A stretch of 64,000 nucleotides of DNA from the NCBI GenBank assembly GCA_900313925.1, contig OMTF01000012.1, positions 1 through 64,000 on the forward strand, in the 5' to 3' direction. Shown piece by piece: positions 1 through 64,000 of the stretch (positions are counted from its first letter, which is position 1; every line of letters begins with the position of its first letter). The position numbers and the translations under genes were made by a program. This DNA comes from an uncultured Eubacteriales bacterium (lineage in GTDB: Bacteria; Bacillota; Clostridia; Oscillospirales; Oscillospiraceae). The notes beneath the pieces were generated by a model that was given only the letters and a program-made list of their open reading frames with translations, was not told where the DNA came from and did no database searches.

Positions 1-261
1 TCCGAAACGAGAGAGGTCTTTGGTGCAGACGGTGTTGACTTTACCGGCTTCAATATCCTCGATCATCCTCTGGAAGGCAGGTCTGTTGAAGTTGGTACCG
101 GAATAACCGTCATCGATATATTCGTCAACGATACGGAATCCGTTTTCTTCAGCGAACTGTCTTAAGATCATTCTTTGCGTTTCAATGCTTACACTATCAC
201 CGTAACTTTCATCGTCACGGCTAAGTCTCATGAATAATGCGGTATTGTTTGGCTGTTTCAA
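1..261 (-). CDS. Large serine recombinase of a mobile element, N-terminal part (runs off left edge)
   Basis: Reading leftward from a TTG codon at 261 gives 87 codons open to the window edge. The start is set by AAGGAGG ending nine bases upstream; no ATG lies nearer. The protein has the resolvase N-terminal catalytic domain. RLSRDDE carries the presumed nucleophilic Ser at residue 14, followed by the conserved stretches DDGYSGTNFNRP and KDLSRFG. These are typical of the large serine recombinases (TnpX/Tn4451 and Tn5397 type) that excise and integrate clostridial mobilizable elements through a covalent Ser-DNA intermediate. The C-terminal DNA-binding part lies outside the window. It lies on the same strand as the mobC operon. 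Confidence 0.9.
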   Translation of the reverse strand, partial: MKQPNNTALFMRLSRDDESYGDSVSIETQRMILRQFAEENGFRIVDEYIDDGYSGTNFNRPAFQRMIEDIEAGKVNTVCTKDLSRFG

Positions 262-362
262 TTATGATTTCCTCCTTTGCTTGAAAAACAACCCACGCTT
301 ACAATACTTCACCTATTATTTTAAGTAAGCGTGAGTTCTCATTCAATCTATCTGAGTAAATT

Positions 363-629
363 TCACATTTTGCGGTTTTCACGGATGATGTTTTCTTCCA
401 TCAGTGTGCTCATATCCTTGCCGGAATCTTTGAAATGTTCCTTCACTTTTATGGCAGTATCTCCCATTAACAGAAGAGTGAAATCTTCAGCGACGAGATA
501 CATGTTCACAGGCTTCATATTTTTCTTTTCAAGGCAATCTCTTCCCATGAATTTATCCGGTAGTTTTTCTTCCGGGAAGTAACAGGAATTCAGATCGACG
601 GTTTTGTTATCGGCAATTGTTTTCTTCAA
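363..629 (-). CDS. Small mobile-element protein of unknown function
   Basis: This open frame of about 88 residues lies between mobC and the recombinase on the same strand. A GTG at 647 overlaps the mobC stop but has no ribosome binding site. A TTG at 629 sits seven bases after AAGGAGG and is the better start. The sequence is hydrophilic, with the segment NMYLVAEDFTLLLMGDTAIKVKEHF, shown here only as position about 47-71, and no signal peptide or membrane segment. I recognise no family. Short proteins of this size are common between mobilization and recombinase genes of clostridial elements. Confidence 0.6.
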   Translation of the reverse strand: MKKTIADNKTVDLNSCYFPEEKLPDKFMGRDCLEKKNMKPVNMYLVAEDFTLLLMGDTAIKVKEHFKDSGKDMSTLMEENIIRENRKM

Positions 630-643
630 ATATTCATCCTCCT

Positions 644-1036
644 TCACTTCTTCGTATTTATTGATTGATATTCTTTCTCTGCGGCTGCATCTAATCTCAT
701 CAGAGAATCGTGCATATGACTGGCAATGTCTTTCAATTGTTTCGCTAACGGATTTGTCAGCACTCCACCTTGGTTAAGATATCTTGCGATCTGGTTGAGA
801 TTGTTTCCAACTTTATTGATCTTATGGAGTTCTTCAATCAATTCTCTGTCATCATGGATGACGATCGGATAGATCGGTATTTTTCTGTGCAACAATAATC
901 TTCGGATATATTCCGATACAGATAATTGAGATAGTTCACATTCCTTCTTTAGAACAACATATTCATCTTCTGTAAGACGTATCGTTATCCTGTGCTTCTT
1001 TGGTGGCGGTAATGTTTTCTTCTTTCTTCCTGACAT
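644..1036 (-). CDS. mobC: MobC-like relaxosome accessory protein
   Basis: The protein has 130 residues. A basic N-terminus (GRKKKTLPPPKK) is followed by a ribbon-helix-helix-like segment (ITIRLTEDEYVVLKKEC, then LSVSEYIRRLLL) and a helical C-terminal half containing INKVGNNLNQIARYLNQGG. That last motif is the signature of the bacterial mobilization protein family MobC, which binds oriT DNA and helps the relaxase nick it. The start has GGAAGTG upstream. It is followed, with overlap, by the small element gene and then the recombinase. No relaxase gene is visible in the window and may lie to the left. The direct repeats upstream are a plausible oriT or regulatory region. Confidence 0.85.
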   Translation of the reverse strand: MSGRKKKTLPPPKKHRITIRLTEDEYVVLKKECELSQLSVSEYIRRLLLHRKIPIYPIVIHDDRELIEELHKINKVGNNLNQIARYLNQGGVLTNPLAKQLKDIASHMHDSLMRLDAAAEKEYQSINTKK

Positions 1037-1063
1037 GAATAATCACTTCCTTTCATTCCATAT

Positions 1064-1402
1064 GTCCTCACTTATCAGTGGGGGTTAAAATCTTCATAGT
1101 TGTGCAGAATTTCTTCAAAGTCCCCTCATTAATCTTTAGTGGACAGAAATCGGTGAAGTTGAACACTTTTTCCTTCGACTTTTTCAGAAATTTCATATTT
1201 GACTGTTTTTCCATCAATATCCCCTCACTTATATGAAGGGGAAAGAAATTGGCTGCTTCTAACAGTTTTTCTGCAGATTTCTCAGAAAAGACTGATCCAA
1301 ACATCCTCTCAATTAAATGAAGGGGACAAAATTAGAACTTTTGGCTCAAAGAATCGACATTTTCTTTTTATGACGAACATCCCTTCACTTATATATAGGG
1401 GA
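1064..1402. repeat. Five imperfect palindromic direct repeats upstream of mobC
   Basis: Units begin near 1064, 1120, 1220, 1303 and 1380. Each resembles CCCCTCACTTATATGAAGGGG, a short dyad, and most are followed by a similar tail (about GGACAGAAATCGGAAGTT). Spacing is irregular, about 56-100 bp. Read on the minus strand, three units would encode PLxI(S/N)EG. Every unit ends in a GAGG/GAAGG box close to a possible ATG, as if it carried a ribosome binding site for a mini-ORF. Their position just upstream of mobC suggests oriT or a regulatory array, or a decayed repeat-coding region. The function is unknown. Confidence 0.7.
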
Positions 1403-1434
1403 CGGAAAATATCGAAGTTGTGCATCATAAACGC

Positions 1435-1465
1435 AAAAAATCCGCAATCATTTAAGACTGCGGAT
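1435..1465 (-). terminator. Intrinsic terminator, leftward
   Basis: On the minus strand the stem ATCCGCA / TGCGGAT with a 12-base loop is followed directly by a run of T. It would stop transcripts entering the mobC region from the right, and so separates the cysteine operon from the mobility genes. Confidence 0.65.
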
Positions 1466-1803
1466 CTAATCCCTTTATGTAATAAAGACTGTGAATATAA
1501 TGAGCTGAATAGCTTCAGCAATTGTAAGAGGGTTTGGGGAAACGTTATCCCCAACAAGTGCCTGTCTGTATAATTCATGAAAATGAATTTCTGTCAGACA
1601 AGGCGAATCTTGCTCTGAAAAGCGGATAGAATTTATAGCCAATAAAAGAAGCTGCTCTTCACCCTCTGATAAAACTCACACCAGAAGAGGAAGAAGCAGC
1701 CAAAGAAATGATTCATAGTATGCTTGCTGAGGCTGTCTTCAAAAAAGCCGAGATAGTTCCATATCAAACTTCATGCCAAAATATTCAAAGCGATTTGATC
1801 TAA
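1466..1803 (+). other. Intergenic stretch with a possible decayed coding fragment
   Basis: No intact gene. On the plus strand, bases about 1640-1802 read without a stop as an acidic helical peptide (LTPEEEEAAKEMIHSMLAEA) ending in TAA, but there is no start codon or ribosome binding site, and a stop lies just upstream. It looks like the 3' remnant of a gene. I cannot name the parent. Confidence 0.3.
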
Positions 1804-2949
1804 TCAATATTCGTCAAGAAAATTATGTTTAATACCATCTTTCTTATATGAAAGCACTGTGTCCAGGTTTATATTTTCTACACTCTTGAATATATTAGCT
1901 TCAATATAGGGGTTTTTCTTTTTTAGTTCAGCGATCAGCTTCTTTGTTTCCAATCTTTTCGACGATGTTGTTCCATCGGCATGGCAGGTAGTGCATGTAT
2001 CAGTAAAATGGCAGGCGCATTGAAGAAAATGAAGATCGTAATATTTTGCCCACGACTTTATATCATCCTCTCTAATAAAATACATCGGACGAATTAATTC
2101 CATTTTTTCAAAATTACTACTATGGAGTTTTGGCATCATCGTCTGGGTTTGACCTCCATACAGCATCCCCATCATGATCGTTTCTATGACATCATCATAA
2201 TGATGACCCAAAGCAATCTTATTGCAGCCAAGCTCTTTGGCCTTGTTGTAAAGATGCCCTCGTCTCATCCTGGCACAGATGTAGCAGGGATTTTTATCTA
2301 TTTTATCGACTGCGTCGAAGATCCTGGTATCAAATACGCTGATCGGGATCCCGAGTCTCTCCGCGTTGCTTTCGATAAGTTTTCTATTTTCGGGACTGTA
2401 ACCCGGATCCATGACCAGAAATGTCAGATCAAACGATACCTTATTATGGCGTTTAATTTCCTGAAACAGCTTTGCCATCAACATGGAATCTTTACCGCCG
2501 GATATGCATATGGCAATGTGGTCTCCCTCACTGATCAGCTGATAAGTTTTACAGGCTCTGGCAAAAGGTGAAAATAACTGTTTATGATATTTATGCTGAA
2601 TATCCTTTTCTATCTTTTCTTTTTCTGCATCATTTGCTTTCTTAGAAGAGATATAGCTGATGTAACCTCTGTATCCGTCTTTTAACGAAAAGCAATTTCT
2701 TAAAGAAAGGAAAGAAAGATCGCTCAATTGCTGAGTTTTTCTTCCAATCTGGCAATAAAAGATTAGTGTCTTATCTATGGGTATGGTATCGACTTTTTCC
2801 AGTTTATTGTTTTGTAAATCCTCCAGTTTAATATGTATCGCATCAGGTATCATCCCATAGGAAACAAGCACATCATCTCTGATATCAATAAGTCTGTACG
2901 TATTGTCCGGAAGTTTGTATACTTCTTCAATCGTTATTTCCTGCATCAT
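1804..2949 (-). CDS. Rhodanese domain fused to TtcA-like PP-loop ATPase
   Basis: The protein has 381 residues and two parts. Residues about 1-105 form a rhodanese fold with a candidate persulfide Cys66 in YCQIGRKTQ. The rest is an adenine-nucleotide alpha-hydrolase of the TtcA class, with ATP loop SGGKDS at 150-155, the Cys pair CYICARMRRG at 222-225, ALGHHYDD, and a Cys-rich segment near the C-terminus. TtcA 2-thiolates C32 of tRNA using an Fe-S cluster. A fused rhodanese would supply the sulfur. It is the last gene of the cysteine operon and overlaps the upstream gene by four bases. The tRNA target is inferred; another sulfur transfer is possible. Confidence 0.82.
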   Translation of the reverse strand: MMQEITIEEVYKLPDNTYRLIDIRDDVLVSYGMIPDAIHIKLEDLQNNKLEKVDTIPIDKTLIFYCQIGRKTQQLSDLSFLSLRNCFSLKDGYRGYISYISSKKANDAEKEKIEKDIQHKYHKQLFSPFARACKTYQLISEGDHIAICISGGKDSMLMAKLFQEIKRHNKVSFDLTFLVMDPGYSPENRKLIESNAERLGIPISVFDTRIFDAVDKIDKNPCYICARMRRGHLYNKAKELGCNKIALGHHYDDVIETIMMGMLYGGQTQTMMPKLHSSNFEKMELIRPMYFIREDDIKSWAKYYDLHFLQCACHFTDTCTTCHADGTTSSKRLETKKLIAELKKKNPYIEANIFKSVENINLDTVLSYKKDGIKHNFLDEY

Positions 2950-3629
2950 TCACCTATAATCTGCGGAATCAGTATCTTTCCGTTTCCGTTACAGAAACGA
3001 ACCGTGGTGTCTACGATTCTGTCAGCAGTCTCATACAGCAAATCATCAGATGTCTTTTCGTTTCCCTGGACGATATAGAAGATGTTCTTTGAATCCTCTG
3101 TCACCTTATCTTTTTCAACCTGCCTGATCTCTAACCAGCAGAGAATTTCGTTGTTGTCATCAATATAAGAATACTCTCCGGGTTTTACCGGCTTATCTTC
3201 TTCAGAACCGAGAGGTCTGAATTTCTCTGTTCCATCTGTCAATCGTAATGTGATGTTTCCACTCAATTTGTCGATATCATGTGCTCCCAGAGCCAGTTTT
3301 GATTCCATGGAAATAATATTATAGATATCAACTGCTTTATTGATTTCAAATAATCCCTGCTTTTTTATAAGCAGCTTTATCAGATTTTCCGAAGCGGGAA
3401 TATTCTTTCTTCTGGGAACATTTACTTTTTCATGCAGCGTATAGAATGCTTCTAATACCTCGTCCTGTTTTACATCAAAATCTTTATATTTCTCTAAAAG
3501 AACACCGACTTCATCTTTCCTCCATTGAAGATATTCATCGCTGATCGTTTTGTTGTCGATGCCATCGATTTCGACGCCAATGATCTTTACACCTAAATCA
3601 AGTACTTTCTGCTCAACATAAAATTCCAT
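2946..3629 (-). CDS. B3/4-domain protein (PheRS editing-domain homologue)
   Basis: The protein has 227 residues. The central and C-terminal parts match the free-standing B3/4 family: VNVPRRKNIPASENLIKLL at about 92-110, then SMESKLALGAHDIDKLSGNI, and a C-terminal segment FYIVQGNEKTSDDLLYETAD. B3/4 is the editing domain of bacterial phenylalanyl-tRNA synthetase. Free-standing copies are usually annotated without function, but could hydrolyse mischarged tRNA. The gene sits between the thioredoxin-like lipoprotein and the TtcA-like gene and overlaps the latter by four bases, which implies translational coupling. Its presence in a cysteine operon suggests a role tied to amino acid or tRNA quality, which is inference. 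Confidence 0.78.
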   Translation of the reverse strand: MEFYVEQKVLDLGVKIIGVEIDGIDNKTISDEYLQWRKDEVGVLLEKYKDFDVKQDEVLEAFYTLHEKVNVPRRKNIPASENLIKLLIKKQGLFEINKAVDIYNIISMESKLALGAHDIDKLSGNITLRLTDGTEKFRPLGSEEDKPVKPGEYSYIDDNNEILCWLEIRQVEKDKVTEDSKNIFYIVQGNEKTSDDLLYETADRIVDTTVRFCNGNGKILIPQIIGE

Positions 3630-3651
3630 TATTACTAATCATCTCCTGTCT

Positions 3652-4386
3652 CTATTTTAGTGCGAAGAACTCTTCAAAGATCGCTTCTTCATCTTTCAAT
3701 ATTTCTTCGCTTAAATTCTGATATGAATCACTTTGTTTGTCAGAGATCCCGGTGACCAGTGATCTTATTTCTCCGTCTTTGATATAGACAAAATTCGGAG
3801 CATAAATCCTTTTTTCACCAACTTCTATCGTTTGTCCGTCAACGTTCAAGGTATAATCACTGAGATAATCCTTCCAGTAATCTAAAAGCTGATAATATGC
3901 ATCAGAGGCAACAGTGTCCATAACAAGGGATCCATCTTCATAGACGAATTTATCTCTCAATATTTCGTTCCCCTCGTCATCCCAGATCTTAAGATAATAG
4001 ATTTTATCAACAGCATTATCTTTGGCCACTTCAATCGCCTTTTCGATCACGCTTCTGCACCACGGACATTTTTCATCACCAATATAGACATAAAACTTTT
4101 CGTTGTTCTCAATCATTCTGACAATATCTTCAGGGCTCATCTTGACCAAAGCATGATCTTCAGGTAAATGCACGGTTCTATATTCCTTACCGGAAGAATT
4201 TGTTTTCCCATTGTAGTATTCATACGCTTCTTTGATCGTCATATTTGATACTCCTGCTTCAATAGTATTTTCACACTCAGAAAAAATGTCACATCCCGAT
4301 ATGGTTTTCTCTTCTTCCTTATTGTTGACTGAGCACCCACACAAAACAAATAATATCGCAGCAGAACAAATCAACCGTTTATTCAT
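3652..4386 (-). CDS. Thioredoxin-like lipoprotein
   Basis: The start is taken at the ATG at 4386, since only there does the protein begin with a typical lipoprotein signal: MNKR, a hydrophobic core, then LCGC with the lipidated Cys at residue 18. A longer upstream frame overlaps the preceding gene. The mature part holds a thioredoxin-like CPWC at 107-110 within FYVYIGDEKCPWCRSVIEKA. It is thus likely an extracytoplasmic thiol-disulfide protein anchored to the membrane. It overlaps the ECF S-component gene by eight bases. In this operon it may reduce an extracellular disulfide such as cystine, which is inference from context. Confidence 0.8.
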   Translation of the reverse strand: MNKRLICSAAILFVLCGCSVNNKEEEKTISGCDIFSECENTIEAGVSNMTIKEAYEYYNGKTNSSGKEYRTVHLPEDHALVKMSPEDIVRMIENNEKFYVYIGDEKCPWCRSVIEKAIEVAKDNAVDKIYYLKIWDDEGNEILRDKFVYEDGSLVMDTVASDAYYQLLDYWKDYLSDYTLNVDGQTIEVGEKRIYAPNFVYIKDGEIRSLVTGISDKQSDSYQNLSEEILKDEEAIFEEFFALK

Positions 4387-4954
4387 GATGCGGTATCCTC
4401 GGCAAAAAGTTTTTATATAAAGCCAAATATAAGATGACCGATACAAAGACACAGGCAACTGCGTTTATGGCGGTAGCTCCAGCTGCCCAGGCTGCAATGA
4501 TTTTTGCTGCCTCTTGCGGGATACCCAAAATATAATTTCGATACAGATAGCCGATGATCGGATCAGCCACAACATTAAAGCCTAGTCCGGCGATCGCAGA
4601 GGTCGCAGCTGCCATAATGATGTCCTTACGATCCGTTTTTTCCTGTAATTTCAGTTGCTGGGCTACCTTACCGGCAATGAATCCAATCAAAAACTTTAGC
4701 AGGAATGTCTTTGGTGCCGATGTGATGTATCTTGGATCCAGGACATCCGCGATGGTCAGTCCAATCGCTCCCGAAAGCCCACCATAGAGGGGTCCTAAAA
4801 ACCAGGCTGACAGTACAACAATCGCATTCGCAATATGGATTGCTGTTGAAGTTCCAGCCGTGACCGGAATCGTGATCTTTCCATAAGCAAAAGCCACATA
4901 ATTGATGACCGTAAACATGGCTGTATATGCCAATAACTTTGTTTTTTTATTCAT
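4379..4954 (-). CDS. ECF transporter S component (substrate-binding membrane subunit)
   Basis: The protein has 191 residues and about five to six hydrophobic segments. It has the pattern of energy-coupling-factor S subunits: MNKKTKLLAYTAMFTVI at the start, then IANAIVVLSAWFLGPLYGG and the conserved SGAIGLTIADVLDP. S subunits bind a vitamin or metabolite and dock on the shared EcfAAT module, none of which is in the window. Lying directly after cysE and overlapping the thioredoxin-like lipoprotein gene, it probably serves sulfur metabolism, perhaps uptake of cysteine, cystine or a related thiol. The substrate cannot be read from the sequence. Confidence 0.8.
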   Translation of the reverse strand: MNKKTKLLAYTAMFTVINYVAFAYGKITIPVTAGTSTAIHIANAIVVLSAWFLGPLYGGLSGAIGLTIADVLDPRYITSAPKTFLLKFLIGFIAGKVAQQLKLQEKTDRKDIIMAAATSAIAGLGFNVVADPIIGYLYRNYILGIPQEAAKIIAAWAAGATAINAVACVFVSVILYLALYKNFLPRIPHHE

Positions 4955-4977
4955 CGTATATTCCCCCCGAAGAAAGC

Positions 4978-5745
4978 TTAGCTTTCTTTCACTAACGATT
5001 CCGTAATCAGAGAATTTGCTTTGATAACAGAATAATCTTCTATGTAAGTATCTCCACCGAATATTGACGCATTTGAGTAAATGACAACATGGTTCCCGAT
5101 ATTAGGATGACGTTTCCCACCCTTGATAAGTTTTCCCTGCTGATCTTCATAGAATTTCTTTACTCCCAAAGTGACCCCATGATATATACGTACATGATTA
5201 CCGATCACAGCAGTTTCACCGATTATAATTCCGGTCCCATGATCTATGCAGAAATATTCACCGATCTGAGCTCCGGGATGTATATCAATCCCTGTATGTT
5301 CATGCGCATATTCAGAGATAATCCTTGGAATTACAGGAACATTCATACTGTACAGTTCATGAGCTACTCTGTGACACAAGATAGCCAGAAATCCAGGAAA
5401 TGAAAGAATGATTTCTGTTTTTGTATGTACGGAAGGATCACCGTCATAGATTGCTTGAATGTCCCTATTCAGTGCATCCTGAATAAAGGGCAATCTATCG
5501 ATTAATGAATCTGTAATCTGTTTGTATTTTTTTCTTTCTACTTTTCTGATCTCGCCACTGATATTCTTTTCTATCAAATCAAGAAGATCAGCCGGTTCTA
5601 ATTCGTTTGTATAATAATCCGGGTATAAAAGTGAACGGATCTGCAGAACAACAGAGATGATCCTGTCTTTATTAATGGCAGGATCATTCTCTGGTATTAT
5701 CCTATGGCAGTTTAGCTTATCAAGAATTTCTTCACGCTTGTTCAT
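4978..5745 (-). CDS. cysE: Serine O-acetyltransferase
   Basis: The enzyme makes O-acetylserine from serine and acetyl-CoA, the first step of cysteine synthesis. The 255-residue protein has an N-terminal helical part and a C-terminal left-handed beta helix of hexapeptide repeats. Catalytic His169 lies in DHGTG, preceded by HPGAQIGEYFCI and followed by GETAVIGNHVRIYHGVTLG. The length and N-terminal part fit the EpsC-type enzymes of Gram-positives and Bacteroidota. The gene overlaps the end of cysK by four bases, so the pair is translationally coupled, and both are under the leader-peptide attenuator. Confidence 0.95.
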   Translation of the reverse strand: MNKREEILDKLNCHRIIPENDPAINKDRIISVVLQIRSLLYPDYYTNELEPADLLDLIEKNISGEIRKVERKKYKQITDSLIDRLPFIQDALNRDIQAIYDGDPSVHTKTEIILSFPGFLAILCHRVAHELYSMNVPVIPRIISEYAHEHTGIDIHPGAQIGEYFCIDHGTGIIIGETAVIGNHVRIYHGVTLGVKKFYEDQQGKLIKGGKRHPNIGNHVVIYSNASIFGGDTYIEDYSVIKANSLITESLVKES

Positions 5746-6677
5746 TCGTCTCCAAACAGTGCAGTGGAAAGATATCTGTCACCGGAATCAGGCAGGATGA
5801 TCACGATATTTTTGCCTTTGTTTTCGGGGCGTTTGGCCAGTTCGATGCCTGCCCAGACTGCCGCACCAGCTGATATGCCGACTAAAACACCTTCTTTCTT
5901 ACCAAACAATGCACCGGTAGCTAATGCGTCCTCATTGGTAACACGAATAATTTCATCATAGATGGATGTATCCAAAACATTTGCAACAAACCCGGGTCCG
6001 ATGCCCTGGATCTTATGAGTGCCCGGCTGTCCTCCGGATAAGACAGGTGAAGCATCCGGTTCTACAGCCACGATATACAGATCATCTTTTTTCTCTTTCA
6101 AATATTTTCCTGCTCCGGTAATAGTGCCACCTGTTCCTACACCAGAAACCAGAATATCTATATTTCCATCGGTATCATTCCAGATTTCCGGTCCGGTTGT
6201 TTCATAATGAGCTTTCCAGTTGGCAGGATTATCAAATTGTGAAGGTATGAATGAATTCGGGATTTCTTTAGCTAGTTCTTCTGCTTTGGCGATGGCTCCT
6301 TTCATTCCTTTAGAACCTTCCGATAATATAATCTCTGCACCATATGCCTTGATCAGTTTTCTTCTTTCGATGGAGAATGTTTCCGGCATGACAATAATGA
6401 CTCTATATCCTTTGGAGGTACCGACAGAAGCTAATCCGATACCGGTATTACCAGAAGTCGGTTCAATGATGACAGATCCTTCTTTTAATATTCCTTTTTC
6501 TTCGGCATCTTCTATCATAGATTTTGCGATACGGTCTTTGACCGATCCTGTTACATTGAAATATTCCAGTTTCCCAATCAACTTAGCTTTAAGATCAAAT
6601 TCTTTTTCGATATGTGTAAGTTCATATAATGGTGTATTGCCGATAAGTTCAGTTGCGTTAGTTTTAATATTTAACAT
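5742..6677 (-). CDS. cysK: Cysteine synthase (O-acetylserine sulfhydrylase)
   Basis: A PLP enzyme that converts O-acetylserine and sulfide to cysteine. The 311 residues include the PLP lysine at about 47 in TGSVKDRIAK, the substrate loop EPTSGNTGIG at about 72-81, the PLP-phosphate loop GVGTGGTITG, and the C-terminal serine-containing PDSGDRYLST. The start ATG follows GAAGGAAAACAC. It is the first gene of a six-gene leftward operon. About 40 bases upstream stands an intrinsic terminator that belongs to a cysteine-codon attenuator. The lower G+C relative to genes right of 7.5 kb supports acquisition with the mobile element. Confidence 0.96.
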   Translation of the reverse strand: MLNIKTNATELIGNTPLYELTHIEKEFDLKAKLIGKLEYFNVTGSVKDRIAKSMIEDAEEKGILKEGSVIIEPTSGNTGIGLASVGTSKGYRVIIVMPETFSIERRKLIKAYGAEIILSEGSKGMKGAIAKAEELAKEIPNSFIPSQFDNPANWKAHYETTGPEIWNDTDGNIDILVSGVGTGGTITGAGKYLKEKKDDLYIVAVEPDASPVLSGGQPGTHKIQGIGPGFVANVLDTSIYDEIIRVTNEDALATGALFGKKEGVLVGISAGAAVWAGIELAKRPENKGKNIVIILPDSGDRYLSTALFGDE

Positions 6678-6710
6678 GTGTTTTCCTTCTTTCTTTTCTT
6701 GTTAAGACGA

Positions 6711-6741
6711 CAAATAAAAATCCGGGATTATACTCCCGGAT
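6711..6741 (-). terminator. Attenuator terminator of the cysK operon
   Basis: On the minus strand, ATCCGGGA (6741-6734), a 6-base loop and TCCCGGAT (6727-6720) form a perfect 8-bp stem followed by TTTTTATTT. It lies between the leader peptide and cysK. Its 5' arm can pair instead with CCCGGAT inside the leader ORF (6826-6820), which would remove the terminator. Confidence 0.9.
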
Positions 6742-6797
6742 AAATGCCTATCTATGTATGGATGTTACAATGAATTAACATCGATGAGATTGTTGCA

Positions 6798-6875
6798 TCA
6801 AAACAATCCCAGACGGCATATCCGGGTATATTGTTTCATACAACAACACATCATGCTCTGTTTGTAAGATGTCAT
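6798..6875 (-). CDS. Cysteine-rich leader peptide of the cysK operon (25 residues)
   Basis: ATG at 6875, stop TGA at 6800-6798, with AAAGGAG eight bases upstream of the ATG. Residues 8-13 read Met-Met-Cys-Cys-Cys-Met, all three Cys codons being TGT, and Cys20 is a fourth. The ORF is too short for ordinary gene finding, but its ribosome binding site, Cys run and position between a promoter and a terminator mark it as a regulatory uORF. Its translation, not its product, is the likely function: it senses charged tRNA-Cys. Confidence 0.85.
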   Translation of the reverse strand: MTSYKQSMMCCCMKQYTRICRLGLF

Positions 6876-6910
6876 ATCCCGTACTCCTTTCGCCGCCTTA
6901 ATTTACAATT

Positions 6911-6939
6911 AGTTTACATCTTATGAAAACTAATTTCAA
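6911..6939 (-). promoter_or_regulatory. Promoter of the cysK operon with an internal dyad
   Basis: On the minus strand -35 TTGAAA (6939-6934), a 17-base spacer and -10 TAAACT (6916-6911). A 7-bp inverted repeat TTAGTTT / AAACTAA spans the spacer and the -10 box. This could be an operator for a repressor, giving a second control layer besides attenuation. Confidence 0.7.
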
Positions 6940-6941
6940 GA

Positions 6942-7410
6942 ATAATGAATATATTTTCATTAAGCTTGTTTATTCGATTTTGTTATTCTGAACGCCCTGT
7001 CGTTTCCTTTTTTTGAAACGTTATCTTTTAAATCAGATCATTATAAGGCGTATGCTTATATGATCCATTCATCTACAATGTCTGATCCGTTAAAGAATTA
7101 AAGAAATAATTACAAACAGATTGATGAAGTTCCCAGATTGCAAATCGGTGATCGATATAACACTAAATCTACATTGCAATAAAAAGGCATAGATACCAGT
7201 CATCTTTGACCAAGTACCTGTGCCTTTTTCATTAGCCTAAATCAATATTATGAGATTCTCATTTCTCAGGTTTTGTTATATTCTGCCAATCAGTATAATC
7301 TTCCTATTTAAGTCTCCTTCAATATATTCTAAACAATTATCTGGCTGTATGACTTGTGATGAAGTGACTGTAAGCGTGGATTATATGAGCTTCTTTAACT
7401 GTGAAATAAC
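6942..7410. other. Non-coding right end of the mobile element
   Basis: About 470 bases of A+T-rich DNA between the cysK promoter and the broken XRE gene, with no supported gene. It holds a long hairpin at 7181-7229 and presumably the terminal recombination site of the element at its right edge. Confidence 0.5.
7181..7229. terminator. Bidirectional terminator-like hairpin
   Basis: AAAAAGGCA at 7181-7189 pairs with TGCCTTTTT at 7221-7229, and AGATAC/GTACCT extends the stem imperfectly. It has T runs on both strands. It may insulate the operon promoter from chromosomal transcription reaching the element end. Confidence 0.6.
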
Positions 7411-7415
7411 TCCGT
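7405..7415. other. Probable integration junction (att site) of the serine-recombinase element
   Basis: The XRE protein keeps its family pattern up to SNWENG, whose last codon is 7413-7411. Beyond that the sequence is unrelated and A+T-rich, and stops after nine codons. A GA dinucleotide lies in the last conserved codon (GGA), and clostridial large serine recombinases often cross over at GA. The exact point needs the other end of the element. Confidence 0.55.
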
Positions 7416-7524
7416 TTTCCCAGTTTGATACCGTCTGACGGGAAACGAACAGTTTTTCCGCCGCCTGCTCCTGCGTATATCCTTTATGGGTACGCGCATT
7501 CCTAATTTCACCCGCTACACGCAT
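7411..7524 (-). pseudogene. XRE-family regulator, 5' fragment truncated by the mobile element
   Basis: ATG at 7524 follows AGGAGG by eight bases. The first 38 residues form a complete XRE helix-turn-helix: MRVAGEIRNARTHKGYTQEQ, then AAEKLFVSRQTVSNWENG. Family members continue into a longer tail. Here the frame enters foreign DNA and ends at 7381. The gene was therefore probably interrupted by integration, and the missing 3' part should lie beyond the left end of the element. Confidence 0.8.
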
Positions 7525-7706
7525 GGGGGAAACCTCCTTTGCCTCCGAGTTTACCGGAAAGAGATACAAATTTCTGTCAAATGTCTTGGAAACCGGACGG
7601 GGAACCGGTCAAAATCTTTTCCATTTCCCCTTCCGGAAAACGCCGCCTTTTCCTTACGGCGAGCCGGCGGGGAGAGGAGGGAAGACATCCGGACAGCAGC
7701 AGAAAC

Positions 7707-7732
7707 GGGGCTCCCGGGAAGAAGGGAGCCCC
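7707..7732 (-). terminator. Hairpin after the phospholipase C-like gene
   Basis: GGGGCTCCC and GGGAGCCCC form a perfect 9-bp stem with an 8-base loop just beyond the stop of the leftward gene at 7754. The T run is poor on the minus strand and somewhat better on the plus strand. Confidence 0.5.
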
Positions 7733-7753
7733 TGCTTTTCCAGAAGGACTGAT

Positions 7754-8551
7754 TCAGTCGACACCGAAGGTGTGTCGAAATCGGGGACTCAGATCCCCCC
7801 TGCCGCACTTTCGGTCCGCCAGCTGGTTAAACAGAGGAAGGCTCTCCTCTATGCCTTTCTGATATAGCGCATACAGCCGCTCGTCGCTGTCTGCGAAGCA
7901 GGGATTTCTCCGGCTTGTCATCATCATGCCATGCATTTCCCCGTAATTCCCCGTCACGTGCAGCAGACCGCTGACAGCGGCACGCTTCAGCTTTGAAGTG
8001 GGAAGCAGCGCCTGGTTCAGCAGGATGAAGGAACGAGTGGCTTCATAAACCTGCTCCGCGGAAACCGGGGTAAAGAACGGAGCAATGATGCAGGCTTCGG
8101 TACGGTCCGGCAGGACGTGATCCGTTAGTCGGTGCGTCAGGGGATCCAGACCGTCCATGGTCATCAGAACGCGATCGAAAGCTCCCTCAATTTCGGTATG
8201 ATATACATGGCTTTGTGCAATCTTTTCTTCTACATAGGGGTGGCAGAAGCTGTCCAGAATGAAATGGCACAGGCATCCCAGCAGATAGGACCAGGCTTCT
8301 TCCGGGTGCGGACTGAGTTCCGCCAGCCGTATGCCCCGGGTAAAAAATTCCTGTCCGGTCCAGCCATGCATAAGATAGCCGACTTTATTGACAGCGTTGC
8401 GATGCAGGGGCTTGTAGTAAAAAAGAATATCCGGCCCGTGCAGGCCTACACAGTACAGGTGATAGGATGCGTCAATCCGGCGGCGCCATTCGGGAGGCAG
8501 CCGACGGTAAACTTCCGTACCGAAACGATAGTGGGCGTATGTACTCGGCAT
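7754..8551 (-). CDS. Zinc-dependent phospholipase C family protein
   Basis: The protein has 265 residues. The N-terminus MPSTYAHYRFGTEV and the motifs VGLHGPDILFYY, YLMHG and CLCHFILDSFCHPYVE supply the His/Asp ligands of the PF00882 zinc phospholipase C-like fold. Members are widespread in Firmicutes; no signal peptide is seen, so the protein is probably cytoplasmic and its substrate unknown. A consensus -10 box TATAAT lies on the minus strand at 8580-8575. The ribosome binding site AGAAAGG is modest. Confidence 0.8.
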   Translation of the reverse strand: MPSTYAHYRFGTEVYRRLPPEWRRRIDASYHLYCVGLHGPDILFYYKPLHRNAVNKVGYLMHGWTGQEFFTRGIRLAELSPHPEEAWSYLLGCLCHFILDSFCHPYVEEKIAQSHVYHTEIEGAFDRVLMTMDGLDPLTHRLTDHVLPDRTEACIIAPFFTPVSAEQVYEATRSFILLNQALLPTSKLKRAAVSGLLHVTGNYGEMHGMMMTSRRNPCFADSDERLYALYQKGIEESLPLFNQLADRKCGRGDLSPRFRHTFGVD

Positions 8552-8657
8552 AATAAATCCTTTCTGATACGCTGATTATAGCAACTTCGCGTAAAGAAAA
8601 TATCAAAGGCAGAGAGGCTTTTCTGTAAAATTTTCAGGAAAAGATGCCGAAGGAAAA

Positions 8658-9428
8658 TCACAGCGATTCCGAGGAAAGGCGGCGGCGTGCGACGGCGTAC
8701 AGCCCGCGGAAAATGAGATTTGGACGGTACACGAACGGCGTCCGCAGAAGCGGTCGCAGCGGGACTGCGACTCCGCCAGTCAGGACGCAGGTGAGATCCG
8801 GATCATAGATTTCCTTTACGCGCGAAACAATGCCGTCAATTGCGCCGGCAGCTCCGTACAGAGCGCCGTTCTGCATGCAGGTAACGGTGTCGCAGCCAAT
8901 GACGCCTTTCGGCTCCGTCAGTTCTACGGTCGGGAGTTTCTCGGCTCCGGCAGTCAAGGCGTCAAGGGACAGGCGAAGTCCCGGGAGGATCATTCCTCCG
9001 ATAAAGAACCCTTCGGCGTCAATGACACTGAGCGTGGAAGCAGTCCCCAGATCGAAGACAAGAAGAGGAGGGTCAAATTCCTCCAGAGCTCCTGCACAGT
9101 CCACAAGACGATCAATCCCCAGATTTGCCGTGTCGTAGCCGCGGATGGGAATTCCGACCGCCTCGGGCTCCGAAAGCAGATCTGCACGGATCCCGAACTC
9201 CTCCAGCGTGTGCAGAACCGGCGCATTGAGAGAGGGAACGACGGAGGAAACCAGGGCGTAGGAGACATCGGCGGGCTCCCAAAGACGAAACTGCTCCCGA
9301 AGCCATGCAGGAAAATCTGCACGGTCCGTACGATGGCTCTCACGGTACCGCATCACCTGTAGCAAGGCTCCGTCTTGGTAAACTCCCAGGGCTGCGGTTG
9401 TGTTTCCGATGTCAAGGACAAGAATCAT
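8658..9428 (-). CDS. coaX: Type III pantothenate kinase
   Basis: Phosphorylates pantothenate, the first step of CoA synthesis. The start is the ATG at 9428, preceded by AGAGAGG; a longer frame has no better site. The N-terminus ILVLDIGNTTAALGVY is the ATP-binding ASKHA motif. GIDRLVDCAGAL (catalytic Asp region), FDLGTASTLSVID and GGMILPGLRLSLDALTAGAEKLP are hallmarks of CoaX. The length, about 256 residues, is normal. The gene stands head to head with coaBC, so both make CoA from a shared intergenic region. Confidence 0.95.
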   Translation of the reverse strand: MILVLDIGNTTAALGVYQDGALLQVMRYRESHRTDRADFPAWLREQFRLWEPADVSYALVSSVVPSLNAPVLHTLEEFGIRADLLSEPEAVGIPIRGYDTANLGIDRLVDCAGALEEFDPPLLVFDLGTASTLSVIDAEGFFIGGMILPGLRLSLDALTAGAEKLPTVELTEPKGVIGCDTVTCMQNGALYGAAGAIDGIVSRVKEIYDPDLTCVLTGGVAVPLRPLLRTPFVYRPNLIFRGLYAVARRRLSSESL

Positions 9429-9703
9429 GGCAAACCTCTCTTTGCACGGCATGCGTTATTCCATTGCGTCGTATGCAAGATCTGCGGATCGGCAGCAGAC
9501 CGGCAGCGCCGCTGCCGCAGCCCCCTGCAGAGCGGCAGTTTCCCCAAAAAACGTGCGGGAAAAGGAATTAAGAAAATTATATGGGAACCGGGGACGAAAT
9601 GCAATTGCTCCGGCTGCAAGTTTCCCTTCTGCGGAGGGAAATATCTGCTATAATAGCAGGGACAGCCGCGCGGCTTCGGCTGCGCACCAAGGAGGATAAT
9701 TTC

Positions 9704-10942
9704 ATGCTGCAGGGCAAAAAGATATTACTAGGCGTAAGCGGAAGCATCGCCGCGTACAAGGCGGCAGAATGTGCATCGGCGCTTACAAAGCTTGGCGCGG
9801 ATGTGCATGTTCTGATGACAAAGAATGCCGCGGAGTTTATTACGCCTCTTACGTTTGAAACACTGACGAAGCACCGGGCAGCAATGGATACGTTTGACCG
9901 CAATTTTGAATATAAGGTCGGTCACATTTCCCTGGCGACGGACGCCGACGCATTGGTCATTGCTCCTGCGTCGGCAGACGTTATCGCAAAGCTTGCAAAC
10001 GGCATCGCAGACGATATGCTTACGACTACGGCCCTTGCCTGCATCTGCCCGAAAATTCTGGCGCCGGCAATGAATTCCCATATGTTTGAAAACCCGGTGA
10101 CGCAGGCAAATTTGGAGCGGCTGCGTGATTTCGGCTGGGAGATCCTGGAACCGGAGAGCGGCCTTTTGGCCTGCGGCGTTTCCGGAAAAGGGCGCATGCC
10201 TGCGCCTGAGCGGATTGTTGAAGCTGTTGTGCATACCGCACACCATTCGAAGGACATGAAAGGGCTTCGGGTACTGGTCACGGCCGGTCCCACGCAGGAG
10301 GATCTGGATCCCGTACGCTACCTGACGAATCACTCCACGGGAAGGATGGGCTATGCCCTAGCGGAAATGGCAGCCTGCCGCGGCGCGGAAGTCATTCTGA
10401 TCAGCGGAGCGACCGACCTGCCCCGCCCGCAATATGTGCAGATTGTTGACATTCGAAGCGCGGATGACATGTTTAACGCGGTAACTTCCGTCAGCACTTC
10501 GCAGGATATTATCATCAAGGCGGCTGCCGTTGCGGATTTCCGACCGGCAACCGTAGCGGACAACAAGATAAAAAAAGATTCCGAAGGTCCGTATCTTTCC
10601 CTGCGAATGGAGAAAACGGACGATATCCTTCTCTGGCTCGGGCTTCATCGATCCCTGAACCAGACCATCTGCGGGTTTTCCATGGAGACCGAAAACCTCG
10701 TGCAGAATTCAAGGGCAAAGCTTCAGAAGAAGCATGTGGATATGATTGCGGCAAACAGTCTTCGAACCGAGGGGGCAGGCTTTGGCACCTCCACCAATGT
10801 GCTTACCCTGATAACCCGGGACAGGGAAATAGAGCTTCCCAAAATGAGCAAGAAAGAAGCCGCAGACCGGGTCCTTGACGAGATTCTCGCAATGCGGAAG
10901 GCAAGGGAAGAAAAAGGGGAAGAAACCGAACGCGTCTATTGA
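9704..10942 (+). CDS. coaBC: Bifunctional phosphopantothenoylcysteine synthetase/decarboxylase
   Basis: The start is the ATG at 9704 after AAGGAGGATAATTTC; an upstream in-frame extension is ignored. The 412-residue protein has an N-terminal flavin decarboxylase (CoaC) with GVSGSIAAYKAAE, a catalytic His in VGHISLATDADALVIAPASA, PAMNSHMFENP and the lid Cys in LLACGVSGKGRM. Its C-terminal CoaB part has VTAGPTQEDLDPVRYLTNHS and the nucleotide-site KIKKD. It couples cysteine to 4'-phosphopantothenate and then decarboxylates the product. A TATAAT box at 9649-9654 lies 50 bases upstream. Confidence 0.96.
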   Translation: MLQGKKILLGVSGSIAAYKAAECASALTKLGADVHVLMTKNAAEFITPLTFETLTKHRAAMDTFDRNFEYKVGHISLATDADALVIAPASADVIAKLANGIADDMLTTTALACICPKILAPAMNSHMFENPVTQANLERLRDFGWEILEPESGLLACGVSGKGRMPAPERIVEAVVHTAHHSKDMKGLRVLVTAGPTQEDLDPVRYLTNHSTGRMGYALAEMAACRGAEVILISGATDLPRPQYVQIVDIRSADDMFNAVTSVSTSQDIIIKAAAVADFRPATVADNKIKKDSEGPYLSLRMEKTDDILLWLGLHRSLNQTICGFSMETENLVQNSRAKLQKKHVDMIAANSLRTEGAGFGTSTNVLTLITRDREIELPKMSKKEAADRVLDEILAMRKAREEKGEETERVY

Positions 10943-11034
10943 AGAAACCTAATTAGGCGTTTCCGTGCACAATCCGATTGCCCCGGAAGACCGCCCCATT
11001 AGAACCGTGAAAAACATAATATATCGGAAAAACA

Positions 11035-11081
11035 GCGATGCACCCTCTTAGGCGGACAGAACCGCGAAAAGGGTGCATCGC
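11035..11081. repeat. Long perfect hairpin between coaBC and the dCMP-deaminase gene
   Basis: GCGATGCACCCT and AGGGTGCATCGC form a 12-bp stem around an inner GCGG/CCGC stem. It lies between two convergent genes, so a transcription-terminating or RNA-stabilising role is likely, although no T run follows. Confidence 0.5.
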
Positions 11082-11138
11082 ATATAAAGGCATGCCTTCT
11101 TTACAATTTCAGCTGCAGCCGGAATGATGCGAAAAATT

Positions 11139-11630
11139 TCAGCAGTTTTCGCCCGGAGCCAGAGAATCATCGTTTACGACCCAGTCGTCTACATCCACGA
11201 TACGGATCCGGTCTTCGCCGATTCGAATGACGACCTTCTGGATTCCGGAATTGATAATCATTTTTTTGCACATCGCGCAGGACATGGCATCGGTAAGCAG
11301 CGCATTGGTTACCCCGTCGCGCCCGACAAGATACAGCGTGGCGCCAATCATGTCTCTGCGGGAAGCGGAAATTATGGCATTCGCTTCCGCATGTACGCTC
11401 CGGCACAGCTCATAGCGCTGTCCGGAGGGGATGTGCAGTTCTTCCCGTGCGCAGCGGCCGATGTCGGAACAGTTCTTCCGCCCCCGGGGAGCACCGTTAT
11501 AGCCGGTCGAAATGATTTCGTCATTGCGGACGATAATTGCGCCGTACTTTCTTCTTAGGCAGGTGGATCGCTCCAGCACGGCATCCGCGATATCAAGGTA
11601 GTAATTTTCCTTGCTTGTGCGCTTATCCAT
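11139..11630 (-). CDS. Deoxycytidylate (dCMP) deaminase family protein
   Basis: Zinc deaminase that would convert dCMP to dUMP for thymidylate synthesis. The start is the ATG at 11630 (MDKRTSKENYYLDIADAVLE) with GGAGG upstream. Zinc-site motifs are SVHAEANAI and SCAMCKKMIINSG, plus the ComEB-like insertion NGAPRGRKNCSDIGRCARE with extra Cys. It is 163 residues long, normal for the family. The next gene upstream on the strand ends four bases past the extended frame. Confidence 0.85.
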   Translation of the reverse strand: MDKRTSKENYYLDIADAVLERSTCLRRKYGAIIVRNDEIISTGYNGAPRGRKNCSDIGRCAREELHIPSGQRYELCRSVHAEANAIISASRRDMIGATLYLVGRDGVTNALLTDAMSCAMCKKMIINSGIQKVVIRIGEDRIRIVDVDDWVVNDDSLAPGENC

Positions 11631-11702
11631 AGATTGCGTAAACCTCCGGAATAATTTTGCTTGCCCGCCGTGCGGAGGCGTTCCGCCCGGCAGAGGCATT
11701 TC

Positions 11703-12278
11703 TCAGAGAACGGTAATAATCTCTTCGATTTTCCGCTTCGGAACGTAGTAGTTGCGATCCGCATCTACGTAGTAATCAATATTGCCGTCGGCAGGAGGAT
11801 CCACGATTGTGCTGGTACAGCCGGGTTTTCCCAGGGCGACCGCAAGGCGGATGGTGCAGTCTTCCGGCAGGTGAATAAGCTCCGCAATCTGCTTGAGATT
11901 CAGTGCGCCCAGAATGCAGCTGCCGAAGCCGGCTTCATACGCGGTGGTAGTGATGACATGCGCGGAAATTCCGACATCAATGTCGACAACAGGGGTGCTG
12001 CCGGGTTCTATGGCAATGACAACGAATCCAACCGGCTGCTCTTCCCTGCGCGGCGTACCAATTTCTTTGGGAAGGGATGCGGCCCAATGGACCATCGACT
12101 GCATTTTTGCAACGACTTCCGGGCTTTTCAGCAGATAAAAATGCAGGGTCTGTTTGTTGCGGCCGGAATTGGCATTGCGCAGATTTTCCATGATTTCATC
12201 CCAGAGCTCCTCCGGAATCGGATCCTGGCGGAAGCGCCGGTAAGAACGGCATCCTTTGTACAGATCTGAAAGCTTCAT
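11703..12278 (-). CDS. Nitroreductase family protein
   Basis: FMN-dependent NAD(P)H oxidoreductase. The start at 12278 follows AGGAGGAACATT and gives the family N-terminus MKLSDLYKGCRSYRRFRQDP, where CRSYRRF holds the FMN phosphate-binding Arg residues. NSGRNKQTLHFYLL and YEAGFGSCILGALN are further family motifs. At 191 residues it is compact. The physiological substrate is unknown. Confidence 0.85.
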   Translation of the reverse strand: MKLSDLYKGCRSYRRFRQDPIPEELWDEIMENLRNANSGRNKQTLHFYLLKSPEVVAKMQSMVHWAASLPKEIGTPRREEQPVGFVVIAIEPGSTPVVDIDVGISAHVITTTAYEAGFGSCILGALNLKQIAELIHLPEDCTIRLAVALGKPGCTSTIVDPPADGNIDYYVDADRNYYVPKRKIEEIITVL

Positions 12279-12394
12279 AATGTTCCTCCTCATTGCTGCT
12301 GATTTTTTGAAATACTTGTATACTATCCTTTCCATGCCGATACGCCGCGGGTTCCGGAAGCGAATCGAAAACAGAACGGTGCCGCGGAAATCCG

Positions 12395-12985
12395 CTAATC
12401 CAAATCCAGCCGAAGCTGTTCAATATCCGGCTGCGCCTGCAGCGGAAGGATTGACTCGGACCGAAAAGCGGGCGTTCGCTGTGTATCCTCTGTCCAGCGG
12501 GCTGCGGCGGCTCCGTCCAGGAGTACCGGCATTCGATTGTGGATTTTTTCTACAACGGCGTCGGGGGAACGAGTCAAAACCACAAAGCGCGGAGGATCTT
12601 CTCCGCCCAGCGGCCGGTCGAAAAATCCGGCAAGAAAAAAGGGCTGTTTCCCCGGCCGGGTGAATGTATACCGCATCTTTTCCCGGTCCCATTCATAGAA
12701 AGCTCGAACCGGCACGGCGCAGCGCCGAAGCATGAGCGAAGTGCGGAAAAGATGTTTCTGCGCCGCTGTTTCGGAACGGGCGTTGATCACAAACCCGAAG
12801 TCCGTTTCCCATCCCCATCGGCAGATCTCTGTGCGCAAATGATTCTGCTGCCGCAGGAGAACCGGCGCAGCATCCGCGGGATGAATATCTCCCCGAAACG
12901 GGAAGGGCTCCGGAGCTTCTGCTCCGGGTACCTCCGCAAGCGCTTCGGCAAGGGTATCTTCATCTATATAGTAGCGGCAGCACAT
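12395..12985 (-). CDS. SOS response-associated peptidase (SRAP/YedK) family protein
   Basis: SRAP proteins covalently protect abasic sites in single-stranded DNA through an N-terminal Cys that becomes residue 1 after Met removal. Here the N-terminus is MCCRYYIDED, with candidate catalytic Cys2. The other family residues are present: NARSET, RAFYEWDR and the active-site His in KIHNRMPVLL. The 196-residue length is slightly below that of E. coli YedK. It stands just downstream of a hydroxyacid dehydrogenase gene on the same strand, 12 bases apart. Confidence 0.9.
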   Translation of the reverse strand: MCCRYYIDEDTLAEALAEVPGAEAPEPFPFRGDIHPADAAPVLLRQQNHLRTEICRWGWETDFGFVINARSETAAQKHLFRTSLMLRRCAVPVRAFYEWDREKMRYTFTRPGKQPFFLAGFFDRPLGGEDPPRFVVLTRSPDAVVEKIHNRMPVLLDGAAAARWTEDTQRTPAFRSESILPLQAQPDIEQLRLDLD

Positions 12986-12997
12986 GATTTCCCTGAC

Positions 12998-13906
12998 CTA
13001 TTCCTTAATGTCCAAAGCCTGGAACACTTTTGTAACAATATAGTTTCCGACACGATCCATGGCTTCAAAAGTGCTTCCGCCGATATGGAACGTGGCAACA
13101 AAATTTTCAAGCCGCAGCAGCGGATTGTCCGCGTCGGGAGGCTCCTTGTCAAAAACATCCGAAGCAGCTCCGCGAATGGTTCCGCGGACCAGCGCGTCGT
13201 AAAGATCCTTCTCCTTTACAATGCCTCCGCGGGAAGTGTTGACCAGGATCAGGTTAGGATTTGCGTTCTGCAGAATCCCGGCGTGGATTAGATTGCGGGT
13301 CTGATCACTCAGCGTAACGCTCACATTCACAAAATCACTTCGGGAAAACAGCTCTTCCAGAGACTCGACCTTCTCAAATCCCCAGGCGCGGCATTCCTCC
13401 GCCGTCCGATGCGGGTTGTAGCAGAGAACTCGTACGGCAAAGGCCGCACGCATCATGTCGGCGACGCGCTTTGCGATATTGCCGGTTCCGACAAGCCCCA
13501 GCGTTTTTCCCCAAACCTCATAGCCGATCAGGCGTTCATCGCCGAAATGCGCATAACGATGCTCGCAAAGGCCTGTATTTATTCTTTTAAGCTGTCGATT
13601 GAGAGCCAGAATTTGGGTTACTGCAAGTTCCGCGACGGACTGCGCAGCAATCCCGGGAGCAGGAACAACCGGAATGCCGTATTCCCTGGCTGCCTCCATG
13701 TCAATGCGGTCGGTTCCGACGCCGTGCATGCCGATGATCTTAAGGTTTTTCGCTTTCTCGATGACCTCTCTCGTGCAGTATGCCTGCCGTACGATGATAG
13801 CGTCCAGTTGTTCCGGGTGATCATAGCTGTCCACCAGGCGAACATGGGACTGAAGCCGCCGGTAGGCGCTTTGGCTGATCACGTCATTCAGATAAACGGT
13901 TTTCAT
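12998..13906 (-). CDS. D-isomer-specific 2-hydroxyacid dehydrogenase
   Basis: NAD-dependent dehydrogenase of the phosphoglycerate-dehydrogenase-like family. The Rossmann motif GLVGTGNIAKRVADM follows GKT, the catalytic Arg lies in NTSRGGIVKEKDL, the Glu in SDVFDKEPP and the His in VATFHIGGSTFEA. The start is uncertain. ATG at 13906 (MKTVYLND) matches the family N-terminus but lacks a clear ribosome binding site; an ATG at 13966 gives a 20-residue extension. The substrate (3-phosphoglycerate or another 2-oxo acid) cannot be told. Confidence 0.85.
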   Translation of the reverse strand: MKTVYLNDVISQSAYRRLQSHVRLVDSYDHPEQLDAIIVRQAYCTREVIEKAKNLKIIGMHGVGTDRIDMEAAREYGIPVVPAPGIAAQSVAELAVTQILALNRQLKRINTGLCEHRYAHFGDERLIGYEVWGKTLGLVGTGNIAKRVADMMRAAFAVRVLCYNPHRTAEECRAWGFEKVESLEELFSRSDFVNVSVTLSDQTRNLIHAGILQNANPNLILVNTSRGGIVKEKDLYDALVRGTIRGAASDVFDKEPPDADNPLLRLENFVATFHIGGSTFEAMDRVGNYIVTKVFQALDIKE

Positions 13907-14033
13907 GAGTGTGCCGGCACATTGCTTCGAGCCGGCTTCCGCATCTCCTTTCCGCAGAAACAGCATCCGTAAGCTACTTGCTTCCCTAGATTATACATGA
14001 TGCAGCGCAAGGATGGAATATCTGTTCGAAGGA

Positions 14034-14588
14034 TTAATTGGCGCCATAGTATATGAGCATACTGAGCTCTGCGTCCTCCGAACCAGCGTTTCGATAGCTA
14101 TGGGGTGTGTCCGCCGCAAAGCGAAGAGAGTCGCCTTTTGTGAGCGTAAATTCCTTTTCGCCCGCTCCGATGGTGACCGTACCGCAAAATACGGTAACGT
14201 ATTCAACGGCACCGCTCAGATGCGGCTGCGCGTCCAGAGCAGCTTTCGGTTTCATTAAGATACGATACGTTTCGAAGAGTGTTTTATCGTCGAACGGAAA
14301 GACGGGATAATTCAGGTACAGCCCGTTGCAGGCCTCCAGCGGCTTCTGATCGGCGGCGCGAAGAAGCTGCGTTTCCCCGCCGGCATTTTCCGTCAGGGAG
14401 GAAAAGGATACTTTGAATCCATTGGCAATTTTCCAGAGAAGCGATACAGTAGGATTTACCTCTCCCTTTTCAATCTGGGAAAGCATGCTCCGGGATACGC
14501 CGGTCAGCGAGGAAGCTGCGTCCAGCGTCAGCTTTTTCTTTTCCCGTATGGCCTTGACATTCCGTGCAACCGCGTCGTTCACATCCAT
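14034..14588 (-). CDS. XRE-family regulator with C-terminal cupin domain
   Basis: Residues about 7-60 are a helix-turn-helix (RNVKAIREKKKLTLDAASSL, then GVSRSMLSQIEKGEVNPTVS). The rest is a cupin barrel (PHLSGAVEYVTVFCGTVTIG and LTKGDSLRFAADTPHSYRN) that senses a small ligand. The start is the ATG at 14588 with AAAAGGAGAG upstream. It is divergent from a LysE-type exporter 114 bases away. This pairing is common, and the regulator probably controls the exporter. Confidence 0.9.
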   Translation of the reverse strand: MDVNDAVARNVKAIREKKKLTLDAASSLTGVSRSMLSQIEKGEVNPTVSLLWKIANGFKVSFSSLTENAGGETQLLRAADQKPLEACNGLYLNYPVFPFDDKTLFETYRILMKPKAALDAQPHLSGAVEYVTVFCGTVTIGAGEKEFTLTKGDSLRFAADTPHSYRNAGSEDAELSMLIYYGAN

Positions 14589-14608
14589 AAAAATTCTCTC
14601 CTTTTCTA

Positions 14609-14650
14609 TTGACATTATAAAGGATATATAATACAGTATAGTGGATATCC
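14609..14650 (+). promoter_or_regulatory. Promoter and operator of the LysE-type exporter
   Basis: -35 TTGACA at 14609-14614, a 17-base spacer and -10 TACAGT at 14632-14637, followed by the palindrome GGATATCC at 14643-14650. A related AAGGATAT occurs at 14619-14626. These repeats suit binding of the adjacent XRE-cupin protein. Confidence 0.6.
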
Positions 14651-14702
14651 GAGATATTGAATCTATTGGCTATTATATTGTATAAAAAGGAGAATTGCAA
14701 CC

Positions 14703-15293
14703 ATGCTGAATTGGGCTTCTTTTATGACCTATGCAGTTGTAACGGCCGTGACGCCGGGCCCGAACAATATTGCGTCCATGTCAAACGGCAATCGAAAGGG
14801 GTTCCGGAAGTCTCTGCCGTTCAATTTCGGAATTCTCGCTGGCTTTGCTGTGGTAATGATTGTCTGCACAATATTTTGCCAGGCGCTCTCCGCGCTCATC
14901 CCGAAGATTAAGCTCCCGATGATGATTGCAGGGGCTTTGTATATGCTGTATCTTGCCTGGGAAACCTACCGCTCCGGGACGGTGCAGGAAGGGGAAGGAA
15001 AGGAAAACGGGGGCGGATTCAAGGATGGCTTGCTCCTCCAGTTTGTAAATGTAAAAATCTACATTTACGGAATCCTGTCCATGGAGGCCTATATTCTCCC
15101 TTATTACTCGGGCAACATGCCGGCTCTGCTATTTTTCGCTCTGCTTTTGGCGATTATCGGATTTATATTTACGCTGGTCTGGACCGCATTCGGCGCGGCG
15201 TTCCGAAAAATTTTCTCTCGCCATGCGCGTACCGTGAATACCATCCTGGCACTGCTTCTGGTATACTGTGCGGTTTCCCTTTTTATTTCCTGA
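14703..15293 (+). CDS. LysE/RhtB family amino acid exporter
   Basis: A 196-residue integral membrane protein with about six hydrophobic segments. The N-terminal motif VVTAVTPGPNNIASMSNGNR is the family signature, and KDGLLLQFVNVKIYIYGI is the conserved central stretch. AAAAGGAG lies just upstream of the ATG. Such proteins export amino acids or analogues by exchange or proton motive force. The divergent XRE-cupin gene probably regulates it. Confidence 0.9.
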   Translation: MLNWASFMTYAVVTAVTPGPNNIASMSNGNRKGFRKSLPFNFGILAGFAVVMIVCTIFCQALSALIPKIKLPMMIAGALYMLYLAWETYRSGTVQEGEGKENGGGFKDGLLLQFVNVKIYIYGILSMEAYILPYYSGNMPALLFFALLLAIIGFIFTLVWTAFGAAFRKIFSRHARTVNTILALLLVYCAVSLFIS

Positions 15294-15476
15294 ATCGGGA
15301 GCCTCTGCACCGACTCGCAAAGGGTTAACAATTAACTAATATGCTATGCGATATCGCCACATAGGGAATGAACTTTTGAATCTTTATTTTTCGAAATATG
15401 CATTTTACTATGGAATCAGAAAGAGAAAAAGAGATGGAATGGAATATCTGAGACTTTCCTCAAAGGAGGTACTTAA

Positions 15477-15719
15477 ATGAAAAACGAAATTCGGAACTTC
15501 TACGGAATCATTTCTATCTGCAGTCTGATTGCGGCAGCCCTTTTAGGTATCTTTTGGGGACTCAGCGGCAATATCGGATGTGCACCGGCTGTGCTGATTC
15601 TTGGCGTGGTATTTGTAGCGACTCTTGAAAAGTCCGGCGGCTTACTCGTGTCTTCAGACATGAGTAAGCCGCCGGACTTTTCAGAGGTATCGAAATTTTC
15701 CAATAAAATAGCGCTTTGA
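15477..15719 (+). CDS. Small membrane protein, unknown function
   Basis: The frame of 80 residues follows a strong AAAGGAGG. The N-terminal 50 residues form two hydrophobic segments (IISICSLIAAALLGIFWGL, then APAVLILGVVFVATL). The C-terminal third is encoded by a long perfect inverted repeat, which suggests that this part arose from a palindromic insertion or that the natural stop was lost. No family recognised. Confidence 0.5.
   Translation: MKNEIRNFYGIISICSLIAAALLGIFWGLSGNIGCAPAVLILGVVFVATLEKSGGLLVSSDMSKPPDFSEVSKFSNKIAL
15627..15682. repeat. 21-bp perfect inverted repeat inside a small ORF
   Basis: GAAAAGTCCGGCGGCTTACTC at 15627-15647, given here in two parts (GAAAAGTCCGG and CGGCTTACTC), pairs perfectly with 15662-15682 around a 14-base loop that itself folds (TGTC TTCA GACA). 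It is much longer than an ordinary terminator stem and has no T run. Confidence 0.8.
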
Positions 15720-15763
15720 GAAGATATGAGAAGTAATGGAGGCAATCTCTTGCGTAAGTGAAA

Positions 15764-16174
15764 TTATCGTTTCGAGAACTGCGGCGCGCGACGTGCGGCC
15801 TTGAGACCGTACTTCTTGCGTTCCTTCATTCTCGGGTCGCGGGTCAGAAGCCCTGCAGCTTTCAGAGATGCCCGATAATTGGGATCGGCCTGAATCAGTG
15901 CTCTTGCGATGCCGTGGCGGATAGCGCCGGCCTGGCCGGAGACGCCGCCGCCGGTGACGGTTGCGACAATATCTACTTTATCGGTAGTTTCCGTAACAGT
16001 GAGGGGCTGGCGAACGATGCGCTTGAGCGTTTCCAGTCCGAAATAATCATCAATATCTCGTCCGTTGATGGTGATCGAACCCGTACCGCCCTGCATGAGA
16101 TGTACGCGGGCGACGGAAGATTTTCTGCGGCCGGTTCCGTAGCTGTACGGCCGAGCGGATGCATATGTTGCCAT
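15764..16174 (-). CDS. rpsI: Small ribosomal subunit protein uS9
   Basis: The 136 residues show the uS9 signatures [14 protein letters not shown] near the N-terminus, [19 protein letters not shown] in the middle and the basic C-terminal tail ending QFSKR that contacts the P-site tRNA. The start follows AAGGAGG. It is cotranscribed with rplM, 20 bases upstream. Confidence 0.98.
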
Positions 16175-16194
16175 AAATCAGTTCCTCCTTATCC

Positions 16195-16623
16195 TTATCG
16201 GTCCCAGACTACGGGATTCTGCGCGGCATGCGGATGAGTGGGTCCGGCAAAGATTTTCAGCCGTTTCAGCTGCCACTGTGCGATGGTGTTCTTCTGCAGC
16301 ATGCCCCGTACGGCAAGACGCATAGCAAGCTCCGGCTTTTTCTCCATCAGGACTTTGTACTGCGTTTCCTTCAGACCGCCGGGCCAGCCGGAGTGCGTGC
16401 GGTAATATTTCTGTTCCAGCTTCTTGCCTGTCAGTACGGCGTCTTTTGCATTAATGATAATGACGTAATCTCCGCAGTCAACGTGCGGGGTATAATCCGG
16501 TTTCAGCTTGCCCCGAAGCAGGTCTGCGGCGGTTGCGGCCGTTTTGCCCATGGGCTTGCCGGCGGCATCAAGGATGTACCATTTGCGTTCTACGGTCTCC
16601 TTGGTCAACATTGTTGTGGACAT
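16195..16623 (-). CDS. rplM: Large ribosomal subunit protein uL13
   Basis: The start is the ATG at 16623 after GGAGGAAACGCA. The 142-residue uL13 has the expected RKWYILDAAGKPMGKTAA, GDYVIIINAKDAVLTGKK and MLQKNTIAQWQLKRLKIFAG. It precedes rpsI in the usual rplM-rpsI operon. A leader with stacked G+C-rich hairpins and a consensus promoter lie upstream. Confidence 0.98.
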   Translation of the reverse strand: MSTTMLTKETVERKWYILDAAGKPMGKTAATAADLLRGKLKPDYTPHVDCGDYVIIINAKDAVLTGKKLEQKYYRTHSGWPGGLKETQYKVLMEKKPELAMRLAVRGMLQKNTIAQWQLKRLKIFAGPTHPHAAQNPVVWDR

Positions 16624-16744
16624 TGCGTTTCCTCCATAGATTGTCATCACTGCCTTCGGCAGCGCTGTAGTGTACGGTTCTATGCGCCTTTCGGCGCGCG
16701 CTTTCGCGCTTCTCTTTTATAGCACAGTGAAATAGGACTGTCAA
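16624..16744 (-). promoter_or_regulatory. rplM-rpsI promoter and structured leader (possible L13 leader)
   Basis: On the minus strand -35 TTGACA (16744-16739), a 17-base spacer and -10 TATAAA (16721-16716). The leader then folds into three compact hairpins: GCGC GAAA GCGC, GCGCC GAAA GGCGC and CTGCC GAAG GCAG. Firmicutes rplM leaders are known to carry an L13-binding autoregulatory RNA. Assignment to that family is an inference from position and hairpins. Confidence 0.7.
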
Positions 16745-16847
16745 CAAAAATTCTGCCTCTGGTTTTCAATTCTCAAAAATTCTCCAAATAACTTAAAAAT
16801 GCTCCGAATATCTCAAATTAAAAATCATAAAACGACAAAAAAATCAA

Positions 16848-16890
16848 TTGACATTTATTTAGTTCAAAATTAAACTGTTCATTTGTGAAC
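16848..16890 (+). promoter_or_regulatory. Promoter and operator of the MarR-ABC exporter operon
   Basis: -35 TTGACA (16848-16853), a 17-base spacer and -10 TAAACT (16871-16876), followed at once by the perfect dyad GTTCATTTGTGAAC (16877-16890) and preceded by AGTTCAAAATTAAACT. Placement over the start site suits autorepression by the MarR protein. Confidence 0.75.
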
Positions 16891-16926
16891 TTTATCAGTA
16901 TTGAAAGTACGAAAAGGAGGCAGCCT

Positions 16927-17424
16927 ATGTCCTGGGATGGAACGGAAGTTCCGATAGGGTACCTGATTGCGACAACAAGCAGAGCCCTGAAACATTATTT
17001 TTTTGTGTTTCGGCGCCAAATGGATCTGGACGAATTCAGCTTTCCCGCTGGGCAGCTGATGATGCTGCTGGAACAGGAACCGGCACCGATGTGCCAGCGA
17101 GACATTGAAAAGGCGCTGCATATGAGCAAATCCTCCGTAACGGGACTCGTAAAGGCGCTGGAGAGGGAAGGATACCTCAGCAGGAACCCGGTTCCCGGAG
17201 ATGCAAGGCTGAAGAGACTTGTTCTGACCGAGAAAGGGCACCGGGCGAACCGACTCTGTGAGCAGAGCTTTCAGGAGGGAGAGCGGAACGTTGCGGATGT
17301 CCTGACGGAGCAGGAGAGACGGGAACTGCAGCGGATCTGCGGAAAGCTTCAGAACTTTGTGCAGGATAGGTTGAAGGAGGGCAGTTATGCTGAAAACGCT
17401 GACGGCGCAGATAAAAGAATATAA
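16927..17424 (+). CDS. MarR-family regulator
   Basis: Start ATG at 16927 after AGGAGGCAGCCT. The 165-residue winged helix includes QRDIEKALHMSKSSVTGLVK (recognition helix region) and the wing GDARLKRLVLTEKG. It overlaps the first ABC gene by 38 bases and is the first gene of a three-gene operon. It probably represses the operon until a toxic ligand binds. Confidence 0.92.
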   Translation: MSWDGTEVPIGYLIATTSRALKHYFFVFRRQMDLDEFSFPAGQLMMLLEQEPAPMCQRDIEKALHMSKSSVTGLVKALEREGYLSRNPVPGDARLKRLVLTEKGHRANRLCEQSFQEGERNVADVLTEQERRELQRICGKLQNFVQDRLKEGSYAENADGADKRI

Positions 17425-19135
17425 AAAGGACTCGCTCCTAAGTCCCCTCTATGTGGTACTGGAAGCCGTCATGGAAATGATCATTCCTTATATCATGTCA
17501 GCGATCATCGACCAGGGCGTTACCGCAGCGAATATGAGCGCGATATACAAATACGGAGCCTTAATGATCGTAGCCGCAGCCTGCGGCCTGCTGTTCGGCC
17601 TGCTGGGGGCGAAGACGTCCGCGCGGGCTTCTGCGGGATTCGCGAAAAATATCCGCTATGCACTGTATGATCATGTGCAGGACTTCAGTTTTAAGAATAT
17701 CGATAAATATTCAACGCCCGGGCTGATTACCCGGCTTACGACGGATGTTTCCAATCTGCAAAGCGCTTTTCTGGTTGTGATCCGTATGATGGTTCGAGCT
17801 CCGGCGAGCTTGATTATTGCCATGGCGATGACGTTCCTCATCAGCGCAAGGCTTGCCTTGATCTACCTTGCGGCAGCGGTCGTTCTGGGCATTATCATGT
17901 ACTTCCTTATTACGGCGGCAAACAAGCATTTCCAGATTGTTTTCGACCAGTATGACAGTCTGAACAGCAGCGTACAGGAAAATCTGACCGGCATTCGCGT
18001 TGTGAAATCCTTTGCCCGGGAGGACTATGAGAAAGATAAATTCCGCAGGGCAAACCAGAAGCTTTATACGGTATTTGTCAAAGCGGAAAGAGTGGTTTCC
18101 TGGACTTCGCCGGTAATGAACGCTACAGTTTACACCTGCATCCTTCTTATCAGCTGGTTCGGCGCACACATGATCGTTTCCAACACCCTGACGACGGGGG
18201 AACTGATGAGTGTTCTGACCTACTGCATGAATATTCTGATGAGCCTAATGATGCTTTCCATGGTTATGGTCATGATTACCATGTCGGCTGCCAGCGCCAG
18301 ACGTATCGCGGAAGTCCTGAACGAAAAACCGGACATTGCCGATCCGGACAGTGCAGTGACGGAAGTAGCGGATGGCTCCATTGCTTTTCACCACGTCGAT
18401 TTCTCTTATAGCGGGCGGCCGGACCATTTGGCGCTTCGTGATATAGATTTTTCTGTAAAACCCGGGGAAACCATTGGAATCCTTGGTGCGACCGGAAGCG
18501 GGAAAACCAGCCTCGTAAACCTGATTAACCGGATGTATGATGTGACGTCCGGAACGTTGGAAGTCGGAGGACAGGATGTCCGGAACTATGACCTGGAGGC
18601 TTTCCGGGATGCGGTGTCCGTCGTTCTGCAGAAAAACGAGCTGTTTTCCGGAACCGTTGAGGAAAACCTCCGCTGGGGAAAGTCGGATGCGAGCCTGGAG
18701 GACTGCCGACGTGCCTGCCGGCTGGCCTGCGCCGATGAATTTATTGAAAAGCTCCCGGACGGGTATCAGACGAAAGTGGAACGCGGCGGAGCCAATTTCT
18801 CCGGCGGTCAGAAGCAGAGGCTCTGCATTGCGAGAGCCTTGATGAAGAACCCGAAGATTCTGATTCTGGATGATTCTACCTCGGCCGTGGATACGGCAAC
18901 GGATGCCCGCATCCGGAAAGCCTTTAAGGAAGAAGTTCCGCAGATGACGAAAATTATTATCGCGCAGCGGATCGCTTCCGTACAGGATGCGGATCGAATT
19001 ATCGTGATGCAAAACGGCAGCATCGGAGCCATAGGGAGCCATGACCGGCTTCTGCAGACCAGCGCCGTATATCGAGACATTTATGAGGCACAAACGCTTG
19101 CAGGCGGCGACTTTGACGAGGGAGGCGATGCGTGA
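17387..19135 (+). CDS. ABC exporter half-transporter with degenerate ATP site
   Basis: The 582 residues hold an N-terminal six-helix ABC exporter membrane domain (to about residue 310) and a C-terminal nucleotide-binding domain with Walker A GATGSGKTS and signature FSGGQKQRL. Walker B is followed by Asp instead of Glu (LILDDSTSAVD) and the H-loop has Gln for His (IIAQRIASV). These changes are typical of the degenerate subunit in heterodimeric exporters (BmrCD or TM287/288 type). The ATG at 17387 follows GAAGGAGG. Its partner is the next gene. Confidence 0.93.
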   Translation: MLKTLTAQIKEYKKDSLLSPLYVVLEAVMEMIIPYIMSAIIDQGVTAANMSAIYKYGALMIVAAACGLLFGLLGAKTSARASAGFAKNIRYALYDHVQDFSFKNIDKYSTPGLITRLTTDVSNLQSAFLVVIRMMVRAPASLIIAMAMTFLISARLALIYLAAAVVLGIIMYFLITAANKHFQIVFDQYDSLNSSVQENLTGIRVVKSFAREDYEKDKFRRANQKLYTVFVKAERVVSWTSPVMNATVYTCILLISWFGAHMIVSNTLTTGELMSVLTYCMNILMSLMMLSMVMVMITMSAASARRIAEVLNEKPDIADPDSAVTEVADGSIAFHHVDFSYSGRPDHLALRDIDFSVKPGETIGILGATGSGKTSLVNLINRMYDVTSGTLEVGGQDVRNYDLEAFRDAVSVVLQKNELFSGTVEENLRWGKSDASLEDCRRACRLACADEFIEKLPDGYQTKVERGGANFSGGQKQRLCIARALMKNPKILILDDSTSAVDTATDARIRKAFKEEVPQMTKIIIAQRIASVQDADRIIVMQNGSIGAIGSHDRLLQTSAVYRDIYEAQTLAGGDFDEGGDA

Positions 19136-21093
19136 TGTGCGGAAAGCAGCCGATAAAACAGCCGACCAAGGCACAGCGCGAAGAGGCGGCGGCACGAAAC
19201 CCGGGGCAGATCATTCACCGCGTGATTCACTATATGCTGAAGCATTATCCGTTCCAGTATATTCTGGTTATTGTCTGCATTATTGCAACCGTCTTTGCCA
19301 GCATTCAGGGGACGCTTTTCCTGCAGACCCTGATTGACGATTATATCGTTCCCATTGCCAAGTCCGTGGCAGACGGCGGAACGGCGGACTATTCCGGCCT
19401 CCTGCGATCGATCCTGCGGGTCATGATTTTCTATGCGATCGGAGTGGTGGCGTCTTTCGCGCAGCGGCGGATCCTGATTCGCATATCGCAGGGAACGCTG
19501 CGTCAGCTTCGAAGGGATATTTTCGAGAAAATGGAATCGCTGCCTCTGCGGTATTTTGACACGAATTCCCACGGGCGCATCATGTCCATCTATACGAACG
19601 ATGTCGATACGATGAATCAGATGATCGGCGAGTCCATGCCGATGATGCTGATGAGTCTCCTGACGATCGTCGGCGTTCTGTACGGCATGATAAAGCTGAG
19701 TCCGGCACTGACGGGCGTAGCGCTGTTCATGGTTATAATAATGGCTTTCACCTCCGGAAAGACAGTAAAAGCCTCCAGCAGGTACTTTGTGGAGCAGCAG
19801 AAGCAGCTCGCTACGGTCAATGGGTATGTTGAGGAATATATTAACGGACAGAAGGTTGTAAAGGTTTTCAACCATGAGGATCAGTGCCGAGAGGATTTCC
19901 GGAAGATTAACGACGCTCTCTTCGATGCAGCATTCAACGCCAATTCCTATGCCAACTCCCTCGGACCGATCAATTCCCAGATGGGGAACCTGAGCTATGT
20001 TGTCTGCGTTACTGTCGGCGCACTGATGGCCATAACTGGATTCGGCGGCTTGTCACTGGGCGGTCTTGCGAGCTTTCTGACCTTTGTGAAGAACCTCAAT
20101 TCCCCGATTTCCCAGATCAGCATGCAGATGAATGCGGTGATTATGGGCATGGCCGGTGCGGAGCGCGTCTTCCGCTTTATGGACGAAAAGCCCGAAGAAG
20201 ATAACGGCTATGTTACGCTGGTTCGTGCAAAACAGAGCGAAAACGGAAGCCTGACGGAATGCGACGAACGAACCGGGACCTGGGCATGGAAAAATGCAAG
20301 GAAGGAAGACATGGCGCCCGAATATACGAAACTTTGCGGCGGCATTGTCATGGAACATGTAAATTTCGGCTATGAAGCGGAGCACCCGGTTTTGCACGAT
20401 ATCAATCTTTATGCCGATCCCGGGCAGAAAATCGCCTTTGTCGGCTCAACGGGCGCTGGAAAAACCACAATTATTAACCTGATCAACCGATTCTATGATG
20501 TTGATGACGGCGAGATTCGCTATGACGGAATCCGCGTCCGGGATATTAAGAAGCGGGATCTGCGGCGGTCGCTCGGAATGGTTCTGCAGGATACGCATCT
20601 GTTTACCAATACGGTTCGGGAAAATATCCGATACGGGCGTCTGGATGCGACCGACGAAGAAGTGGAAAACGCCGCGAAGCTTGCCAATGCGGATGGGTTT
20701 ATTAAGCGTCTGCCGGAAGGTTATGATACGATGCTGACAGGCGACGGAGCATCCCTTTCCCAGGGACAGAGGCAGCTTCTCTCCATCGCTCGGGCTGCGG
20801 TGGCCGATCCGCCGGCTTTGGTACTGGATGAAGCGACCAGCTCCATCGACACCTATACAGAACAGCTGGTTCAGGAAGGTATGGACCGCCTTATGAAAGG
20901 CCGTACGACATTTATCATCGCCCACCGGCTCTCCACCGTACGCAACGCAGACTGCATCATGGTTCTGGAGCAGGGGCGGATTATCGAGCGCGGGACGCAC
21001 AGCCAGCTGCTGGAAAAGCAGGGAAGATACTATGAGCTCTACACGGGAAACAAGCGCGCGGCACAGGCGATTCCAGAAGCCGAAAAGGCGTAA
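19135..21093 (+). CDS. ABC exporter half-transporter, catalytic partner
   Basis: The ATG at 19135 overlaps the stop of the preceding gene by one base; a GTG at 19132 is possible. The 652-residue protein has an ABC exporter membrane domain, then a nucleotide-binding domain with canonical Walker A GSTGAGKTT, signature LSQGQRQLL, Walker B with catalytic Glu (LVLDEATSSID) and H-loop His (IIAHRLSTV). An insertion between the membrane and ATPase domains (about residues 365-405, acidic, containing TGTWAWKNARKED) lengthens it, as seen in BmrD-like subunits. With the previous gene it should form a MarR-controlled multidrug or metabolite exporter. Confidence 0.93.
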   Translation: MCGKQPIKQPTKAQREEAAARNPGQIIHRVIHYMLKHYPFQYILVIVCIIATVFASIQGTLFLQTLIDDYIVPIAKSVADGGTADYSGLLRSILRVMIFYAIGVVASFAQRRILIRISQGTLRQLRRDIFEKMESLPLRYFDTNSHGRIMSIYTNDVDTMNQMIGESMPMMLMSLLTIVGVLYGMIKLSPALTGVALFMVIIMAFTSGKTVKASSRYFVEQQKQLATVNGYVEEYINGQKVVKVFNHEDQCREDFRKINDALFDAAFNANSYANSLGPINSQMGNLSYVVCVTVGALMAITGFGGLSLGGLASFLTFVKNLNSPISQISMQMNAVIMGMAGAERVFRFMDEKPEEDNGYVTLVRAKQSENGSLTECDERTGTWAWKNARKEDMAPEYTKLCGGIVMEHVNFGYEAEHPVLHDINLYADPGQKIAFVGSTGAGKTTIINLINRFYDVDDGEIRYDGIRVRDIKKRDLRRSLGMVLQDTHLFTNTVRENIRYGRLDATDEEVENAAKLANADGFIKRLPEGYDTMLTGDGASLSQGQRQLLSIARAAVADPPALVLDEATSSIDTYTEQLVQEGMDRLMKGRTTFIIAHRLSTVRNADCIMVLEQGRIIERGTHSQLLEKQGRYYELYTGNKRAAQAIPEAEKA

Positions 21094-21232
21094 TTCTATG
21101 CAGAAATTTTATTCTACCTATTGCTTCCGCGCTTTTTCTGCTCCATAATATGGTCCGAAAGAAACATACACTGGGCGACACCGCACGGTTCCTAAACGGG
21201 AGAGACGGCTCGGCTGCGAAAGGAAGGATACT

Positions 21233-22030
21233 ATGTCTAAAGAGGCAAAGGATACGATGACTTCGATTCTGGGCAAGCAGAAAACAAGCAGCATAATCAT
21301 AGCGATTCTTTCGATCATTCTCGGCATTGTTCTCATTATCTACAAGAACACCGCCGCGAACTGGTTTGTAAAGGTTGTCGGCATTCTGATGATTGCGGCT
21401 GCGGTGTACTATATTATTTCATTTTTCACTCGAGCCAGCAAAGATACCATCAGCCGAACAAATCTGGTTGTGGGCATCCTGCTTCTGATCCTTGGGATCT
21501 GGTTCCTGACGAGCTCAAACGTTGTGCTTCAGGTCGTACAGCTGATTGTTGGCGTGATTATCATTATGCAGGGTATTTTAGATCTGCAGGCGGCTTTGGC
21601 GATGAAGGATAACGAATACAGCAACTGGGGCATTTCTCTCTGCCTGGCTTTCGCAACGATTATTCTTGGCGTTCTGCTGATCTTTCTGCCCTTCAAAACG
21701 CTGGACGTACTGCTGGTGATGTTGGGCATTGTTCTTATCTTTGACGGTCTGTCGGATCTGTATATCATCGGTGTGTTTTCCAAAGCCGTAAAGACGGTAC
21801 GAAAAGCGGCAGCGGAAGCGGAACAGGAAGCGAACGCCATCGAAACGGAAGGCGAGGTCCTTCCGGATGATGAATTTGAGCCGGCTGGCGGCGCCGCAGC
21901 ATCGGACCCCTCCAAGGCAGATGCGGACGATGCTGAAAAAGCTTCCGCGCCTGCGGAAGCGGAGGAACACCGTACGGAAACGCCGACACAGCCGACCGAC
22001 GAACCGACAGAAGGGAAGTCGAAGGAATAG
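21233..22030 (+). CDS. DUF308 (HdeD-like) membrane protein with acidic tail
   Basis: The 265 residues start after GGAAGGATACT. Residues 15-185 hold six hydrophobic segments in three repeated pairs (for example IIIAILSIILGIVLIIY, then VVGILMIAAAVYYIISFF), the pattern of DUF308/HdeD proteins. A hydrophilic tail of about 75 residues, rich in Ala, Glu, Asp and Pro, is presumably cytoplasmic and disordered. The function is unknown; E. coli HdeD relates to acid stress. Confidence 0.75.
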   Translation: MSKEAKDTMTSILGKQKTSSIIIAILSIILGIVLIIYKNTAANWFVKVVGILMIAAAVYYIISFFTRASKDTISRTNLVVGILLLILGIWFLTSSNVVLQVVQLIVGVIIIMQGILDLQAALAMKDNEYSNWGISLCLAFATIILGVLLIFLPFKTLDVLLVMLGIVLIFDGLSDLYIIGVFSKAVKTVRKAAAEAEQEANAIETEGEVLPDDEFEPAGGAAASDPSKADADDAEKASAPAEAEEHRTETPTQPTDEPTEGKSKE

Positions 22031-22203
22031 CACGGTGGAATACGGCGGAGCCTCTGCAATGCGGAAAACTGGTGCTTTGGCGTGCCGGAACAGAGGATGG
22101 CTGTTTGGTGAAATCGCAGAAAATTTTTTCCGCTAAGCCCGGAAAGATCGTAATAATAACACATTGACAAACATTAGCATCGGTTTTATGCTAGGCAAAA
22201 CAA

Positions 22204-22237
22204 GGGCGTTTGAAAGAAATTTCAGACGCCCTTTTTT
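22204..22237 (+). terminator. Intrinsic terminator 1 upstream of amt
   Basis: GGGCGTTTGAAA, loop GAAA, TTTCAGACGCCC forms a 12-bp stem with one G-U pair, then TTTTTT. It can end the DUF308 gene transcript or attenuate the amt transcript. Confidence 0.85.
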
Positions 22238-22283
22238 GATAGAGTGAAAAAAACAGAGTATCTCACGCTAATTTCAGCAACGG

Positions 22284-22325
22284 CGCTGGACAGGAGCAGA
22301 AGCTTCTGCCAGCGTTTTTATTTTT
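22284..22325 (+). terminator. Intrinsic terminator-like hairpin 2 upstream of amt
   Basis: CGCTGG (22284-22289) pairs with CCAGCG (22309-22314), enclosing the palindrome CAGAAGCTTCTG, and is followed by TTTTTATTTTT. It ends only seven bases before the amt ribosome binding site. Confidence 0.65.
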
Positions 22326-22345
22326 ATGACAAGGAGAAGAGTGCT

Positions 22346-24094
22346 ATGGAAATTGACGTATCCACTGTTATCTGGGTTCTGCTGTGCGCGACGCTTGTTT
22401 ATTTTATGCAGGCGGGCTTCGCACTCTGTGAAGCCGGGCTCACGAGAGCGAAAAACACAGGAAACATCCTCATGAAAAACCTAATGGACTTCTGCATCGG
22501 AACCCCGTGCTTCTGGCTTGTAGGGTTCGGCCTGATGTTCAATGGACTGGGACCGGTGATCGGGCATCTGGATCCGGCCATTACGGCGAGCTATACGGCG
22601 GACAACAGCGTAGTGCCGCAGAATATGCCGCTCTGGGCGTATGTCATTTTCCAGACGGTTTTCTGCGCAACGGCGGCGACAATCGTTTCCGGGTCCATGG
22701 CGGAACGGACGAATTTCAAGGCGTACTGCATATACTCTGCCGTCATATCTCTACTGGTGTACCCTATCAGCGGACATTGGATATGGGGCGGCGGTTGGCT
22801 GGCGCAGCTGGGGTTCCACGATTTCGCGGGAAGTACCTGCGTACATATGGTAGGCGGGGTAATTGCTATGCTGGGAGCAGCTATGCTGGGCCCCCGCATC
22901 GGGAAGTACGACAGGAACGGGAAAGCGCGGGCGATTCCGGGACACAATATGACAGCGGTCGCACTTGGCGTTTTTATTCTATGGTTCTGCTGGTTCGGCT
23001 TTAACGGCGGCTCCACGGTTTCTATGGCCGATGAGACGGCTGCGGAAACGGCAAGTCTTGTCTTCGTGAACACAAACCTTGCGGCGGCGACTTCAACCGT
23101 TGTGGCCATGCTATTCACATGGTTACGCTACGGCAAGCCGGATGTCTCCATGACCATGAACGCGGCCCTGGCAGGCTTAGTGGCAATTACGGCACCCTGC
23201 GACTGCGTTACGCCAACCGGAGCCTTTATCATCGGCATAGTGGCAGGATTCCTTGTGGTTTTCAGCGTTGAATTCTTTGACAATGTTGCAAAAATCGACG
23301 ACCCGGTAGGAGCCATTTCCGTGCACGCAGTAAACGGCATCTGGGGCACGCTTGCAGTGGGGCTCTTTTCCACGGGTGCAGACGGCGTCGGCAAAGGACT
23401 GTTCTATGGAGGCGGCTTTATGCAGTTGGGAATCCAAGCTTTGGGATTTGCTTCCGTAGCAGCCTATGTCCTGACGGTCATGTTTATAGCCTTTACAATC
23501 ATTGACAAGACTGTGGGACTCCGAGTTCCGGAAGAAGTCGAAATCGAGGGCCTGGATATCCACGAGCATGGACTGGCATCCGCGTATTCCGGCTTTGCGA
23601 TCAGCGATGCGGCGGATATGACAGTGGATGTCAACGAAAATACGGACCTTGGCACGGATCAGTACAGCGAGGCGTCGGAGGCGCAGAAGCGAGCCGCCAT
23701 ACCGGTGCGGAGCGTAACGGCTCCCGTACCCACCGGAAGCAATGTTCACAATGTTGTTATTATCTGTCGTCTTTCCCGCTTCGATAAACTGAAAAGGGCT
23801 CTCAATGAGCAGGGTGTGACGGGAATGACGGTGGCGCAGGTAATGGGCTCCGGAATTCAAAAAGGTACGGATGAGCGCTATCGTGGCGTTGTAGTTGACT
23901 CGACCCTTCTGCCTAAAGTGAAGGTTGAAGTCGTGATTTCGAAGATCAGCGTGGATCACCTGATTGAAACGGTAAAGAAAGCTTTGTATACGGGACACAT
24001 CGGCGATGGAAAGATTTTTGTTTACGATGTGCAGAGAGTTGTAAAAGTCCGTACTGGGGAAGAAGGCTATGATGCCGTACAGGATGTAGAGTGA
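22346..24094 (+). CDS. amt: Ammonium transporter fused to a PII signalling domain
   Basis: Start ATG at 22346 after AAGGAGAAGAGTGCT. Residues about 1-400 form an Amt/Rh channel: ALCEAGLTRAKNTGNILMKN, GHWIWGGGWLAQLGFHDFAG (holding a pore His), and a second His in SVHAVNGIWGTLAVGLF. After a linker, residues about 466-582 are a complete PII domain, with the GMTV strand, a T-loop containing QKGTDERYRGVVVDSTLLPK, and the B-loop TGHIGDGKIFV. The usual Tyr51 uridylylation site of the T-loop is absent. PII normally blocks Amt in trans; fusion would make the gate part of the channel, responding to ATP, ADP and 2-oxoglutarate. Confidence 0.95.
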   Translation: MEIDVSTVIWVLLCATLVYFMQAGFALCEAGLTRAKNTGNILMKNLMDFCIGTPCFWLVGFGLMFNGLGPVIGHLDPAITASYTADNSVVPQNMPLWAYVIFQTVFCATAATIVSGSMAERTNFKAYCIYSAVISLLVYPISGHWIWGGGWLAQLGFHDFAGSTCVHMVGGVIAMLGAAMLGPRIGKYDRNGKARAIPGHNMTAVALGVFILWFCWFGFNGGSTVSMADETAAETASLVFVNTNLAAATSTVVAMLFTWLRYGKPDVSMTMNAALAGLVAITAPCDCVTPTGAFIIGIVAGFLVVFSVEFFDNVAKIDDPVGAISVHAVNGIWGTLAVGLFSTGADGVGKGLFYGGGFMQLGIQALGFASVAAYVLTVMFIAFTIIDKTVGLRVPEEVEIEGLDIHEHGLASAYSGFAISDAADMTVDVNENTDLGTDQYSEASEAQKRAAIPVRSVTAPVPTGSNVHNVVIICRLSRFDKLKRALNEQGVTGMTVAQVMGSGIQKGTDERYRGVVVDSTLLPKVKVEVVISKISVDHLIETVKKALYTGHIGDGKIFVYDVQRVVKVRTGEEGYDAVQDVE

Positions 24095-24150
24095 TTTCGC
24101 AAATGGGGGAAGCACAGACTCATCCCGCAGCCTGAAGCACGCAATAGGAA

Positions 24151-24184
24151 AGGAGGCTGCATTCTCTGAAGAATGCAGCCTCCT
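24151..24184. terminator. Bidirectional terminator between convergent genes
   Basis: AGGAGGCTGCATTC, loop TCTGAA, GAATGCAGCCTCCT: a perfect 14-bp stem between amt (+) and the symporter (-). T-rich bases follow on both sides, weakly. Confidence 0.8.
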
Positions 24185-24243
24185 TGTGGCGTTTTTAAGA
24201 ATTGTTGGTTTAATATATATCTTCTAGTGCTAGACGTTTCCGA

Positions 24244-25677
24244 TTAGCCGAAGAAGCTTGTAATCTGTCCGTACAGAACGATCAGCATTCCAATTGGAGT
24301 TGTGATCTTGTAGCAGAATTTGAAGAACCCATGACCCCAGGCCTTGTGACCGCTGGCTTCGCATTCATCCATAATGGTATCCGTCTTCCAGACGTACCCG
24401 ATAAAGATTGCCAGCATCATTGAACCAAGCGGCATGAGTATACCTTCTGACAGCATATCAAAGAAGTCGAGCCAGCAGTCACTCCAGCCTTGCGCCTCAA
24501 TACCCAGCATCTGCGCGGGAGAATTGATTAATGCTCCGCCTTCAATGCCGCCGCCGAGACCGTCAAGGGCGACCAGGCTGCCGACAACGAAGATAACAAC
24601 GGCTGCAATAATGCAGGCTTTCTTACGGCCGCCGGTTTCGCCGCCTTTGCCTTCCTTGAGATTCTTGTCCACGAAGTAAGCAGTGACGCCTTCAAGGACA
24701 GAAATCGAAGAGGACATTGCAGCCAGGAAGACCAGCAGGTAGAAGAGGAATCCGATGAAGTTTCCGATAAAGCCGCCCATGGAAGCGAAGACAACCTGCA
24801 TCGTGCTGAACAGAAGGCCAGGGCCGGCGCCATATTCAAGACCGAATGCAGCGCAAGCCGGGAGAACGACCATGCCGGCCATGATAGCGATCAGGGTATC
24901 GCTGACAACGACGATAAGAGCGTCTTTCTCGAGGTCCTCTTTCTTGCTCAGGTAAGAACCGTAAGTAATCATAACGGACATGCCGAGAGACAGAGAGAAG
25001 AACATCTGTCCGGCAGCCGTCTTGACGACTTTCAGGAAGTCCTCCTGCAGCGGTTTGACATTCCAGGAGAACATGAACTTGTAGCCTTCGCCGGCACCAG
25101 GCTGGCAGGCAACGTAAATCAGAACGATTAACAGCAGGAAGAACAGAGCGGGCATTGCAATCTTATTGAATTTCTCAATGCCTTCGGCAACGCCGCCTGC
25201 AATAACAAGCACATTAAGAAGGGTGAATACAAAGAACCAAATCAGCATGCTGCCGCCATTCGTAATGAATCTTCCGAAGAAGGTTGCCGGATCACCGAAG
25301 TTGTTCGATCCAAACATTGCCAGCAGATAGCCGCAGACATAGCGAAGGACCATGCCGCCGAGAACCATGTAGAAGCAAAGAATGAAGAATCCGGCCACGA
25401 CGCCGCAGACGCCAACCCATTTAAACTTCTTACCCATTGCAGCGTAGGCACCGACGCATCCTTGACCGGTTTTGCGGCCCAACGCCATTTCGCCGAGCAT
25501 TACAGCCAAGCCGACAAAAATTGCAAGAATTAAATAAACCAACAAGAACGCAAAACCACCGTTTGCGCCCATCTTGTACGGGAAGCCCCAGAGATTTCCA
25601 AGACCAACCGCAGATCCGATGGCAGCCATCAAGAAACCGAAGTTAGTCGCAAAGCCGCCGCGATTTTGACTTTCCAT
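24244..25677 (-). CDS. Sodium-dependent amino acid symporter (NSS/SNF family)
   Basis: A 477-residue membrane protein with about eleven to twelve hydrophobic segments. Helix 1 has the family sodium and substrate site (AAIGSAVGLGNLWGFPYKMG). GGMVLRYVCGYL and the later SLSLGMSVMITYGSYL and FFLAAMSSSISVLEGV-like stretches correspond to helices 3, 6 and 8. Length and the absence of a twelfth long helix resemble MhsT and Tyt1. It imports an amino acid with Na+. It stands alone, with long A+T-rich DNA upstream. Confidence 0.93.
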   Translation of the reverse strand: MESQNRGGFATNFGFLMAAIGSAVGLGNLWGFPYKMGANGGFAFLLVYLILAIFVGLAVMLGEMALGRKTGQGCVGAYAAMGKKFKWVGVCGVVAGFFILCFYMVLGGMVLRYVCGYLLAMFGSNNFGDPATFFGRFITNGGSMLIWFFVFTLLNVLVIAGGVAEGIEKFNKIAMPALFFLLLIVLIYVACQPGAGEGYKFMFSWNVKPLQEDFLKVVKTAAGQMFFSLSLGMSVMITYGSYLSKKEDLEKDALIVVVSDTLIAIMAGMVVLPACAAFGLEYGAGPGLLFSTMQVVFASMGGFIGNFIGFLFYLLVFLAAMSSSISVLEGVTAYFVDKNLKEGKGGETGGRKKACIIAAVVIFVVGSLVALDGLGGGIEGGALINSPAQMLGIEAQGWSDCWLDFFDMLSEGILMPLGSMMLAIFIGYVWKTDTIMDECEASGHKAWGHGFFKFCYKITTPIGMLIVLYGQITSFFG

Positions 25678-26349
25678 AAATTACTCTCCTTTACACACTT
25701 TCTCTTACCCCCGTCCGGAATGACGGGAAATGTTCATGAAGCGTACGCTTCACGTTCCTTACTTTACCCCATTTTTGGCTAATAATCAATGAATCGAAAC
25801 TTGATTTCACAAATTTTAAACTTTTCATGATAAAGTTCGCATAAATTTAGATAACTTGTACAAAATTGATAGAAATCACTAAAAAAAGCACAAATTGTTG
25901 TGCGCTTTTCAAAAAAAGCTTGACAAAATCACACAATTGCGATGAAAAAAAGGGAAAGCCAGGGGAACAGATTCCGGCCGATTTTTTCCCGCCGATCCGT
26001 ATTGATTTTTGTGCAGAAAAGCAAAAGTCCTCTGGAAAATGATCTCCTTTGCGGCACAAAGAATTGCATATTCGCTTGCAAAAAAATTCACAATTTGTAA
26101 ATATTCTACGAGGGGCGAATGATTGCCTTCCCGGACAGGACAGCGGCTTTTCCACGGCCTTACCGGTGTACCGGAGAAGAAAGGGAAGAGGGCCCGCCGT
26201 TTGAGACACGGCGGCCCTCGAAGGAAAAATTCGAAAAATACCCCTGACCATACATGGCCAAGGTTCTGTCGGGATGACGGAGATGCCCGTGCACTGCTGT
26301 GCCGGCTGTCTGTTTTCTCGAAAGGCGCAGTGGATGATTCTATTTTTAA
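25678..26349. other. Long intergenic region without a supported gene
   Basis: About 670 bases between two leftward genes. The right part holds a hairpin (GAGGGCCCGCCGT at 26188-26200 with ACGGCGGCCCTC at 26208-26219) that probably ends the gene at 26350. The left part is very A+T-rich and should hold the symporter promoter. The open frames found here have no ribosome binding site or family pattern. Confidence 0.6.
25881..25908 (-). terminator. Small leftward intrinsic terminator in the intergenic region
   Basis: Minus strand GCACAA, loop CAAT, TTGTGC followed by TTTTTTT. It lies about 200 bases upstream of the symporter gene and could end a short RNA read from about 26.1 kb or attenuate the symporter transcript. 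Confidence 0.55.
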
Positions 26350-26895
26350 CTATTTTTGTCTTTTATATAGTACATAAGAATGGCCGGATTCCGGGAGAAG
26401 TTTTGCAACAATATCCTGTGTTTTGACTTTCATGTATCCGGTCGTGGTTCCGTCGCTGCAGCCGTAGTATTCTTCCTTCAGCACATCCCAGTCAATAACG
26501 ACCCGCACGGAGTCTGCACTTTTCAGAAGAACACTGAATACGGTTGCCGCACCGATTTTTGTCCCAAGCATTTCCTCCATGCTTTGTTCCGGAGCGAAGG
26601 AAACTCGGGAAACGCCCAGCTCCGTGGAAAAGCTATTGGAATCAAAGCGTCTGTCTCCGGTCGTAATAAAAAGAAACATTTCCCGCTGATGCCGTGTGCA
26701 CAGAAAGAGCGTCTTTACCATCTTCATGTGCAGTTTCTGATTTATATCTTCGCAGTCTTTCATTGTGATCACTTCCTCCGTGTCTACACGTTCAAACAGA
26801 ATTTCTAACTCCTGCAGCTTCCGATAGACAAGAGCCTGCAGCTCGCTGCGATAACGTTTCGGAGGCTGTGTTTGAACTTCACTCATAAGGATCAT
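26350..26895 (-). CDS. YbaK/ProX-type aminoacyl-tRNA deacylase-like protein
   Basis: The start is the ATG at 26895 with AGGAGG 11 bases upstream; a longer frame to 26964 is not needed. The 181 residues match the YbaK/prolyl-tRNA-synthetase-associated fold, with FLCTRHQREMFLFITTGDRRFD, the stretch FAPEQSMEEMLGTKIGAATV and VRVVIDWDVLKEEYYGCSDG near the C-terminus. Relatives hydrolyse Ala- or Cys-tRNA-Pro in trans. It is divergent from a truncated lysR. Confidence 0.8.
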   Translation of the reverse strand: MILMSEVQTQPPKRYRSELQALVYRKLQELEILFERVDTEEVITMKDCEDINQKLHMKMVKTLFLCTRHQREMFLFITTGDRRFDSNSFSTELGVSRVSFAPEQSMEEMLGTKIGAATVFSVLLKSADSVRVVIDWDVLKEEYYGCSDGTTTGYMKVKTQDIVAKLLPESGHSYVLYKRQK

Positions 26896-27015
26896 AATGT
26901 TTTTTCCCTCCTGCCCTGAAAATTTTCCCCGTACACTGTCCATAATATAGAATCTCTGATTCAATTAAAAAAACGAATAAAACACATTTTTATTATCGAA
27001 AAAGAGAATGATAAA

Positions 27016-27600
27016 ATGGACGGAAATATTCTGAAATATCTGGCTTTTGTTACTGTAGCCGAATGCGGAAGCTTTACGAAGACCGCAAAGCTCCTTGGCT
27101 ATGTGCAGTCTTCGATCAGCAAGATGATTGCAGATTTGGAAGCGGAGTGGAATGTGGTTCTAATGGAAAGAAGCCGGGCCGGAATTCAGGTGACTTCGGA
27201 AGGAATGGCGATGCTTCCGTACGCCCGTGCTCTTCTTGTCAGCTACCGGAAGGCACAGGAGCAGGCAGCCGCTCTTTCCGGGATCGCAGCGGGCACGATC
27301 CGCATCGGTACGTTTTCCAGTGTGGCAGCGCAATGGGCGCCGAATATCATCCGGCGTTTTCAGGAAGATTATCCGGGAATTCGTTATGAACTGCTTTTGG
27401 GAGATTATCCGGAAATCGAGCAGTGGATTATTGAAATACCGGAATATTTGATTCCTTTTTTACGCTCCGCCGCTACGCCTATTCCGCTTCGCTCGCAATG
27501 CGGCTGCAGGGGAAAGCGTGCTGCGGCATACACGCACAAAAGTGGCGCTCCCCAAAGCACTGTGTCTTTCTTGATTTTTAACAGGAAAGGAATAGAATGA
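27016..27600 (+). pseudogene. LysR-family regulator, truncated after the effector-domain start
   Basis: Residues 1-60 form a LysR helix-turn-helix (FVTVAECGSFTKTAKLLGYV, SSISKMIADLEAEW), and homology continues through GTIRIGTFSSVAAQWAPNII to about residue 138 (DYPEIEQWI), near base 27430. After that the sequence is unrelated until the stop at 27600, so roughly half of the effector-binding domain is missing. Binding without effector response is possible, but loss of function is more likely. Confidence 0.75.
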
Positions 27601-27634
27601 TTTTAGACAGCTTTCGGCTAAGGGAGGAAAGGCC

Positions 27635-28189
27635 ATGACCTATACAATTGATATTGCTGGAATGAAACGGGACCTGCCGCTGTGCCATGTAAGCGACGAT
27701 TTGCTGATTGGCGCTTTTGTTATGTTCGGAGATGTGGAGATTACAATTCACTGCGCGAAGGAAATGCTTAAAAGGGCTCCGGAGTATGACTACCTGATTG
27801 CGCCGGAAGCGAAGGCAATTCCGCTGCTGTATGAAATGGCAAGGCAGACGCATGCAGAAAAATATTTTCTCGCCCGCAAGAACGCGAAGGCTTACATGCA
27901 GGGAGTTCTGCAGGTGGATGTTCAGTCCATAACGACCCAGGGGATGCAGACGCTGGTCATTGATACTGCGGATGCGGAATTAATGAAAGGGCACCGGATT
28001 CTGATCATTGATGATGTCATATCTACCGGAGAATCGATGCATGCGATGGAAGTTCTGGTGGAGAGAGCCGGAGGCATTGTCGCAGGCCGGATGGCGGTCC
28101 TTGCAGAAGGCGATGCGGCGGAACGGGAAGACATTATCACCCTGGCGCCGCTGCCGCTGTTCAATGCGGACGGCACGGTGAAGTCCTGA
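27635..28189 (+). CDS. Phosphoribosyltransferase (purine PRT-like)
   Basis: The 184-residue type I PRTase has the PRPP-binding motif HRILIIDDVISTGESMHAME. Upstream it has APEAKAIPLLYEMAR, the start of the fold, as in adenine or xanthine PRTases. AGGGAGGAAAGGCC lies before the ATG. It should salvage a purine base using PRPP; the base is not certain. Confidence 0.85.
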   Translation: MTYTIDIAGMKRDLPLCHVSDDLLIGAFVMFGDVEITIHCAKEMLKRAPEYDYLIAPEAKAIPLLYEMARQTHAEKYFLARKNAKAYMQGVLQVDVQSITTQGMQTLVIDTADAELMKGHRILIIDDVISTGESMHAMEVLVERAGGIVAGRMAVLAEGDAAEREDIITLAPLPLFNADGTVKS

Positions 28190-28266
28190 GACGCAAGAAA
28201 AAGAGAAAAAATTTTCGTGGAGCGGCGCGACACACGCCGCTCCGTTTTTCGGCGGGGAAAACGGGT

Positions 28267-28731
28267 ATGTATACAGAAAAATCGAAAGAGGAATACATGG
28301 AGCAGGCTCTGGCCCTCGCCCGGGAGGCACTGGCGGCGGATGAAATTCCTGTCGGCTGCATCGTGGTGAATTCTGTAGGGCAGATTGTCGGACGGGGACG
28401 AAACCGGCGGCGGGAAACAGGAGACGCCAGCGCACATGCGGAGATCCTTGCCATACGGGAGGCTTGCGAACAGCGCCATGATTGGCGTCTGAAAGACTGC
28501 ACGCTTTATGTAACACTGGAACCGTGCCCCATGTGCGCGGGCGCGGTAATCAATGCAATGATTCCGGAAGTCGTTTACGGCGCCTCCGAGCCCCGGTTCG
28601 GTTCCTGCGGCAGCGTAATTAATTTGTTTGAGGAGAATTACGGGCATCGGCCGCATCTGTATGGAGGAGTGCGGGAGGAGGAATCCCGAAAACTTCTGCG
28701 GGAATTTTTCAAGCAGATTCGCGGCACGTAA
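28267..28731 (+). CDS. tadA: tRNA-specific adenosine deaminase
   Basis: Makes inosine at the wobble position of tRNA-Arg(ACG). The 154 residues have the zinc deaminase motifs SAHAEILAIREA and TLEPCPMCAGAVINAMI, followed by YGASEPRFGSCGSV and a helical C-terminus. The N-terminal MYTEKSKEEYMEQALALARE fits homologues at 28267; the ATG at 28297 has the better ribosome binding site (AGAGG). Confidence 0.94.
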   Translation: MYTEKSKEEYMEQALALAREALAADEIPVGCIVVNSVGQIVGRGRNRRRETGDASAHAEILAIREACEQRHDWRLKDCTLYVTLEPCPMCAGAVINAMIPEVVYGASEPRFGSCGSVINLFEENYGHRPHLYGGVREEESRKLLREFFKQIRGT

Positions 28732-28736
28732 AAAGA

Positions 28737-28773
28737 GAAGGGAGACGGAAATTTCCGAATCCCTTCCTTTTTT
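28737..28773 (+). terminator. tadA terminator
   Basis: GAAGGGA and TCCCTTC enclose the palindrome CGGAAATTTCCG and are followed by CTTTTTT. It lies six bases past the tadA stop and faces the convergent gene. Confidence 0.85.
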
Positions 28774-28794
28774 GCCCTTATTACGGACTGCAGA

Positions 28795-30966
28795 TTAATT
28801 GTTTTCTGTATCCGTATTTTCTTCCGGTGCGCCGTTTACAGATGCGGGCTTTGCAACCAGCGTCAGCGCCAGCGTCATTACGGTTCCGAGGATGGCTGCG
28901 ATCAGAACGGCAGTAATCGGATCCTTTATTAGCGCGAAGATCAGCGCGGCGGCGGCTGCAAGAACGGCTAATGTCGCCAGAACCCGAGTAGCCTTCTTTC
29001 CGGATAGACCCAGAATGCCGGCAATAATGCCAAGCACACCGGCAAGCAGTGCAAGAATATTTGCTACTGCTTTTCCGGTCAGATCCTTTGTGGTGCTGAC
29101 CGTGGATTCATCAAGATATTCATATCCTGCTTTAACAACATCCAGTCCGGCATCGACTTTGGCCTGCACTTCCGCGATTGCGGTGAGCGTTGCTTTGCCT
29201 GCTTCTACCTGTTTTTCTCCATCTTCAAAGGTCTTCAGCTTCGCAAGACCTTCCTCAAGCGCCTTCTTGGCCTCTGCAAGCTGCTTTTTCGCAGCTTCCA
29301 GCTGCGGCTTTGCGGCGTCTAGCGTCGCCTTTCCGGATTCGTATTCCTCCAGCTGGGCTTTGCCGTTTGCAAGCTTTGACTCCGCAGCGTTGAGCTGCTC
29401 TTTTGCACTTGCCAGCTGCGGCTTTGCGGCGTCTAGCGTCGCCTGGCTTGCATTAATAGTATTTCGGGCCTCCTCGAGCTTGCCCTTCATCGCAGGGACA
29501 TCCGTGGCAAGAGCCGTATCAATGTCAGCATCCGTCAGATCCGGCTGCGAAGCCTTAATTACACCGTAAGCCTGTTCTTTCGTAAAGCCGTCCGGTTGCT
29601 GCAACATATTCATTGTATTATAGAGGTTCTGAATAGTCTTTTCTTCATAACCGCCGTTCGCTGCTACGAACTTGATGGAATTAGCTTCATTGCCTTTGCA
29701 GGCAAGAATTGTAGCTACGGCAGTGTAGGCACTTTCGACCTGCTTCGCCGTGGTGGAATCGGGGTTCGCACCATTGGCAGCTTCTGCAACCGCTTCTGCG
29801 GCTTCCTCGAGCTTGTAGCCGGTGTACAGCTTTTTGACGCCATTGTAGGCTGCGCGGACGTCATCGTCGCTTGCGCCGCTGCTCTGTGCTGCTAAGTGGA
29901 TCGATTTCGCTTCGTCGCCTTTGCACGCAAGAATGGCGGACATGTTTTCGTAGATTTGCCGAACCTGATCCGGCGATACGGTACCTAAAGAAGATGCAGA
30001 AACCTCCTTGTACGCATCTTCAGGCGCTGTCCCGCTCAATATCTTTTCGTTCACGCTATTATAAATACTCTTTACGCTGTTAGCGGGCATCATGGGGTTA
30101 TCTATTTTTTTTGCAACCGCTTCTGCGGCTTCCTCGACCGTGTAGCCGGTGTACAGCTTTTTGACGCCATTGTAGGCTTTGCCGACGATCTCTTCGCTTA
30201 CGCCGCTGTTTTGTGCCGCTAACTGGATCGATTTCGCTTCGTCGTTTCTGCACGCAAGAATGGCGGACACGTTTTCGTAGGCGGCTTTAACTTCTTCGGG
30301 CTTTTTTCCGGCTTTCTTGCCGACCATTTTCGAAGCGTCATCTACGGAATAACCGGCTTTCAAGCCGTTGATGGTATTGTATGCGTAGAGAACATCCTCT
30401 TTACTCTTGCCGCTCGATTCCGCTACGAAAGCGGCGGCCTGATCTTTCGTATAGTGATGCGTTAGAGCTTTATAGGTATTCTGCAGCCTTTCCACACCTG
30501 CGAGCAGTGACTCCTTGGAAGCAAATTCCTTACGGCCGGCTGCCAGGGCTTTTTTGCCGTTTTCGTATTGCTGCAGGCTGCTGTTATACTTGCTGAGTCC
30601 GGCATTGTATTCTTTCACGCCGTTAGCATAGGTAATTTTTCCCTTCTCATAGTCCGCTGTTTTGGATTTCAATGTTGCAAGGCCTTCGGTGTACTCCTTG
30701 AGAGATGCCTTGTATTTTGCAAGCCCCGCATTGTACTGCGCCAGCCCCTTTTCATAGGTCTGCTTGCCTTCGTTATACGTCTGCCGGTTGGACTCCAGCT
30801 CTTCAATGCCGGCTGCCAGCGTGTCGATCTGCTGTCTAGCCTCAGCTCCTTCCTGTGTCTTGACATCCTTCTGCTCCATTACGTCGCTCATGCCGAGGGC
30901 ACCGGCAATAAGCATGAACAGGCAGGCAAGGATTGTGAGGACACTCACAACCTTCGTCTTCTTCAA
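28795..30966 (-). CDS. Large coiled-coil repeat membrane protein, unknown function
   Basis: The 723-residue protein has an N-terminal hydrophobic segment (VSVLTILACLFMLIAGAL) and a Lys/Glu/Tyr-rich coiled coil (repeats like YEKGLAQYNAGLAKYKASL). Then come three related helical modules containing (S/T)ILAC(R/K)xxEAxSI and YNGVKKLYTGY, the first two about 109 residues apart. A second coiled coil of AKxQLxxAxxxL type follows, and finally three or so hydrophobic segments near the C-terminus. The layout (membrane, long stalk, membrane) recalls YhgE/Pip-like envelope proteins, but the central modules are not ones I recognise. Confidence 0.7.
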   Translation of the reverse strand: MKKTKVVSVLTILACLFMLIAGALGMSDVMEQKDVKTQEGAEARQQIDTLAAGIEELESNRQTYNEGKQTYEKGLAQYNAGLAKYKASLKEYTEGLATLKSKTADYEKGKITYANGVKEYNAGLSKYNSSLQQYENGKKALAAGRKEFASKESLLAGVERLQNTYKALTHHYTKDQAAAFVAESSGKSKEDVLYAYNTINGLKAGYSVDDASKMVGKKAGKKPEEVKAAYENVSAILACRNDEAKSIQLAAQNSGVSEEIVGKAYNGVKKLYTGYTVEEAAEAVAKKIDNPMMPANSVKSIYNSVNEKILSGTAPEDAYKEVSASSLGTVSPDQVRQIYENMSAILACKGDEAKSIHLAAQSSGASDDDVRAAYNGVKKLYTGYKLEEAAEAVAEAANGANPDSTTAKQVESAYTAVATILACKGNEANSIKFVAANGGYEEKTIQNLYNTMNMLQQPDGFTKEQAYGVIKASQPDLTDADIDTALATDVPAMKGKLEEARNTINASQATLDAAKPQLASAKEQLNAAESKLANGKAQLEEYESGKATLDAAKPQLEAAKKQLAEAKKALEEGLAKLKTFEDGEKQVEAGKATLTAIAEVQAKVDAGLDVVKAGYEYLDESTVSTTKDLTGKAVANILALLAGVLGIIAGILGLSGKKATRVLATLAVLAAAAALIFALIKDPITAVLIAAILGTVMTLALTLVAKPASVNGAPEENTDTENN

Positions 30967-31514
30967 GTTATCAATCCCCCTTCTGAAAAGAAACGAATTT
31001 GTAAGTTTCTAATATTAAAAATCTGCGGACAATCCGCGGACTTTTAACCGTAAAATCGTGCGAGGGCGCAAAATATCCTTACGGGAAACGAATCAATAAA
31101 GAGAAAATATGCCGCCAAACGGCGAAAACATCAAACCGGAGAGAGCCTCCGGTTCAGCGGACAGATATGTCGCGTCCAATTCTCATTCCCCTCGCAAATC
31201 CCTTTTTGTCATGTCGGAATTTGTCCCTTATTCATACAAACCCGAACATTAGTATATTCTTTCTTGGATTTTTGGCAATAAAATTTAAAGGGTACTTAAA
31301 GAAACTGTAATAAAATCCACAATATTGACAAATTTAGCACAAAGATTTTCCCAAGTTTGCCATCTTGACAAAAGCGAAAATTTTGTATTTTAAAAGGGAC
31401 CGGCTGGCGTGGTCTATCCAGAGAGGGACGGCGAAGAATCGCAGCGTACAGGAATCGGTCTTCTCCGCGCCGAAGATCGCCGGGAGAGCCTATCGGCGGG
31501 CAAGCAAAAAAAGA
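30967..31514. other. Long intergenic region between divergent genes
   Basis: No supported gene. It holds the leftward promoter at 31251-31278 and a leader of about 280 bases for the coiled-coil gene. That leader has hairpins AACCGGAG/CTCCGGTT (about 31134-31154) and TCTGCGGA/TCCGCGGA (about 31021-31040). The right part is A+T-rich up to the marR promoter. Confidence 0.55.
31251..31278 (-). promoter_or_regulatory. Probable promoter of the coiled-coil protein gene
   Basis: Minus strand -35 TTGCCA (31278-31273), 16-base spacer, -10 TATACT (31256-31251). Confidence 0.55.
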
Positions 31515-31555
31515 TTGACATTTCGTAGGATACTGTTTATGTTGTATATACAACA
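31515..31555 (+). promoter_or_regulatory. marR promoter with perfect 16-bp operator
   Basis: -35 TTGACA (31515-31520), 17-base spacer, -10 TATGTT (31538-31543). The perfect palindrome TGTTGTATATACAACA (31540-31555) covers the -10 box and start site. A shortened copy recurs upstream of the next gene. Confidence 0.85.
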
Positions 31556-31578
31556 ATAATCTTACGGAGAGCATGCAC

Positions 31579-32001
31579 ATGGGAAAGAGGATTGACGATA
31601 TTCCCTGCCACTGCCTGAAAATTCGGCGGAGTGCGGAGAATGTAACACGGTTTTATGACAAGGTCCTGGCACCCTCCGGCATCACGGCAAGGCAATGCTC
31701 GCTTCTGGGCAGCATCTATGCAAACCCAGGTTGCAGCATACGGGATCTCGCGGAAGACACCATTCTGGATCGGTCGACACTGACCCGAAGCCTGAAGCCG
31801 CTGCTGGAGCTGGGTTATATAGAGGACCGGAGGCACACAGGTGCTCGAAACAGCGTCCTCAAGCTCACAGAGCAGGGCACGGCCGTATACAGGGAGGCCT
31901 ACGCGCTTTGGAAGCAGGCCCAGCAGGAGCTGGAGCAGAAGGTCGGAAAACGGAATCTTGCGCAGATGGAAAGCATGCTCCTGCTTTTGCAGGATCTGTA
32001 A
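31579..32001 (+). CDS. MarR-family regulator
   Basis: ATG at 31579 lies nine bases after GGAG; an ATG at 31573 is closer than usual. The 140-residue winged helix includes CSIRDLAEDTILDRSTLTRS (recognition region) and the wing RRHTGARNSVLKLTEQG. Cys residues near the N-terminus (IPCHCLKIR) could be redox-active. It most likely represses itself and the downstream flavin oxidoreductase, since a similar palindromic sequence precedes both. Confidence 0.9.
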   Translation: MGKRIDDIPCHCLKIRRSAENVTRFYDKVLAPSGITARQCSLLGSIYANPGCSIRDLAEDTILDRSTLTRSLKPLLELGYIEDRRHTGARNSVLKLTEQGTAVYREAYALWKQAQQELEQKVGKRNLAQMESMLLLLQDL

Positions 32002-32050
32002 TTCCCCGGCGGCCGGCAGGGCTGCGGGGGATTCTCAACACTCAAAAAGA

Positions 32051-32063
32051 TGTATATACAACA
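32051..32063 (+). promoter_or_regulatory. Second, partial MarR operator
   Basis: TGTATATACAACA repeats 13 bases of the 16-bp palindrome found at the marR promoter. It lies 50 bases upstream of the oxidoreductase start. Confidence 0.65.
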
Positions 32064-32101
32064 AAAATAAAAACAAGCAAAAATTATGAGGAGGAAAAAC
32101 C

Positions 32102-33190
32102 ATGAATTCAATCCTGTACACCCCCTACAAAATTGATGGCCTGGAAATCAAAAACCGGTTTACGGCAAGCGCGGTTTTTGAATATGGCGCGGACAATGGA
32201 AAAATTACGGGGAAAATTAAAAAACGGTACGCAAGCCTTGCCGACGGCGGAACGGGAATGATTATCAGCGGCATGCACGCGGTTCGGCCGGAAGGCGGCA
32301 TGGGGCCTTTTAACGCGACGCCGAAGGCGGAAGGATATGCGGAAGGTCTGAAAGAGATCACCGAGTATGCCCATAAGCAGGCGGCGAAATTTTTCGTCCA
32401 GCTCTGCCACTGCGGAACCAGCACGTCTTCTGCGGAGGGGTATGACACTCTGGCGGTCTGCGAAACAAAAGGGAGAGACGGCCGAACCTTCCACGCAGCG
32501 ACAGAAGAGGAACTGAAGCGAATTGAGGAGGACTTTGCGGATTCTGCCCGCATCTGCCAGCAGGGCGGGGCGGACGGCATCGAAATTCATGCGGCGCACG
32601 GCTATCTTGTCAATACGTTCCTTTCTCCTGTTACAAACCACAGGACGGATGCCTATGGCGGGAACGCCGCCAATCGGGCGAGATTCCTCTTCGAGGTCTA
32701 TGATGCGATTCGTTCCGCGGTTGGGCCGGAGTTTATTGTCGGAATAAAATTCCCCTTCAATGACCTTATGGAAAACTCCATTCGGCCGGAGGATTCCCTG
32801 TGGACCTGCCGGGAATTGGAAAAACGCGGTATCGATTTTATTGAAGTGACTTCTGGCATCGCAATGAGCCGCGAGTCCTCCTCCACACCGCGGGTAACGC
32901 TGGAGGCGCAGGCTCCGTTTGCGGAATATGCCAGAGAGGTTGCCGATGCCGTTTCTGTACCTGTGATCAGTGTTTGCGGGTACCGCACGCCGGAGGCTGC
33001 GGAAAAAGTACTGACGGAAACGAAAATTTCAGCGGTATCTCTTGCGCGGCCGCTGATTCGCGAACCCGATCTGCCGAACCGCTGGAAAACGGACCGAAGC
33101 CCGGCAAAATGCATTTCCTGCAGTCACTGCTTCCGATCGGCAGCCGATGGAATTGTAACCTGCCAGGTCGAAAAAGCGCTGAATCAATAA
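32102..33190 (+). CDS. Old yellow enzyme family NADH:flavin oxidoreductase
   Basis: The 362-residue TIM barrel binds FMN. It has the N-terminal KNRFTASAVFEYGA, the active-site segment GIEIHAAHGYLVNTFLSP, NHRTDAYGG and the C-terminal phosphate-binding VSLARPLIREPDL. A C-terminal CISCSHCF motif may hold an Fe-S cluster, though the long FAD/NADH domains of 2,4-dienoyl-CoA reductase are absent. AGGAGG precedes the ATG. It is probably induced through the MarR protein by electrophilic compounds. Confidence 0.9.
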   Translation: MNSILYTPYKIDGLEIKNRFTASAVFEYGADNGKITGKIKKRYASLADGGTGMIISGMHAVRPEGGMGPFNATPKAEGYAEGLKEITEYAHKQAAKFFVQLCHCGTSTSSAEGYDTLAVCETKGRDGRTFHAATEEELKRIEEDFADSARICQQGGADGIEIHAAHGYLVNTFLSPVTNHRTDAYGGNAANRARFLFEVYDAIRSAVGPEFIVGIKFPFNDLMENSIRPEDSLWTCRELEKRGIDFIEVTSGIAMSRESSSTPRVTLEAQAPFAEYAREVADAVSVPVISVCGYRTPEAAEKVLTETKISAVSLARPLIREPDLPNRWKTDRSPAKCISCSHCFRSAADGIVTCQVEKALNQ

Positions 33191-33310
33191 TTCCGCTGCG
33201 CAGGCAAATGGGAACGCGCCGATCGGAGACGATCGAGCGCGGAAAGCGGCAGGATGCTCCGATTGGAACACCCTGCCGCGTATTCCCTTGGCCGTCCGTA
33301 CGGGCAGACA

Positions 33311-33466
33311 TTATTCGGCGGTAAACTGATCTTTTCCCGCGCCGCACAGCGGACATACATAATCATCCGGGAGATCGGCAAATTTCGTGCCGGGGGCGAT
33401 GCCGTTATCCGGATCTCCAGCGGCTTCATCGTAAACATAGCCGCAGATAGAACAAACATACTTCAT
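33311..33466 (-). CDS. Rubredoxin
   Basis: A 51-residue protein. ATG at 33466 follows GGAGGAG. The single iron is held by two Cys pairs, C5-x-x-C8 ([13 protein letters not shown]) and C38-x-x-C41 (DYVCPLCG), with the family loop [20 protein letters not shown]. It is a small electron carrier. Its neighbour at 34912 is a flavodiiron protein, its usual partner in reducing oxygen or NO. The next gene upstream ends 39 bases away. Confidence 0.95.
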
Positions 33467-33505
33467 AGTAGGGCTCCTCCTCGTTTATTAATTCAGTGGC
33501 ATTCG

Positions 33506-33916
33506 TCACTGTGGTATGGCTTTTGCCTTCTTCGGCGGCTTTGCGGGCTTTACATAGCCCAGCGCAATCTCGGGCCGACGGGCTTGAATCATTTCTCCGG
33601 CCCGGTCGACTTCCTCCATATCATGGCCGAAGATAATATTGGAGATTTCTTTGTCGCCGTGTACCAGGATCAGGCGGTAATAGTCATAATTCACGCCGGC
33701 ACAGCACATTCTAGCGTTGCAGCCGCTGATGCGGGTGAAAACTCTGTCTATGTATTCCAGCGGAATGCAGAAATACCGCCTTCCATCCTTATAGTAAACC
33801 GCACGGCTTCCGACTTTTACCTTTCCGATCGTTTCCGCCGAGTCGTAGTCGCGGTAGAAGCTCTCGTCCGTGATCGGCTGCTTATCCGGACCGCGGAACG
33901 TAAATTTGTGGTCCAT
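33506..33916 (-). CDS. Conserved-looking protein of unknown function
   Basis: The 136 residues contain no membrane segment. Central features are GSRAVYYKDGRRYFCIPLEY and a Cys-rich SGCNARMCCAGVNYDYYRLI. A basic, Pro/Lys-rich tail (KPAKPPKKAKAIPQ) ends it. The ATG follows AAAGGAGG. It lies between rubredoxin and the Crp/Fnr gene on the same strand, which suggests a role in the same redox response. Family not recognised. Confidence 0.65.
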   Translation of the reverse strand: MDHKFTFRGPDKQPITDESFYRDYDSAETIGKVKVGSRAVYYKDGRRYFCIPLEYIDRVFTRISGCNARMCCAGVNYDYYRLILVHGDKEISNIIFGHDMEEVDRAGEMIQARRPEIALGYVKPAKPPKKAKAIPQ

Positions 33917-33954
33917 ACTATCCTCCTTTGCGCTCAGCCGGGCGTATTGTCAGA

Positions 33955-34602
33955 TTATTTCAGAAGCTTAATCTTCCGACCGCTGTTTTCAAGGATCCCT
34001 TCTTCCCGCATCAGCCGGAACTCCCGCATCAGGCTTGTGCGATCTACGCACAGATAGCGGGCAAGCTGGCTGAGGGACATTTCCGTGTCAAACTCTTTTG
34101 TGCCGTATTTTTCTTCCAGATACTGAAGATATGCCTCCAGCTTCTGCCGTACTGTCTTGCGGCTGATCATGTTGATCCGCAGCAGAAGCATTTGCGTTTT
34201 CTTCGCGGTGAGGTAGAAAAGGTTGTTTGTAATGTCCGTGTGGTGCTGGCAGGCCTTCGCGCAGCGCCCCGTAATTTCGGAGAAGCGAATGAAAATAACC
34301 TCGCAGTCGGTGTCGGCCTCCACGACATAGCCCAGTTCGCCGTAGGGCATGGTGAAAACTTCACCGTAAATATCGTTCTCCGTGTAATGCTCGAGCAAGG
34401 TGTCGTTGCCATCACTGTCAATGCTGTATAAATGGGCTTTTCCGCTGAGCTGGATGCATAGGTACTCCAGTTCCGGGGAATATACAATAATCGTATCGCC
34501 CTTCCGGAAGGAACGGGTTTCCGCTTTGAAGCATTTCATCATTTCGTCAATGCTTTCATCGCTGATTCCCTTGAAGAGTTCTACATTGCGAAGAGAATTC
34601 AT
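33955..34602 (-). CDS. Crp/Fnr-family transcription regulator
   Basis: Start ATG at 34602. The 215 residues comprise an N-terminal cyclic-nucleotide-binding-like barrel (FRKGDTIIVYSPELEYLCIQ, YGEVFTMPYGELGYVVEA) and a C-terminal helix-turn-helix (LSQLARYLCVDRTSLMREFR). The four-Cys Fe-S pattern of FNR is not present. It faces the flavodiiron gene across a 310-base gap and sits beside rubredoxin. It probably regulates this oxygen or NO detoxification locus. Confidence 0.9.
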   Translation of the reverse strand: MNSLRNVELFKGISDESIDEMMKCFKAETRSFRKGDTIIVYSPELEYLCIQLSGKAHLYSIDSDGNDTLLEHYTENDIYGEVFTMPYGELGYVVEADTDCEVIFIRFSEITGRCAKACQHHTDITNNLFYLTAKKTQMLLLRINMISRKTVRQKLEAYLQYLEEKYGTKEFDTEMSLSQLARYLCVDRTSLMREFRLMREEGILENSGRKIKLLK

Positions 34603-34911
34603 AGTATTCACTCTCACTTTCAGTATAGAAACGAGTATATCATAAGTCTGTCGCATTTGCGACAAATAAACAGCGGAAGAAAAACAAAATTTGCCTTGCT
34701 GCACGGTCTGCGTCACAGGGCGGCACAAATGCCCGGAATAGTTGCAGACGCCTCTTTGAAAATGATATAATACGGCGAGCCGCGGCAGCGCCGGCTATCT
34801 TTGACGCCCTTGCGGCAAGACTGTTCTGAATGGATGACGAAGGACTCTGTCAAGTCCGCCGCCCGCAGCGTTCCATGCTGCGAAAGTCAAAACGGGTACG
34901 GAGGAAAACAT

Positions 34912-36114
34912 ATGTATCTAACAAAGACCATTAAGGAAGACCTGATTTGGGTGGGAGCCGACGATCGCCGCCTTGCGTTTTTCGAGGGCGTGTATGGTGT
35001 TCCCAATGGAGTTTCGTACAATTCCTATTTACTGCTGGATGATAAAAATGTTCTTTTTGACACGGTAGACAAAGCCGTGGAAGGGCTGTTTCTTAATAAT
35101 GTGCAGGCGACCTTGAACGGACGGAAGCTGGACTATCTCGTGATTCAGCACATGGAACCGGATCATGCAGCTTCCATCGAAGAGCTTTCGCTTCGCTATC
35201 CGGATTTGACGATTGTCTGCAACGCCAAGACGGCACAGATGCTGCAGCAGTATTTTGACACAGATTATTCCCAGCGCATTCACCTTGTAAAGGAGGGGGA
35301 TACACTTTCAGTCGGGAAACACGAACTGAGCTTCGTGTTTGCTCCCATGGTGCACTGGCCGGAGGTTATGATGACCTATGAAAAAACCGACGGGATTCTC
35401 TTTACGGCGGATGCCTTCGGCTGCTTTGGCGCCCTGAATGGCCGGATTTTTGCCGATGAAGTGGATTTCTACCACGACTGGATGGATGAAGCCCGGCGGT
35501 ATTATACAAATATTGTCGGAAAATACGGCATGCAGGTACAGTCTGCACTGAAGAAGGCAGAAAACCTGCAGATGCATTACGTTTGTCCTCTGCATGGGTT
35601 TGTATGGCGCCGGGACTTCGGACCGTACCTGGAGAAATACCAAAAATGGAGCCTCTACGAACCGGAGAAGAAAGGCGTTATGATGGCGTATGCCTCAGTG
35701 TATGAGCATACGGAACAGGCGGCGAACCTGCTGGCAGCTTTTCTGTCCGATCGCGGCGTAGAAGTTAAAATGTATGACACATCCGTAACGCCGGCAAGCT
35801 ACATTCTTTCCGACGCTTTCCAGTACAGCAACTTGGTTTTTGCGTCTACGACGTATAATATGTGCATATTTGTAACGATGGAAAATCTACTCAACGATAT
35901 TGTCCATCATAATCTGAAGAACCGGCATATTTCCCTGATTGAAAACGGTTCTTGGGCTCCTGTCTGCGGAAAACAGATGAAGGAAGTACTCAGCGAACTT
36001 CCGGGTTCCGCTTTTATTGGCGATACCGTAACGCTTAAATCCTCCCTCAAGCAGGATCAGCGTGCGCAGCTGGAAGCCCTTGCCGATGCGATCGCGGCGG
36101 ATGTGAAGGCTTGA
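34912..36114 (+). CDS. Flavodiiron protein (FprA-like oxygen/NO reductase)
   Basis: The start is the ATG at 34912 after GGAGGAAAACAT. The 400 residues form a metallo-beta-lactamase-like diiron domain with ligands in HMEPDHA (H80, E82, D84, H85), H148 in MVHWPE, D167 in FTADAFG and H228 in CPLHGFVW. A C-terminal flavodoxin domain follows (AYASVYEHTEQAANLLA). It reduces O2 to water or NO to N2O with electrons from rubredoxin, which is encoded nearby. Confidence 0.96.
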   Translation: MYLTKTIKEDLIWVGADDRRLAFFEGVYGVPNGVSYNSYLLLDDKNVLFDTVDKAVEGLFLNNVQATLNGRKLDYLVIQHMEPDHAASIEELSLRYPDLTIVCNAKTAQMLQQYFDTDYSQRIHLVKEGDTLSVGKHELSFVFAPMVHWPEVMMTYEKTDGILFTADAFGCFGALNGRIFADEVDFYHDWMDEARRYYTNIVGKYGMQVQSALKKAENLQMHYVCPLHGFVWRRDFGPYLEKYQKWSLYEPEKKGVMMAYASVYEHTEQAANLLAAFLSDRGVEVKMYDTSVTPASYILSDAFQYSNLVFASTTYNMCIFVTMENLLNDIVHHNLKNRHISLIENGSWAPVCGKQMKEVLSELPGSAFIGDTVTLKSSLKQDQRAQLEALADAIAADVKA

Positions 36115-36483
36115 GCAATGCGCCCCATCGACACGCAACGGAACGGCGGCATTGCGTAAGGGGATAAGGAAAAAAGGGCCGAAAGGTTCGTGCTAGATAC
36201 GCTCTCCACAGAGCAGATGGCGGAAATACGCAGAGTCTGTTCGCGGAAGAGCGTATTATTTTATAACCTCTTCCGAAGTTTCATCCAGAAAAATTGCTGT
36301 ATTAAAATTAAGAAAAAGCTGTCCGATTCCCCCACGGTGCTCGGCCTGCAGGAATGTCCACAAGGCTTTGAAGGATCAGCTGGATCCGAGACAGAGCGCA
36401 GCGCATTTAAATAAGATCTGCCTTCTTAGCATGTGCAGGCGGTCTAGAGCAGGATCATTGAGGCACAGAAGATCGCCGGATCT
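36115..36483. other. Intergenic region with terminator-like hairpins
   Basis: About 370 bases between convergent genes, with no supported gene. ATACGCTCT (36197-36205) pairs with AGAGCGTAT (36248-36256) and is followed by TATTTTATAA, a plausible terminator for the flavodiiron gene. GCAATGCGCC/GGCGGCATTGC nearer the stop could also fold. Confidence 0.5.
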
Positions 36484-37521
36484 TTATTCCTGGGAATCCT
36501 GCGCCCTATCGCCATAGCCGTTCGGATTCTTCTTTTGCCAGTTCCAGGAATCCCGGCACATATCATCCAGATCGTATTTTGCCTTCCAGCCCAGAATGGC
36601 AGCGGATTTGTCCGGAGAGGCATATGTAACCGGAAGGTCCCCGGCTCTTCGCGCTCCAATTTTATAAGGAATCTTTACGCCGGTTACCCGTTCAAAGCTC
36701 TTTACGATGTCAAGGACACTGTAGCCTTGCCCGGTTCCGAGATTGAAGACGCTTTCTCCGCGGTGCTCCAGCATGTAGCGGATGGCGGCAACATGCCCGG
36801 AAGCTAGGTCGCATACGTGAATGTAATCCCGTATGCCGGTTCCATCCGGTGTGTCATAGTCGTCGCCGAACACGTTGAGATACGGAAGCCGTCCGATGGC
36901 AACCTGGGAAATATACGGCATGAGGTTGTTGGGAATGCCGCGGGGATCCTCGCCGATAAGGCCCGAAGGGTGCGCTCCGATCGGATTAAAATACCGAAGC
37001 AGAAGAACGGACCAGTCCGAGTCCGCCTTCGCCATATCCCGCAGAATCTGCTCGGACATGTATTTTGTCCACCCGTACGGGTTCGTGCAGCCGCCGGTGA
37101 TGGAGTCCTCCCGCAAAGGCATGGGATCGGTTCCGGTGTAAACCGTTGCAGAGGAAGAGAAAATGATATTCTTGCAGCCGTGATCCCGCATGGCTTCACA
37201 CAGGCGGACCGTGCAGAATAGGTTATTATCATAATATTCAAGAGGCATCTGAACACTTTCCCCTACTGCCTTCAAGCCTGCAAAGTGTATGGCACAGGAG
37301 ATGGCATGCCTTTCAAAAATGCGGTCCAGCGCCGCCCGGTTACGAACATCTACTTCGTAGAAAGCGACTTTTTTCCCGGTAATCTGCTCAATGCGGTCTA
37401 CCGCCTTAGCACTGCTGTTGACAAGGTTATCGATAATCACGACGTCATAGCCACTGTTTAAAAGCTCAACGCAGGTGTGGCTTCCGATAAAGCCTGCGCC
37501 GCCGGTCACCAATACGGTCAT
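36484..37521 (-). CDS. galE: UDP-glucose 4-epimerase
   Basis: Interconverts UDP-glucose and UDP-galactose. The start is the ATG at 37521 (MTVLVTGGAGFIGSH, the Rossmann motif). The catalytic SSSATVY and YGWTKYMSE with Tyr-x-x-x-Lys, and RYFNPIGAHPSGLIGEDP, are hallmarks. The length of 345 is normal. It has no clear ribosome binding site because a small mobile element ends only 20 bases upstream, splitting it from the nucleotidyltransferase gene. Its expression may therefore be altered. Confidence 0.95.
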   Translation of the reverse strand: MTVLVTGGAGFIGSHTCVELLNSGYDVVIIDNLVNSSAKAVDRIEQITGKKVAFYEVDVRNRAALDRIFERHAISCAIHFAGLKAVGESVQMPLEYYDNNLFCTVRLCEAMRDHGCKNIIFSSSATVYTGTDPMPLREDSITGGCTNPYGWTKYMSEQILRDMAKADSDWSVLLLRYFNPIGAHPSGLIGEDPRGIPNNLMPYISQVAIGRLPYLNVFGDDYDTPDGTGIRDYIHVCDLASGHVAAIRYMLEHRGESVFNLGTGQGYSVLDIVKSFERVTGVKIPYKIGARRAGDLPVTYASPDKSAAILGWKAKYDLDDMCRDSWNWQKKNPNGYGDRAQDSQE

Positions 37522-37570
37522 AATCTTTTTGGCGAGGAAACCCACAGGTTTGCCTGTGGGAGGAATCGCC

Positions 37571-37858
37571 TTACACCACCCTTCTTAATTCAGTAATCAT
37601 TTTCCTGCGCACTTCAAGGAGTCTGAGATTCTTGTATCCTGCCGATGCATTGATTTTCTTTCCGTCAAGAAGTCTCAGATCCGTTCTTCCGGTTGCACGC
37701 CGTCCGAAAATGAAACATATCCGCCCTCTCCATTTTACAAACCTGAATCCATTCACTTCATAGAGTGCCTGATTCCTTTTCCGGTATCCGCCCCTCAGGT
37801 TTATAGCCTTGTGGATCTGACGGTTATGACATCTTACTTTTTTCTGCTGACACTCCAG
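37571..37858 (-). pseudogene. iscB: IscB nuclease, C-terminal remnant
   Basis: The frame opens after a TAG at 37861-37859 and runs 95 codons to the stop at 37571. It contains VRCHNRQIHKA, GGYRKRNQALYEVNGFR, then CFIFGRRATGRTDLRLLDG and KINASAGYKNLRLLE, the pattern of the C-terminal target-adjacent-motif-interacting region of IscB. The RuvC and HNH catalytic parts are missing. It cannot cut DNA on its own. Confidence 0.75.
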
Positions 37859-37861
37859 CTA

Positions 37862-38118
37862 CTTGACAGTTCCTCCTAAGAGCGGCAAATGTACCATCGC
37901 CAATGTTAATGGAAGGCTTGTTGCACGCAGCACGGTACCTATACCGCAGAACTTTTTATTCACACACCTTATTGCTGACAGACGTGGCACTACATCCGCA
38001 GGGAACTATGTATATACCGAGGTATACATTCTTCCTTATCGCAGCCAGGAAAGGCTTAGGCTACTCACTCCGGGCTGCTAAGCAACCTCACAGGCTTGTT
38101 TGTGGGTACCAGTGAGGC
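37862..38118 (-). ncRNA. Omega-RNA (HEARO RNA)-like structured RNA
   Basis: It lies immediately 5' of the iscB tail, where IscB guide RNAs are encoded. Visible helices include TGTATA CCTCGGTA TATACA (about 38010-38030), CTTTCCTGGC.. GGAAG, and CCTTCCATT.. GGCGATGG. The text GTGAGTAGCCTAAGC matches my memory of HEARO RNAs. A covariance search is needed to confirm it. If intact, it could be used by an IscB supplied in trans. Confidence 0.65.
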
Positions 38119-38157
38119 AATATTCCGCATATTCTGCGGGGAATCCGGGCTGCGAGG

Positions 38158-39072
38158 CTATTCGTCCCAAAGCCCTTCCGGGTAGAGCCCCTGTCTCTTC
38201 ATGCGGGCAATCGCATCCCGGACGCTCTGCAGATCGGATTTATAGGTGACGCCGTACCAGGTTTCCGAACAGGGAAGAACCTCCACGCTTCCGGTGCCGG
38301 ACTGCAAAACGCGGCTTACGACGGACGGGAGGAAATATTCCGCTTTCAGCGGATTTTCCCGCAGGGCTTCATTTAGGAAAAGGGGGAAGCCGCTTTCAAT
38401 CGCGGGCAGGATTTCGGCCCCGAAGCCCCAGAAATTCATGCTGACCGGCGTATCCCCGGGAACCCGGGTCCAGCTTTTCCCGCCGTCTTCCGTATAAGCG
38501 GCGTCCTCCCCGGCAGGAACAATCTGCGTATGTTCTGTGACGCGCACGAGCTTTCCATCCTGAACGACGCATAAACCACGGGCAACGGAGCCGTTCTCCG
38601 TTACGGTATTCCGGATCCGATAACCGACCATGGCGTGACAGGTTTCCGGCCGGTCCGCCCGGAGAAAAGTGAAGATGGATTGATAGGCGGAAGGGCCGTA
38701 ATAGTCATCGGAATTGATAACGGCGAAAGGTCCGTCCAGCACTTTCCGGCAGCTGTATATGGCGTGCGCTGTGCCCCAGGGCTTTACGCGTCCGGCGGGA
38801 ACGGTGTATCCTTCCGGCAGATCGGCAAGCCGCTGCGGAACATACGCAACGTCAAAATAGGATTCCATGCGACGCCCGATGCGCTCCGCAAATGTCTTTT
38901 GAAGGGCTTCCGTCACAATGAATACGACGCGCCGGAATCCTGCCTGATGGGCGTCATAAAGGGAAAAATCCATAATGGCGTGCCCCTGGGGATCGACCGC
39001 TTCGATCTGCTTGAGACCGCCGAAGCGGCTCCCCATACCGGCAGCCATCACGACTAAGGTTGGATTTCGCAT
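38158..39072 (-). CDS. Sugar-phosphate nucleotidyltransferase family protein
   Basis: Start ATG at 39072 after AAAGGAAAGCT. The N-terminal VVMAAGMGSRFGGLKQIEAV is a nucleotidyltransferase loop, DDYYG holds the metal Asp residues after FAVINS, and the later NFWGF stretch follows. The 304 residues resemble the NTP_transferase proteins of Clostridia that lack a fused kinase. It precedes galE, now separated by the IscB-type element. The sugar substrate is not determinable. Confidence 0.85.
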   Translation of the reverse strand: MRNPTLVVMAAGMGSRFGGLKQIEAVDPQGHAIMDFSLYDAHQAGFRRVVFIVTEALQKTFAERIGRRMESYFDVAYVPQRLADLPEGYTVPAGRVKPWGTAHAIYSCRKVLDGPFAVINSDDYYGPSAYQSIFTFLRADRPETCHAMVGYRIRNTVTENGSVARGLCVVQDGKLVRVTEHTQIVPAGEDAAYTEDGGKSWTRVPGDTPVSMNFWGFGAEILPAIESGFPLFLNEALRENPLKAEYFLPSVVSRVLQSGTGSVEVLPCSETWYGVTYKSDLQSVRDAIARMKRQGLYPEGLWDE

Positions 39073-39215
39073 AGCTTTCCTTTCTGCTGCCGACGGCAGC
39101 ACTGTGAGAGAGTGTGGATTAACGCCTTATATCCCCATAGCTAAAGCAAGGAATTTACGGCAGGATATGGTAAAGACCAAATTCGGCATATATTTCGAAC
39201 GCCGCGTCCGGAGGG

Positions 39216-40154
39216 TTACGTGCCGGAGGACTCTCCGGCACGGCGGCCAAGCCGGGAAAACCATCGAAAAGTCAGCGGCCAAACCGTTCCCCCGAAAAAA
39301 ACCATGAGAAAATATCGGAGACCGTCTGCCACGGGGTGTCCGCCGAAGAGAGCCAGCAGCGGCGCTTTCAGGAATACGCGCAGGGCAAGAACTCCGGCGA
39401 TTCCGATCCCGGCTTTCAGGATCTGCGCCCACCAGACAGCGGAGGTCGGATAGTGAATGTTTCGCAGATCAAGCACATAGCTCAGAAGAAAGGCAAGGCT
39501 GCTGAACAGGCAGAGATAGGAATTCTTCCACGCCGATTGAAAATTGTCCGCATCTACGTCGGACGGGAAGGGATGCAGCTCCATATAGAGCACATACAGG
39601 AGCGACAGTACGCACAGCCCCGCGAAAACCCAGGCAATGCCCTGCGGCTTTTCTTCGGCTCTGCGGAAGATGGGAAGCAGCAGGAGCAGTGCGGCAACGC
39701 CGATGGCAAGTCCGGCGGCGACATCAGCCGGCGTGTGCACACCCAGGTACATCCGCGTAAAGGCGGTAAACAGGCACAGAACCGAAGCCAGAACGATCAG
39801 CGCGGTGCGGCGGCGGTAGACAGCCGGGGCAAGCAGCGCAGCCGTTGAGGTCTGGCTGTGCCCAGATGGAAAGGAGTAGCCTCCTGCGTCCGCAACGGCC
39901 CCCTCCACCGGATGCAGATTCGGATCCCGGATCCAGGGCCGGGGAATGCGGCAGGCGATTTTGAGGAATTGACCGACGGTGATCCCCAGCAGGCCGGTCG
40001 CAGCCATATAGTAGCCGCAGCGCTTATCCAGGCACCAGAGACACAGAACTGCCAGAACGAGAAAGACAGCTTCGCTTCCCAGCCAGGTGCCGGCGAGTGT
40101 CAGTACGTTGAGAAAAGGAGTCCGTATCGACTGCAATGCGAGCAGAAAATCCAT
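39216..40154 (-). CDS. PAP2-family membrane phosphatase
   Basis: Start ATG at 40154. The 312 residues hold eight or so hydrophobic segments and the three-part PAP2 phosphatase motif: KIACRIPRPW, SFPSGHSQTSTA and RMYLGVHTPADVAAG. Relatives dephosphorylate lipid phosphates such as phosphatidate or undecaprenyl pyrophosphate. The C-terminal part with extra membrane segments is common in Clostridia. A hairpin GTGCCGGAG/CTCCGGCAC (39220-39241) overlaps the stop region. Confidence 0.88.
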   Translation of the reverse strand: MDFLLALQSIRTPFLNVLTLAGTWLGSEAVFLVLAVLCLWCLDKRCGYYMAATGLLGITVGQFLKIACRIPRPWIRDPNLHPVEGAVADAGGYSFPSGHSQTSTAALLAPAVYRRRTALIVLASVLCLFTAFTRMYLGVHTPADVAAGLAIGVAALLLLLPIFRRAEEKPQGIAWVFAGLCVLSLLYVLYMELHPFPSDVDADNFQSAWKNSYLCLFSSLAFLLSYVLDLRNIHYPTSAVWWAQILKAGIGIAGVLALRVFLKAPLLALFGGHPVADGLRYFLMVFFGGTVWPLTFRWFSRLGRRAGESSGT

Positions 40155-40364
40155 GCCGAGGCCACCCTTCCGCATCCCAGACGCGAACCAGCCGCATCGG
40201 GAAAATTTTTCACGTGCACTATAGCAAAGCAGATGCGAAAATGCAACCGTAGCAGCCTGCGATCTGTACGAAAAAAATTCCAATACGGAAAAAATTTTGA
40301 GTAGATTTTCCATTGACGGCACGGTAAATCCTGATAAAATACACCCATAAATGAATACGGAAAT

Positions 40365-40641
40365 GCATGGATGGAGACAAGTAGCGCAACTGCTTTCTTA
40401 CAGAGAGCCGGCGGCGGTGGAAAACCGGCAGGGGAATCTGCGTGAATAACACTCCGGAGCAGCGACCTGAAAGATGACACCCAGTAGGGAAGACGCGAAG
40501 CGTGGCGTTAGAACGTGAGGGCTTGATGGAGCTCGAAAAAGAGACCATGGAACATGGTAATTTAGGTGGCACCGCGGATGGCAGCTATTCGTCCTAAGAA
40601 ATTGGGAAAGAGCTGCAATGATTATCCGGAGGTGTTTTTTT
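40365..40641 (+). promoter_or_regulatory. T-box leader, asparagine specific, controlling asnB
   Basis: Stem I has GGAG/CTCC at its base and the AGTA loop motif. The specifier codon AAC at 40448-40450 (Asn) is followed by A. The T-box AGGTGGCACCGCGG lies at 40564-40577; its UGGC (40567-40570) would pair with a GCCA tRNA end, as expected for tRNA-Asn with discriminator G. A competing stem pairs CGGAT (40575-40579) and GCAGCT with AGCTGC and ATCCG (40624-40628), which runs into the ribosome binding site and seven T. Uncharged tRNA-Asn should therefore turn on asnB. Confidence 0.95.
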
Positions 40642-42231
40642 ATGTGTTCCATTATGGGATTTACGACCCAGGCGCTGACTGAGGAAGAGATTCGGCCGTA
40701 TTTTGACCGTACCAAATCCAGAGGTCCGGACAAAACACGCATCGAGAAGACAGGGTCCGGCTGGCTGTGCTTCCACCGGCTTGCCATCATGGATTTAAGC
40801 TGTACCGGAATGCAGCCGTTTCACAGGGACGGCGACATGTGCGTATGCAATGGGGAACTGTATCTTTTCCGCCCTCTTCGCGGTGAAATCGCGAAGGAAG
40901 TCCCGCTGCAAAGCGAATGCGACTGCGAAATTATTCTGCCGCTGTACCGGAAGTACGGACTGGATATGTTTCGAAAACTTGATGCGGAGTTTGCCATGAT
41001 CCTCTACGATGCGCAGAAAGACGCCTATATCGCGGCGCGGGATCCGCTCGGCATCCGTCCGCTGTTTTACGGACGGATGCGGAAGGACGGCTCCATGGTA
41101 TTTGCGAGCGAAGCGAAAAACCTGGTGGGGCTTGTGGATCGAATCCTGCCCTTTCCTCCCGGATGCTACTGGGCGGACGGCACGTTCACCCGCTACGCGG
41201 ATCTGACAACCGTCCGGCCGGAAGAATATATCCGGGACGATGTGGACACAATCTGCCGTAAGATAAGGGAACTTCTAATCCTGGGCATTGACAAGCGGCT
41301 TGACGCTGATGCGCCGCTGGGATTTCTTCTCTCCGGCGGTTTGGATTCCAGCCTGGTCTGCGCAGTTTCCGCGAAGCTCCTGGGACGCCATGTACGGACT
41401 TTCGCCATCGGCATGGACAAGGATGCCATTGATCTTAAGTATGCGCGGGAAGCGGCCGAGTATATCGGGGCGGAACATACGGAGATTTTTATGACGCGGC
41501 AGCAGGTTCTGGACAGTCTGGAGGAGGTCATTGCCGCTTTGGGCACATGGGACATCACCACCATACGGGCAAGCATGGGCATGTACCTTTGCTGCAAGGC
41601 GATCCACGAACAAACGGATGTGCGCGTCCTGCTGACCGGGGAAATCTCGGATGAGCTTTTCGGCTATAAATACACGGACTTTGCCCCTTCCGCGGAGGAA
41701 TTCCAGCGGGAAGCGAAGAAACGTGTTGACGAGCTGTATATGTATGATGTGCTGCGGGCAGATCGTTGCATTTCCGCAAACTCCATCGAGGCCCGTGTGC
41801 CTTTCGGCGATCTGGCGTTTGTAAACTATGTGATGCGCATTGATCCGGAGCGCAAAATGAACCGCTACGGCATCGGAAAGTATCTTCTCCGTCACGCTTT
41901 TGAAAAGGATGGACTTCTGCCGGAAAATATTCTGTGGCGGCAGAAAGCCGCGTTTTCCGACGCAGTCGGACACTCCATGGTGGATGATCTGAAAGCTTAC
42001 GCAGAGCGCCTGTATACGGAGGAAGAGTTCCAGCGGAAGCGCCGGCAGTATGCATTTCGAACGCCGTTTACCAAGGAAAGCCTTCTCTACCGCGAAATTT
42101 TCGAGAAGTATTACCCGGGGCAGGCGGGGATGATCAAGGACTACTGGATGCCGAACCGTTCCTGGAAAGGCTGCGACGTAGATGATCCTTCCGCTCGTGT
42201 GCTGCCAAACTACGGGGCTTCCGGCATGTAG
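40642..42231 (+). CDS. asnB: Asparagine synthase (glutamine-hydrolysing)
   Basis: Start ATG at 40642, so the N-terminal glutaminase nucleophile is Cys2 (MCSIMGFTT). The domain continues through CNGELYLF and AAEFAMILYD-like stretches. The synthetase half has the pyrophosphate loop LLSGGLDSSLV and LTGEISDELFGY. The 529 residues match the AsnB type that turns aspartate, ATP and glutamine into asparagine. Control by an upstream Asn T-box supports the assignment. Confidence 0.97.
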   Translation: MCSIMGFTTQALTEEEIRPYFDRTKSRGPDKTRIEKTGSGWLCFHRLAIMDLSCTGMQPFHRDGDMCVCNGELYLFRPLRGEIAKEVPLQSECDCEIILPLYRKYGLDMFRKLDAEFAMILYDAQKDAYIAARDPLGIRPLFYGRMRKDGSMVFASEAKNLVGLVDRILPFPPGCYWADGTFTRYADLTTVRPEEYIRDDVDTICRKIRELLILGIDKRLDADAPLGFLLSGGLDSSLVCAVSAKLLGRHVRTFAIGMDKDAIDLKYAREAAEYIGAEHTEIFMTRQQVLDSLEEVIAALGTWDITTIRASMGMYLCCKAIHEQTDVRVLLTGEISDELFGYKYTDFAPSAEEFQREAKKRVDELYMYDVLRADRCISANSIEARVPFGDLAFVNYVMRIDPERKMNRYGIGKYLLRHAFEKDGLLPENILWRQKAAFSDAVGHSMVDDLKAYAERLYTEEEFQRKRRQYAFRTPFTKESLLYREIFEKYYPGQAGMIKDYWMPNRSWKGCDVDDPSARVLPNYGASGM

Positions 42232-42250
42232 AAACGGAAAAGGAAAAACG

Positions 42251-42290
42251 AATCCCGGGACAGCGGCAGATCACGCGCCCGGGATTTATT
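42251..42290 (+). terminator. asnB terminator
   Basis: AATCCCGGG (42251-42259) and CCCGGGATT (42278-42286) form a 9-bp stem followed by TATT, after the asnB stop. Confidence 0.7.
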
Positions 42291-42393
42291 GACATCACTC
42301 CCACGGGGTTGTATGATCAGAAAACAATTCGCGTCGGTGCGGCGGAAAAGCTCTGCCGCCGGGCGCTAAACAGAATCGACAGGGGACAGCGTT

Positions 42394-42960
42394 GTGGGAT
42401 TTTCGGAGATCCTTCTCATCGGCATCGGCTTGAGCATGGATGCCTTTGCCGTCAGCGTCTGCAAGGGACTTACGCTGAAAAAAGCCAATTTCAAATATGC
42501 GGCGATCGCCGGACTTTATTTCGGCGGTTTTCAGTTCCTGATGCCGGTTCTGGGCTATCTTCTGGGCGTCCGGTTTGAACAGGCCATTACCCGGGTGGAT
42601 CACTGGATTGCCTTTCTTCTGCTTGCCGGCATCGGAGCGAACATGATTCGGGAATCCTATTCCAAGGACGGCAAGGCAATGAATGATGACTTCGGGCTTC
42701 GCACCATGCTGCTTCTTGCCGTGGCTACCAGCATTGACGCGCTGGCAGTCGGTGTGACGTTTGCCTTCCTGCAGGTGCAGATTCTGCCTGCCGCCGCCGT
42801 TATCGGCGTGACGACGTTCGCTTTTTCCGCCGCGGGAATCTATCTTGGAAAAGCAGTGGGAGCCAAACTGAAAAATTACTCCGAACGCATAGGTGGAATC
42901 ATTCTGATTGCCATCGGACTGAAGATCCTGCTCGAACATCTGGGAGTCCTTTCCTTCTGA
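42394..42960 (+). CDS. mntP: Manganese efflux pump
   Basis: GTG start at 42394. The 188-residue membrane protein has six helices in two repeats, with the paired acidic motifs GLSMDAFAVSVCKGL and TSIDALAVGVTFAF that mark MntP (YebN/DUF204). It exports Mn2+. The usual yybP-ykoY manganese riboswitch was looked for and not seen in the 160 bases upstream. Confidence 0.94.
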   Translation: MGFSEILLIGIGLSMDAFAVSVCKGLTLKKANFKYAAIAGLYFGGFQFLMPVLGYLLGVRFEQAITRVDHWIAFLLLAGIGANMIRESYSKDGKAMNDDFGLRTMLLLAVATSIDALAVGVTFAFLQVQILPAAAVIGVTTFAFSAAGIYLGKAVGAKLKNYSERIGGIILIAIGLKILLEHLGVLSF

Positions 42961-43082
42961 GGTGCCCGCTTGCGGGAAAAGGCGATCCGGGAGTAAAATA
43001 AGGCATCGTTTTTTTCTCCGGGACTTCAAAGGCCCCGCATGCGAAGGGGTATATTCAGACACAGGCTAGGGAAGAGGCGCTT

Positions 43083-44546
43083 ATGGCACAGCCGAGTATT
43101 CGGAAAAACTTCATACTGAGTACGGCGTACCAGATCATCCTCGTTATTGTGCCGCTGATTACAGCGCCTTATATCGCCCGTGTCCTGGGACCCATCGGGG
43201 AGGGCATCTACAGCTATACCAATTCGATAGAACTGTATTTTGCCATGGTCGCGGAACTGGGCACGATGAGCTACGGCGCCCGCGAGATTGCCAGAGCCCG
43301 GGACAATCCGGAGGAGCGGACGCATATTTTCTGGGAAATCGAAATTCTGACGATCATTACGACCTGCATCATGCTGGGGTGCTGGGCGGTATTTATTGCA
43401 TGCTCGAGCCAATACCGCATTCTATATATTATCTTAAGCCTGAATATTCTGAACTGCCTTTTCGACGTTTCCTGGTTCTTCGCCGGCATGGAGCAGTTTC
43501 AGTATACGGTCGCGATCAATACCATATTCAAGGTGCTGGGGACGATAGCCCTCTTCCTTTTCGTGAAGGACGAAGGCGATTTGGCGCTGTATACCCTGAT
43601 TATGAACCTGACCACGCTGCTGGGAACTATGACGATGTGGATAGCCCTGCCGAAGTTTCTGGTGCGCGTCAAACTCGGAAATCTGCATCTGAAAAAACAC
43701 CTGAAGGAAACTCTTGTATATTTCCTCCCCTCTGTTGCAACGTCCATCTATGTCTACCTTGATAAGACCCTGCTGGGTGTAATTACAAAGGATTCCATGC
43801 AGAACGGCTACTACGAGGCGGCAACCAAGGTCGTGAACCTTCTCAAGGCGGTTACCTTTACTTCAATCAACAGTGTTGTCGGCTCCCGGATTTCCTACCT
43901 TTTTGCAGAGGAGAAGTATGATGAAATCCATCGGCGAATTAACGACTCCATGGACTATATTCTTTTCCTTGGTACCGGCATTTTCTTCGGCCTTCTAGGC
44001 GTCAGTGAAAACTTTGTACCCTGGTTTTTCGGGGATAAATACCTGCCAACGGTGCGGATTCTGCAGTGCCTGAGCCCGCTGGTTCTGATCATCGGCATCA
44101 GCAGCTGCATTTCCATACAGTACTACACCCCGGCAGGCCTGCGGAAGAAAAGCGCCGTCTATGTTATTATCGGAGCCAGTCTCAATCTGATTTTGAACCT
44201 GCTCTTCATCCCGCGCTGGAAAAGCGAAGGCGCCGCGATAGCCTCCGTGGCTGCTGAACTGACCATCGCCGTTCTCTGCGTCAGCAATTGCGGAGACTAT
44301 ATGACCTGGCGGCACCTTTGGAAACTGGAATGGAAGAGGCTTGTCGCAGCGGCTTTGATGCTGGTTGATTTACTCCTTACGGCGCATGCGGCTGCCAGTC
44401 ACTTTACAGCGCTTCTCATCCAGTTTTTCAGCGGGTCGGCCGTCTATCTGCTGGTTTTGTACGGGCTCAATGATTCTTTCCTGAACGGGTATGTCCTGCG
44501 GAGACTGCGGGAATACAGAAACCGGCTGCGCGAAAAGCACAGCTAG
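43083..44546 (+). CDS. Polysaccharide flippase (Wzx/PST family)
   Basis: The 487 residues have 12-14 hydrophobic segments. RKNFILSTAYQIILVIVPLI and APYIARVLGPIGEGIYSY are the N-terminal family pattern; KTLLGVITKDSMQNGYYEAA and GLRKKSAVYVIIGASLNLIL follow. It likely moves lipid-linked oligosaccharide across the membrane for surface glycan assembly. The ATG follows GGGAAGAGGCGCTT. It is near a glycosyltransferase but no full polysaccharide cluster is present. Confidence 0.9.
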   Translation: MAQPSIRKNFILSTAYQIILVIVPLITAPYIARVLGPIGEGIYSYTNSIELYFAMVAELGTMSYGAREIARARDNPEERTHIFWEIEILTIITTCIMLGCWAVFIACSSQYRILYIILSLNILNCLFDVSWFFAGMEQFQYTVAINTIFKVLGTIALFLFVKDEGDLALYTLIMNLTTLLGTMTMWIALPKFLVRVKLGNLHLKKHLKETLVYFLPSVATSIYVYLDKTLLGVITKDSMQNGYYEAATKVVNLLKAVTFTSINSVVGSRISYLFAEEKYDEIHRRINDSMDYILFLGTGIFFGLLGVSENFVPWFFGDKYLPTVRILQCLSPLVLIIGISSCISIQYYTPAGLRKKSAVYVIIGASLNLILNLLFIPRWKSEGAAIASVAAELTIAVLCVSNCGDYMTWRHLWKLEWKRLVAAALMLVDLLLTAHAAASHFTALLIQFFSGSAVYLLVLYGLNDSFLNGYVLRRLREYRNRLREKHS

Positions 44547-44595
44547 CAGCCAAAGGCTCACTTCCCCCCTGCGCGGCGGGAAAGGAGGGTACTGG

Positions 44596-45549
44596 ATGGT
44601 CTACGTATATATCGCTCTTCTCGCAATGGCCCTTGCCGGCATTGCTACCGTAATTATTCATATTGTAAAGACAAGCAAAGGCCAGACGGAGTTCTCCCGC
44701 GTCAGCCGGACCGGCCTGGTCATGCTGGTGGTCTGTGTTCTGATTGCCGGTCTGTCCGTCTACGAAATCGCATTGATACGGAGCTATTCACGCACATCGG
44801 GGCGCACGGTTCCGCAGACGCAGACGAACCGCGGCGAATCAAAGTTTCTTCCGACAAACAGCGTGCCGGTCAGAACAGCCCCTGTTCAGCTGTCAGATAT
44901 TCCGGAGTACTCCGGAAGCGCCTATACGGTCCTGCATGATAACGTACCGTATTTTTCCCCGGATGAGCTGGTTCCGACCGCCTTTCAGAGCTACAGCGAA
45001 CTAGACAGCCTGGGGCGATGCCGCACAGCGTACGCCTGCATCGGCCGGGAGAATCTTTCTTCGGTCCATAAAAGACAGACGGAGGAGATCCGCCCCACGG
45101 GATGGCAGGATACCACTTATGCGCTCCTCGGAGGGCAGACGCTTTATGTACGCTGCGAGATTCTGAATTTCGATTTCTACGGCCAGAACCGGAATGAGAC
45201 GAACCTGATTACCGGAACCCGCTATATGCAGGAGCAGGCGCCGCAGGCAATGGAAAACCTGGTGCAGGATTATGTGCAGGACTCCGGAAACCACGTCCTC
45301 TATCGGGCTACGCCCCTTTACGAGGGACAGAACCTAGTGGCTACCGGCGTCCTGGTCGAAGCGGAATCCGTGGAGGATCTGGGTGGCTCCGTCTCCTTCT
45401 GCGTTTTTTGCTACAACGTGCAGCCCGGGATCACGATTAACTATGCGGATGGCACAAGCCAGCTGGAGCAGACGGAGAGCGGAAATTCCGAAACGGCGCA
45501 GCCCAGCGCGTCCGAAGCGCTGTTTTACCCCGCCGCAGAAGAATCCTGA
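44596..45549 (+). CDS. DNA/RNA non-specific endonuclease-family protein lacking the catalytic His
   Basis: Start at 44596 after AAAGGAGGGTACTGG. Two hydrophobic segments lie within residues 1-62. Residues about 100-300 match the secreted nuclease family: SYSELDSLGRCRTAYACIG, RPTGWQDTTY, NLITGTRYMQEQA, NHVLYRATPLYEGQNLVATG and NVQPGITINY. Where the family has RCHLI, with the essential His, this protein has RCEIL (Glu188). The metal-binding Asn region NRNETNLITG is partly kept. It is probably inactive as a nuclease or uses another mechanism. It may be membrane anchored at the surface. Confidence 0.8.
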   Translation: MVYVYIALLAMALAGIATVIIHIVKTSKGQTEFSRVSRTGLVMLVVCVLIAGLSVYEIALIRSYSRTSGRTVPQTQTNRGESKFLPTNSVPVRTAPVQLSDIPEYSGSAYTVLHDNVPYFSPDELVPTAFQSYSELDSLGRCRTAYACIGRENLSSVHKRQTEEIRPTGWQDTTYALLGGQTLYVRCEILNFDFYGQNRNETNLITGTRYMQEQAPQAMENLVQDYVQDSGNHVLYRATPLYEGQNLVATGVLVEAESVEDLGGSVSFCVFCYNVQPGITINYADGTSQLEQTESGNSETAQPSASEALFYPAAEES

Positions 45550-45648
45550 AAGAATCCTGCCGTACAGGGTGAAAATCTCGCGGCAGGTTATTATAATAAT
45601 GAATTAAAGGATTCCAAATCCTTGAAAAAGTTTCCGGGAGGGATAGCA

Positions 45649-46206
45649 ATGAGCATTACGATGGAAAAAGCAAAAGAGATTCTGCACAAGCACGTCCGAG
45701 AGGAATCTCTTCGGAAGCACTGCCTGGCCGTCAGCGCTGCCATGGGAGCCATGGCGGACTATTTCGGCGAGGACCGGGAGCACTGGGAAGCGGTCGGCTA
45801 TCTGCATGACGTGGATTATGAACAATACCCGGAGGAGCACTGCCTGCATGTGCGCGAAATGCTGGAGCCGGAGGGCGTAAGCGAGGAGGACATCCGCGCC
45901 ATCATTTCCCACGGCTATGATCTGACAACGCAGGAATTCGAGCCGCAGAGCAATATGGAAAAAAGCCTCTACGCCGTTGATGAGCTGACCGGAATCGTGC
46001 AGGCGCTGGGGCTGATGCGGCCGGAAGGTCTGGACGGCCTTACCGTGAAAAGCCTGCGGAAAAAGTTCAAGGATCATCGATTTGCTGCCAAATGCAGCCG
46101 GGAAGCCATTCAAAAGGGCTGCGATATGCTGGGCCTGGACCTGGCGGTGGTCATGGAACAGACGATTAAGGGCATGCAGGAACACAAAGAAGAGCTTGGA
46201 TTCTGA
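45649..46206 (+). CDS. HD-domain hydrolase
   Basis: Start at 45649 after GGGAGGGATAGCA. The 185 residues have the HD-domain pattern: His in RKHCLAVSAAM, the HD pair in GYLHDVDYEQYPEEH, and later AIISHGYD and YAVDELTG. Such proteins are metal-dependent phosphohydrolases of unknown substrate, common in Clostridia. It lies 20 bases upstream of a glycosyltransferase gene. Confidence 0.85.
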   Translation: MSITMEKAKEILHKHVREESLRKHCLAVSAAMGAMADYFGEDREHWEAVGYLHDVDYEQYPEEHCLHVREMLEPEGVSEEDIRAIISHGYDLTTQEFEPQSNMEKSLYAVDELTGIVQALGLMRPEGLDGLTVKSLRKKFKDHRFAAKCSREAIQKGCDMLGLDLAVVMEQTIKGMQEHKEELGF

Positions 46207-46226
46207 ATTCTGTGCAGGAGAAGCGA

Positions 46227-47261
46227 ATGAAAGCAGCAACGCCCAAACCCATTGCCTGGATCGTGATTCCCTGCTATAACGAACAGGAAGTGCTTCCCAT
46301 AACGGCACCGCTCTTTCTGGGGAAAATCCGGGAACTCGCGGACACAGGAAAGATCAGCGAAAACAGCAAGGTTCTGTTTGTCAATGACGGCTCCACCGAT
46401 GGAACGTGGGAAACCATCTGCAGTTTTGCCAGCACGGACTGCCATGCGCTGGGGCTGTGTCTCAGCCGGAATCGCGGCCATCAGAATGCTCTTCTGGCAG
46501 GTTTGATGGAAGCCCGGGAAAAGTGCGATTTTACCATTTCCATAGACTGCGACGGGCAGGACGACATCAACGCGATGAACGAAATGGTGGACGCGTATCT
46601 GGGAGGCTGCGATGTCGTCTACGGCGTCCGGTCGGATCGGACTTCGGATACCCGCTTTAAGCGCCGTACAGCGCAGCAGTATTATCGGCTTCTGCGGTGG
46701 CTGGGCGGTGAAATCGTTTACAATCACGCCGACTACCGTCTCCTGAGTGCCAGAGTTCTGCAGGAGCTGGGAGATTATCAGGAAGTCAACCTGTTTCTGC
46801 GCGGCATGGTGCCGCTCGTCGGATTTAAAAGCACACAGGTTTCCTACGTCCGCAGCGAGCGAATCGCGGGAAAAAGCCACTACGGGCTTAAAAGCATGCT
46901 GCATCTCGCCTTTAACGGAATCAGCAGCCTTTCCGCAAAGCCGTTGGACTGGATCCTGGGCACCGGAGGCGTCTTTCTTGCACTCAGCGTGATCGCCGCA
47001 ATATGGCTTCTGATCCGCTGGATCGCGGGCTTTGCCAACCCAACCTGGGCACTTATCCTGTGGGCGGTTTTCCTGCTTGGAGGGCTGCAGCTGGCAGGAA
47101 CGGGCATTGTAGGGGAATACGTAGGACGTACGTATCTTGAGTCAAAGCGGCGACCTCGCTATATTGTTGCCGATCGGACTTGGGAACCCTATGAGCGGCA
47201 TTACCTGGAAGAGATTGCGGATGTACCGGGCGGGAAGCCGAAGGAACAAGTTCGGAAATGA
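46227..47261 (+). CDS. Glycosyltransferase family 2 (polyprenol-phosphate sugar transferase type)
   Basis: ATG at 46227 after AGGAG; a GTG at 46212 is possible. The 344-residue protein has GT-A motifs VIPCYNEQEVLP, VNDGSTDGTW, a metal-site SIDCDGQDD and GYDVVYGVR-like GCDVVYGVRS. Two hydrophobic segments close to the C-terminus resemble those of GtrB/DPM1-type enzymes that load a sugar on undecaprenyl phosphate. It could act with the nearby flippase in surface glycosylation. Confidence 0.9.
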   Translation: MKAATPKPIAWIVIPCYNEQEVLPITAPLFLGKIRELADTGKISENSKVLFVNDGSTDGTWETICSFASTDCHALGLCLSRNRGHQNALLAGLMEAREKCDFTISIDCDGQDDINAMNEMVDAYLGGCDVVYGVRSDRTSDTRFKRRTAQQYYRLLRWLGGEIVYNHADYRLLSARVLQELGDYQEVNLFLRGMVPLVGFKSTQVSYVRSERIAGKSHYGLKSMLHLAFNGISSLSAKPLDWILGTGGVFLALSVIAAIWLLIRWIAGFANPTWALILWAVFLLGGLQLAGTGIVGEYVGRTYLESKRRPRYIVADRTWEPYERHYLEEIADVPGGKPKEQVRK

Positions 47262-47354
47262 AGCTTCGGCAGAGCCCAAAGAGAAATCTTTCCTTTGCGG
47301 AAGCTTGACGCGGAACGGAATTTGACGAAAAGAGAAAATACATACAAAAAGAAT

Positions 47355-47391
47355 AAAAAAGCAGCGCGGGAGCATTGCCCGCGTGTTTTTC
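47355..47391. terminator. Terminator after the glycosyltransferase gene
   Basis: CGCGGG AGCATTG CCCGCG followed by TGTTTTT on the plus strand and AAAAAA on the other side, so it can work both ways between convergent genes. Confidence 0.85.
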
Positions 47392-47404
47392 TTATTCTCA
47401 ATGT

Positions 47405-47623
47405 TCATTTATACAGAAGGTGAATCAGAAGCGCTTTATACCAGGGAATTTTCTGCAGCAGAAGAAATGCCGGCAGAAGCACGCTCATCCGGAAACGAAA
47501 GCGCTTCGGGTGCTTATTCGTGTCTTCCAGCGTGCTGAACAGCACAAACAGCGCAAGCGTACGATCCTGGGTAAGACTATCCCGATCCTTGTATTTCGCA
47601 CTGAGTTTTGGAGCAAGATCCAT
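47405..47623 (-). CDS. Small protein of unknown function
   Basis: ATG at 47623 follows GAAGGAG by eight bases. The 72 residues start acidic-basic (MDLAPKLSAKYKDRDSLTQD), then ALFVLFSTLEDTN, and close with a hydrophobic basic tail (MSVLLPAFLLLQKIPWYKAL). It could be a peripheral membrane protein. I recognise no family. Confidence 0.55.
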   Translation of the reverse strand: MDLAPKLSAKYKDRDSLTQDRTLALFVLFSTLEDTNKHPKRFRFRMSVLLPAFLLLQKIPWYKALLIHLLYK

Positions 47624-47706
47624 GCTGCATTCTCCTTCCACACCGTCCGGCGTCCCGCTCTGCTTTTATACTAACGGATAAGGACGGGGAGATCAAGGGA
47701 GAACAT

Positions 47707-48492
47707 TCAGAGGGATTCGGCACCAAGAAGCGCCGGAACCGGTTCCTCCTTCTCCGCAGCCGGTGCCTTGGAAGCCGCCAGGATAAAGTCCGTCGGGAGA
47801 TATTTCCGGGAACCGTCCTTGCACTGCAGCTCGCAGGTCGTAAGGCGGCAGAGCTCTACGGTGTCGGCTCCCAGCGCGTGCAGGCACCGGATATCCCAGA
47901 CGGGGCGGTGAATGCGGGAAAGCGGGAGCTTCCGGGCAATGGTGTTGATCGGAGTCGGATCGACCCCGTATAGATTCTGTGGCTCCCGATTTGCTCCCTG
48001 CTCACGGGCTGCATCATATTCCTCATCATAATAGTAAAGGTAATGATTCGCGTCCGCGACGAGAATAGTTCCGCCCGGCTTCAGCACTCGAAGCCAGTCC
48101 TGGTAGGCTCGAAGCGGATCCTCCAGATTCCAGACCAGATTGCGGGAAACAATGTAGTCGAAGCTTTCGTCCGGGAAAGGCAGCTCGGTGACGTCCGCAA
48201 GGAAGGTATCTACCGAAACGCCGCATTCCGCAAAATTCTGGCGAGCCTGCGCAAGCATCTCCGACGATCCGTCTACGGCAACCGTTTCCAGTCCTTCCCG
48301 AGCCAGAAGAATGGAAAAAAATCCGGGGCCGCAGCCCAAGTCCAGGCAGCGGGGACAGGCGGCCGGCGGAAGGCATTCCCGCAGAACTTTGGAAAAGTAC
48401 ACGGATTCACTGCCGGCAAGGTGGCAGTGCACAATTTTGCTGTACCCTTCGGCTCTTGTATTCCAGTATTGTTCGATCTGCTGAAATGTCAT
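47707..48492 (-). CDS. Class I SAM-dependent methyltransferase
   Basis: The 261 residues carry the methyltransferase motif I LDLGCGPGFFSILLA, an acidic motif II TVAVDGSSEML and LPFPDESFDYIVSRNL. The C-terminal third, with several Cys, may define the substrate, which is unknown. The protein resembles UbiE/YafE-like methyltransferases of Clostridia. It is transcribed alone. Confidence 0.88.
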   Translation of the reverse strand: MTFQQIEQYWNTRAEGYSKIVHCHLAGSESVYFSKVLRECLPPAACPRCLDLGCGPGFFSILLAREGLETVAVDGSSEMLAQARQNFAECGVSVDTFLADVTELPFPDESFDYIVSRNLVWNLEDPLRAYQDWLRVLKPGGTILVADANHYLYYYDEEYDAAREQGANREPQNLYGVDPTPINTIARKLPLSRIHRPVWDIRCLHALGADTVELCRLTTCELQCKDGSRKYLPTDFILAASKAPAAEKEEPVPALLGAESL

Positions 48493-48673
48493 GTTCTGCG
48501 CCCTCCTGCGGAAAGCCTGCCTCGGCTTGCCCGAGATGCATTCTTTTTTAGAATTTTAAGGAAAGAAGAATTTGCGCACAAGCCCCCCTGGGGGATATGA
48601 ACGGAGGGGAGCAATTCTTCCGGATTTTCCGCAGGCGGCGGTGATTTTGCTGGAAGGGAAAAGGACAGGTTAA

Positions 48674-48698
48674 AATTTTGTAAGATAATTACAAAATT
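48674..48698. promoter_or_regulatory. 10-bp perfect inverted repeat (operator candidate)
   Basis: AATTTTGTAA, GATAA, TTACAAAATT. It lies between the divergent methyltransferase and ECF S-component genes, 180 bases upstream of the former start. The length and A+T composition suit a dimeric repressor site. Confidence 0.6.
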
Positions 48699-48837
48699 AT
48701 CAGGTGGAATTTGAGCAAAAAAGCCCTTGTAACAGAGCTTTCCAAGTGTTATTAAATAAATCGAGCATTATTCCTGCGGAAAATGCATCAGAAACGGAAC
48801 AGAATAGAGAAAATCCGAAACTGGAGATTATGGAAGA

Positions 48838-48924
48838 CCGATGCCGGCTTCCAATAAGAACAGGCTTCGAGCTGGATTTTCCTCCGCTTTTGCTGCATGG
48901 ACGCATCGGCCCTGCGGTTTTTTT
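48838..48924 (+). promoter_or_regulatory. Structured leader with terminator upstream of the ECF S-component gene
   Basis: CCGATGC (48838-48844) pairs with GCATCGG (48903-48909) around a long loop, followed by CCCTGCGG and seven T. The region 90 bases upstream of a vitamin-transporter gene is where riboswitches often sit. I could not match it to a known class. Confidence 0.45.
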
Positions 48925-49013
48925 ATATCCGCGGGACGGAACCAAGGCTCCAAATCTGAGAGGACCGAATGTTAAAAACTGAAGTTTTGCCGTATCGGTC
49001 GAAGGAGGAAATC

Positions 49014-49670
49014 ATGAACGCGAAGAAAAAATCGAGTACGGCCTACTTAACCAAACTGGCCGTCATGGTCGCCATTATTCTGGTCATGTCCTTTACCCCT
49101 CTGGGATATCTGAAGACGCCCGGCCTTTCCATTACGCTTCTGACGGTTCCGGTCGCCGTTGCCGCCGCAACGCTGGGGCCTCTGGGGGGCGCGGTAGCCG
49201 GTCTGACATTCGGTCTGACCAGTTTCTATCAGGCGATGACTTCAGGCGGGTTTGCAACCATGCTGATGGCAATCAGCCCCTTCTATACGTTTGTTACCTG
49301 CGTGGTAACCCGGGTGCTGGAAGGATGGCTGAGCGGCCTTATCTTCAAGGCTCTGTATACGCATGAAAAGAGCCGCAGGATCTCCTACTACGTAGCCGGC
49401 CTTGCGACCCCGATTCTCAATACGATCCTTTTCATGAGCTCGCTGTGCCTGTTTTTCTACAACACGGATGCGATTCAGCAGTTTGTCGTAAAACTGGGCG
49501 TCAGCAATCCGCTCGCCTTTGTCTTTGCTTTTGTCGGTGCGCAGGGCGCGATTGAAGCCGGCATCTGCTTTATCCTTGCAAGCGCCATTATCCGGGCGCT
49601 GTTTGCGGCGATCGATCACAACGCGGCAAAGAAAAAGAAACAGGCATCTCAGGCGAAGGCGGCTGCCTGA
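49014..49670 (+). CDS. ECF transporter S component (vitamin uptake)
   Basis: Start ATG at 49014 after AAGGAGGAAATC. The 218 residues have six hydrophobic segments and the S-component pattern LAVMVAIILVMSFTPLGYLK, GLSITLLTVPVAVAAATLGP, LTFGLTSFYQ. The overall form resembles predicted pantothenate transporters (PanT type), but the substrate is not certain. It would use the shared EcfAAT energising module, which is not in this window. Confidence 0.82.
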   Translation: MNAKKKSSTAYLTKLAVMVAIILVMSFTPLGYLKTPGLSITLLTVPVAVAAATLGPLGGAVAGLTFGLTSFYQAMTSGGFATMLMAISPFYTFVTCVVTRVLEGWLSGLIFKALYTHEKSRRISYYVAGLATPILNTILFMSSLCLFFYNTDAIQQFVVKLGVSNPLAFVFAFVGAQGAIEAGICFILASAIIRALFAAIDHNAAKKKKQASQAKAAA

Positions 49671-49690
49671 AGCGGCAGATTCAAAAAATT

Positions 49691-49727
49691 AAAAAACGCG
49701 GGATCGTCAGGATTCCGCGTTTTTTTA
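49691..49727. terminator. Terminator after the ECF S-component gene
   Basis: AAAAAACGCGG pairs with CCGCGTTTTTT around a 13-base loop. The T run is long on the plus strand and the A run gives it a T run on the minus strand too. Confidence 0.9.
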
Positions 49728-50030
49728 GTGAAGCTTCCGAGGCGGCAAAGGTCTGTGACCCGGACCGGAGAAAGCCGATTGCGGAACGCAGACAACCCGG
49801 ATGCGAAATCCAAGGAGGATATGCCGGTACGGGATACCGGGACGTATCGGTTCCATAAAAAACTCTTATGTCTACATAAAACTTATTAATAGGATTGTGA
49901 ATTAGTGCCAAAACCGGACGAGCAGGCGCTATTTCACCTTGTATACTGTGCGCAAAACTGCTATACTCATAGCAGAGGAAAAACAAAGCTGCGGTCCGGA
50001 TGCTTGCAAGCAGGGAAGCGGGGAATCGGT

Positions 50031-50456
50031 ATGGACGCAAAAGGATTAGATCGGTTTTATTCTGCACAGGAAAAGAGCTATGCCACAGCGCTCAGCGAGG
50101 TAAAAAACGGCAGAAAGCGCAGCCACTGGATGTGGTATATCTTTCCGCAGATTCAGGGACTGGGGTTCAGCTCTATTTCCCAGTATTATTCGATTCGCGA
50201 TCTGGAGGAAGCGGAGGCGTATCTGAATGATCCGGTTCTGGGAGAGCGGCTGAAAGAGATCTCACAGGCTCTGCTGGATTTGGATACCAGCGATCCGTAT
50301 GAAGTTTTCGGATCCCCGGATGATATGAAGCTTCGATCCAGCATGACACTTTTTGCCATTCTGCCGGATGCGGATCCGGTGTTCCAGAAAGTGCTGGACA
50401 AGTTTTACGGCGGAAAGAAAGACAAGCTCACACTGCGCAAGGTGGGCAAGGAATAA
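50031..50456 (+). CDS. DUF1810 family protein
   Basis: Start ATG at 50031 (MDAKGLDRFYSAQEKSYATA). The 141 residues follow the DUF1810 pattern: KRSHWMWYIFPQIQGLGFSS, YSIRDLEEAEAYL, FGSPDDMKLRSSMTLFA and a basic end. The fold is all alpha and the function unknown. The 360 bases upstream hold the previous terminator and no other gene. Confidence 0.9.
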   Translation: MDAKGLDRFYSAQEKSYATALSEVKNGRKRSHWMWYIFPQIQGLGFSSISQYYSIRDLEEAEAYLNDPVLGERLKEISQALLDLDTSDPYEVFGSPDDMKLRSSMTLFAILPDADPVFQKVLDKFYGGKKDKLTLRKVGKE

Positions 50457-50477
50457 GCGGAATCGGATACAGGCGGA

Positions 50478-50509
50478 AAGCCCTCCCCGACGGGAGGGCT
50501 TGATTTTTT
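50478..50509 (+). terminator. Terminator after the DUF1810 gene
   Basis: AAGCCCTCCC, loop CGAC, GGGAGGGCTT, then GATTTTTT. Confidence 0.92.
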
Positions 50510-50583
50510 GCAGATTTTCGGACAGGCGTGGTATACTTAAAAAAGATGCGGCATCGCCGAAAAAAAGAAGGAAAGGATTTTCT

Positions 50584-51666
50584 ATGGAACGAATGGCGCT
50601 GGAAAATAAGATTCGGGAGCTGCGGCGAATTCTTCATGAAAATCCGGAGCCTTCGGGCAGGGAGGAAGGAACCAAAGCGCTTCTGATGCGCTTTATAAAG
50701 CGCAATACCCTTCTGGAAGTGGAAGATTTTGACGGCGGCTTTTACGCACTGCAAAAGACAAAAAAGGAAGAGCAGCCGGGCATCGTCTTCCGTGCGGCCT
50801 GCTGTGCTGTGCGGACAGCGGAGGATCGGGCGGAGCACCGCTTTGGAAACGACGGCCATGCGGCGGCGCTGTGTGCGCTGGGACTGCTGGCGGGAAGAGA
50901 AACCTTCGGCCGCGATGTCTACTATCTGTTTGAAACCGGGTCGGACTCCGGCCGGGGCGGCCGTGCCTGCGCGCAGGCGCTGAAGGGAAAGAATATCTCG
51001 GAAATTTATGCTGTACGGAATATTCCGGGACTGGAACGGGGAAGAATCGCTTTGCGGCAGGGAAGCTTCTGCTGCGGGAAGCGGAATCTGGTTGTGCGAT
51101 TTTCCGGAAGTCCTGCCGATCTGGCCTATCCGGAAACAGGGAAAAATCCGGCGGAAGCGCTTGGATTTCTTCTCGAGGGGCTTCCGGGGCTTTGCGCGAC
51201 GGGGCAGCATGCTTTTGTAAACCAGTATTCGGTGGCGGGCGTGAAGGCGGGAAAACCGGGACTCCGGGCAGCGGCGGATACGGCGGAAGTATGGATTTCC
51301 CTGCGATCGGAACGAACGGCGGATTTGGAGCGAATCGCCGGAAAGATCTCCGAGCGAGCCGGCGGCCTGGGCCTCCGTTTCGGCCTGACCGTCCGCTGCG
51401 ATACAGAGACGGATTTTCCTGCGGTGGAAAATACGGTGGAGCTCATGCCGCGGCTGCAGAAGCTCGGCGCCTACAGTCTGCTGAAGACTCCCATGCGCTG
51501 GGACGATGATTTCGGCTGGCTGCTGAAAAATTTCCGGGGCGCCATGCTGGGCATCGGAGCCGGAACGGAAACCCCGGCCCTGGGTACGGCGGACTACCAG
51601 TATCCGGATGCACTGCTTCTGCCGACGGCGGAACTCTGCAAACGCCTGATTGGCCAGACCTTGTAA
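50584..51666 (+). CDS. M20-family amidohydrolase-like protein with altered metal site
   Basis: Start ATG at 50584. The 360 residues align with M20D peptidases and amidohydrolases (IRELRRILHENPEPSGREEG is the N-terminal family pattern). But the metal motif normally reading CGHDGH here is FGNDGHAA (in EHRFGNDGHAAAL), and the metal-bridging Glu-Glu motif (PAEE) is replaced by FETGSD. Both metal sites appear damaged. It may be inactive or bind a single metal. The frame is intact, which argues for a retained role. Confidence 0.75.
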   Translation: MERMALENKIRELRRILHENPEPSGREEGTKALLMRFIKRNTLLEVEDFDGGFYALQKTKKEEQPGIVFRAACCAVRTAEDRAEHRFGNDGHAAALCALGLLAGRETFGRDVYYLFETGSDSGRGGRACAQALKGKNISEIYAVRNIPGLERGRIALRQGSFCCGKRNLVVRFSGSPADLAYPETGKNPAEALGFLLEGLPGLCATGQHAFVNQYSVAGVKAGKPGLRAAADTAEVWISLRSERTADLERIAGKISERAGGLGLRFGLTVRCDTETDFPAVENTVELMPRLQKLGAYSLLKTPMRWDDDFGWLLKNFRGAMLGIGAGTETPALGTADYQYPDALLLPTAELCKRLIGQTL

Positions 51667-51689
51667 TCAGGCTGCCGGAAGGAAAAAAA

Positions 51690-51725
51690 TTCCTGAAGTC
51701 GTACAGGCTTCAGGAACTTCTTTTC
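51690..51725. terminator. Terminator between convergent genes
   Basis: TTCCTGAAG pairs with CTTCAGGAA around a 9-base loop. CTTCTTTT follows on the plus strand and TTTTTTT on the minus strand. Confidence 0.88.
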
Positions 51726-51746
51726 ACCGCACCGCTTCCGCGGGGA

Positions 51747-51971
51747 TCAGACACCGAGGGAAAGCCCGGAGAGCAGCTCATCGAGGATGGTATCCGGATC
51801 TAAGCCGTGCACGATACATGCTTCGGCCAGGGTTTCTCCGGCGGCGGCCATGCAGCCGACGCAGTGCATTCCGCAGTTCATGAGAATCTCCGCGGAAGCG
51901 GGATACTGCTCCAGAATATCATTGATAAGCATATCGGTGTCGATATTGATTGCATTGGTATTGCTATCCAT
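51747..51971 (-). CDS. DUF1858 (hybrid-cluster-associated redox disulfide) domain protein
   Basis: The 74 residues are the entire domain: INIDTDMLINDILEQYPASA, then CGMHCVGCMAAAGETLAEAC with a redox-type CxxC, then HGLDPDTILDELL. Such small proteins are found with hybrid cluster proteins and other redox enzymes in anaerobes. Their role is not settled. It is encoded alone. AAAGGAGCCAGTCAG precedes the ATG. Confidence 0.9.
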   Translation of the reverse strand: MDSNTNAINIDTDMLINDILEQYPASAEILMNCGMHCVGCMAAAGETLAEACIVHGLDPDTILDELLSGLSLGV

Positions 51972-52089
51972 CTGACTGGCTCCTTTTCTGAAAGTACATT
52001 AAATTATACCCGCTTTGGGCGGCGAGAGCAACGGATAATTGCGGAATTCTGCCGGATAATCCGGAGCCCACGCCGCGGAAGGAGGAAAT

Positions 52090-54267
52090 ATGGGCGAGCT
52101 GCTGGAAGGACTCAATGAAGCCCAGCGCCAGGCGGTTACCACGACGGAAGGATATGTGCGCGTGATTGCCGGCGCGGGATCGGGAAAAACGCGGGCGCTA
52201 ACGAGACGCTTCGCGTATCTTGTAAATGAACTGGGAATTCTCCCGGGCAATATTCTGTGCGTCACGTTCACAAACAAGGCCGCAAATGAAATGCGGCAGC
52301 GGATCCACAATCTGACCGGCGACAATGACACCGGCTATATCAATACTTTTCACGGCTTCTGCGTCAGCGTCCTGCAGGAGGATTCGTACGCGGTCCGGTA
52401 TCCCAGAAGCTTTCTGGTCCTGGACAATGCGGACATTGACACGATGCTGGTGGATATATATACGGAACGCGGCCTTACGCTGCGGGACATGACCTATTCC
52501 GACGCCCGGGACATGATCGAGATCCAAAAGCTTTTTAAGACGCCGGAGTACTACCTGGATCTGCTGAATCTTTCGCCGCAGCAGCTGCATGAACGCTATG
52601 CGCAGGCAACCCGGGCGGAAGATATCATTTTCCGCGGCTATCTCTATCAGGAACGCAAATGCTTTGCATTTGACTACAACGACCTTATCAAGGTTACGCT
52701 GTATATTTTTCAGCAGCGCCCGGAAATCCGCGAGAAATGGCAGCAGCGGCTGCAGTATATTCTTATTGATGAGTTTCAGGATATCGATCTTCTGCAGTAT
52801 CAGCTGATGGAAGCGCTGTGCGGATACCATCAGAATCTGTTTGTTGTCGGGGATCCGGATCAGACGATCTATACCTGGCGTGGAGCGGACATCCGGTATC
52901 TGCTGAATTTTGACCGGAAATTTCCCGGCACGAAAACCATCCTGATGAACCAGAATTACCGTTCCACTCCGGAAATCGCGGCGGTTTGCAACAGTTTGAT
53001 TGCGGCAAACCGGAACCGCATCGAAAAGAACCTTGCGGCGATGCGCCCTTCGGGGCAAAAGGTACTCTGCCACTACGCGGACGATGCGAAATCGGAAGCG
53101 TCCTGGATCGCGGACCAAATGGAGCGGCTTCATGCGGAAGGCTGCGCCTACCGGACCATGGCAGTCCTCTATCGGGCACATTACGTGACCCGCACAATAG
53201 AAACCGTATTTCTTGAGCGGAAAATTCCGTACGTCATCTACAGCGGCGTGCCGTTTTTCGGGCGCCGGGAAATCAAAGATGCTCTAAGCTACCTTCGCAT
53301 GATTGTCTATAAGGATGATCTCTCCTTCCGCCGCATTGCAAACGTACCCCGGCGGAACCTGGGGAAACGGCGGATGGAATTTCTGGAGGAAAAAGCGCAG
53401 AAAAGGGGCGGAACGCTGTACGAGGCACTGGTGGCGGAGCAGGAGGACCCGATTTTCCGAAATACCGGGGCAGGAAAATTTATACGATTCGTGGAGGAGT
53501 TTGCGGAAAGCTATGAGGGGCGTCCGGTTTCCGAGGTTCTGACGGAAATCCTGGAGCGCAGCGGCTACGAGAAGCTTCTCCGTACAGAGGGAAGTCAGGA
53601 AAGATTGGATAATCTGGCGGAACTGAAGCAGGCGGTACGGGAATATGAGATCACCTGCGGTGAAGAAAGCTCGCTTCCGGACTACCTTCGGCATGTGGCA
53701 TTGTTTACGAACGCGGACGCGGGCGACCCCGGCGATAAAGTAAAGCTCATGACCGTACATGCGGCAAAGGGGCTTGAATTTCCGAATGTTTTTCTCTGTG
53801 CAATGAACGAGGGGATTTTCCCGTCACGAAAAACGCGCACCCGCCCGGGCATGGAGGAAGAGCGGCGGCTTGCCTTCGTCGCAATGACGCGGGCCGAGGA
53901 TCGACTGTTTCTCTCCGAATCGCAGGGCCGGACCTTTGACGGAACACCCAAATACCCCTCCCGTTTTCTGCTGGATATCGATCCGGCGCTTCTGGAGAGG
54001 GACGTAGAGCCGAACGACGCACTGATTCGGGAAACGCGGGAATACTTGACGCTGTCGGAAAAATACCTGGTTGATCAGGAACAGAAACCGAAATTCTCCG
54101 TTGATGACCGCGTGCGCCATTCCATGCTGGGAGAAGGTACGGTACTCACGGTAAATACAGACAGAAAATTCTATCGGATTCAATTTGACGCCCTGAAGAC
54201 GCCAAGGGACATTTCATTCCGCATCGAGCTTGCACCCGCCGAAGAAAAAGAGGAGAAAAAGCCGTGA
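52090..54267 (+). CDS. UvrD/PcrA-type DNA helicase
   Basis: The 725-residue superfamily 1A helicase has Walker A AGAGSGKTRALTRR, motif Ia CVTFTNKAANEM, motif II ILIDEFQDID, motif III VVGDPDQTIYTWRGAD, motif IV NYRSTPEI, motif V VKLMTVHAAKGLEFP and motif VI EERRLAFVAMTRAED. A C-terminal Tudor-like part (VDDRVRHSMLGEGTVL) ends it, as in PcrA, which binds RNA polymerase. It probably serves repair and replication fork restart. A second PcrA copy elsewhere is possible. AAGGAGG precedes the ATG. Confidence 0.95.
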   Translation: MGELLEGLNEAQRQAVTTTEGYVRVIAGAGSGKTRALTRRFAYLVNELGILPGNILCVTFTNKAANEMRQRIHNLTGDNDTGYINTFHGFCVSVLQEDSYAVRYPRSFLVLDNADIDTMLVDIYTERGLTLRDMTYSDARDMIEIQKLFKTPEYYLDLLNLSPQQLHERYAQATRAEDIIFRGYLYQERKCFAFDYNDLIKVTLYIFQQRPEIREKWQQRLQYILIDEFQDIDLLQYQLMEALCGYHQNLFVVGDPDQTIYTWRGADIRYLLNFDRKFPGTKTILMNQNYRSTPEIAAVCNSLIAANRNRIEKNLAAMRPSGQKVLCHYADDAKSEASWIADQMERLHAEGCAYRTMAVLYRAHYVTRTIETVFLERKIPYVIYSGVPFFGRREIKDALSYLRMIVYKDDLSFRRIANVPRRNLGKRRMEFLEEKAQKRGGTLYEALVAEQEDPIFRNTGAGKFIRFVEEFAESYEGRPVSEVLTEILERSGYEKLLRTEGSQERLDNLAELKQAVREYEITCGEESSLPDYLRHVALFTNADAGDPGDKVKLMTVHAAKGLEFPNVFLCAMNEGIFPSRKTRTRPGMEEERRLAFVAMTRAEDRLFLSESQGRTFDGTPKYPSRFLLDIDPALLERDVEPNDALIRETREYLTLSEKYLVDQEQKPKFSVDDRVRHSMLGEGTVLTVNTDRKFYRIQFDALKTPRDISFRIELAPAEEKEEKKP

Positions 54268-55133
54268 AGAAATCCCGCATTTCTGAAAGCAAATCCGAAC
54301 TGGAAAGAGAAGAGTATGAAGTGTGGCGCGATGGCCTTGCAATACGCGGCACGCTGCTGCGGAAACCCGGATCAGCGCCGAAACCGATTGCGATTGCCTG
54401 CCATGAATTTATGCTGGACCGGACAAGCCAATATTCATATGCAGCGCTTCTGGCGGAAAACGGATACGCCGTTTTTACCTTCGATTTTACCGGAGACAAT
54501 GTCAAGGGAAAAAGTGACGGAGCATCCCGGAACCTTTCCATTCTAACCCAGATGGCGGACATTGCGGCGGTTCTGCACTATGCGCAGGCGCGGACGGATA
54601 CCCTAACGGATCAGACGCTGCTCCTGGGATGCAGCGAAGGAGGCCTTGCGGCTGCGCTGGAAGCACCCCGCCTTGTTCCGGGAGAAATTCGGAACCTTGT
54701 TCTTATCTATGCGGGATTTTCCATGCCCGGAAACGGCAGAATGGGCACCATGCTCGGCGCACGCTTCGATCCCGAACATATTCCGGATTCGTTTTCCATC
54801 GGGGAGATCACGCTCGGGCCGGCGTACGCCGCGGATGTCCAGCCGATGTACCTTTCGGATTGTCTTCGAGGCTATTGGGGAAATGTGCTTCTGGTTCACG
54901 GCTCGGACGACCGGATTGTTTCCGCAGCGCTGGCGCGGGAGGCAGAGCAGATCTACCGGGATGAAGATCGAAGAGCGCTGCAGGAAGGGAAAATTTCTCA
55001 GCTGCCCCTGGTCCGGCTTCGGGTACTTCCGGGAGCGCGGCATCTGTTTCTCCGGCCTGAAGATCAGGCGGCGACACGAGAAGAACTGCAGCACTTTCTG
55101 GATGCAGTTTGTTTGCATCAAAATTTGCTTTAG
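54264..55133 (+). CDS. Alpha/beta hydrolase
   Basis: GTG start at 54264, overlapping the helicase stop (GTGA), so it is translationally coupled. The 289 residues have an alpha/beta hydrolase fold with oxyanion segment ACHEFMLDRTS, nucleophile Ser in LLGCSEGGLAA, Asp in VHGSDDRIVS and His in GARHLF. The nearest relatives are esterases and dienelactone-hydrolase-like proteins; the substrate is unknown. Confidence 0.85.
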   Translation: MKKSRISESKSELEREEYEVWRDGLAIRGTLLRKPGSAPKPIAIACHEFMLDRTSQYSYAALLAENGYAVFTFDFTGDNVKGKSDGASRNLSILTQMADIAAVLHYAQARTDTLTDQTLLLGCSEGGLAAALEAPRLVPGEIRNLVLIYAGFSMPGNGRMGTMLGARFDPEHIPDSFSIGEITLGPAYAADVQPMYLSDCLRGYWGNVLLVHGSDDRIVSAALAREAEQIYRDEDRRALQEGKISQLPLVRLRVLPGARHLFLRPEDQAATREELQHFLDAVCLHQNLL

Positions 55134-55226
55134 CAATATTTTTTCGCTTTGCCATCCGTTTTTTTCGGAATTTTGCTTCAATATTTAGTAGTCTTCATTC
55201 AATTATTACAAATTTCAGACTAGATA

Positions 55227-55256
55227 TTGACGCAAAACAAAATCTGTGCGTATAAT
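55227..55256 (+). promoter_or_regulatory. Strong promoter upstream of a small ORF and the G1P dehydrogenase gene
   Basis: -35 TTGACG (55227-55232), 18-base spacer, -10 TATAAT (55251-55256). Confidence 0.75.
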
Positions 55257-55301
55257 AGGCTAAGTCCGGCCCGGACGAAAAACAGAATGGAGACTAAGCG
55301 G

Positions 55302-55466
55302 ATGGATTTGAACGAACTTGCAAACGCACAGGATGAGGCTTACATTGAGGAGCAGTTCATGCTGGCGACTTATATGCCGTTCTTCATGTCGCAGTATATT
55401 ATCCTCCCCACGAAAGCTCCGGAGTCCGAGCAAAGACACAGCCGGACATATCCAATTCCTTCCTGA
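55302..55466 (+). CDS. Small ORF of unknown function
   Basis: 54 residues, ATG at 55302 with a weak GGAG 13 bases upstream. The sequence is acidic at first (MDLNELANAQDEAYIEEQFM), then aromatic and hydrophobic (ATYMPFFMSQYIILP). It lies between a strong promoter and an intrinsic terminator (55520-55574), so the 300-base transcript might be a small mRNA or regulatory RNA. Family not recognised. Confidence 0.4.
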   Translation: MDLNELANAQDEAYIEEQFMLATYMPFFMSQYIILPTKAPESEQRHSRTYPIPS

Positions 55467-55519
55467 AGGCTGCGCAGGAAGACCGCACTTTCCGCCGCCA
55501 GTGCAATTTCAGACGGCGT

Positions 55520-55574
55520 GCTCCCAGATCCCCAGGCGGATTTGTTCCGACCGGAGAATTTTGGGAGCTTTTTT
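55520..55574 (+). terminator. Terminator between the small ORF and the G1P dehydrogenase gene
   Basis: GCTCCCA (55520-55526) pairs with TGGGAGC (55562-55568) and TTTTTT follows. The inner bases CGG/CCG may fold too. Since the strong promoter lies upstream, it ends a transcript of about 300 bases, or attenuates the next gene. Confidence 0.75.
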
Positions 55575-55706
55575 GACGAATCGGCGCAGCACGCCCTTCT
55601 TGCGGGATTCCTCCGTGCTATAATAAAAAAGCAAGCTATACGGTGCAAGAGAAAAAGAAAACGGAAAGGGGAGAGCCGCCCGGTACGCCGGGGGCTTGAA
55701 ACGAGT

Positions 55707-56948
55707 ATGATCATGGATTGCACTCCCTACGTGGGAAAATGTGTCTGCGGCAGGGAACACACCCTGGAAACCAAAAAGGTCGCAGTGGAATACGGAGCTC
55801 TTTCGAATTTCGAGCAGTATATGCGGGAAGTAGGACTGGAGGGCCTCCGTAGGACGGTTATCTACGATTCCAATATATACGCCCTTACCGAGGGAAAACA
55901 TGTCCGGGCGGATCAGGAAATCGTTCTGCCCGCCGATGGTCTTCGCTCAGAGGATGTTCTGATCGAAGACATGATGAAAAAGCTCGATCACCCGGAAGTA
56001 CTTGTTGCCTTCGGCGCCGGAACGATTATGGATTTCGGACGCTACCCGGCATACAAGCTGGGGCTCCCCTTTGTAGCTGTACCGACGCTGGCAAGTTCCG
56101 ACGGGTTTACAGCCAATATCTGCTCCGTAATTATTGACGGACAGAAGAAATCCATTCCTATGAAAGCGCCGACGCTGGTTGTTGCCGATCTGGACATTAT
56201 AAAGGGCGCTCCGAAGCGTCTGGTTGTCAGCGGGGTTAATGATATTCTTTCCAAGTACATTTCCCTTGCCGACTGGAAAATTGCAAAAATTGCAGCCGAT
56301 GAGTACTACTGCCCCATGGTGGCGGATCTTTCTCTGGAGGCACTGCACATCATGCGGCAGGCTGCCGATAAAATGGCGGAAACCGGAGAAATTGACGTGG
56401 AGGCTATGACGATGGCGCAGATGAAGAGCGGCCTTACCATGCAGCTCCTGAACCATTCCCGAGCGGCTTCCGGCGCAGAGCACCTGATTGCCCACCTTGT
56501 GGAGATGAAGCCGCCGCGGTTTGAAAATGCAGCCGGTATTCACGGAGAATGCGTAGGCGTCGGAACGTTCCTCTGTGTCCGGAAATATCATGAAATCGCG
56601 AGGAAAACACCCAAGGCAAAGCCGTTTGAGCCGCTCTCTTCCGACTGGGTTATGGAGAAATTCGGCCCCCGGCTTTACGACGGCATTATGAAGGAAAACA
56701 AAGACGATGTTCTGGGAACTTTCGATCCGCAGAACATCGTAGATCACTGGAAGGATATCTGCGAAGTCATCGCAGAAATTCCCTCGGCGGAAGAGATGGA
56801 GCATCTGTACCGCAGCATCGGGGCAAAATACCGCCCGGAGGATATCGGCATTGCTCCTTCTTTGAGCGATGAGATTCTTCCGATATCTGCAGCGATCCGG
56901 AACCGGCTGACACTGGTGCGGATGCTGCGGGTGCTCGACTTCGGCTGA
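55707..56948 (+). CDS. egsA: sn-Glycerol-1-phosphate dehydrogenase
   Basis: Start ATG at 55707 or 55713; both lack a strong ribosome binding site. The 413-residue protein belongs to the AraM/EgsA branch of the iron-alcohol-dehydrogenase fold: VAFGAGTIMDFGRYPAY (nucleotide loop), VPTLASSDGFTANICSV, GVNDILSKYISLADW, and metal residues in SGAEHLIAHLVE and GIHGECVGVGT. It reduces dihydroxyacetone phosphate to glycerol-1-phosphate, as in Bacillus AraM. It is followed by a terminator and stands alone. Confidence 0.92.
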   Translation: MIMDCTPYVGKCVCGREHTLETKKVAVEYGALSNFEQYMREVGLEGLRRTVIYDSNIYALTEGKHVRADQEIVLPADGLRSEDVLIEDMMKKLDHPEVLVAFGAGTIMDFGRYPAYKLGLPFVAVPTLASSDGFTANICSVIIDGQKKSIPMKAPTLVVADLDIIKGAPKRLVVSGVNDILSKYISLADWKIAKIAADEYYCPMVADLSLEALHIMRQAADKMAETGEIDVEAMTMAQMKSGLTMQLLNHSRAASGAEHLIAHLVEMKPPRFENAAGIHGECVGVGTFLCVRKYHEIARKTPKAKPFEPLSSDWVMEKFGPRLYDGIMKENKDDVLGTFDPQNIVDHWKDICEVIAEIPSAEEMEHLYRSIGAKYRPEDIGIAPSLSDEILPISAAIRNRLTLVRMLRVLDFG

Positions 56949-56973
56949 AGCATTCGCCGAATAGCTTACGATG

Positions 56974-57008
56974 GAAAGGGCCTGCATCTGCGGATGCGGC
57001 CCTTTTTA
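56974..57008. terminator. Terminator between convergent genes
   Basis: AAAGGGCC.GCATC, loop, GATGC.GGCCCTTTTT. A strong stem with T run on the plus strand after the G1P dehydrogenase gene. Confidence 0.9.
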
Positions 57009-57037
57009 TGATCCGCAGCCTTCCGGAAAGGCTGAGA

Positions 57038-58534
57038 TTAAAGTTTCACTGCAGACTCTTCGGGAGCCGGGTGCAGGATGAGTCTGGCATCTTCTGGAAT
57101 GCGAATATATTCCTTGCTGCAGAAATATTCTTCCAGAACATTCTTGGTGTTGGTGCAGATGAGCCTGGGCTTTGCAAGAGCGGAGGCCTCTTCCGGCGTA
57201 ATGCCGAGAGAGGTTTCCATATTTTCGTAATGGAATCCCTGTATACCGACACGGAAGGTATCTTCATCCTGAATCGGCTTGCCCTGGTAGGAAAAATCCA
57301 GAAGGCGGTGGCTTTTGCGGTCATATTCGATCCGCATTCCATGGGAAAACTGGAAAAACTCCGTATGATCGCCTTCGTACGCCTCGTCGCGGAGAATATA
57401 CAGAACCATCTTCCGCAGAAGGCTTCCGGATACAGTCAGAAGGTGGCCGGTTTCTTCATAAGGGTACGTTTCCATCAGCGCCCGGAGAGTGAAAATCGGG
57501 CCTGCTTCAAAGGTGCGAAGACTTCCGGACCCGACAAGCATGATATCGACGCCAAGCATTTCCATCAGCGCGTCGGAAAAGACTCTTCCCATTGTTGTTT
57601 CTTGATTGCGGGCGGGATGCGTGCATTTTTCACTGAAGCGCGTTAGGATTCGCTCATACTTTCTGTCTGTCCCGGTCTTATACTCCTGAACCAGCTTTGT
57701 CAGCGCCTTATCCTCCGGGCAGTGTTCCGCATCGATGGGTATCAGCTGCCAGCGGAAGCTGTCAATGGCATTTCGATCGGTGTCGACAACAATATCAAAG
57801 CGGCCGATTTGGTCGGTTCCGCATGCAGCCTGAACAATGGGAATTCCATTCACAATTTCCGGCTTTTCTAACAGCGTATGAGAATGCCCGCCGATGATGA
57901 GATCAACGCCCCAGTCGGGATTCAGGAGTTCCGCAAGGCGCTTGTCTTCTTCAAAACCGATGTGTGTCAGCAGTACGGTAAAGTCGATGTCCTCCGTACG
58001 GTAGGCGTCGCATATTTTTCCTACTTCAAGACTGGCTTCTTCAACGTTCACCAGGGTTCCGACCAGCTTGTCATTTGCCCGGGTCTGCTGCAGCACAGTT
58101 TCCGTCAGAATGCCGATAAACAGGATCCTCATTCCACCGACTTCCTTAATCAGGTGGGAACGGAAGAGCCGATTGTAGTTCGTAGTCAGGTAGAGATTGG
58201 CGTTGATAATCGGGAACTGAGCGCATTTCTCGAGGAAAAGAAGATGCCCCAGACCGTAATCCACTTCATGATTCCCCAGCGTTACCACGTCCGGCGCAAG
58301 CAGATTGACAAGCTCGATGGTTGAAATGCCTTTATAGTCACTGTCAATCAATGAGCCGCAGAACATATCACCTGAAATGACATACAGTGTGTTCGGTTCT
58401 TTTCTCCGTACACTGTTTACATAGCCGGACAGCCTTGAAATGCCGCCCATTAAGCGACCGTCCAGATCCTCTGCAAGAAAATCCCCATGCATGTCATTCG
58501 AATGGAGAAGGATCAGGTTCTTAAGATTTTTCAT
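57038..58534 (-). CDS. 5'-Nucleotidase / 2',3'-cyclic phosphodiesterase family protein
   Basis: The 498 residues have an N-terminal calcineurin-like phosphoesterase domain (LLHSNDMHGDF, SGDMFCG, VTLGNHEVDYG, LLTHIGFEEDK, IIGGHSHT) that binds two metals, and a C-terminal 5'-nucleotidase substrate domain (MGRVFSDALMEMLGVDIML, YPYEETGHLLTVSG). Secreted members have a signal peptide, but this one starts MKNLKNLILLHSND without one and is probably cytoplasmic. It likely hydrolyses nucleotides. Confidence 0.9.
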   Translation of the reverse strand: MKNLKNLILLHSNDMHGDFLAEDLDGRLMGGISRLSGYVNSVRRKEPNTLYVISGDMFCGSLIDSDYKGISTIELVNLLAPDVVTLGNHEVDYGLGHLLFLEKCAQFPIINANLYLTTNYNRLFRSHLIKEVGGMRILFIGILTETVLQQTRANDKLVGTLVNVEEASLEVGKICDAYRTEDIDFTVLLTHIGFEEDKRLAELLNPDWGVDLIIGGHSHTLLEKPEIVNGIPIVQAACGTDQIGRFDIVVDTDRNAIDSFRWQLIPIDAEHCPEDKALTKLVQEYKTGTDRKYERILTRFSEKCTHPARNQETTMGRVFSDALMEMLGVDIMLVGSGSLRTFEAGPIFTLRALMETYPYEETGHLLTVSGSLLRKMVLYILRDEAYEGDHTEFFQFSHGMRIEYDRKSHRLLDFSYQGKPIQDEDTFRVGIQGFHYENMETSLGITPEEASALAKPRLICTNTKNVLEEYFCSKEYIRIPEDARLILHPAPEESAVKL

Positions 58535-58815
58535 AATATTTTTTGTTTCCCCCTTCCAGACATTTTTCTCTCGATAACTAATATTACCATAGGTTGTTCC
58601 TTTTTTGTAAGTATAAGAAGAGCGTTCGTGTGCTCCGCAGCGTACGGATGCGCTGCACGTGCCAGAGCGCGTGAATTAGGGGAAGAAGATTCGGAAGAAA
58701 ATGTTTGTAATGCTTGCAGGGATGGAATAATATCAGAACAAGATTTTGCGCCCGACATCGGTTGGCCGCAGGCAGGAAGCAGAAAAGGATGCTGCAGCTC
58801 GAAGAGGAGGAAGAC

Positions 58816-59430
58816 ATGGATTCAAAATTGATCAACACTTTAAAAGACAATCTGGAGAAAAGACATTTTAGAGTCAGCGTATTTGATACGAAGGAAGAAG
58901 CGGCAGGCTACCTCCAAGATCAGATTCAGGACTCCACAGTAGGAATCGGTGGTTCCGTTACGGCACAGCAGATGGATCTGTATAACAAATTGTCAGAAAA
59001 AAATAAGGTGGTTTGGCACTGGATGCCGCCGGAAGGAAAAACGCCGGACGATGTGCGGGTCATGGCTATGACAACGGAAAACTATATCTGTTCGGTTAAC
59101 GGGGCGGCAGCGACAGGAGAACTTATTTTCATTGATGGTGCCGGCAATCGAGTAGGAGCTGTTGCTTACGGGCACAAAAAGGTGTGGCTTGTTATCGGTG
59201 AGAATAAGATTGCAGAAGACTTCGATAAGGCTCTCTGGCGGGCGCGGAATATTGCGGCCCCGAAAAACACACAGCGGCTTAAACCCAAAACACCCTGCGC
59301 CATCAAAGGCGACCACTGCTATAACTGCAGCAGCCCCGAACGGATCTGCAATATTCTACAGGTCCTCTGGAATAAACCCATGGGAATGGATTATGAAATC
59401 ATACTGATCCGGGAGGAACTTGGATACTGA
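58816..59430 (+). CDS. LUD-domain (LutC-like) protein
   Basis: ATG at 58816 follows GAGGAGG. The 204 residues have the LUD pattern: VGIGGSVTAQQMDLYN, TENYICSVNGAAATGELIFI, GNRVGAVAYGHKKVWLVIGENK, and a C-terminal CYNCSSPERICN Cys cluster. LUD proteins occur in lactate oxidation complexes (LutABC). Here there is no LutA/LutB nearby, so the role is not known. Confidence 0.9.
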   Translation: MDSKLINTLKDNLEKRHFRVSVFDTKEEAAGYLQDQIQDSTVGIGGSVTAQQMDLYNKLSEKNKVVWHWMPPEGKTPDDVRVMAMTTENYICSVNGAAATGELIFIDGAGNRVGAVAYGHKKVWLVIGENKIAEDFDKALWRARNIAAPKNTQRLKPKTPCAIKGDHCYNCSSPERICNILQVLWNKPMGMDYEIILIREELGY

Positions 59431-59460
59431 TTCCCGGTGCAAGGAAAGAAACATAAGCAG

Positions 59461-59508
59461 TCCCGCGATACCTGCCGGCGTTCGCCTGATATCGCGGGAT
59501 TTTTCTTT
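59461..59508 (+). terminator. Terminator after the LUD-protein gene
   Basis: TCCCGCGATA and TATCGCGGGA pair around a foldable loop, followed by TTTTTCTTTT. Confidence 0.9.
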
Positions 59509-59535
59509 TCCGAAGAAGCACCGTTTTTGGAACTT

Positions 59536-61419
59536 TCAAATATTTAGTGCTCGGGTTGCATTCAGAACGTCGATAATCATGACGCCGACATCCCCGAAGA
59601 CCGCGATCCACATCGGCGCAATTCCCATTGCGGCTAAAATCAGGATCCCGACTTTCACAACGATGGCGAAAGTGGTGTTTTCCCTTGCAATCTTCATCGT
59701 CTTCCGGGAAGCGCGAATGGCCAGAGCGATCTTGGAGGGCTTGTCATCCATTAAAACGACATCCGCGGCTTCAATTGCCGCATCGGAGCCCAACGCGCCC
59801 ATGGCGATTCCGATGTCCGCCCGCATCAGAACCGGTGCGTCATTAATCCCGTCTCCAACAAAGGCAAGATTCTCATTTTCTTTCTGCTCCGCTAGAAGAG
59901 CCTCGACCCGGCAGACTTTGTCTGCGGGGAGAAGACCGGCATGGTATTCGTCCAGATGTACGGAATCTGCGACCTCCTTTGCGACCGCCTCACTGTCTCC
60001 GGTGAGCATTACCGTCTTTTTTACACCGACGGCCTTCAGTTCCGATATCGCCTTGGCAGCATCCGGCTTCAGCTTGTCGGCAATTACAATATGGCCGGCG
60101 TAGACACCGTCAATGGAAACGTGCACGATGGTACCGGCGTGCTGACAGGGTTTCCAGGCGGCGCCGACCGCCTCCATCATTTTCGCATTACCGACGCAGA
60201 CGGTCTGTTCGTTTACGACTGCGCGGATCCCCTGGCCGGAAATTTCCTCTATATCTTCCACAGAACAGTCATCCGCCACGTTTGGATAGGCTTCCCGGAG
60301 CGATTGAGCGATGGGATGGGTAGAAAACCGCTCCACGTGCGCGGCAAGGTGCAGTAGGTGATTTTCACTGCAGAGGTCCGGGTGCACGGCGGTCACGATA
60401 AAGACGCCCTGCGTGAGGGTTCCGGTTTTATCAAAAACAATGGTGCTGGTTCGGGAAAGCGCCTCAATATAGTTTGACCCTTTGACCAGAATGCCTTTCC
60501 GGCTCATACCTCCGATGCCACTGAAGAAGCTCAGAGGCACGGAAATGACAAAAGCGCAGGGACAGGACACGACCAGGAAAATCAGAGCACGGCTGAGCCA
60601 AATCGGAAAAACGGCGGAGAAATTTCCAAGAATCAAAGGCGGTATAAAAGCAAGGGCTGCCGCAGAGAATACGACAGCAGGGGTATAGACTTTGGCGAAT
60701 TTCGTGATAAAGTTTTCACTTCGCGATTTGTTCTCCCGCGCATTTTCCACGAGGTCCAAAATCCTGGAAGCGGTAGAATCGCCAAAGCTCTTTGTCACCC
60801 GAACCCGCAGCACACCGCTTAGATTTACGCAGCCGGCCAGAACGTCGTCCTCCTCCTGCACATCCCGCGGCAGGCTTTCTCCGGTAAGCGCGACCGTATT
60901 GAGACTGGACGTCCCTTCCAGAATGATGCCATCCATCGGGACTTTTTCTCCCGGCTTAATGAAAATAATATCTCCGATCTGCACATCTTCCGGCGAAACG
61001 GCCACGACGTCCCCGTCCTTTTCCAGATTGGCCGTATCCGGTCGAATGTCCATCAGCTCCTGAATGGAACGGCGACTACGGCCTTCCGCGGCCTCCTCAA
61101 AAAGCTCTCCGACCTGGAAGAACAGCATTACGAAGACTGCTTCACTGAAACTGTTGTCCATATTCGGAAGAAATCCGATGACAAGCGCCCCGATTGTGGC
61201 AACGGACATCAGAAAATCCTCATCAAAAATCTGACCATGCCCGATGTGCTCCACGGACTCCAGAAGCACGTCGTAACCGGCACCAAAATAGGGAACCAGG
61301 TAAATAAGAAGCAGCTGCCAGGTTTTCATCGGAATATACTTTTCTACCAGCATCGCTGCGACGAGAAGCATTGCGCATATAATTATGCGGATGAGTTTTG
61401 CCTTCCATTCCTTGTCCAT
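59536..61419 (-). CDS. P1B-type heavy-metal ATPase (Zn/Cd/Co exporter type)
   Basis: ATG at 61419 after GGAGGTCTGTA. The 627-residue pump has phosphorylation motif DKTGTLTQG, the metal-binding CPC in FLVVSCPCAFVISVP, actuator TGES, ATP-binding SGQGIRA and hinge GDGINDAPVL. The C-terminal GDVGVMIIDVLNATRAL with Asp points to the Zn/Cd subgroup (P1B-2). The usual N-terminal metal-binding ferredoxin-like domain is absent. An ArsR/SmtB-like operator is upstream, without an adjacent regulator gene. Confidence 0.93.
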   Translation of the reverse strand: MDKEWKAKLIRIIICAMLLVAAMLVEKYIPMKTWQLLLIYLVPYFGAGYDVLLESVEHIGHGQIFDEDFLMSVATIGALVIGFLPNMDNSFSEAVFVMLFFQVGELFEEAAEGRSRRSIQELMDIRPDTANLEKDGDVVAVSPEDVQIGDIIFIKPGEKVPMDGIILEGTSSLNTVALTGESLPRDVQEEDDVLAGCVNLSGVLRVRVTKSFGDSTASRILDLVENARENKSRSENFITKFAKVYTPAVVFSAAALAFIPPLILGNFSAVFPIWLSRALIFLVVSCPCAFVISVPLSFFSGIGGMSRKGILVKGSNYIEALSRTSTIVFDKTGTLTQGVFIVTAVHPDLCSENHLLHLAAHVERFSTHPIAQSLREAYPNVADDCSVEDIEEISGQGIRAVVNEQTVCVGNAKMMEAVGAAWKPCQHAGTIVHVSIDGVYAGHIVIADKLKPDAAKAISELKAVGVKKTVMLTGDSEAVAKEVADSVHLDEYHAGLLPADKVCRVEALLAEQKENENLAFVGDGINDAPVLMRADIGIAMGALGSDAAIEAADVVLMDDKPSKIALAIRASRKTMKIARENTTFAIVVKVGILILAAMGIAPMWIAVFGDVGVMIIDVLNATRALNI

Positions 61420-61443
61420 TACAGACCTCCATATTATTGAACA

Positions 61444-61501
61444 TATGAGCATTTGTTCATATTAACAAAATAAGAATAGCGCCTACATAGGGCGTTGTCA
61501 A
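61444..61501 (-). promoter_or_regulatory. Promoter of the metal ATPase with ArsR/SmtB-like operator
   Basis: Minus strand -35 TTGACA (61501-61496), 17-base spacer, -10 TATTCT (61478-61473). Downstream, TATGAACAAATGCTCATA (61461-61444) is an interrupted palindrome (TATGA and TCATA) near a second TGTTCA. Metal-sensing ArsR repressors use such sites. Confidence 0.7.
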
Positions 61502-61689
61502 GGGCTGCCGGAAGATTTTCTGCTCGGAGGCGCCGCCTTGCTTACGCCGGAGAGCACTGCGCAGGGAAGGAACCGGAAACGGCTTCGTTTCCGGTTTCCT
61601 GGCCCGGCTTTTTCCTCGTAATGGAACGGCGCGCGGGGGTTCGCCGAGGCAGGACAGCCATGAAAATCATCCGGAGGGGGATTCTCCGC
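61502..61689. other. Short non-coding stretch with a stable hairpin
   Basis: GGAACCGGAAACG and CGTTTCCGGTTTCC (about 61569-61599) form a stable hairpin around GCTT. No gene is evident. It may be a terminator for rightward RNA, since GGCTTTTTCC follows soon after. Confidence 0.5.
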
Positions 61690-62076
61690 TCAGCTTATAA
61701 GAAGAGTGATATCACTGATTGGATAAGTGACGCAGGGGTGAATGTATCCAAAACGCATATCGGCCTTTCGAAGCATCTCCGTTCCGGGGTGGAACACCTT
61801 GCCGCCCACAAGCTTAGTCCGGCAGGTACTGCATTCGCCGCTGCGGCAGGAATTGTGAACGACAATGCCGTTTTTTTCCAGCGCCTGCAGGATGGTGTCC
61901 GCTGCACATGCCCGGAAGCTTCGTCCGTCGGTCAGTGTAATGGTGTACAGAATATCGGAGCTTACATTCTTAGGCCATCCTGCAAACTGGGTCGGATCTT
62001 CCGGGATGACTTCCTGGCGGATGGATCGGCGCGGAATGCCGAGACCTTCCAGTGCGCTGCGTACAAAGCGGTACAT
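61690..62076 (-). pseudogene. Ferredoxin reductase-like protein, 5'-truncated
   Basis: The 128-residue open frame begins with MYRFVRSALEGLGIP, which in full-length FAD/NAD oxidoreductases follows the GP(Q/P)AMY motif at the end of the NAD-binding domain. The rest is a plant-type 2Fe-2S ferredoxin domain with NSCRSGECSTC and a later Cys in IHPCVTYP. Upstream is no ribosome binding site and a TAA stop precedes the homology. The FAD- and NAD-binding domains are therefore lost. It is likely a remnant, though an isolated ferredoxin domain could still fold. Confidence 0.7.
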
Positions 62077-62404
62077 TACCGAAGAACGCTGTAAAGCCCC
62101 TTATTTTAGCTATGGGGATTGCTTGATTTGGCACACATGGGGTTCGTCCGCATTACTCCGAGACACGGCGTAACGGTCGGCGATTAGGAAATAAACGGGA
62201 ATCCGGACACACGGGTTGCGCTTTTGAATTTCCAATAATTGCGGAGGATCGGAAAAAGAGAGGATTACTGGAGTTTCGTGGGAAACGGCGGGATGTCCGG
62301 GGGAAGAGAAAAAGGAAACGCTTTTCATTTCAGACAGAAGAGCAGCTATGAAGGATAGAGGCAGAACGCACCCGTACGGCTGCAGGAGGAACAGGTCCGA
62401 AATT
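62077..62404. other. Intergenic region without a supported gene
   Basis: About 330 bases; no open frame with ribosome binding site and no clear hairpin. It may hold the remains of the lost 5' part of the ferredoxin reductase gene, but no homology was recognised. Confidence 0.5.
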
Positions 62405-63169
62405 TCAGGTATTCCAAGGAGCGTACAATGTCTTCATCCATTGTACGACGTCCATACCGTAAACACGGCAAAGGAGCTCCCGCTGAAGGACGTTCTCCGG
62501 ACTCCCGAAGGCAACCTGCCGCCCGCCGGAAAGCAGAAGAGCCCTTGCGCCGTAGCAGCGGGCAAGGCTCAGATCGTGGACAACGGACAGGATTGCGCCC
62601 TTTCGCCGGGCGATCCACTGCTCCAAAAGCTCGAATGTCTGCTTCTGGTAAACGGGATCCAAGTGGTTTGCCGGCTCGTCCAGAACGGGAATATCCGGAT
62701 TCTGATTCAGAAGCTGTGCGAGAAAAACACGCTGCAGCTCCCCGCCGGAAAGTGTGCGCACCGACTGGTGAAGGAGCGGCTTAAGACCGGTCTGCGCGAT
62801 GGCGCTTTCGAAAAAGTCTTCCGGGTGTCCCGCCGGGTGAAAGTTTCCCTCCTCCCGACTGTAGCCGCCCATGCGCACTACCTCTTCCACGGTAAAATCG
62901 TAGGTTACGGAATGGCTCTGGAAGAGAACGCCCAGCTTCCGCGCAAATTCTCTTCGCGGAATGGAAGCGGCATTCCGGCCCTGGATGCGGATTTGTCCGC
63001 TGTAGGATACGCCTTGGGAAAGCGCACGGATCAGCGTGGATTTTCCGGCACCGTTGGGACCGAGGATCATGAGCCACTGCCCGGGCTCAACGGAGAAGGA
63101 AATGTCTTGAAGAATGTCTTTCCCGTTCAGATGAACGCCAAGATTTTCCACTTCCAGCAGCGGCATCAT
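62405..63169 (-). CDS. ABC transporter ATPase, FepC-like (iron-siderophore/cobalamin type)
   Basis: The 254 residues have Walker A LGPNGAGKSTLIRALS, signature LSGGELQRVFLAQ, Walker B DIPVLDEPANHLD, where Pro replaces a usual Leu before VLDEP, and H-loop VVHDLSLA. The FepC/FhuC subfamily has similar DLSLA and ALLLSGGRQVAFG elements. The permease and binding protein genes are not adjacent, so it is an orphan in this window. AAAGGAACTGA precedes the ATG. Confidence 0.9.
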   Translation of the reverse strand: MMPLLEVENLGVHLNGKDILQDISFSVEPGQWLMILGPNGAGKSTLIRALSQGVSYSGQIRIQGRNAASIPRREFARKLGVLFQSHSVTYDFTVEEVVRMGGYSREEGNFHPAGHPEDFFESAIAQTGLKPLLHQSVRTLSGGELQRVFLAQLLNQNPDIPVLDEPANHLDPVYQKQTFELLEQWIARRKGAILSVVHDLSLARCYGARALLLSGGRQVAFGSPENVLQRELLCRVYGMDVVQWMKTLYAPWNT

Positions 63170-63281
63170 TCAGTTCCTTTCCGCGGCGGGGCGCCTGCCT
63201 GGCCGCAATCCATGACTTCGCTTGTATTTTATGCTATAATTTCTCCCGTAGCAAGGCAGCACCGGCAAGGAGGAGTGGACG

Positions 63282-63710
63282 GTGGCAAAACAGGAAAACA
63301 GCGCCAAAGCGGAAGCGATCGTCGAGCGGCTGAAGGAATTGGTCAAAAAGGGATCCGTAAACCGCATCCGCATGCTGAAAAACGGAAAAGTAATTCTGAA
63401 TATTCCCGTGAACGCGGGCATTGTCGGCGCCGTGGTGGGCATGGTCTATGTTCCCTGGGCGCTGATTTTGGCAGCAATCACAACGTACGGCTTGGACTGC
63501 CGATTTGAACTGGAAAAAGCGAATGGAGAAGTCGTTGCCCTGGACGGCACGTTTTTTACAAAAAAAGCCGTGGATCTGGGAAGCGACCTGGCCGGGCAGA
63601 TCCTGGATCGGCAATCGAAACGGGAAGAGGAAGAAAAAAATGCAGCCGATGTGTACATTGATGCCGATGAGGACGATTTGATCTGGGACGGAGAGAAGTG
63701 GAAAAAATAG
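63282..63710 (+). CDS. DUF4342 domain protein
   Basis: GTG start at 63282 eight bases after AAGGAGG. The 142 residues start with a helical stretch (KAEAIVERLKELVKKGSVNR), then RIRMLKNGKVILNIPVNAG, a hydrophobic segment (VGAVVGMVYVPWALILAAI) and an acidic tail (ADVYIDADEDDLIWDGEKWKK). This fits DUF4342, where a short membrane segment follows a UBA-like helix. The function is unknown. Confidence 0.8.
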   Translation: MAKQENSAKAEAIVERLKELVKKGSVNRIRMLKNGKVILNIPVNAGIVGAVVGMVYVPWALILAAITTYGLDCRFELEKANGEVVALDGTFFTKKAVDLGSDLAGQILDRQSKREEEEKNAADVYIDADEDDLIWDGEKWKK

Positions 63711-63723
63711 CGAAGAAAAAGAA

Positions 63724-63751
63724 AGGGCCTCTTCCCGAAGGAAGAGGCCCT
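63724..63751 (-). terminator. Terminator between convergent small genes
   Basis: AGGGCCTCTTCC, loop CGAA, GGAAGAGGCCCT: perfect 12-bp stem. On the minus strand TTTCTTTTTC follows. Confidence 0.85.
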
Positions 63752-63776
63752 GCAGTATCTTTGCAAGAAATTGAAA

Positions 63777-63989
63777 TCAGGCGCGGCTGTGTACTTTATG
63801 GCTGCTGTCATACTGGGATTCCGGCACCACGAAGGACATGACGGTTCCGACAAGAACGATGCCGACAGCGACGATTCCTGCAAGCAGGTTAAGACCGGCC
63901 AGGGAAATCAGGCTGTACGCAAGGACTGCCAGTACGAAAAAGGCGATAAAGCTTAACACGTTTTCCCAGAGAGCTTCAGATTTTTTCAT
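63777..63989 (-). CDS. Small two-helix membrane protein
   Basis: 70 residues. A short cytoplasmic start (MKKSEALWENV) and two hydrophobic helices (LSFIAFFVLAVLAYSLISLA and LLAGIVAVGIVLVGTVMSFV) end in a polar tail with two His. The family is not recognised. ATG at 63989 is preceded, close to the window edge, by AGGCATTTAAA. Confidence 0.6.
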   Translation of the reverse strand: MKKSEALWENVLSFIAFFVLAVLAYSLISLAGLNLLAGIVAVGIVLVGTVMSFVVPESQYDSSHKVHSRA

Positions 63990-64000
63990 TTTAAATGCCT

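Follow-up and report, generated by a model that had tools for sequence, protein, structure and literature searches.

A putative cysteine-responsive leader-peptide attenuator upstream of cysK in Erysipelotrichaceae and on a low-GC island in an Oscillospiraceae assembly

Results and discussion

We examined a 64,000-nucleotide stretch of DNA from an uncultured Eubacteriales bacterium (contig OMTF01000012.1 of GenBank assembly GCA_900313925.1; here, the window), in which the leader of a cysK operon is, judging from its sequence and modeled folds, very probably a cysteine-specific, ribosome-mediated transcription attenuator that senses Cys-tRNA. We also lean, with much less assurance, toward a broader view in which this leader is one of a class of leader-peptide transcription attenuators that respond to cysteine, are undescribed so far, and occur throughout the family Erysipelotrichaceae; the class would act on cysK, carry the antiterminator strand inside the leader open reading frame (ORF), and move between families with the operon on a mobilizable island.

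Leader architecture and pairings

The leader elements claimed in an earlier sequence-only reading are all present on the minus strand of the window where that reading had placed them. A candidate promoter found by consensus scan (6911 to 6939) consists of a −35 element, TTGAAA (6939 to 6934), a 17-nt spacer, and a −10 element, TAAACT (6916 to 6911). Its sequence is as read, but the strength of the match is at the level of chance, since sites with 9 of 12 consensus positions are not rarer than in shuffled sequence (4 per 500 bp versus 2.7 expected). Downstream lie a Shine-Dalgarno sequence (SD), AAAGGAG (6884 to 6890), and a putatively translated upstream ORF (uORF) of 25 codons plus TGA (6798 to 6875; ATG at 6875, TGA at 6800 to 6798) that encodes MTSYKQSMMCCCMKQYTRICRLGLF; the sequence GGCGAAAGGAG recurs ahead of the corresponding uORFs in relatives. 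Three consecutive TGT codons (6840 to 6848), flanked on both sides by Met codons, form the proposed stall site, and a fourth Cys codon occurs at position 20. An intrinsic terminator follows (6711 to 6741), with a stem at 6741 to 6720 of 8 pairs, a loop of 6, a T-rich tail to 6711, and a free energy of −13.5 kcal/mol; three terminator-like sites were observed in the leader region versus 0.2 expected. The order of elements is thus uORF, Cys run, terminator, and then the cysteine synthesis gene cysK. As a whole, the 194-nt leader is more stable when folded than each of 200 shuffled versions (z = −3.35).

The motif CCCGGAT (6826 to 6820) is a copy of the terminator 3′ arm and complements the 5′ arm, ATCCGGG (6741 to 6735). 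The 7-base complementarity proposed from the sequence extends to 8 bp, and the window's own antiterminator pairing exceeds that of shuffles (P = 0.007). That 7-bp helix is part of a larger structure than had been suggested: in the stalled fold, the strand CCCGGAUA-UGCC-GUCU (6811 to 6826), within the uORF and directly after the Cys run, pairs with AGAU-GGCA-UAUCCGGG (6735 to 6753), which overlaps the terminator 5′ arm. This antiterminator encloses a hairpin of GGGAUUGUU with AACAAUCUC (6786 to 6810), also part of the minimum free energy structure of the stalled state, that competes for the 3′ strand of a hiding hairpin, or anti-antiterminator, and so removes the partner strand of the hiding helix. 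The hiding hairpin itself (6801 to 6836) pairs AAACAAU-AUA-CCCGGAU with GUCUGGGAUUGUUU, the AUA forming a 3-nt bulge between AAACAAU and CCCGGAU. A second pairing able to hide CCCGGAT had been anticipated, and the one recovered is bigger than claimed, with 14 pairs and −12.4 kcal/mol (P = 0.010 versus shuffles).

Folded in its stalled and released states, the window leader behaves as the sequence-only reading supposed. With the ribosomal A site at Cys10 or Cys11, the minimum free energy fold is the long antiterminator; at Cys12, the terminator is slightly ahead at equilibrium, near balance; and once the ribosome has come close to or reached the stop codon, or has left, the terminator forms, in the last case together with the hiding hairpin. 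These computed folds suggest the following model. Transcription would begin ahead of the uORF, with a ribosome following the RNA polymerase into the 25 codons. Given ample Cys-tRNA, the ribosome would clear the three Cys codons, cover the antiterminator strand (6826 to 6811), and leave at the stop; with that strand covered or held in the hiding hairpin after its passage, the terminator (6741 to 6720) would form and cysK would be off. Were charged Cys-tRNA short, the ribosome would stall on the Cys codons, mask the 5′ side of the hiding hairpin, and leave CCCGGAU free. Pairing of GGGAUUGUU with AACAAUCUC and of CCCGGAUAUGCCGUCU with AGAUAGGCAUUUAUCCGGG would then take the terminator 5′ arm, and transcription would be expected to continue into the cysK, cysE, ECF transporter, and thioredoxin-like genes.

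Conservation of the Cys-run uORF

We searched upstream of cysK genes for uORFs with an ATG, an SD, and at least three Cys in six codons, positioned −300 to −50 relative to cysK. Of the 32 closest cysK genes, 24 are preceded by such a uORF, compared with 1 of 1,600 shuffled leaders (0.06%); the count for further Erysipelotrichaceae cysK genes is 18 of 39. It was found at 2 of 77 other named genomes and at none of 35 cysK genes from the family to which the window genome belongs. Among close cysK genes that failed the search, three (L160, L162, and L164) sit behind another gene, apparently a sulfhydrylase, and three (L169, L173, and L177) have two tandem Cys codons in a leader that is otherwise equal. 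Cys runs in relatives comprise 2 to 6 Cys, usually 3 to 6, and are written in both codons (115 TGT and 47 TGC), while the remainder of the peptide diverges, as in MNHRKNVCCCCCISMTWVRCQEMF, MKHYTVMCCCCCCSVLNEPGPIC, and MCCCCNLNNVRMNAVTASGLL. The uORF, the Cys run, and the pairings are kept in homologous operons across dozens of genomes. Conservation had been expected upstream of clostridial cysK genes; the leaders are indeed conserved, but their carriers are Erysipelotrichaceae and not clostridia generally. One cultured carrier is Lactimicrobium massiliense. In whole-genome searches for SD-ATG-(Cys)3 or SD-ATG-(Cys)4 patterns, most matches were out-of-frame TGC/TGT repeats, and none pointed clearly to a Cys leader in another Firmicutes family, although such leaders may still occur there.

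Two variants were also seen. On a separate branch of the cysK tree, three loci (L213, L214, and L216) have a leader with paired and spaced Cys codons (MMCCRVLCSRACCMAGVFACAPQ), no single long run, and a terminator, which perhaps represents an independent gain. In genome G336, locus L250 carries a second Cys-run uORF, MVHMKKTICCCCICTSTRFCRPGSFQL, with an SD and a terminator (minus strand, about 700 to 555). The gene after it is not cysK; it encodes a membrane-anchored protein with no Pfam match, runs off the locus, and is a possible second target of a Cys attenuator.

Conservation and modeling of the switch

A terminator, defined as a hairpin with a T tract, lies between the uORF and cysK in 46 of the 49 selected leaders. 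For 29 of these 46, the best pairing of the stretch behind the Cys run with the terminator 5′ arm of that leader outperforms dinucleotide-shuffled sequence at P ≤ 0.05. The mean z is −2.4, and the Fisher combined P is 5e-29 across leaders that are related and hence not independent. Pairing typically starts 3 to 19 nt past the last Cys codon, inside the uORF. The paired sequences differ from leader to leader (CCCGGAU:AUCCGGG, CCUGGGUC:GAUCCAGG, ACCGGA:UCCGGU, UCUCGG:CCGAGA, ACCGGG:CCCGGU, and AUGCCC:GGGCGU), and each region pairs more stably with its own arm than with swapped arms (mean, −11.5 versus −9.6 kcal/mol; 35 distinct arms; permutation P = 1e-4). Since the antiterminator sequences vary while own arms outpair swapped ones, we conclude that the two strands have undergone compensatory change. 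The hiding hairpin, in contrast to its strength in the window and a few relatives, is weakly conserved (6 of 46 at P ≤ 0.05), so that many leaders must rely on the ribosome to mask the antiterminator strand. Most leaders fit a simpler rule, in which a ribosome past the Cys run shields this strand by its own presence.

We then modeled stalling across the 46 leaders by folding the RNA downstream of the ribosome at each codon, at equilibrium and ignoring RNA upstream of the ribosome. Mean terminator probability was 0.5 to 0.6 well ahead of the Cys run; fell to 0.38, 0.32, and 0.38 at the first three codons of the run, with the minimum when the A site is on the second; and rose to about 0.9 from about seven codons past the start of the run. 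Occupancy of the terminator 5′ arm before the 3′ arm emerges took the inverse course, from 0.79 to about 0.35. By calculation, then, the antiterminator prevails with the ribosome at the Cys run and the terminator at later positions, as expected of a stall at regulatory codons. In L153, L183, L188, and L057, the terminator is favored at equilibrium even when the ribosome is stalled, and switching in these leaders would have to be kinetic. When whole free leaders were folded, with the RNA that precedes the Cys run retained, equilibrium terminator probability varied widely between leaders, so the released state should be read as a modeled one.

Alternative explanations

Terminator-bearing leaders are often riboswitches, and the leader might be imagined as a metabolite riboswitch or a protein-binding RNA in which the uORF is incidental. 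However, no Rfam family matched the window leader, the T-box and SAM riboswitch (S-box) covariance models included, a search of the relatives' Cys leaders against Rfam likewise returned no family, the Cys codons are kept as codons (TGT and TGC mixed) while the flanking sequence is not, and the calculated switching depends on the position of the ribosome at the Cys run. We consider such a leader highly improbable. Even less credence goes to a functional Cys-rich micropeptide, for instance, one that binds metals or thiols, with the terminator serving as a constitutive brake: metal binding by runs of as many as six Cys is conceivable, but the peptides share little beyond the run, and the pairing between uORF and terminator arm coevolves.

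Least probable of all is that a meaningless short ORF happens to precede a terminator. Short ORFs are common and the promoter match does not exceed chance, but the frequency of the uORF at the closest cysK genes relative to shuffled leaders, together with the pairing statistics, refutes coincidence through conservation. A stall at Cys codons could also act by exposing the cysK ribosome-binding site instead of blocking termination, and mycobacterial poly-Cys uORFs are described as acting on translation (as cited in PMC13236596). We regard translation attenuation here as very unlikely, though less so than the other three explanations, given that nearly all leaders have a terminator with a U tract between uORF and cysK, that the conserved pairing partner is the terminator arm, and that the terminator hairpin does not include the cysK SD. 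Transcription attenuation at the Cys run is the reading that we carry forward.

Comparison with known regulators

Control of sulfur genes in Firmicutes is usually assigned to T-boxes, S-boxes, or CymR. The leaders described here have the features of leader-peptide attenuators, with tandem Cys codons before cysK, a terminator between them, and a mutually exclusive antiterminator that shows compensatory change. Their logic of stall, antiterminator, and terminator resembles that of the enterobacterial trp and his attenuators. In the trp attenuator, however, the strand that forms the antiterminator lies beyond the uORF, whereas the window type has it within the coding sequence, immediately behind the regulatory codons.

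Within Firmicutes, leader-peptide attenuation of his operons has been reported in Erysipelotrichales, Peptostreptococcaceae, and the Bacillus cereus group (PMC9413887), and His leader peptides have been reported in bacilli (Naville and Gautheret, PMC2965389). The his attenuators of the former study are similar in having 3 to 5 tandem regulatory codons and alternative terminator and antiterminator hairpins, and they occur in the same bacterial order, but they sense His and control his genes rather than Cys and cysK. The uORFC-8-2 motif of Rhodobacterales, a Cys-codon uORF and terminator before cysS with predicted transcription attenuation (PMC8632094), likewise places tandem Cys codons ahead of an intrinsic terminator. 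It differs in its lineage (Alphaproteobacteria), its gene (cysteinyl-tRNA synthetase), and its two Cys codons, compared with cysK, Erysipelotrichaceae, and usually 3 to 6 Cys here; the downstream gene and the bacillotal hosts set our leaders apart from that motif.

Cys-run leader ORFs without terminators precede cys and cbs genes in Mycobacterium, Propionibacterium, and Bifidobacterium (PMC1262725), and the mycobacterial Cys leaders are reported to be cysteine responsive and to control translation (Canestrari et al. 2020, as cited in PMC13236596). These actinobacterial leaders likewise place consecutive Cys codons in a small ORF ahead of cysteine genes, but they are characterized as leaderless ORFs with Cys near the stop, no conserved terminator, and translation attenuation. 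The window type instead has an SD-led ORF, a Cys run well before the stop, and an intrinsic terminator with an antiterminator; the SD upstream of the uORF and the terminator place it outside the mycobacterial leaderless class. We found no description of a cysteine leader in Firmicutes in the literature searched, although subscription papers fall mostly outside that coverage and absence is not proof. On sequence grounds, the Cys attenuator would represent a known mechanism that is new to this lineage and to this gene.

Operon, island, and origin

The operon proposed to be under this control begins on the minus strand with cysK, encoding cysteine synthase A (5742 to 6677; TIGR01139, above cutoff). 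It is followed by a cysE-like serine O-acetyltransferase gene (4978 to 5745; TIGR01172, below the curated cutoff), which adjoins cysK in most relatives, and by genes encoding an ECF transporter S component (4379 to 4954; PF07155), found after cysE or cysK in several relatives, and a thioredoxin-like putative lipoprotein (3652 to 4458; weak PedC/BrcD match), whose true start is probably downstream of the listed TTG. Further along the same strand are genes for a B3/4-domain protein (2946 to 3629; PF03483), which adjoins cysK in L155, and, by domain matches, a rhodanese plus PP-loop (TtcA-like) sulfur-transfer protein (1804 to 2949). The cysK-cysE pair, joined by the ECF and thioredoxin genes in several genomes, recurs behind the leader in relatives. 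The latter two genes are linked in L159, L168, and L170, and the ECF gene also occurs in L153, L154, L158, and L167; their products may take up cystine or another sulfur compound.

The G+C content of positions 1 to 7400 is about 38%, compared with about 53% for the remainder of the window, with an abrupt step near 7.4 kb, and a NikA/MobC-like mobilization gene lies at 644 to 1036. The nearest cysK genes are from Erysipelotrichaceae (75 to 87% identity). A tree built from 116 cysK proteins places the window gene in a clade of 49 (support, 100/94), 40 of which have the Cys leader, while the second cysK of the window genome groups with that of Pygmaiobacter, an oscillospiracean. Given these placements, the operon and its leader probably came from Erysipelotrichaceae. 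The operon may have arrived by horizontal transfer on a low-GC, Erysipelotrichaceae-like, possibly mobilizable island, or the contig may be chimeric, given that the island reaches the contig end. Elsewhere in the window, its sole T-box leader (RF00230, 114.6 bits; 40359 to 40599, plus strand) immediately precedes an asparagine synthase (asnB)-like gene (40618 to 42231) and is ordinary.

Implications

If the proposed attenuator is borne out, the list of amino acids to which Firmicutes leader peptides respond would grow to include cysteine, next to the histidine of the Erysipelotrichales leaders. It would also account for the control of cysteine synthesis in common gut bacteria in which we found no other RNA regulator of these genes; where cysK lacks the Cys leader, searches for T-boxes or further Rfam elements found none. 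The Cys leader would, in addition, mark genes of the cysteine response, such as those for the operon's ECF S component and thioredoxin-like lipoprotein. The dozens of divergent leaders also turn the position of the antiterminator relative to the codon run, and the number of Cys codons needed, into testable rules.

Follow-up and report, generated by a model that had tools for sequence, protein, structure and literature searches.

An internally deleted IscB/HEARO element, probably a relic, immediately upstream of the galE start codon

An IscB element between a nucleotidyltransferase gene and galE

The minus strand of the window (the whole 64,000-nucleotide stretch of DNA analysed here) carries a nucleotidyltransferase gene (38158-39063), a 595-bp element downstream of it (37522-38116) and an intact reading frame (36484-37521, starting MTVLVTGGAGFIG) that we take, by sequence resemblance, to be galE, encoding UDP-glucose 4-epimerase. 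A DNA search found galE only once in the genome. The left or RNA-side end of the element lies at 38116, and its right end, at 37522, immediately precedes the galE ATG; both limits rest on alignment with intact relatives and on the empty site described below. On the plus strand of the same window, a T-box leader (RF00230, 114.6 bits, 40359-40599) lies 5' of an amidotransferase-like gene (40618-42231).

Read along the minus strand, the element consists of a degenerate match to the HEARO or omega-RNA scaffold (37885-38116), a 26-base remnant that holds the deletion junction (37859-37884, delimited by translation and by alignment with two relatives, L007 and L010), an IscB C-terminal tail (37571-37858, made up of 95 codons at 37574-37858 and a TAA at 37571-37573), a right-end hairpin (37531-37570) and a 9-nt linker (37522-37530) leading to the galE start codon. 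The right-end hairpin, with an 8-bp inner stem, 5-nt internal loops and a 5-bp outer stem, has the same form in relatives, and all 13 of its pairs (8 inner, 5 outer) are intact. The ATGA that follows (37518-37521) contains the galE start codon and is also the TAM-side flank of the insertion. At the opposite end, the 16-nt guide is expected to be the host DNA adjoining the element (38117-38132), placed from the start of the HEARO match, the guide of IscB elements lying outside the left end.

Across its conserved parts the element is 68-73% identical in DNA to six relatives (L031, L036, L033, L037, L032 and L007). Relatives start with CTCACTAATACCC, and at their other end a hairpin leads through a short linker to ATGA. 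The element likewise carries a subterminal hairpin at either end and a fixed flank, as is typical of IS200/IS605-type elements. Compared with intact relatives (L006, L007, L031 and others), it has lost about 1 kb of iscB, including the 5' end of the gene; aligned with the DNA of L007, the gap falls after the RNA and ahead of the C-terminal tail. This confirms an internally deleted IscB/HEARO element whose identity and position are near certain. An earlier note, made from the sequence alone, had described an RNA region followed by 95 codons of the IscB C-terminus on this strand, with the nuclease body missing and hairpins at both ends. The first two points were borne out, with the ends shifting slightly to 37522 and 38116; of the two hairpins, the right one is perfect and the left one, which lies inside the RNA, is partly broken.

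Both further genomes of the genus, G041 and G130, keep the two genes in this order without the insertion, and comparison with them defined the ends of the element. In each, only about a dozen bases separate the genes: the nucleotidyltransferase stop codon is followed by an AGGAGG and, a few bases on, by the ATGA that opens galE. This layout places the insertion exactly after the ribosome-binding site and ahead of the start codon. Thus the claims of the earlier note that the insertion separates the two genes and displaces the galE leader both hold. The 41 bases of host sequence to the left of the element contain no good Shine-Dalgarno sequence (-3.5 kcal/mol), which leaves the loss of the old signal undated; it may have decayed or may never have been present.

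Loss of the nuclease body and probable decay of the guide RNA

The tail is 54-72% identical to IscB C-termini from nine loci on Lachnospiraceae or Clostridia contigs, seven of which have open frames of 409-431 codons while the other two are interrupted by the contig end; across intact relatives, the frames span 409-438 codons. Against a profile built from seven IscBs, the tail covers only columns 318-411 of 412 (E 1.3e-33), and the RuvC and HNH domains of an IscB nuclease are absent. Three codons are missing internally relative to relatives. The dN to relatives is about 0.17-0.37, with dS saturated against nearly all of them, at which point selection on the tail is not judgeable. A tail open over 95 codons with such values could mean a recent deletion and little decay so far, a point against the relic reading.

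An open frame and a codon-sized internal gap are also what would be seen if the tail, which corresponds to the TAM-interacting domain of IscB, had been retained as a small DNA-binding protein or repressor. Against this, an in-frame stop in the remnant (37859-37861) severs the tail from anything upstream, no in-frame ATG, GTG or TTG occurs before tail residue 36, and the GTG found there (37756) would yield only 61 codons. The tail alone also had no match in Pfam, NCBIfam or PDB sequences, and we regard such a protein as very improbable.

The HEARO match extends over the whole of RF02033 (model positions 1-211 of 211; 38.6 bits, E 2.2e-6 over 701 bases). As the curated gathering score of this family is 83 bits, a standard scan at that level misses the RNA, which is recognised instead by homology over the entire model beside an IscB tail. 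By comparison, 74 of 80 viral relatives have a HEARO at or above the gathering score (83.7-162.6 bits), and apart from two fragments every matching relative scores higher than the window. These fragments align end to end over about 120-130 bases: one (L029, G336:C20:448768-448889, 35.1 bits) resembles a shortened 5' HEARO without IscB, and the other (L028, G138:C60:60703-60830, 29.5 bits) lies just 5' of an IscB-like frame of 507 codons that has a different RNA.

Damage to the RNA was assessed against a consensus fold of 60 pairs drawn up with ten relatives of the same sub-group. Nine of the 60 pairs are broken in the window, as compared with 0-3 in each of the ten relatives (16 of 600 overall). 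Similarly, 18 of the 125 columns that are invariant in the ten relatives are altered in the window, where relatives taken singly show 0-13 changes in 107-120 columns. All six outer-stem pairs are intact, and the conserved 3' block AACATTGGCGATGGTAC is present.

These observations bear on the proposal of the earlier note that the element keeps an RNA able to direct an IscB supplied elsewhere. A HEARO match and similar ends in relatives, whose absence would have spoken against the reading of the note, were both found, and the RNA match proved to be full-length though below threshold; an intact guide RNA and a partner IscB in the genome were not. If a phage or a neighbour supplied an IscB that could still use the omega-RNA in trans, with or without the tail, the element could persist as a functional derivative. 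The end-to-end alignment, the standing outer stem and the retained 3' block make some residual function possible and count against a relic, and related IscBs do occur in viral contigs. On the other hand, the score and the broken pairs and altered columns set this RNA apart from its relatives, and the 12 TAM-proximal nucleotides of the guide have just one further exact match in the genome (59244-59255), which is followed by GGCC and not by NTGA. Overall, we consider it unlikely that the RNA still functions with a foreign IscB; decay of the element is likely, and in our judgement what stands in front of galE is quite probably a dead IscB element with an internal deletion.

The genome itself provides no second copy. 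In its 1.97 Mb, searches with the DNA, the HEARO model and the IscB profile each recovered the element once, and neither a second HEARO nor a second IscB was found with the latter two, in a 65-contig draft assembly from which a repeated iscB might be missing. Because the element is single, a MITE-like family with several copies sharing their ends, as the earlier note had inferred, is not supported, and the full iscB copies that it had suggested looking for in this genome did not appear. No RRXRR domain scored above the cut-off in the genome; one match on contig C44 (14.3 bits, below the cut-off) was treated as noise since the control search was positive in 6 of 14 genomes. The element contains no transposase. 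One Y1 (IS200-type) transposase gene, for a protein of 143 aa and the only such gene found, is present elsewhere in the genome (L030, C28:3668-4030), and inspection of its surroundings by eye established no link to the ends of the element.

Relatives and their association with start codons

A DNA search of 400 genomes of the family with the element returned, beyond itself, just two short matches, one of which (L005, in G336) lies inside a real IscB element. At the protein level, IscB matches with an E-value of at most 1e-20 turned up in 31 genomes out of 398 from the phylum. A precedent for the window is in G612 (L149), where an internally deleted copy retains a HEARO of 114.2 bits, the first ~60 residues of IscB, the C-terminal tail and a right-end hairpin that lies immediately 5' of an ATG opening an aminotransferase-like frame of 463 codons. 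About 2 kb away, another HEARO accompanies a fuller IscB interrupted by one stop; both the deleted copy (L149:435-1142) and the fuller copy (2544-4005) end before ATGA. This precedent indicates that internal deletions sparing both ends do arise, and the deletion in the window is by itself not novel. The proximity in G612 of an above-threshold HEARO in a deleted copy to a fuller, stop-containing IscB also speaks for the possibility of a deleted element working in trans.

To place the galE insertion among its relatives, we used 80 viral IscB loci, 74 of which have a HEARO start, and scored 70 unique left flanks independently of the right end. An exact Shine-Dalgarno match of at least 6 nt at start-codon spacing was present in 16 of 70 left flanks (23%), as compared with 1.6% of random positions and 3.3% of positions before ATGA in the same contigs; for matches of at least 5 nt the figures were 26 of 70, 4.9% and 8.8%, respectively. 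The right-end hairpin motif was recognised in 50 of the 77 viral loci that have an IscB end (48 unique), so that right-end counts leave out the 27 loci without the motif by the pattern used, which came from a list drawn up after inspecting the sequences. The first ATG past this motif, taken as the start in each case, was ATGA in 38 of 48 unique right ends (control 17%), the same flank as in the window, and 25 of these 38 open frames of at least 50 codons (24% for control ATGA sites). The two ends are associated: of the 27 loci whose right-end ATG opens such a frame, 16 have a left-flank match of at least 5 nt, as against 2 of the 16 others (Fisher p 0.004), although related loci are not independent and both the binomial and Fisher values therefore overstate certainty.

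Several of the proteins downstream match known families from their first residues, including an aminotransferase V (L032, residues 5-355 on 2-371 of 371), phrog_850 (L036, residues 4-500 on 3-476 of 476) and ResIII (L096, residues 2-153 on 3-164). Overall, of 10 downstream proteins scanned against each library, 8 matched a PHROG and 6 a Pfam family, some of these matches not being N-terminal. Among 8 plasmid records examined of 52 that bear IscB, five (L141, L142, L143, L147 and L148) have an annotated same-strand gene that begins 0-59 bases past iscB; in the remaining three, the next gene lies 117 bases (L145) or 335 bases (L144) past iscB or is on the opposite strand (L146).

Two of the viral loci have unusual surroundings. 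In one (L043:1804-2457, from IMGVR_UViG_3300032007_000052), three 36-nt CRISPR-like repeats with a period of 66 (at 2119, 2185 and 2251) adjoin the HEARO scaffold of IscB, as though a CRISPR array had replaced the guide part, and a truncated HEARO with the first codons of an iscB lies just upstream. In the other (L034:1488-2178), a ROOL RNA (303.8 bits) and a tRNA stand immediately upstream of the IscB element.

The TAM of the related nickase IsrB in experiments is NTGA or NTG, according to the accessible part of its description (PMC9581776), and these are also shapes of bacterial start codons. The coincidence would let elements land between a Shine-Dalgarno sequence and its ATG. Insertion at start codons is not discussed in that part of the IsrB paper, which does say that the PLMP domain resembles the N-terminal domain of IF-3, and titles and abstract openings of the openly accessible literature yielded no description of such insertion for IscB. 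The enrichment at start codons may arise largely from selection against harmful insertions in dense genomes, in which case active targeting is unnecessary.

The right end as a possible leader for galE

In many relatives, AAAGGAG or AAAGGAGG lies 5' of the right-end hairpin and is followed, past the hairpin, by a short linker and ATG(A). A Shine-Dalgarno match of at least 6 nt occurs in the 80 bases preceding the last 30 in 30 of 47 loci, as compared with 10% of random 80-base stretches. Its core adjoins the hairpin; once the latter is looped out, the core lies 2-16 nt from the ATG, with a median of 10 (41 of 47 loci, with no control set). Of the six loci that have no such core, three (L040, L041 and L058) carry a Shine-Dalgarno sequence in the linker. 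A plain portable ribosome-binding site within the linker was rejected for most loci, with matches of at least 5 nt in just 6 of 47, and this scarcity is the reason that a split form is proposed instead. The same order of Shine-Dalgarno sequence, hairpin and ATG recurs in plasmid loci from Bacillota, Fusobacteriota and gammaproteobacteria.

As the AAAGGAG stretch is part of iscB, its conservation could reflect the protein. Copies fall in one iscB frame in 25 of 41 cases and in the others in 12 and 4. The Arg codon of the motif is AGG in 28 of 48 sequences versus 13.1% in the rest of the genes, a count in which the codon was picked by pattern and is wrong in some rows; this excess argues for selection at the nucleotide level. 

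The window has the same layout of a Shine-Dalgarno-like stretch, a hairpin and a start codon at short looped spacing. The stretch, at the end of the tail and just 5' of the hairpin (37574-37585), pairs with the anti-Shine-Dalgarno sequence at -10.9 kcal/mol, an energy that 1.5% of 25-nt stretches drawn at random from the window attain. The native galE signals give -10.3 kcal/mol in G130 and -12.9 kcal/mol in G041, and the 25 nt adjoining the galE start of the window -3.7 kcal/mol. (This calculation took the galE start as 37522 and not 37521, which sets positions off by one and leaves the pre-hairpin energies unchanged.) The looped spacing to the ATG is about 12 nt, at the long end of the known range. 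In the usual geometry of IS200/IS605 ends, taking the ATGA side as the target, a transposase guide would be expected elsewhere than in this stretch.

In our best reading, an IscB transposon inserted between the galE ribosome-binding site and start codon, where the ATGA of the gene served as the flank on the TAM side, and looping at the right-end hairpin could bring the Shine-Dalgarno-like stretch near the galE ATG. The chances that the right end now acts as the galE translation leader appear about even. Such a role may be why this end has stayed intact, though the difference in broken pairs between the right-end hairpin (0 of 13) and the RNA (9 of 60) is not significant (p 0.35). More broadly, and tentatively, since we would put it somewhat short of even, IscB transposons may be start-codon parasites that carry their own split ribosome-binding site for the host gene, with a guide RNA that often spells the Shine-Dalgarno region of that gene and a right-end linker of 7-10 nt; in the window, the right end would then have outlived the nuclease and become a leader.

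It is possible, if rather doubtful, that the element is instead merely disruptive, with galE poorly translated or reinitiated from the tail and the right end under no selection. The right end is alike in relatives anyway, so its presence here requires no selection, and the whole insertion may be recent in the lineage. An intact galE with no second copy is harder to reconcile with disruption, as is an unbroken right-end hairpin beside a damaged RNA.

The copy in the window, most likely a fossil and ordinary in kind, has a clear empty site in other genomes of its genus and pointed the way to the start-codon pattern in its relatives. Should the split ribosome-binding site prove real, a guide-RNA transposon could enter essential, tightly packed genes, such as phage genes or galE, without silencing them; the NTGA TAM would have a reason; and IscB insertions before genes should not be read as knock-outs.

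Several known systems resemble the galE locus. Like IscB/HEARO (OMEGA) elements, it has an RNA 5' of the protein gene, a guide side outside the left end, hairpin ends and a TAM-side ATGA, whereas the nuclease body is gone, the RNA falls below the Rfam gathering score and the element is single. The deleted element of G612 shares the RNA, the C-terminal tail, the lack of a nuclease body and the position directly before a start codon, and differs in keeping the N-terminal 60 codons, an above-threshold HEARO and a second HEARO and IscB nearby. The NTGA or NTG TAM reported for the OMEGA nickase IsrB (PMC9581776) fits the ATGA and ATGG at the right ends seen here, and IsrB differs from IscB in having no HNH domain. 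Finally, phage T4 genes 25 and 38 have split ribosome-binding sites in which structure cuts the spacing from 22 to 5 nt and from 27 to 11 nt, respectively (PMC3014915). The window has the same succession of Shine-Dalgarno sequence, hairpin and start codon; here, however, a mobile element's end forms the structure, whose effect on translation is a prediction.
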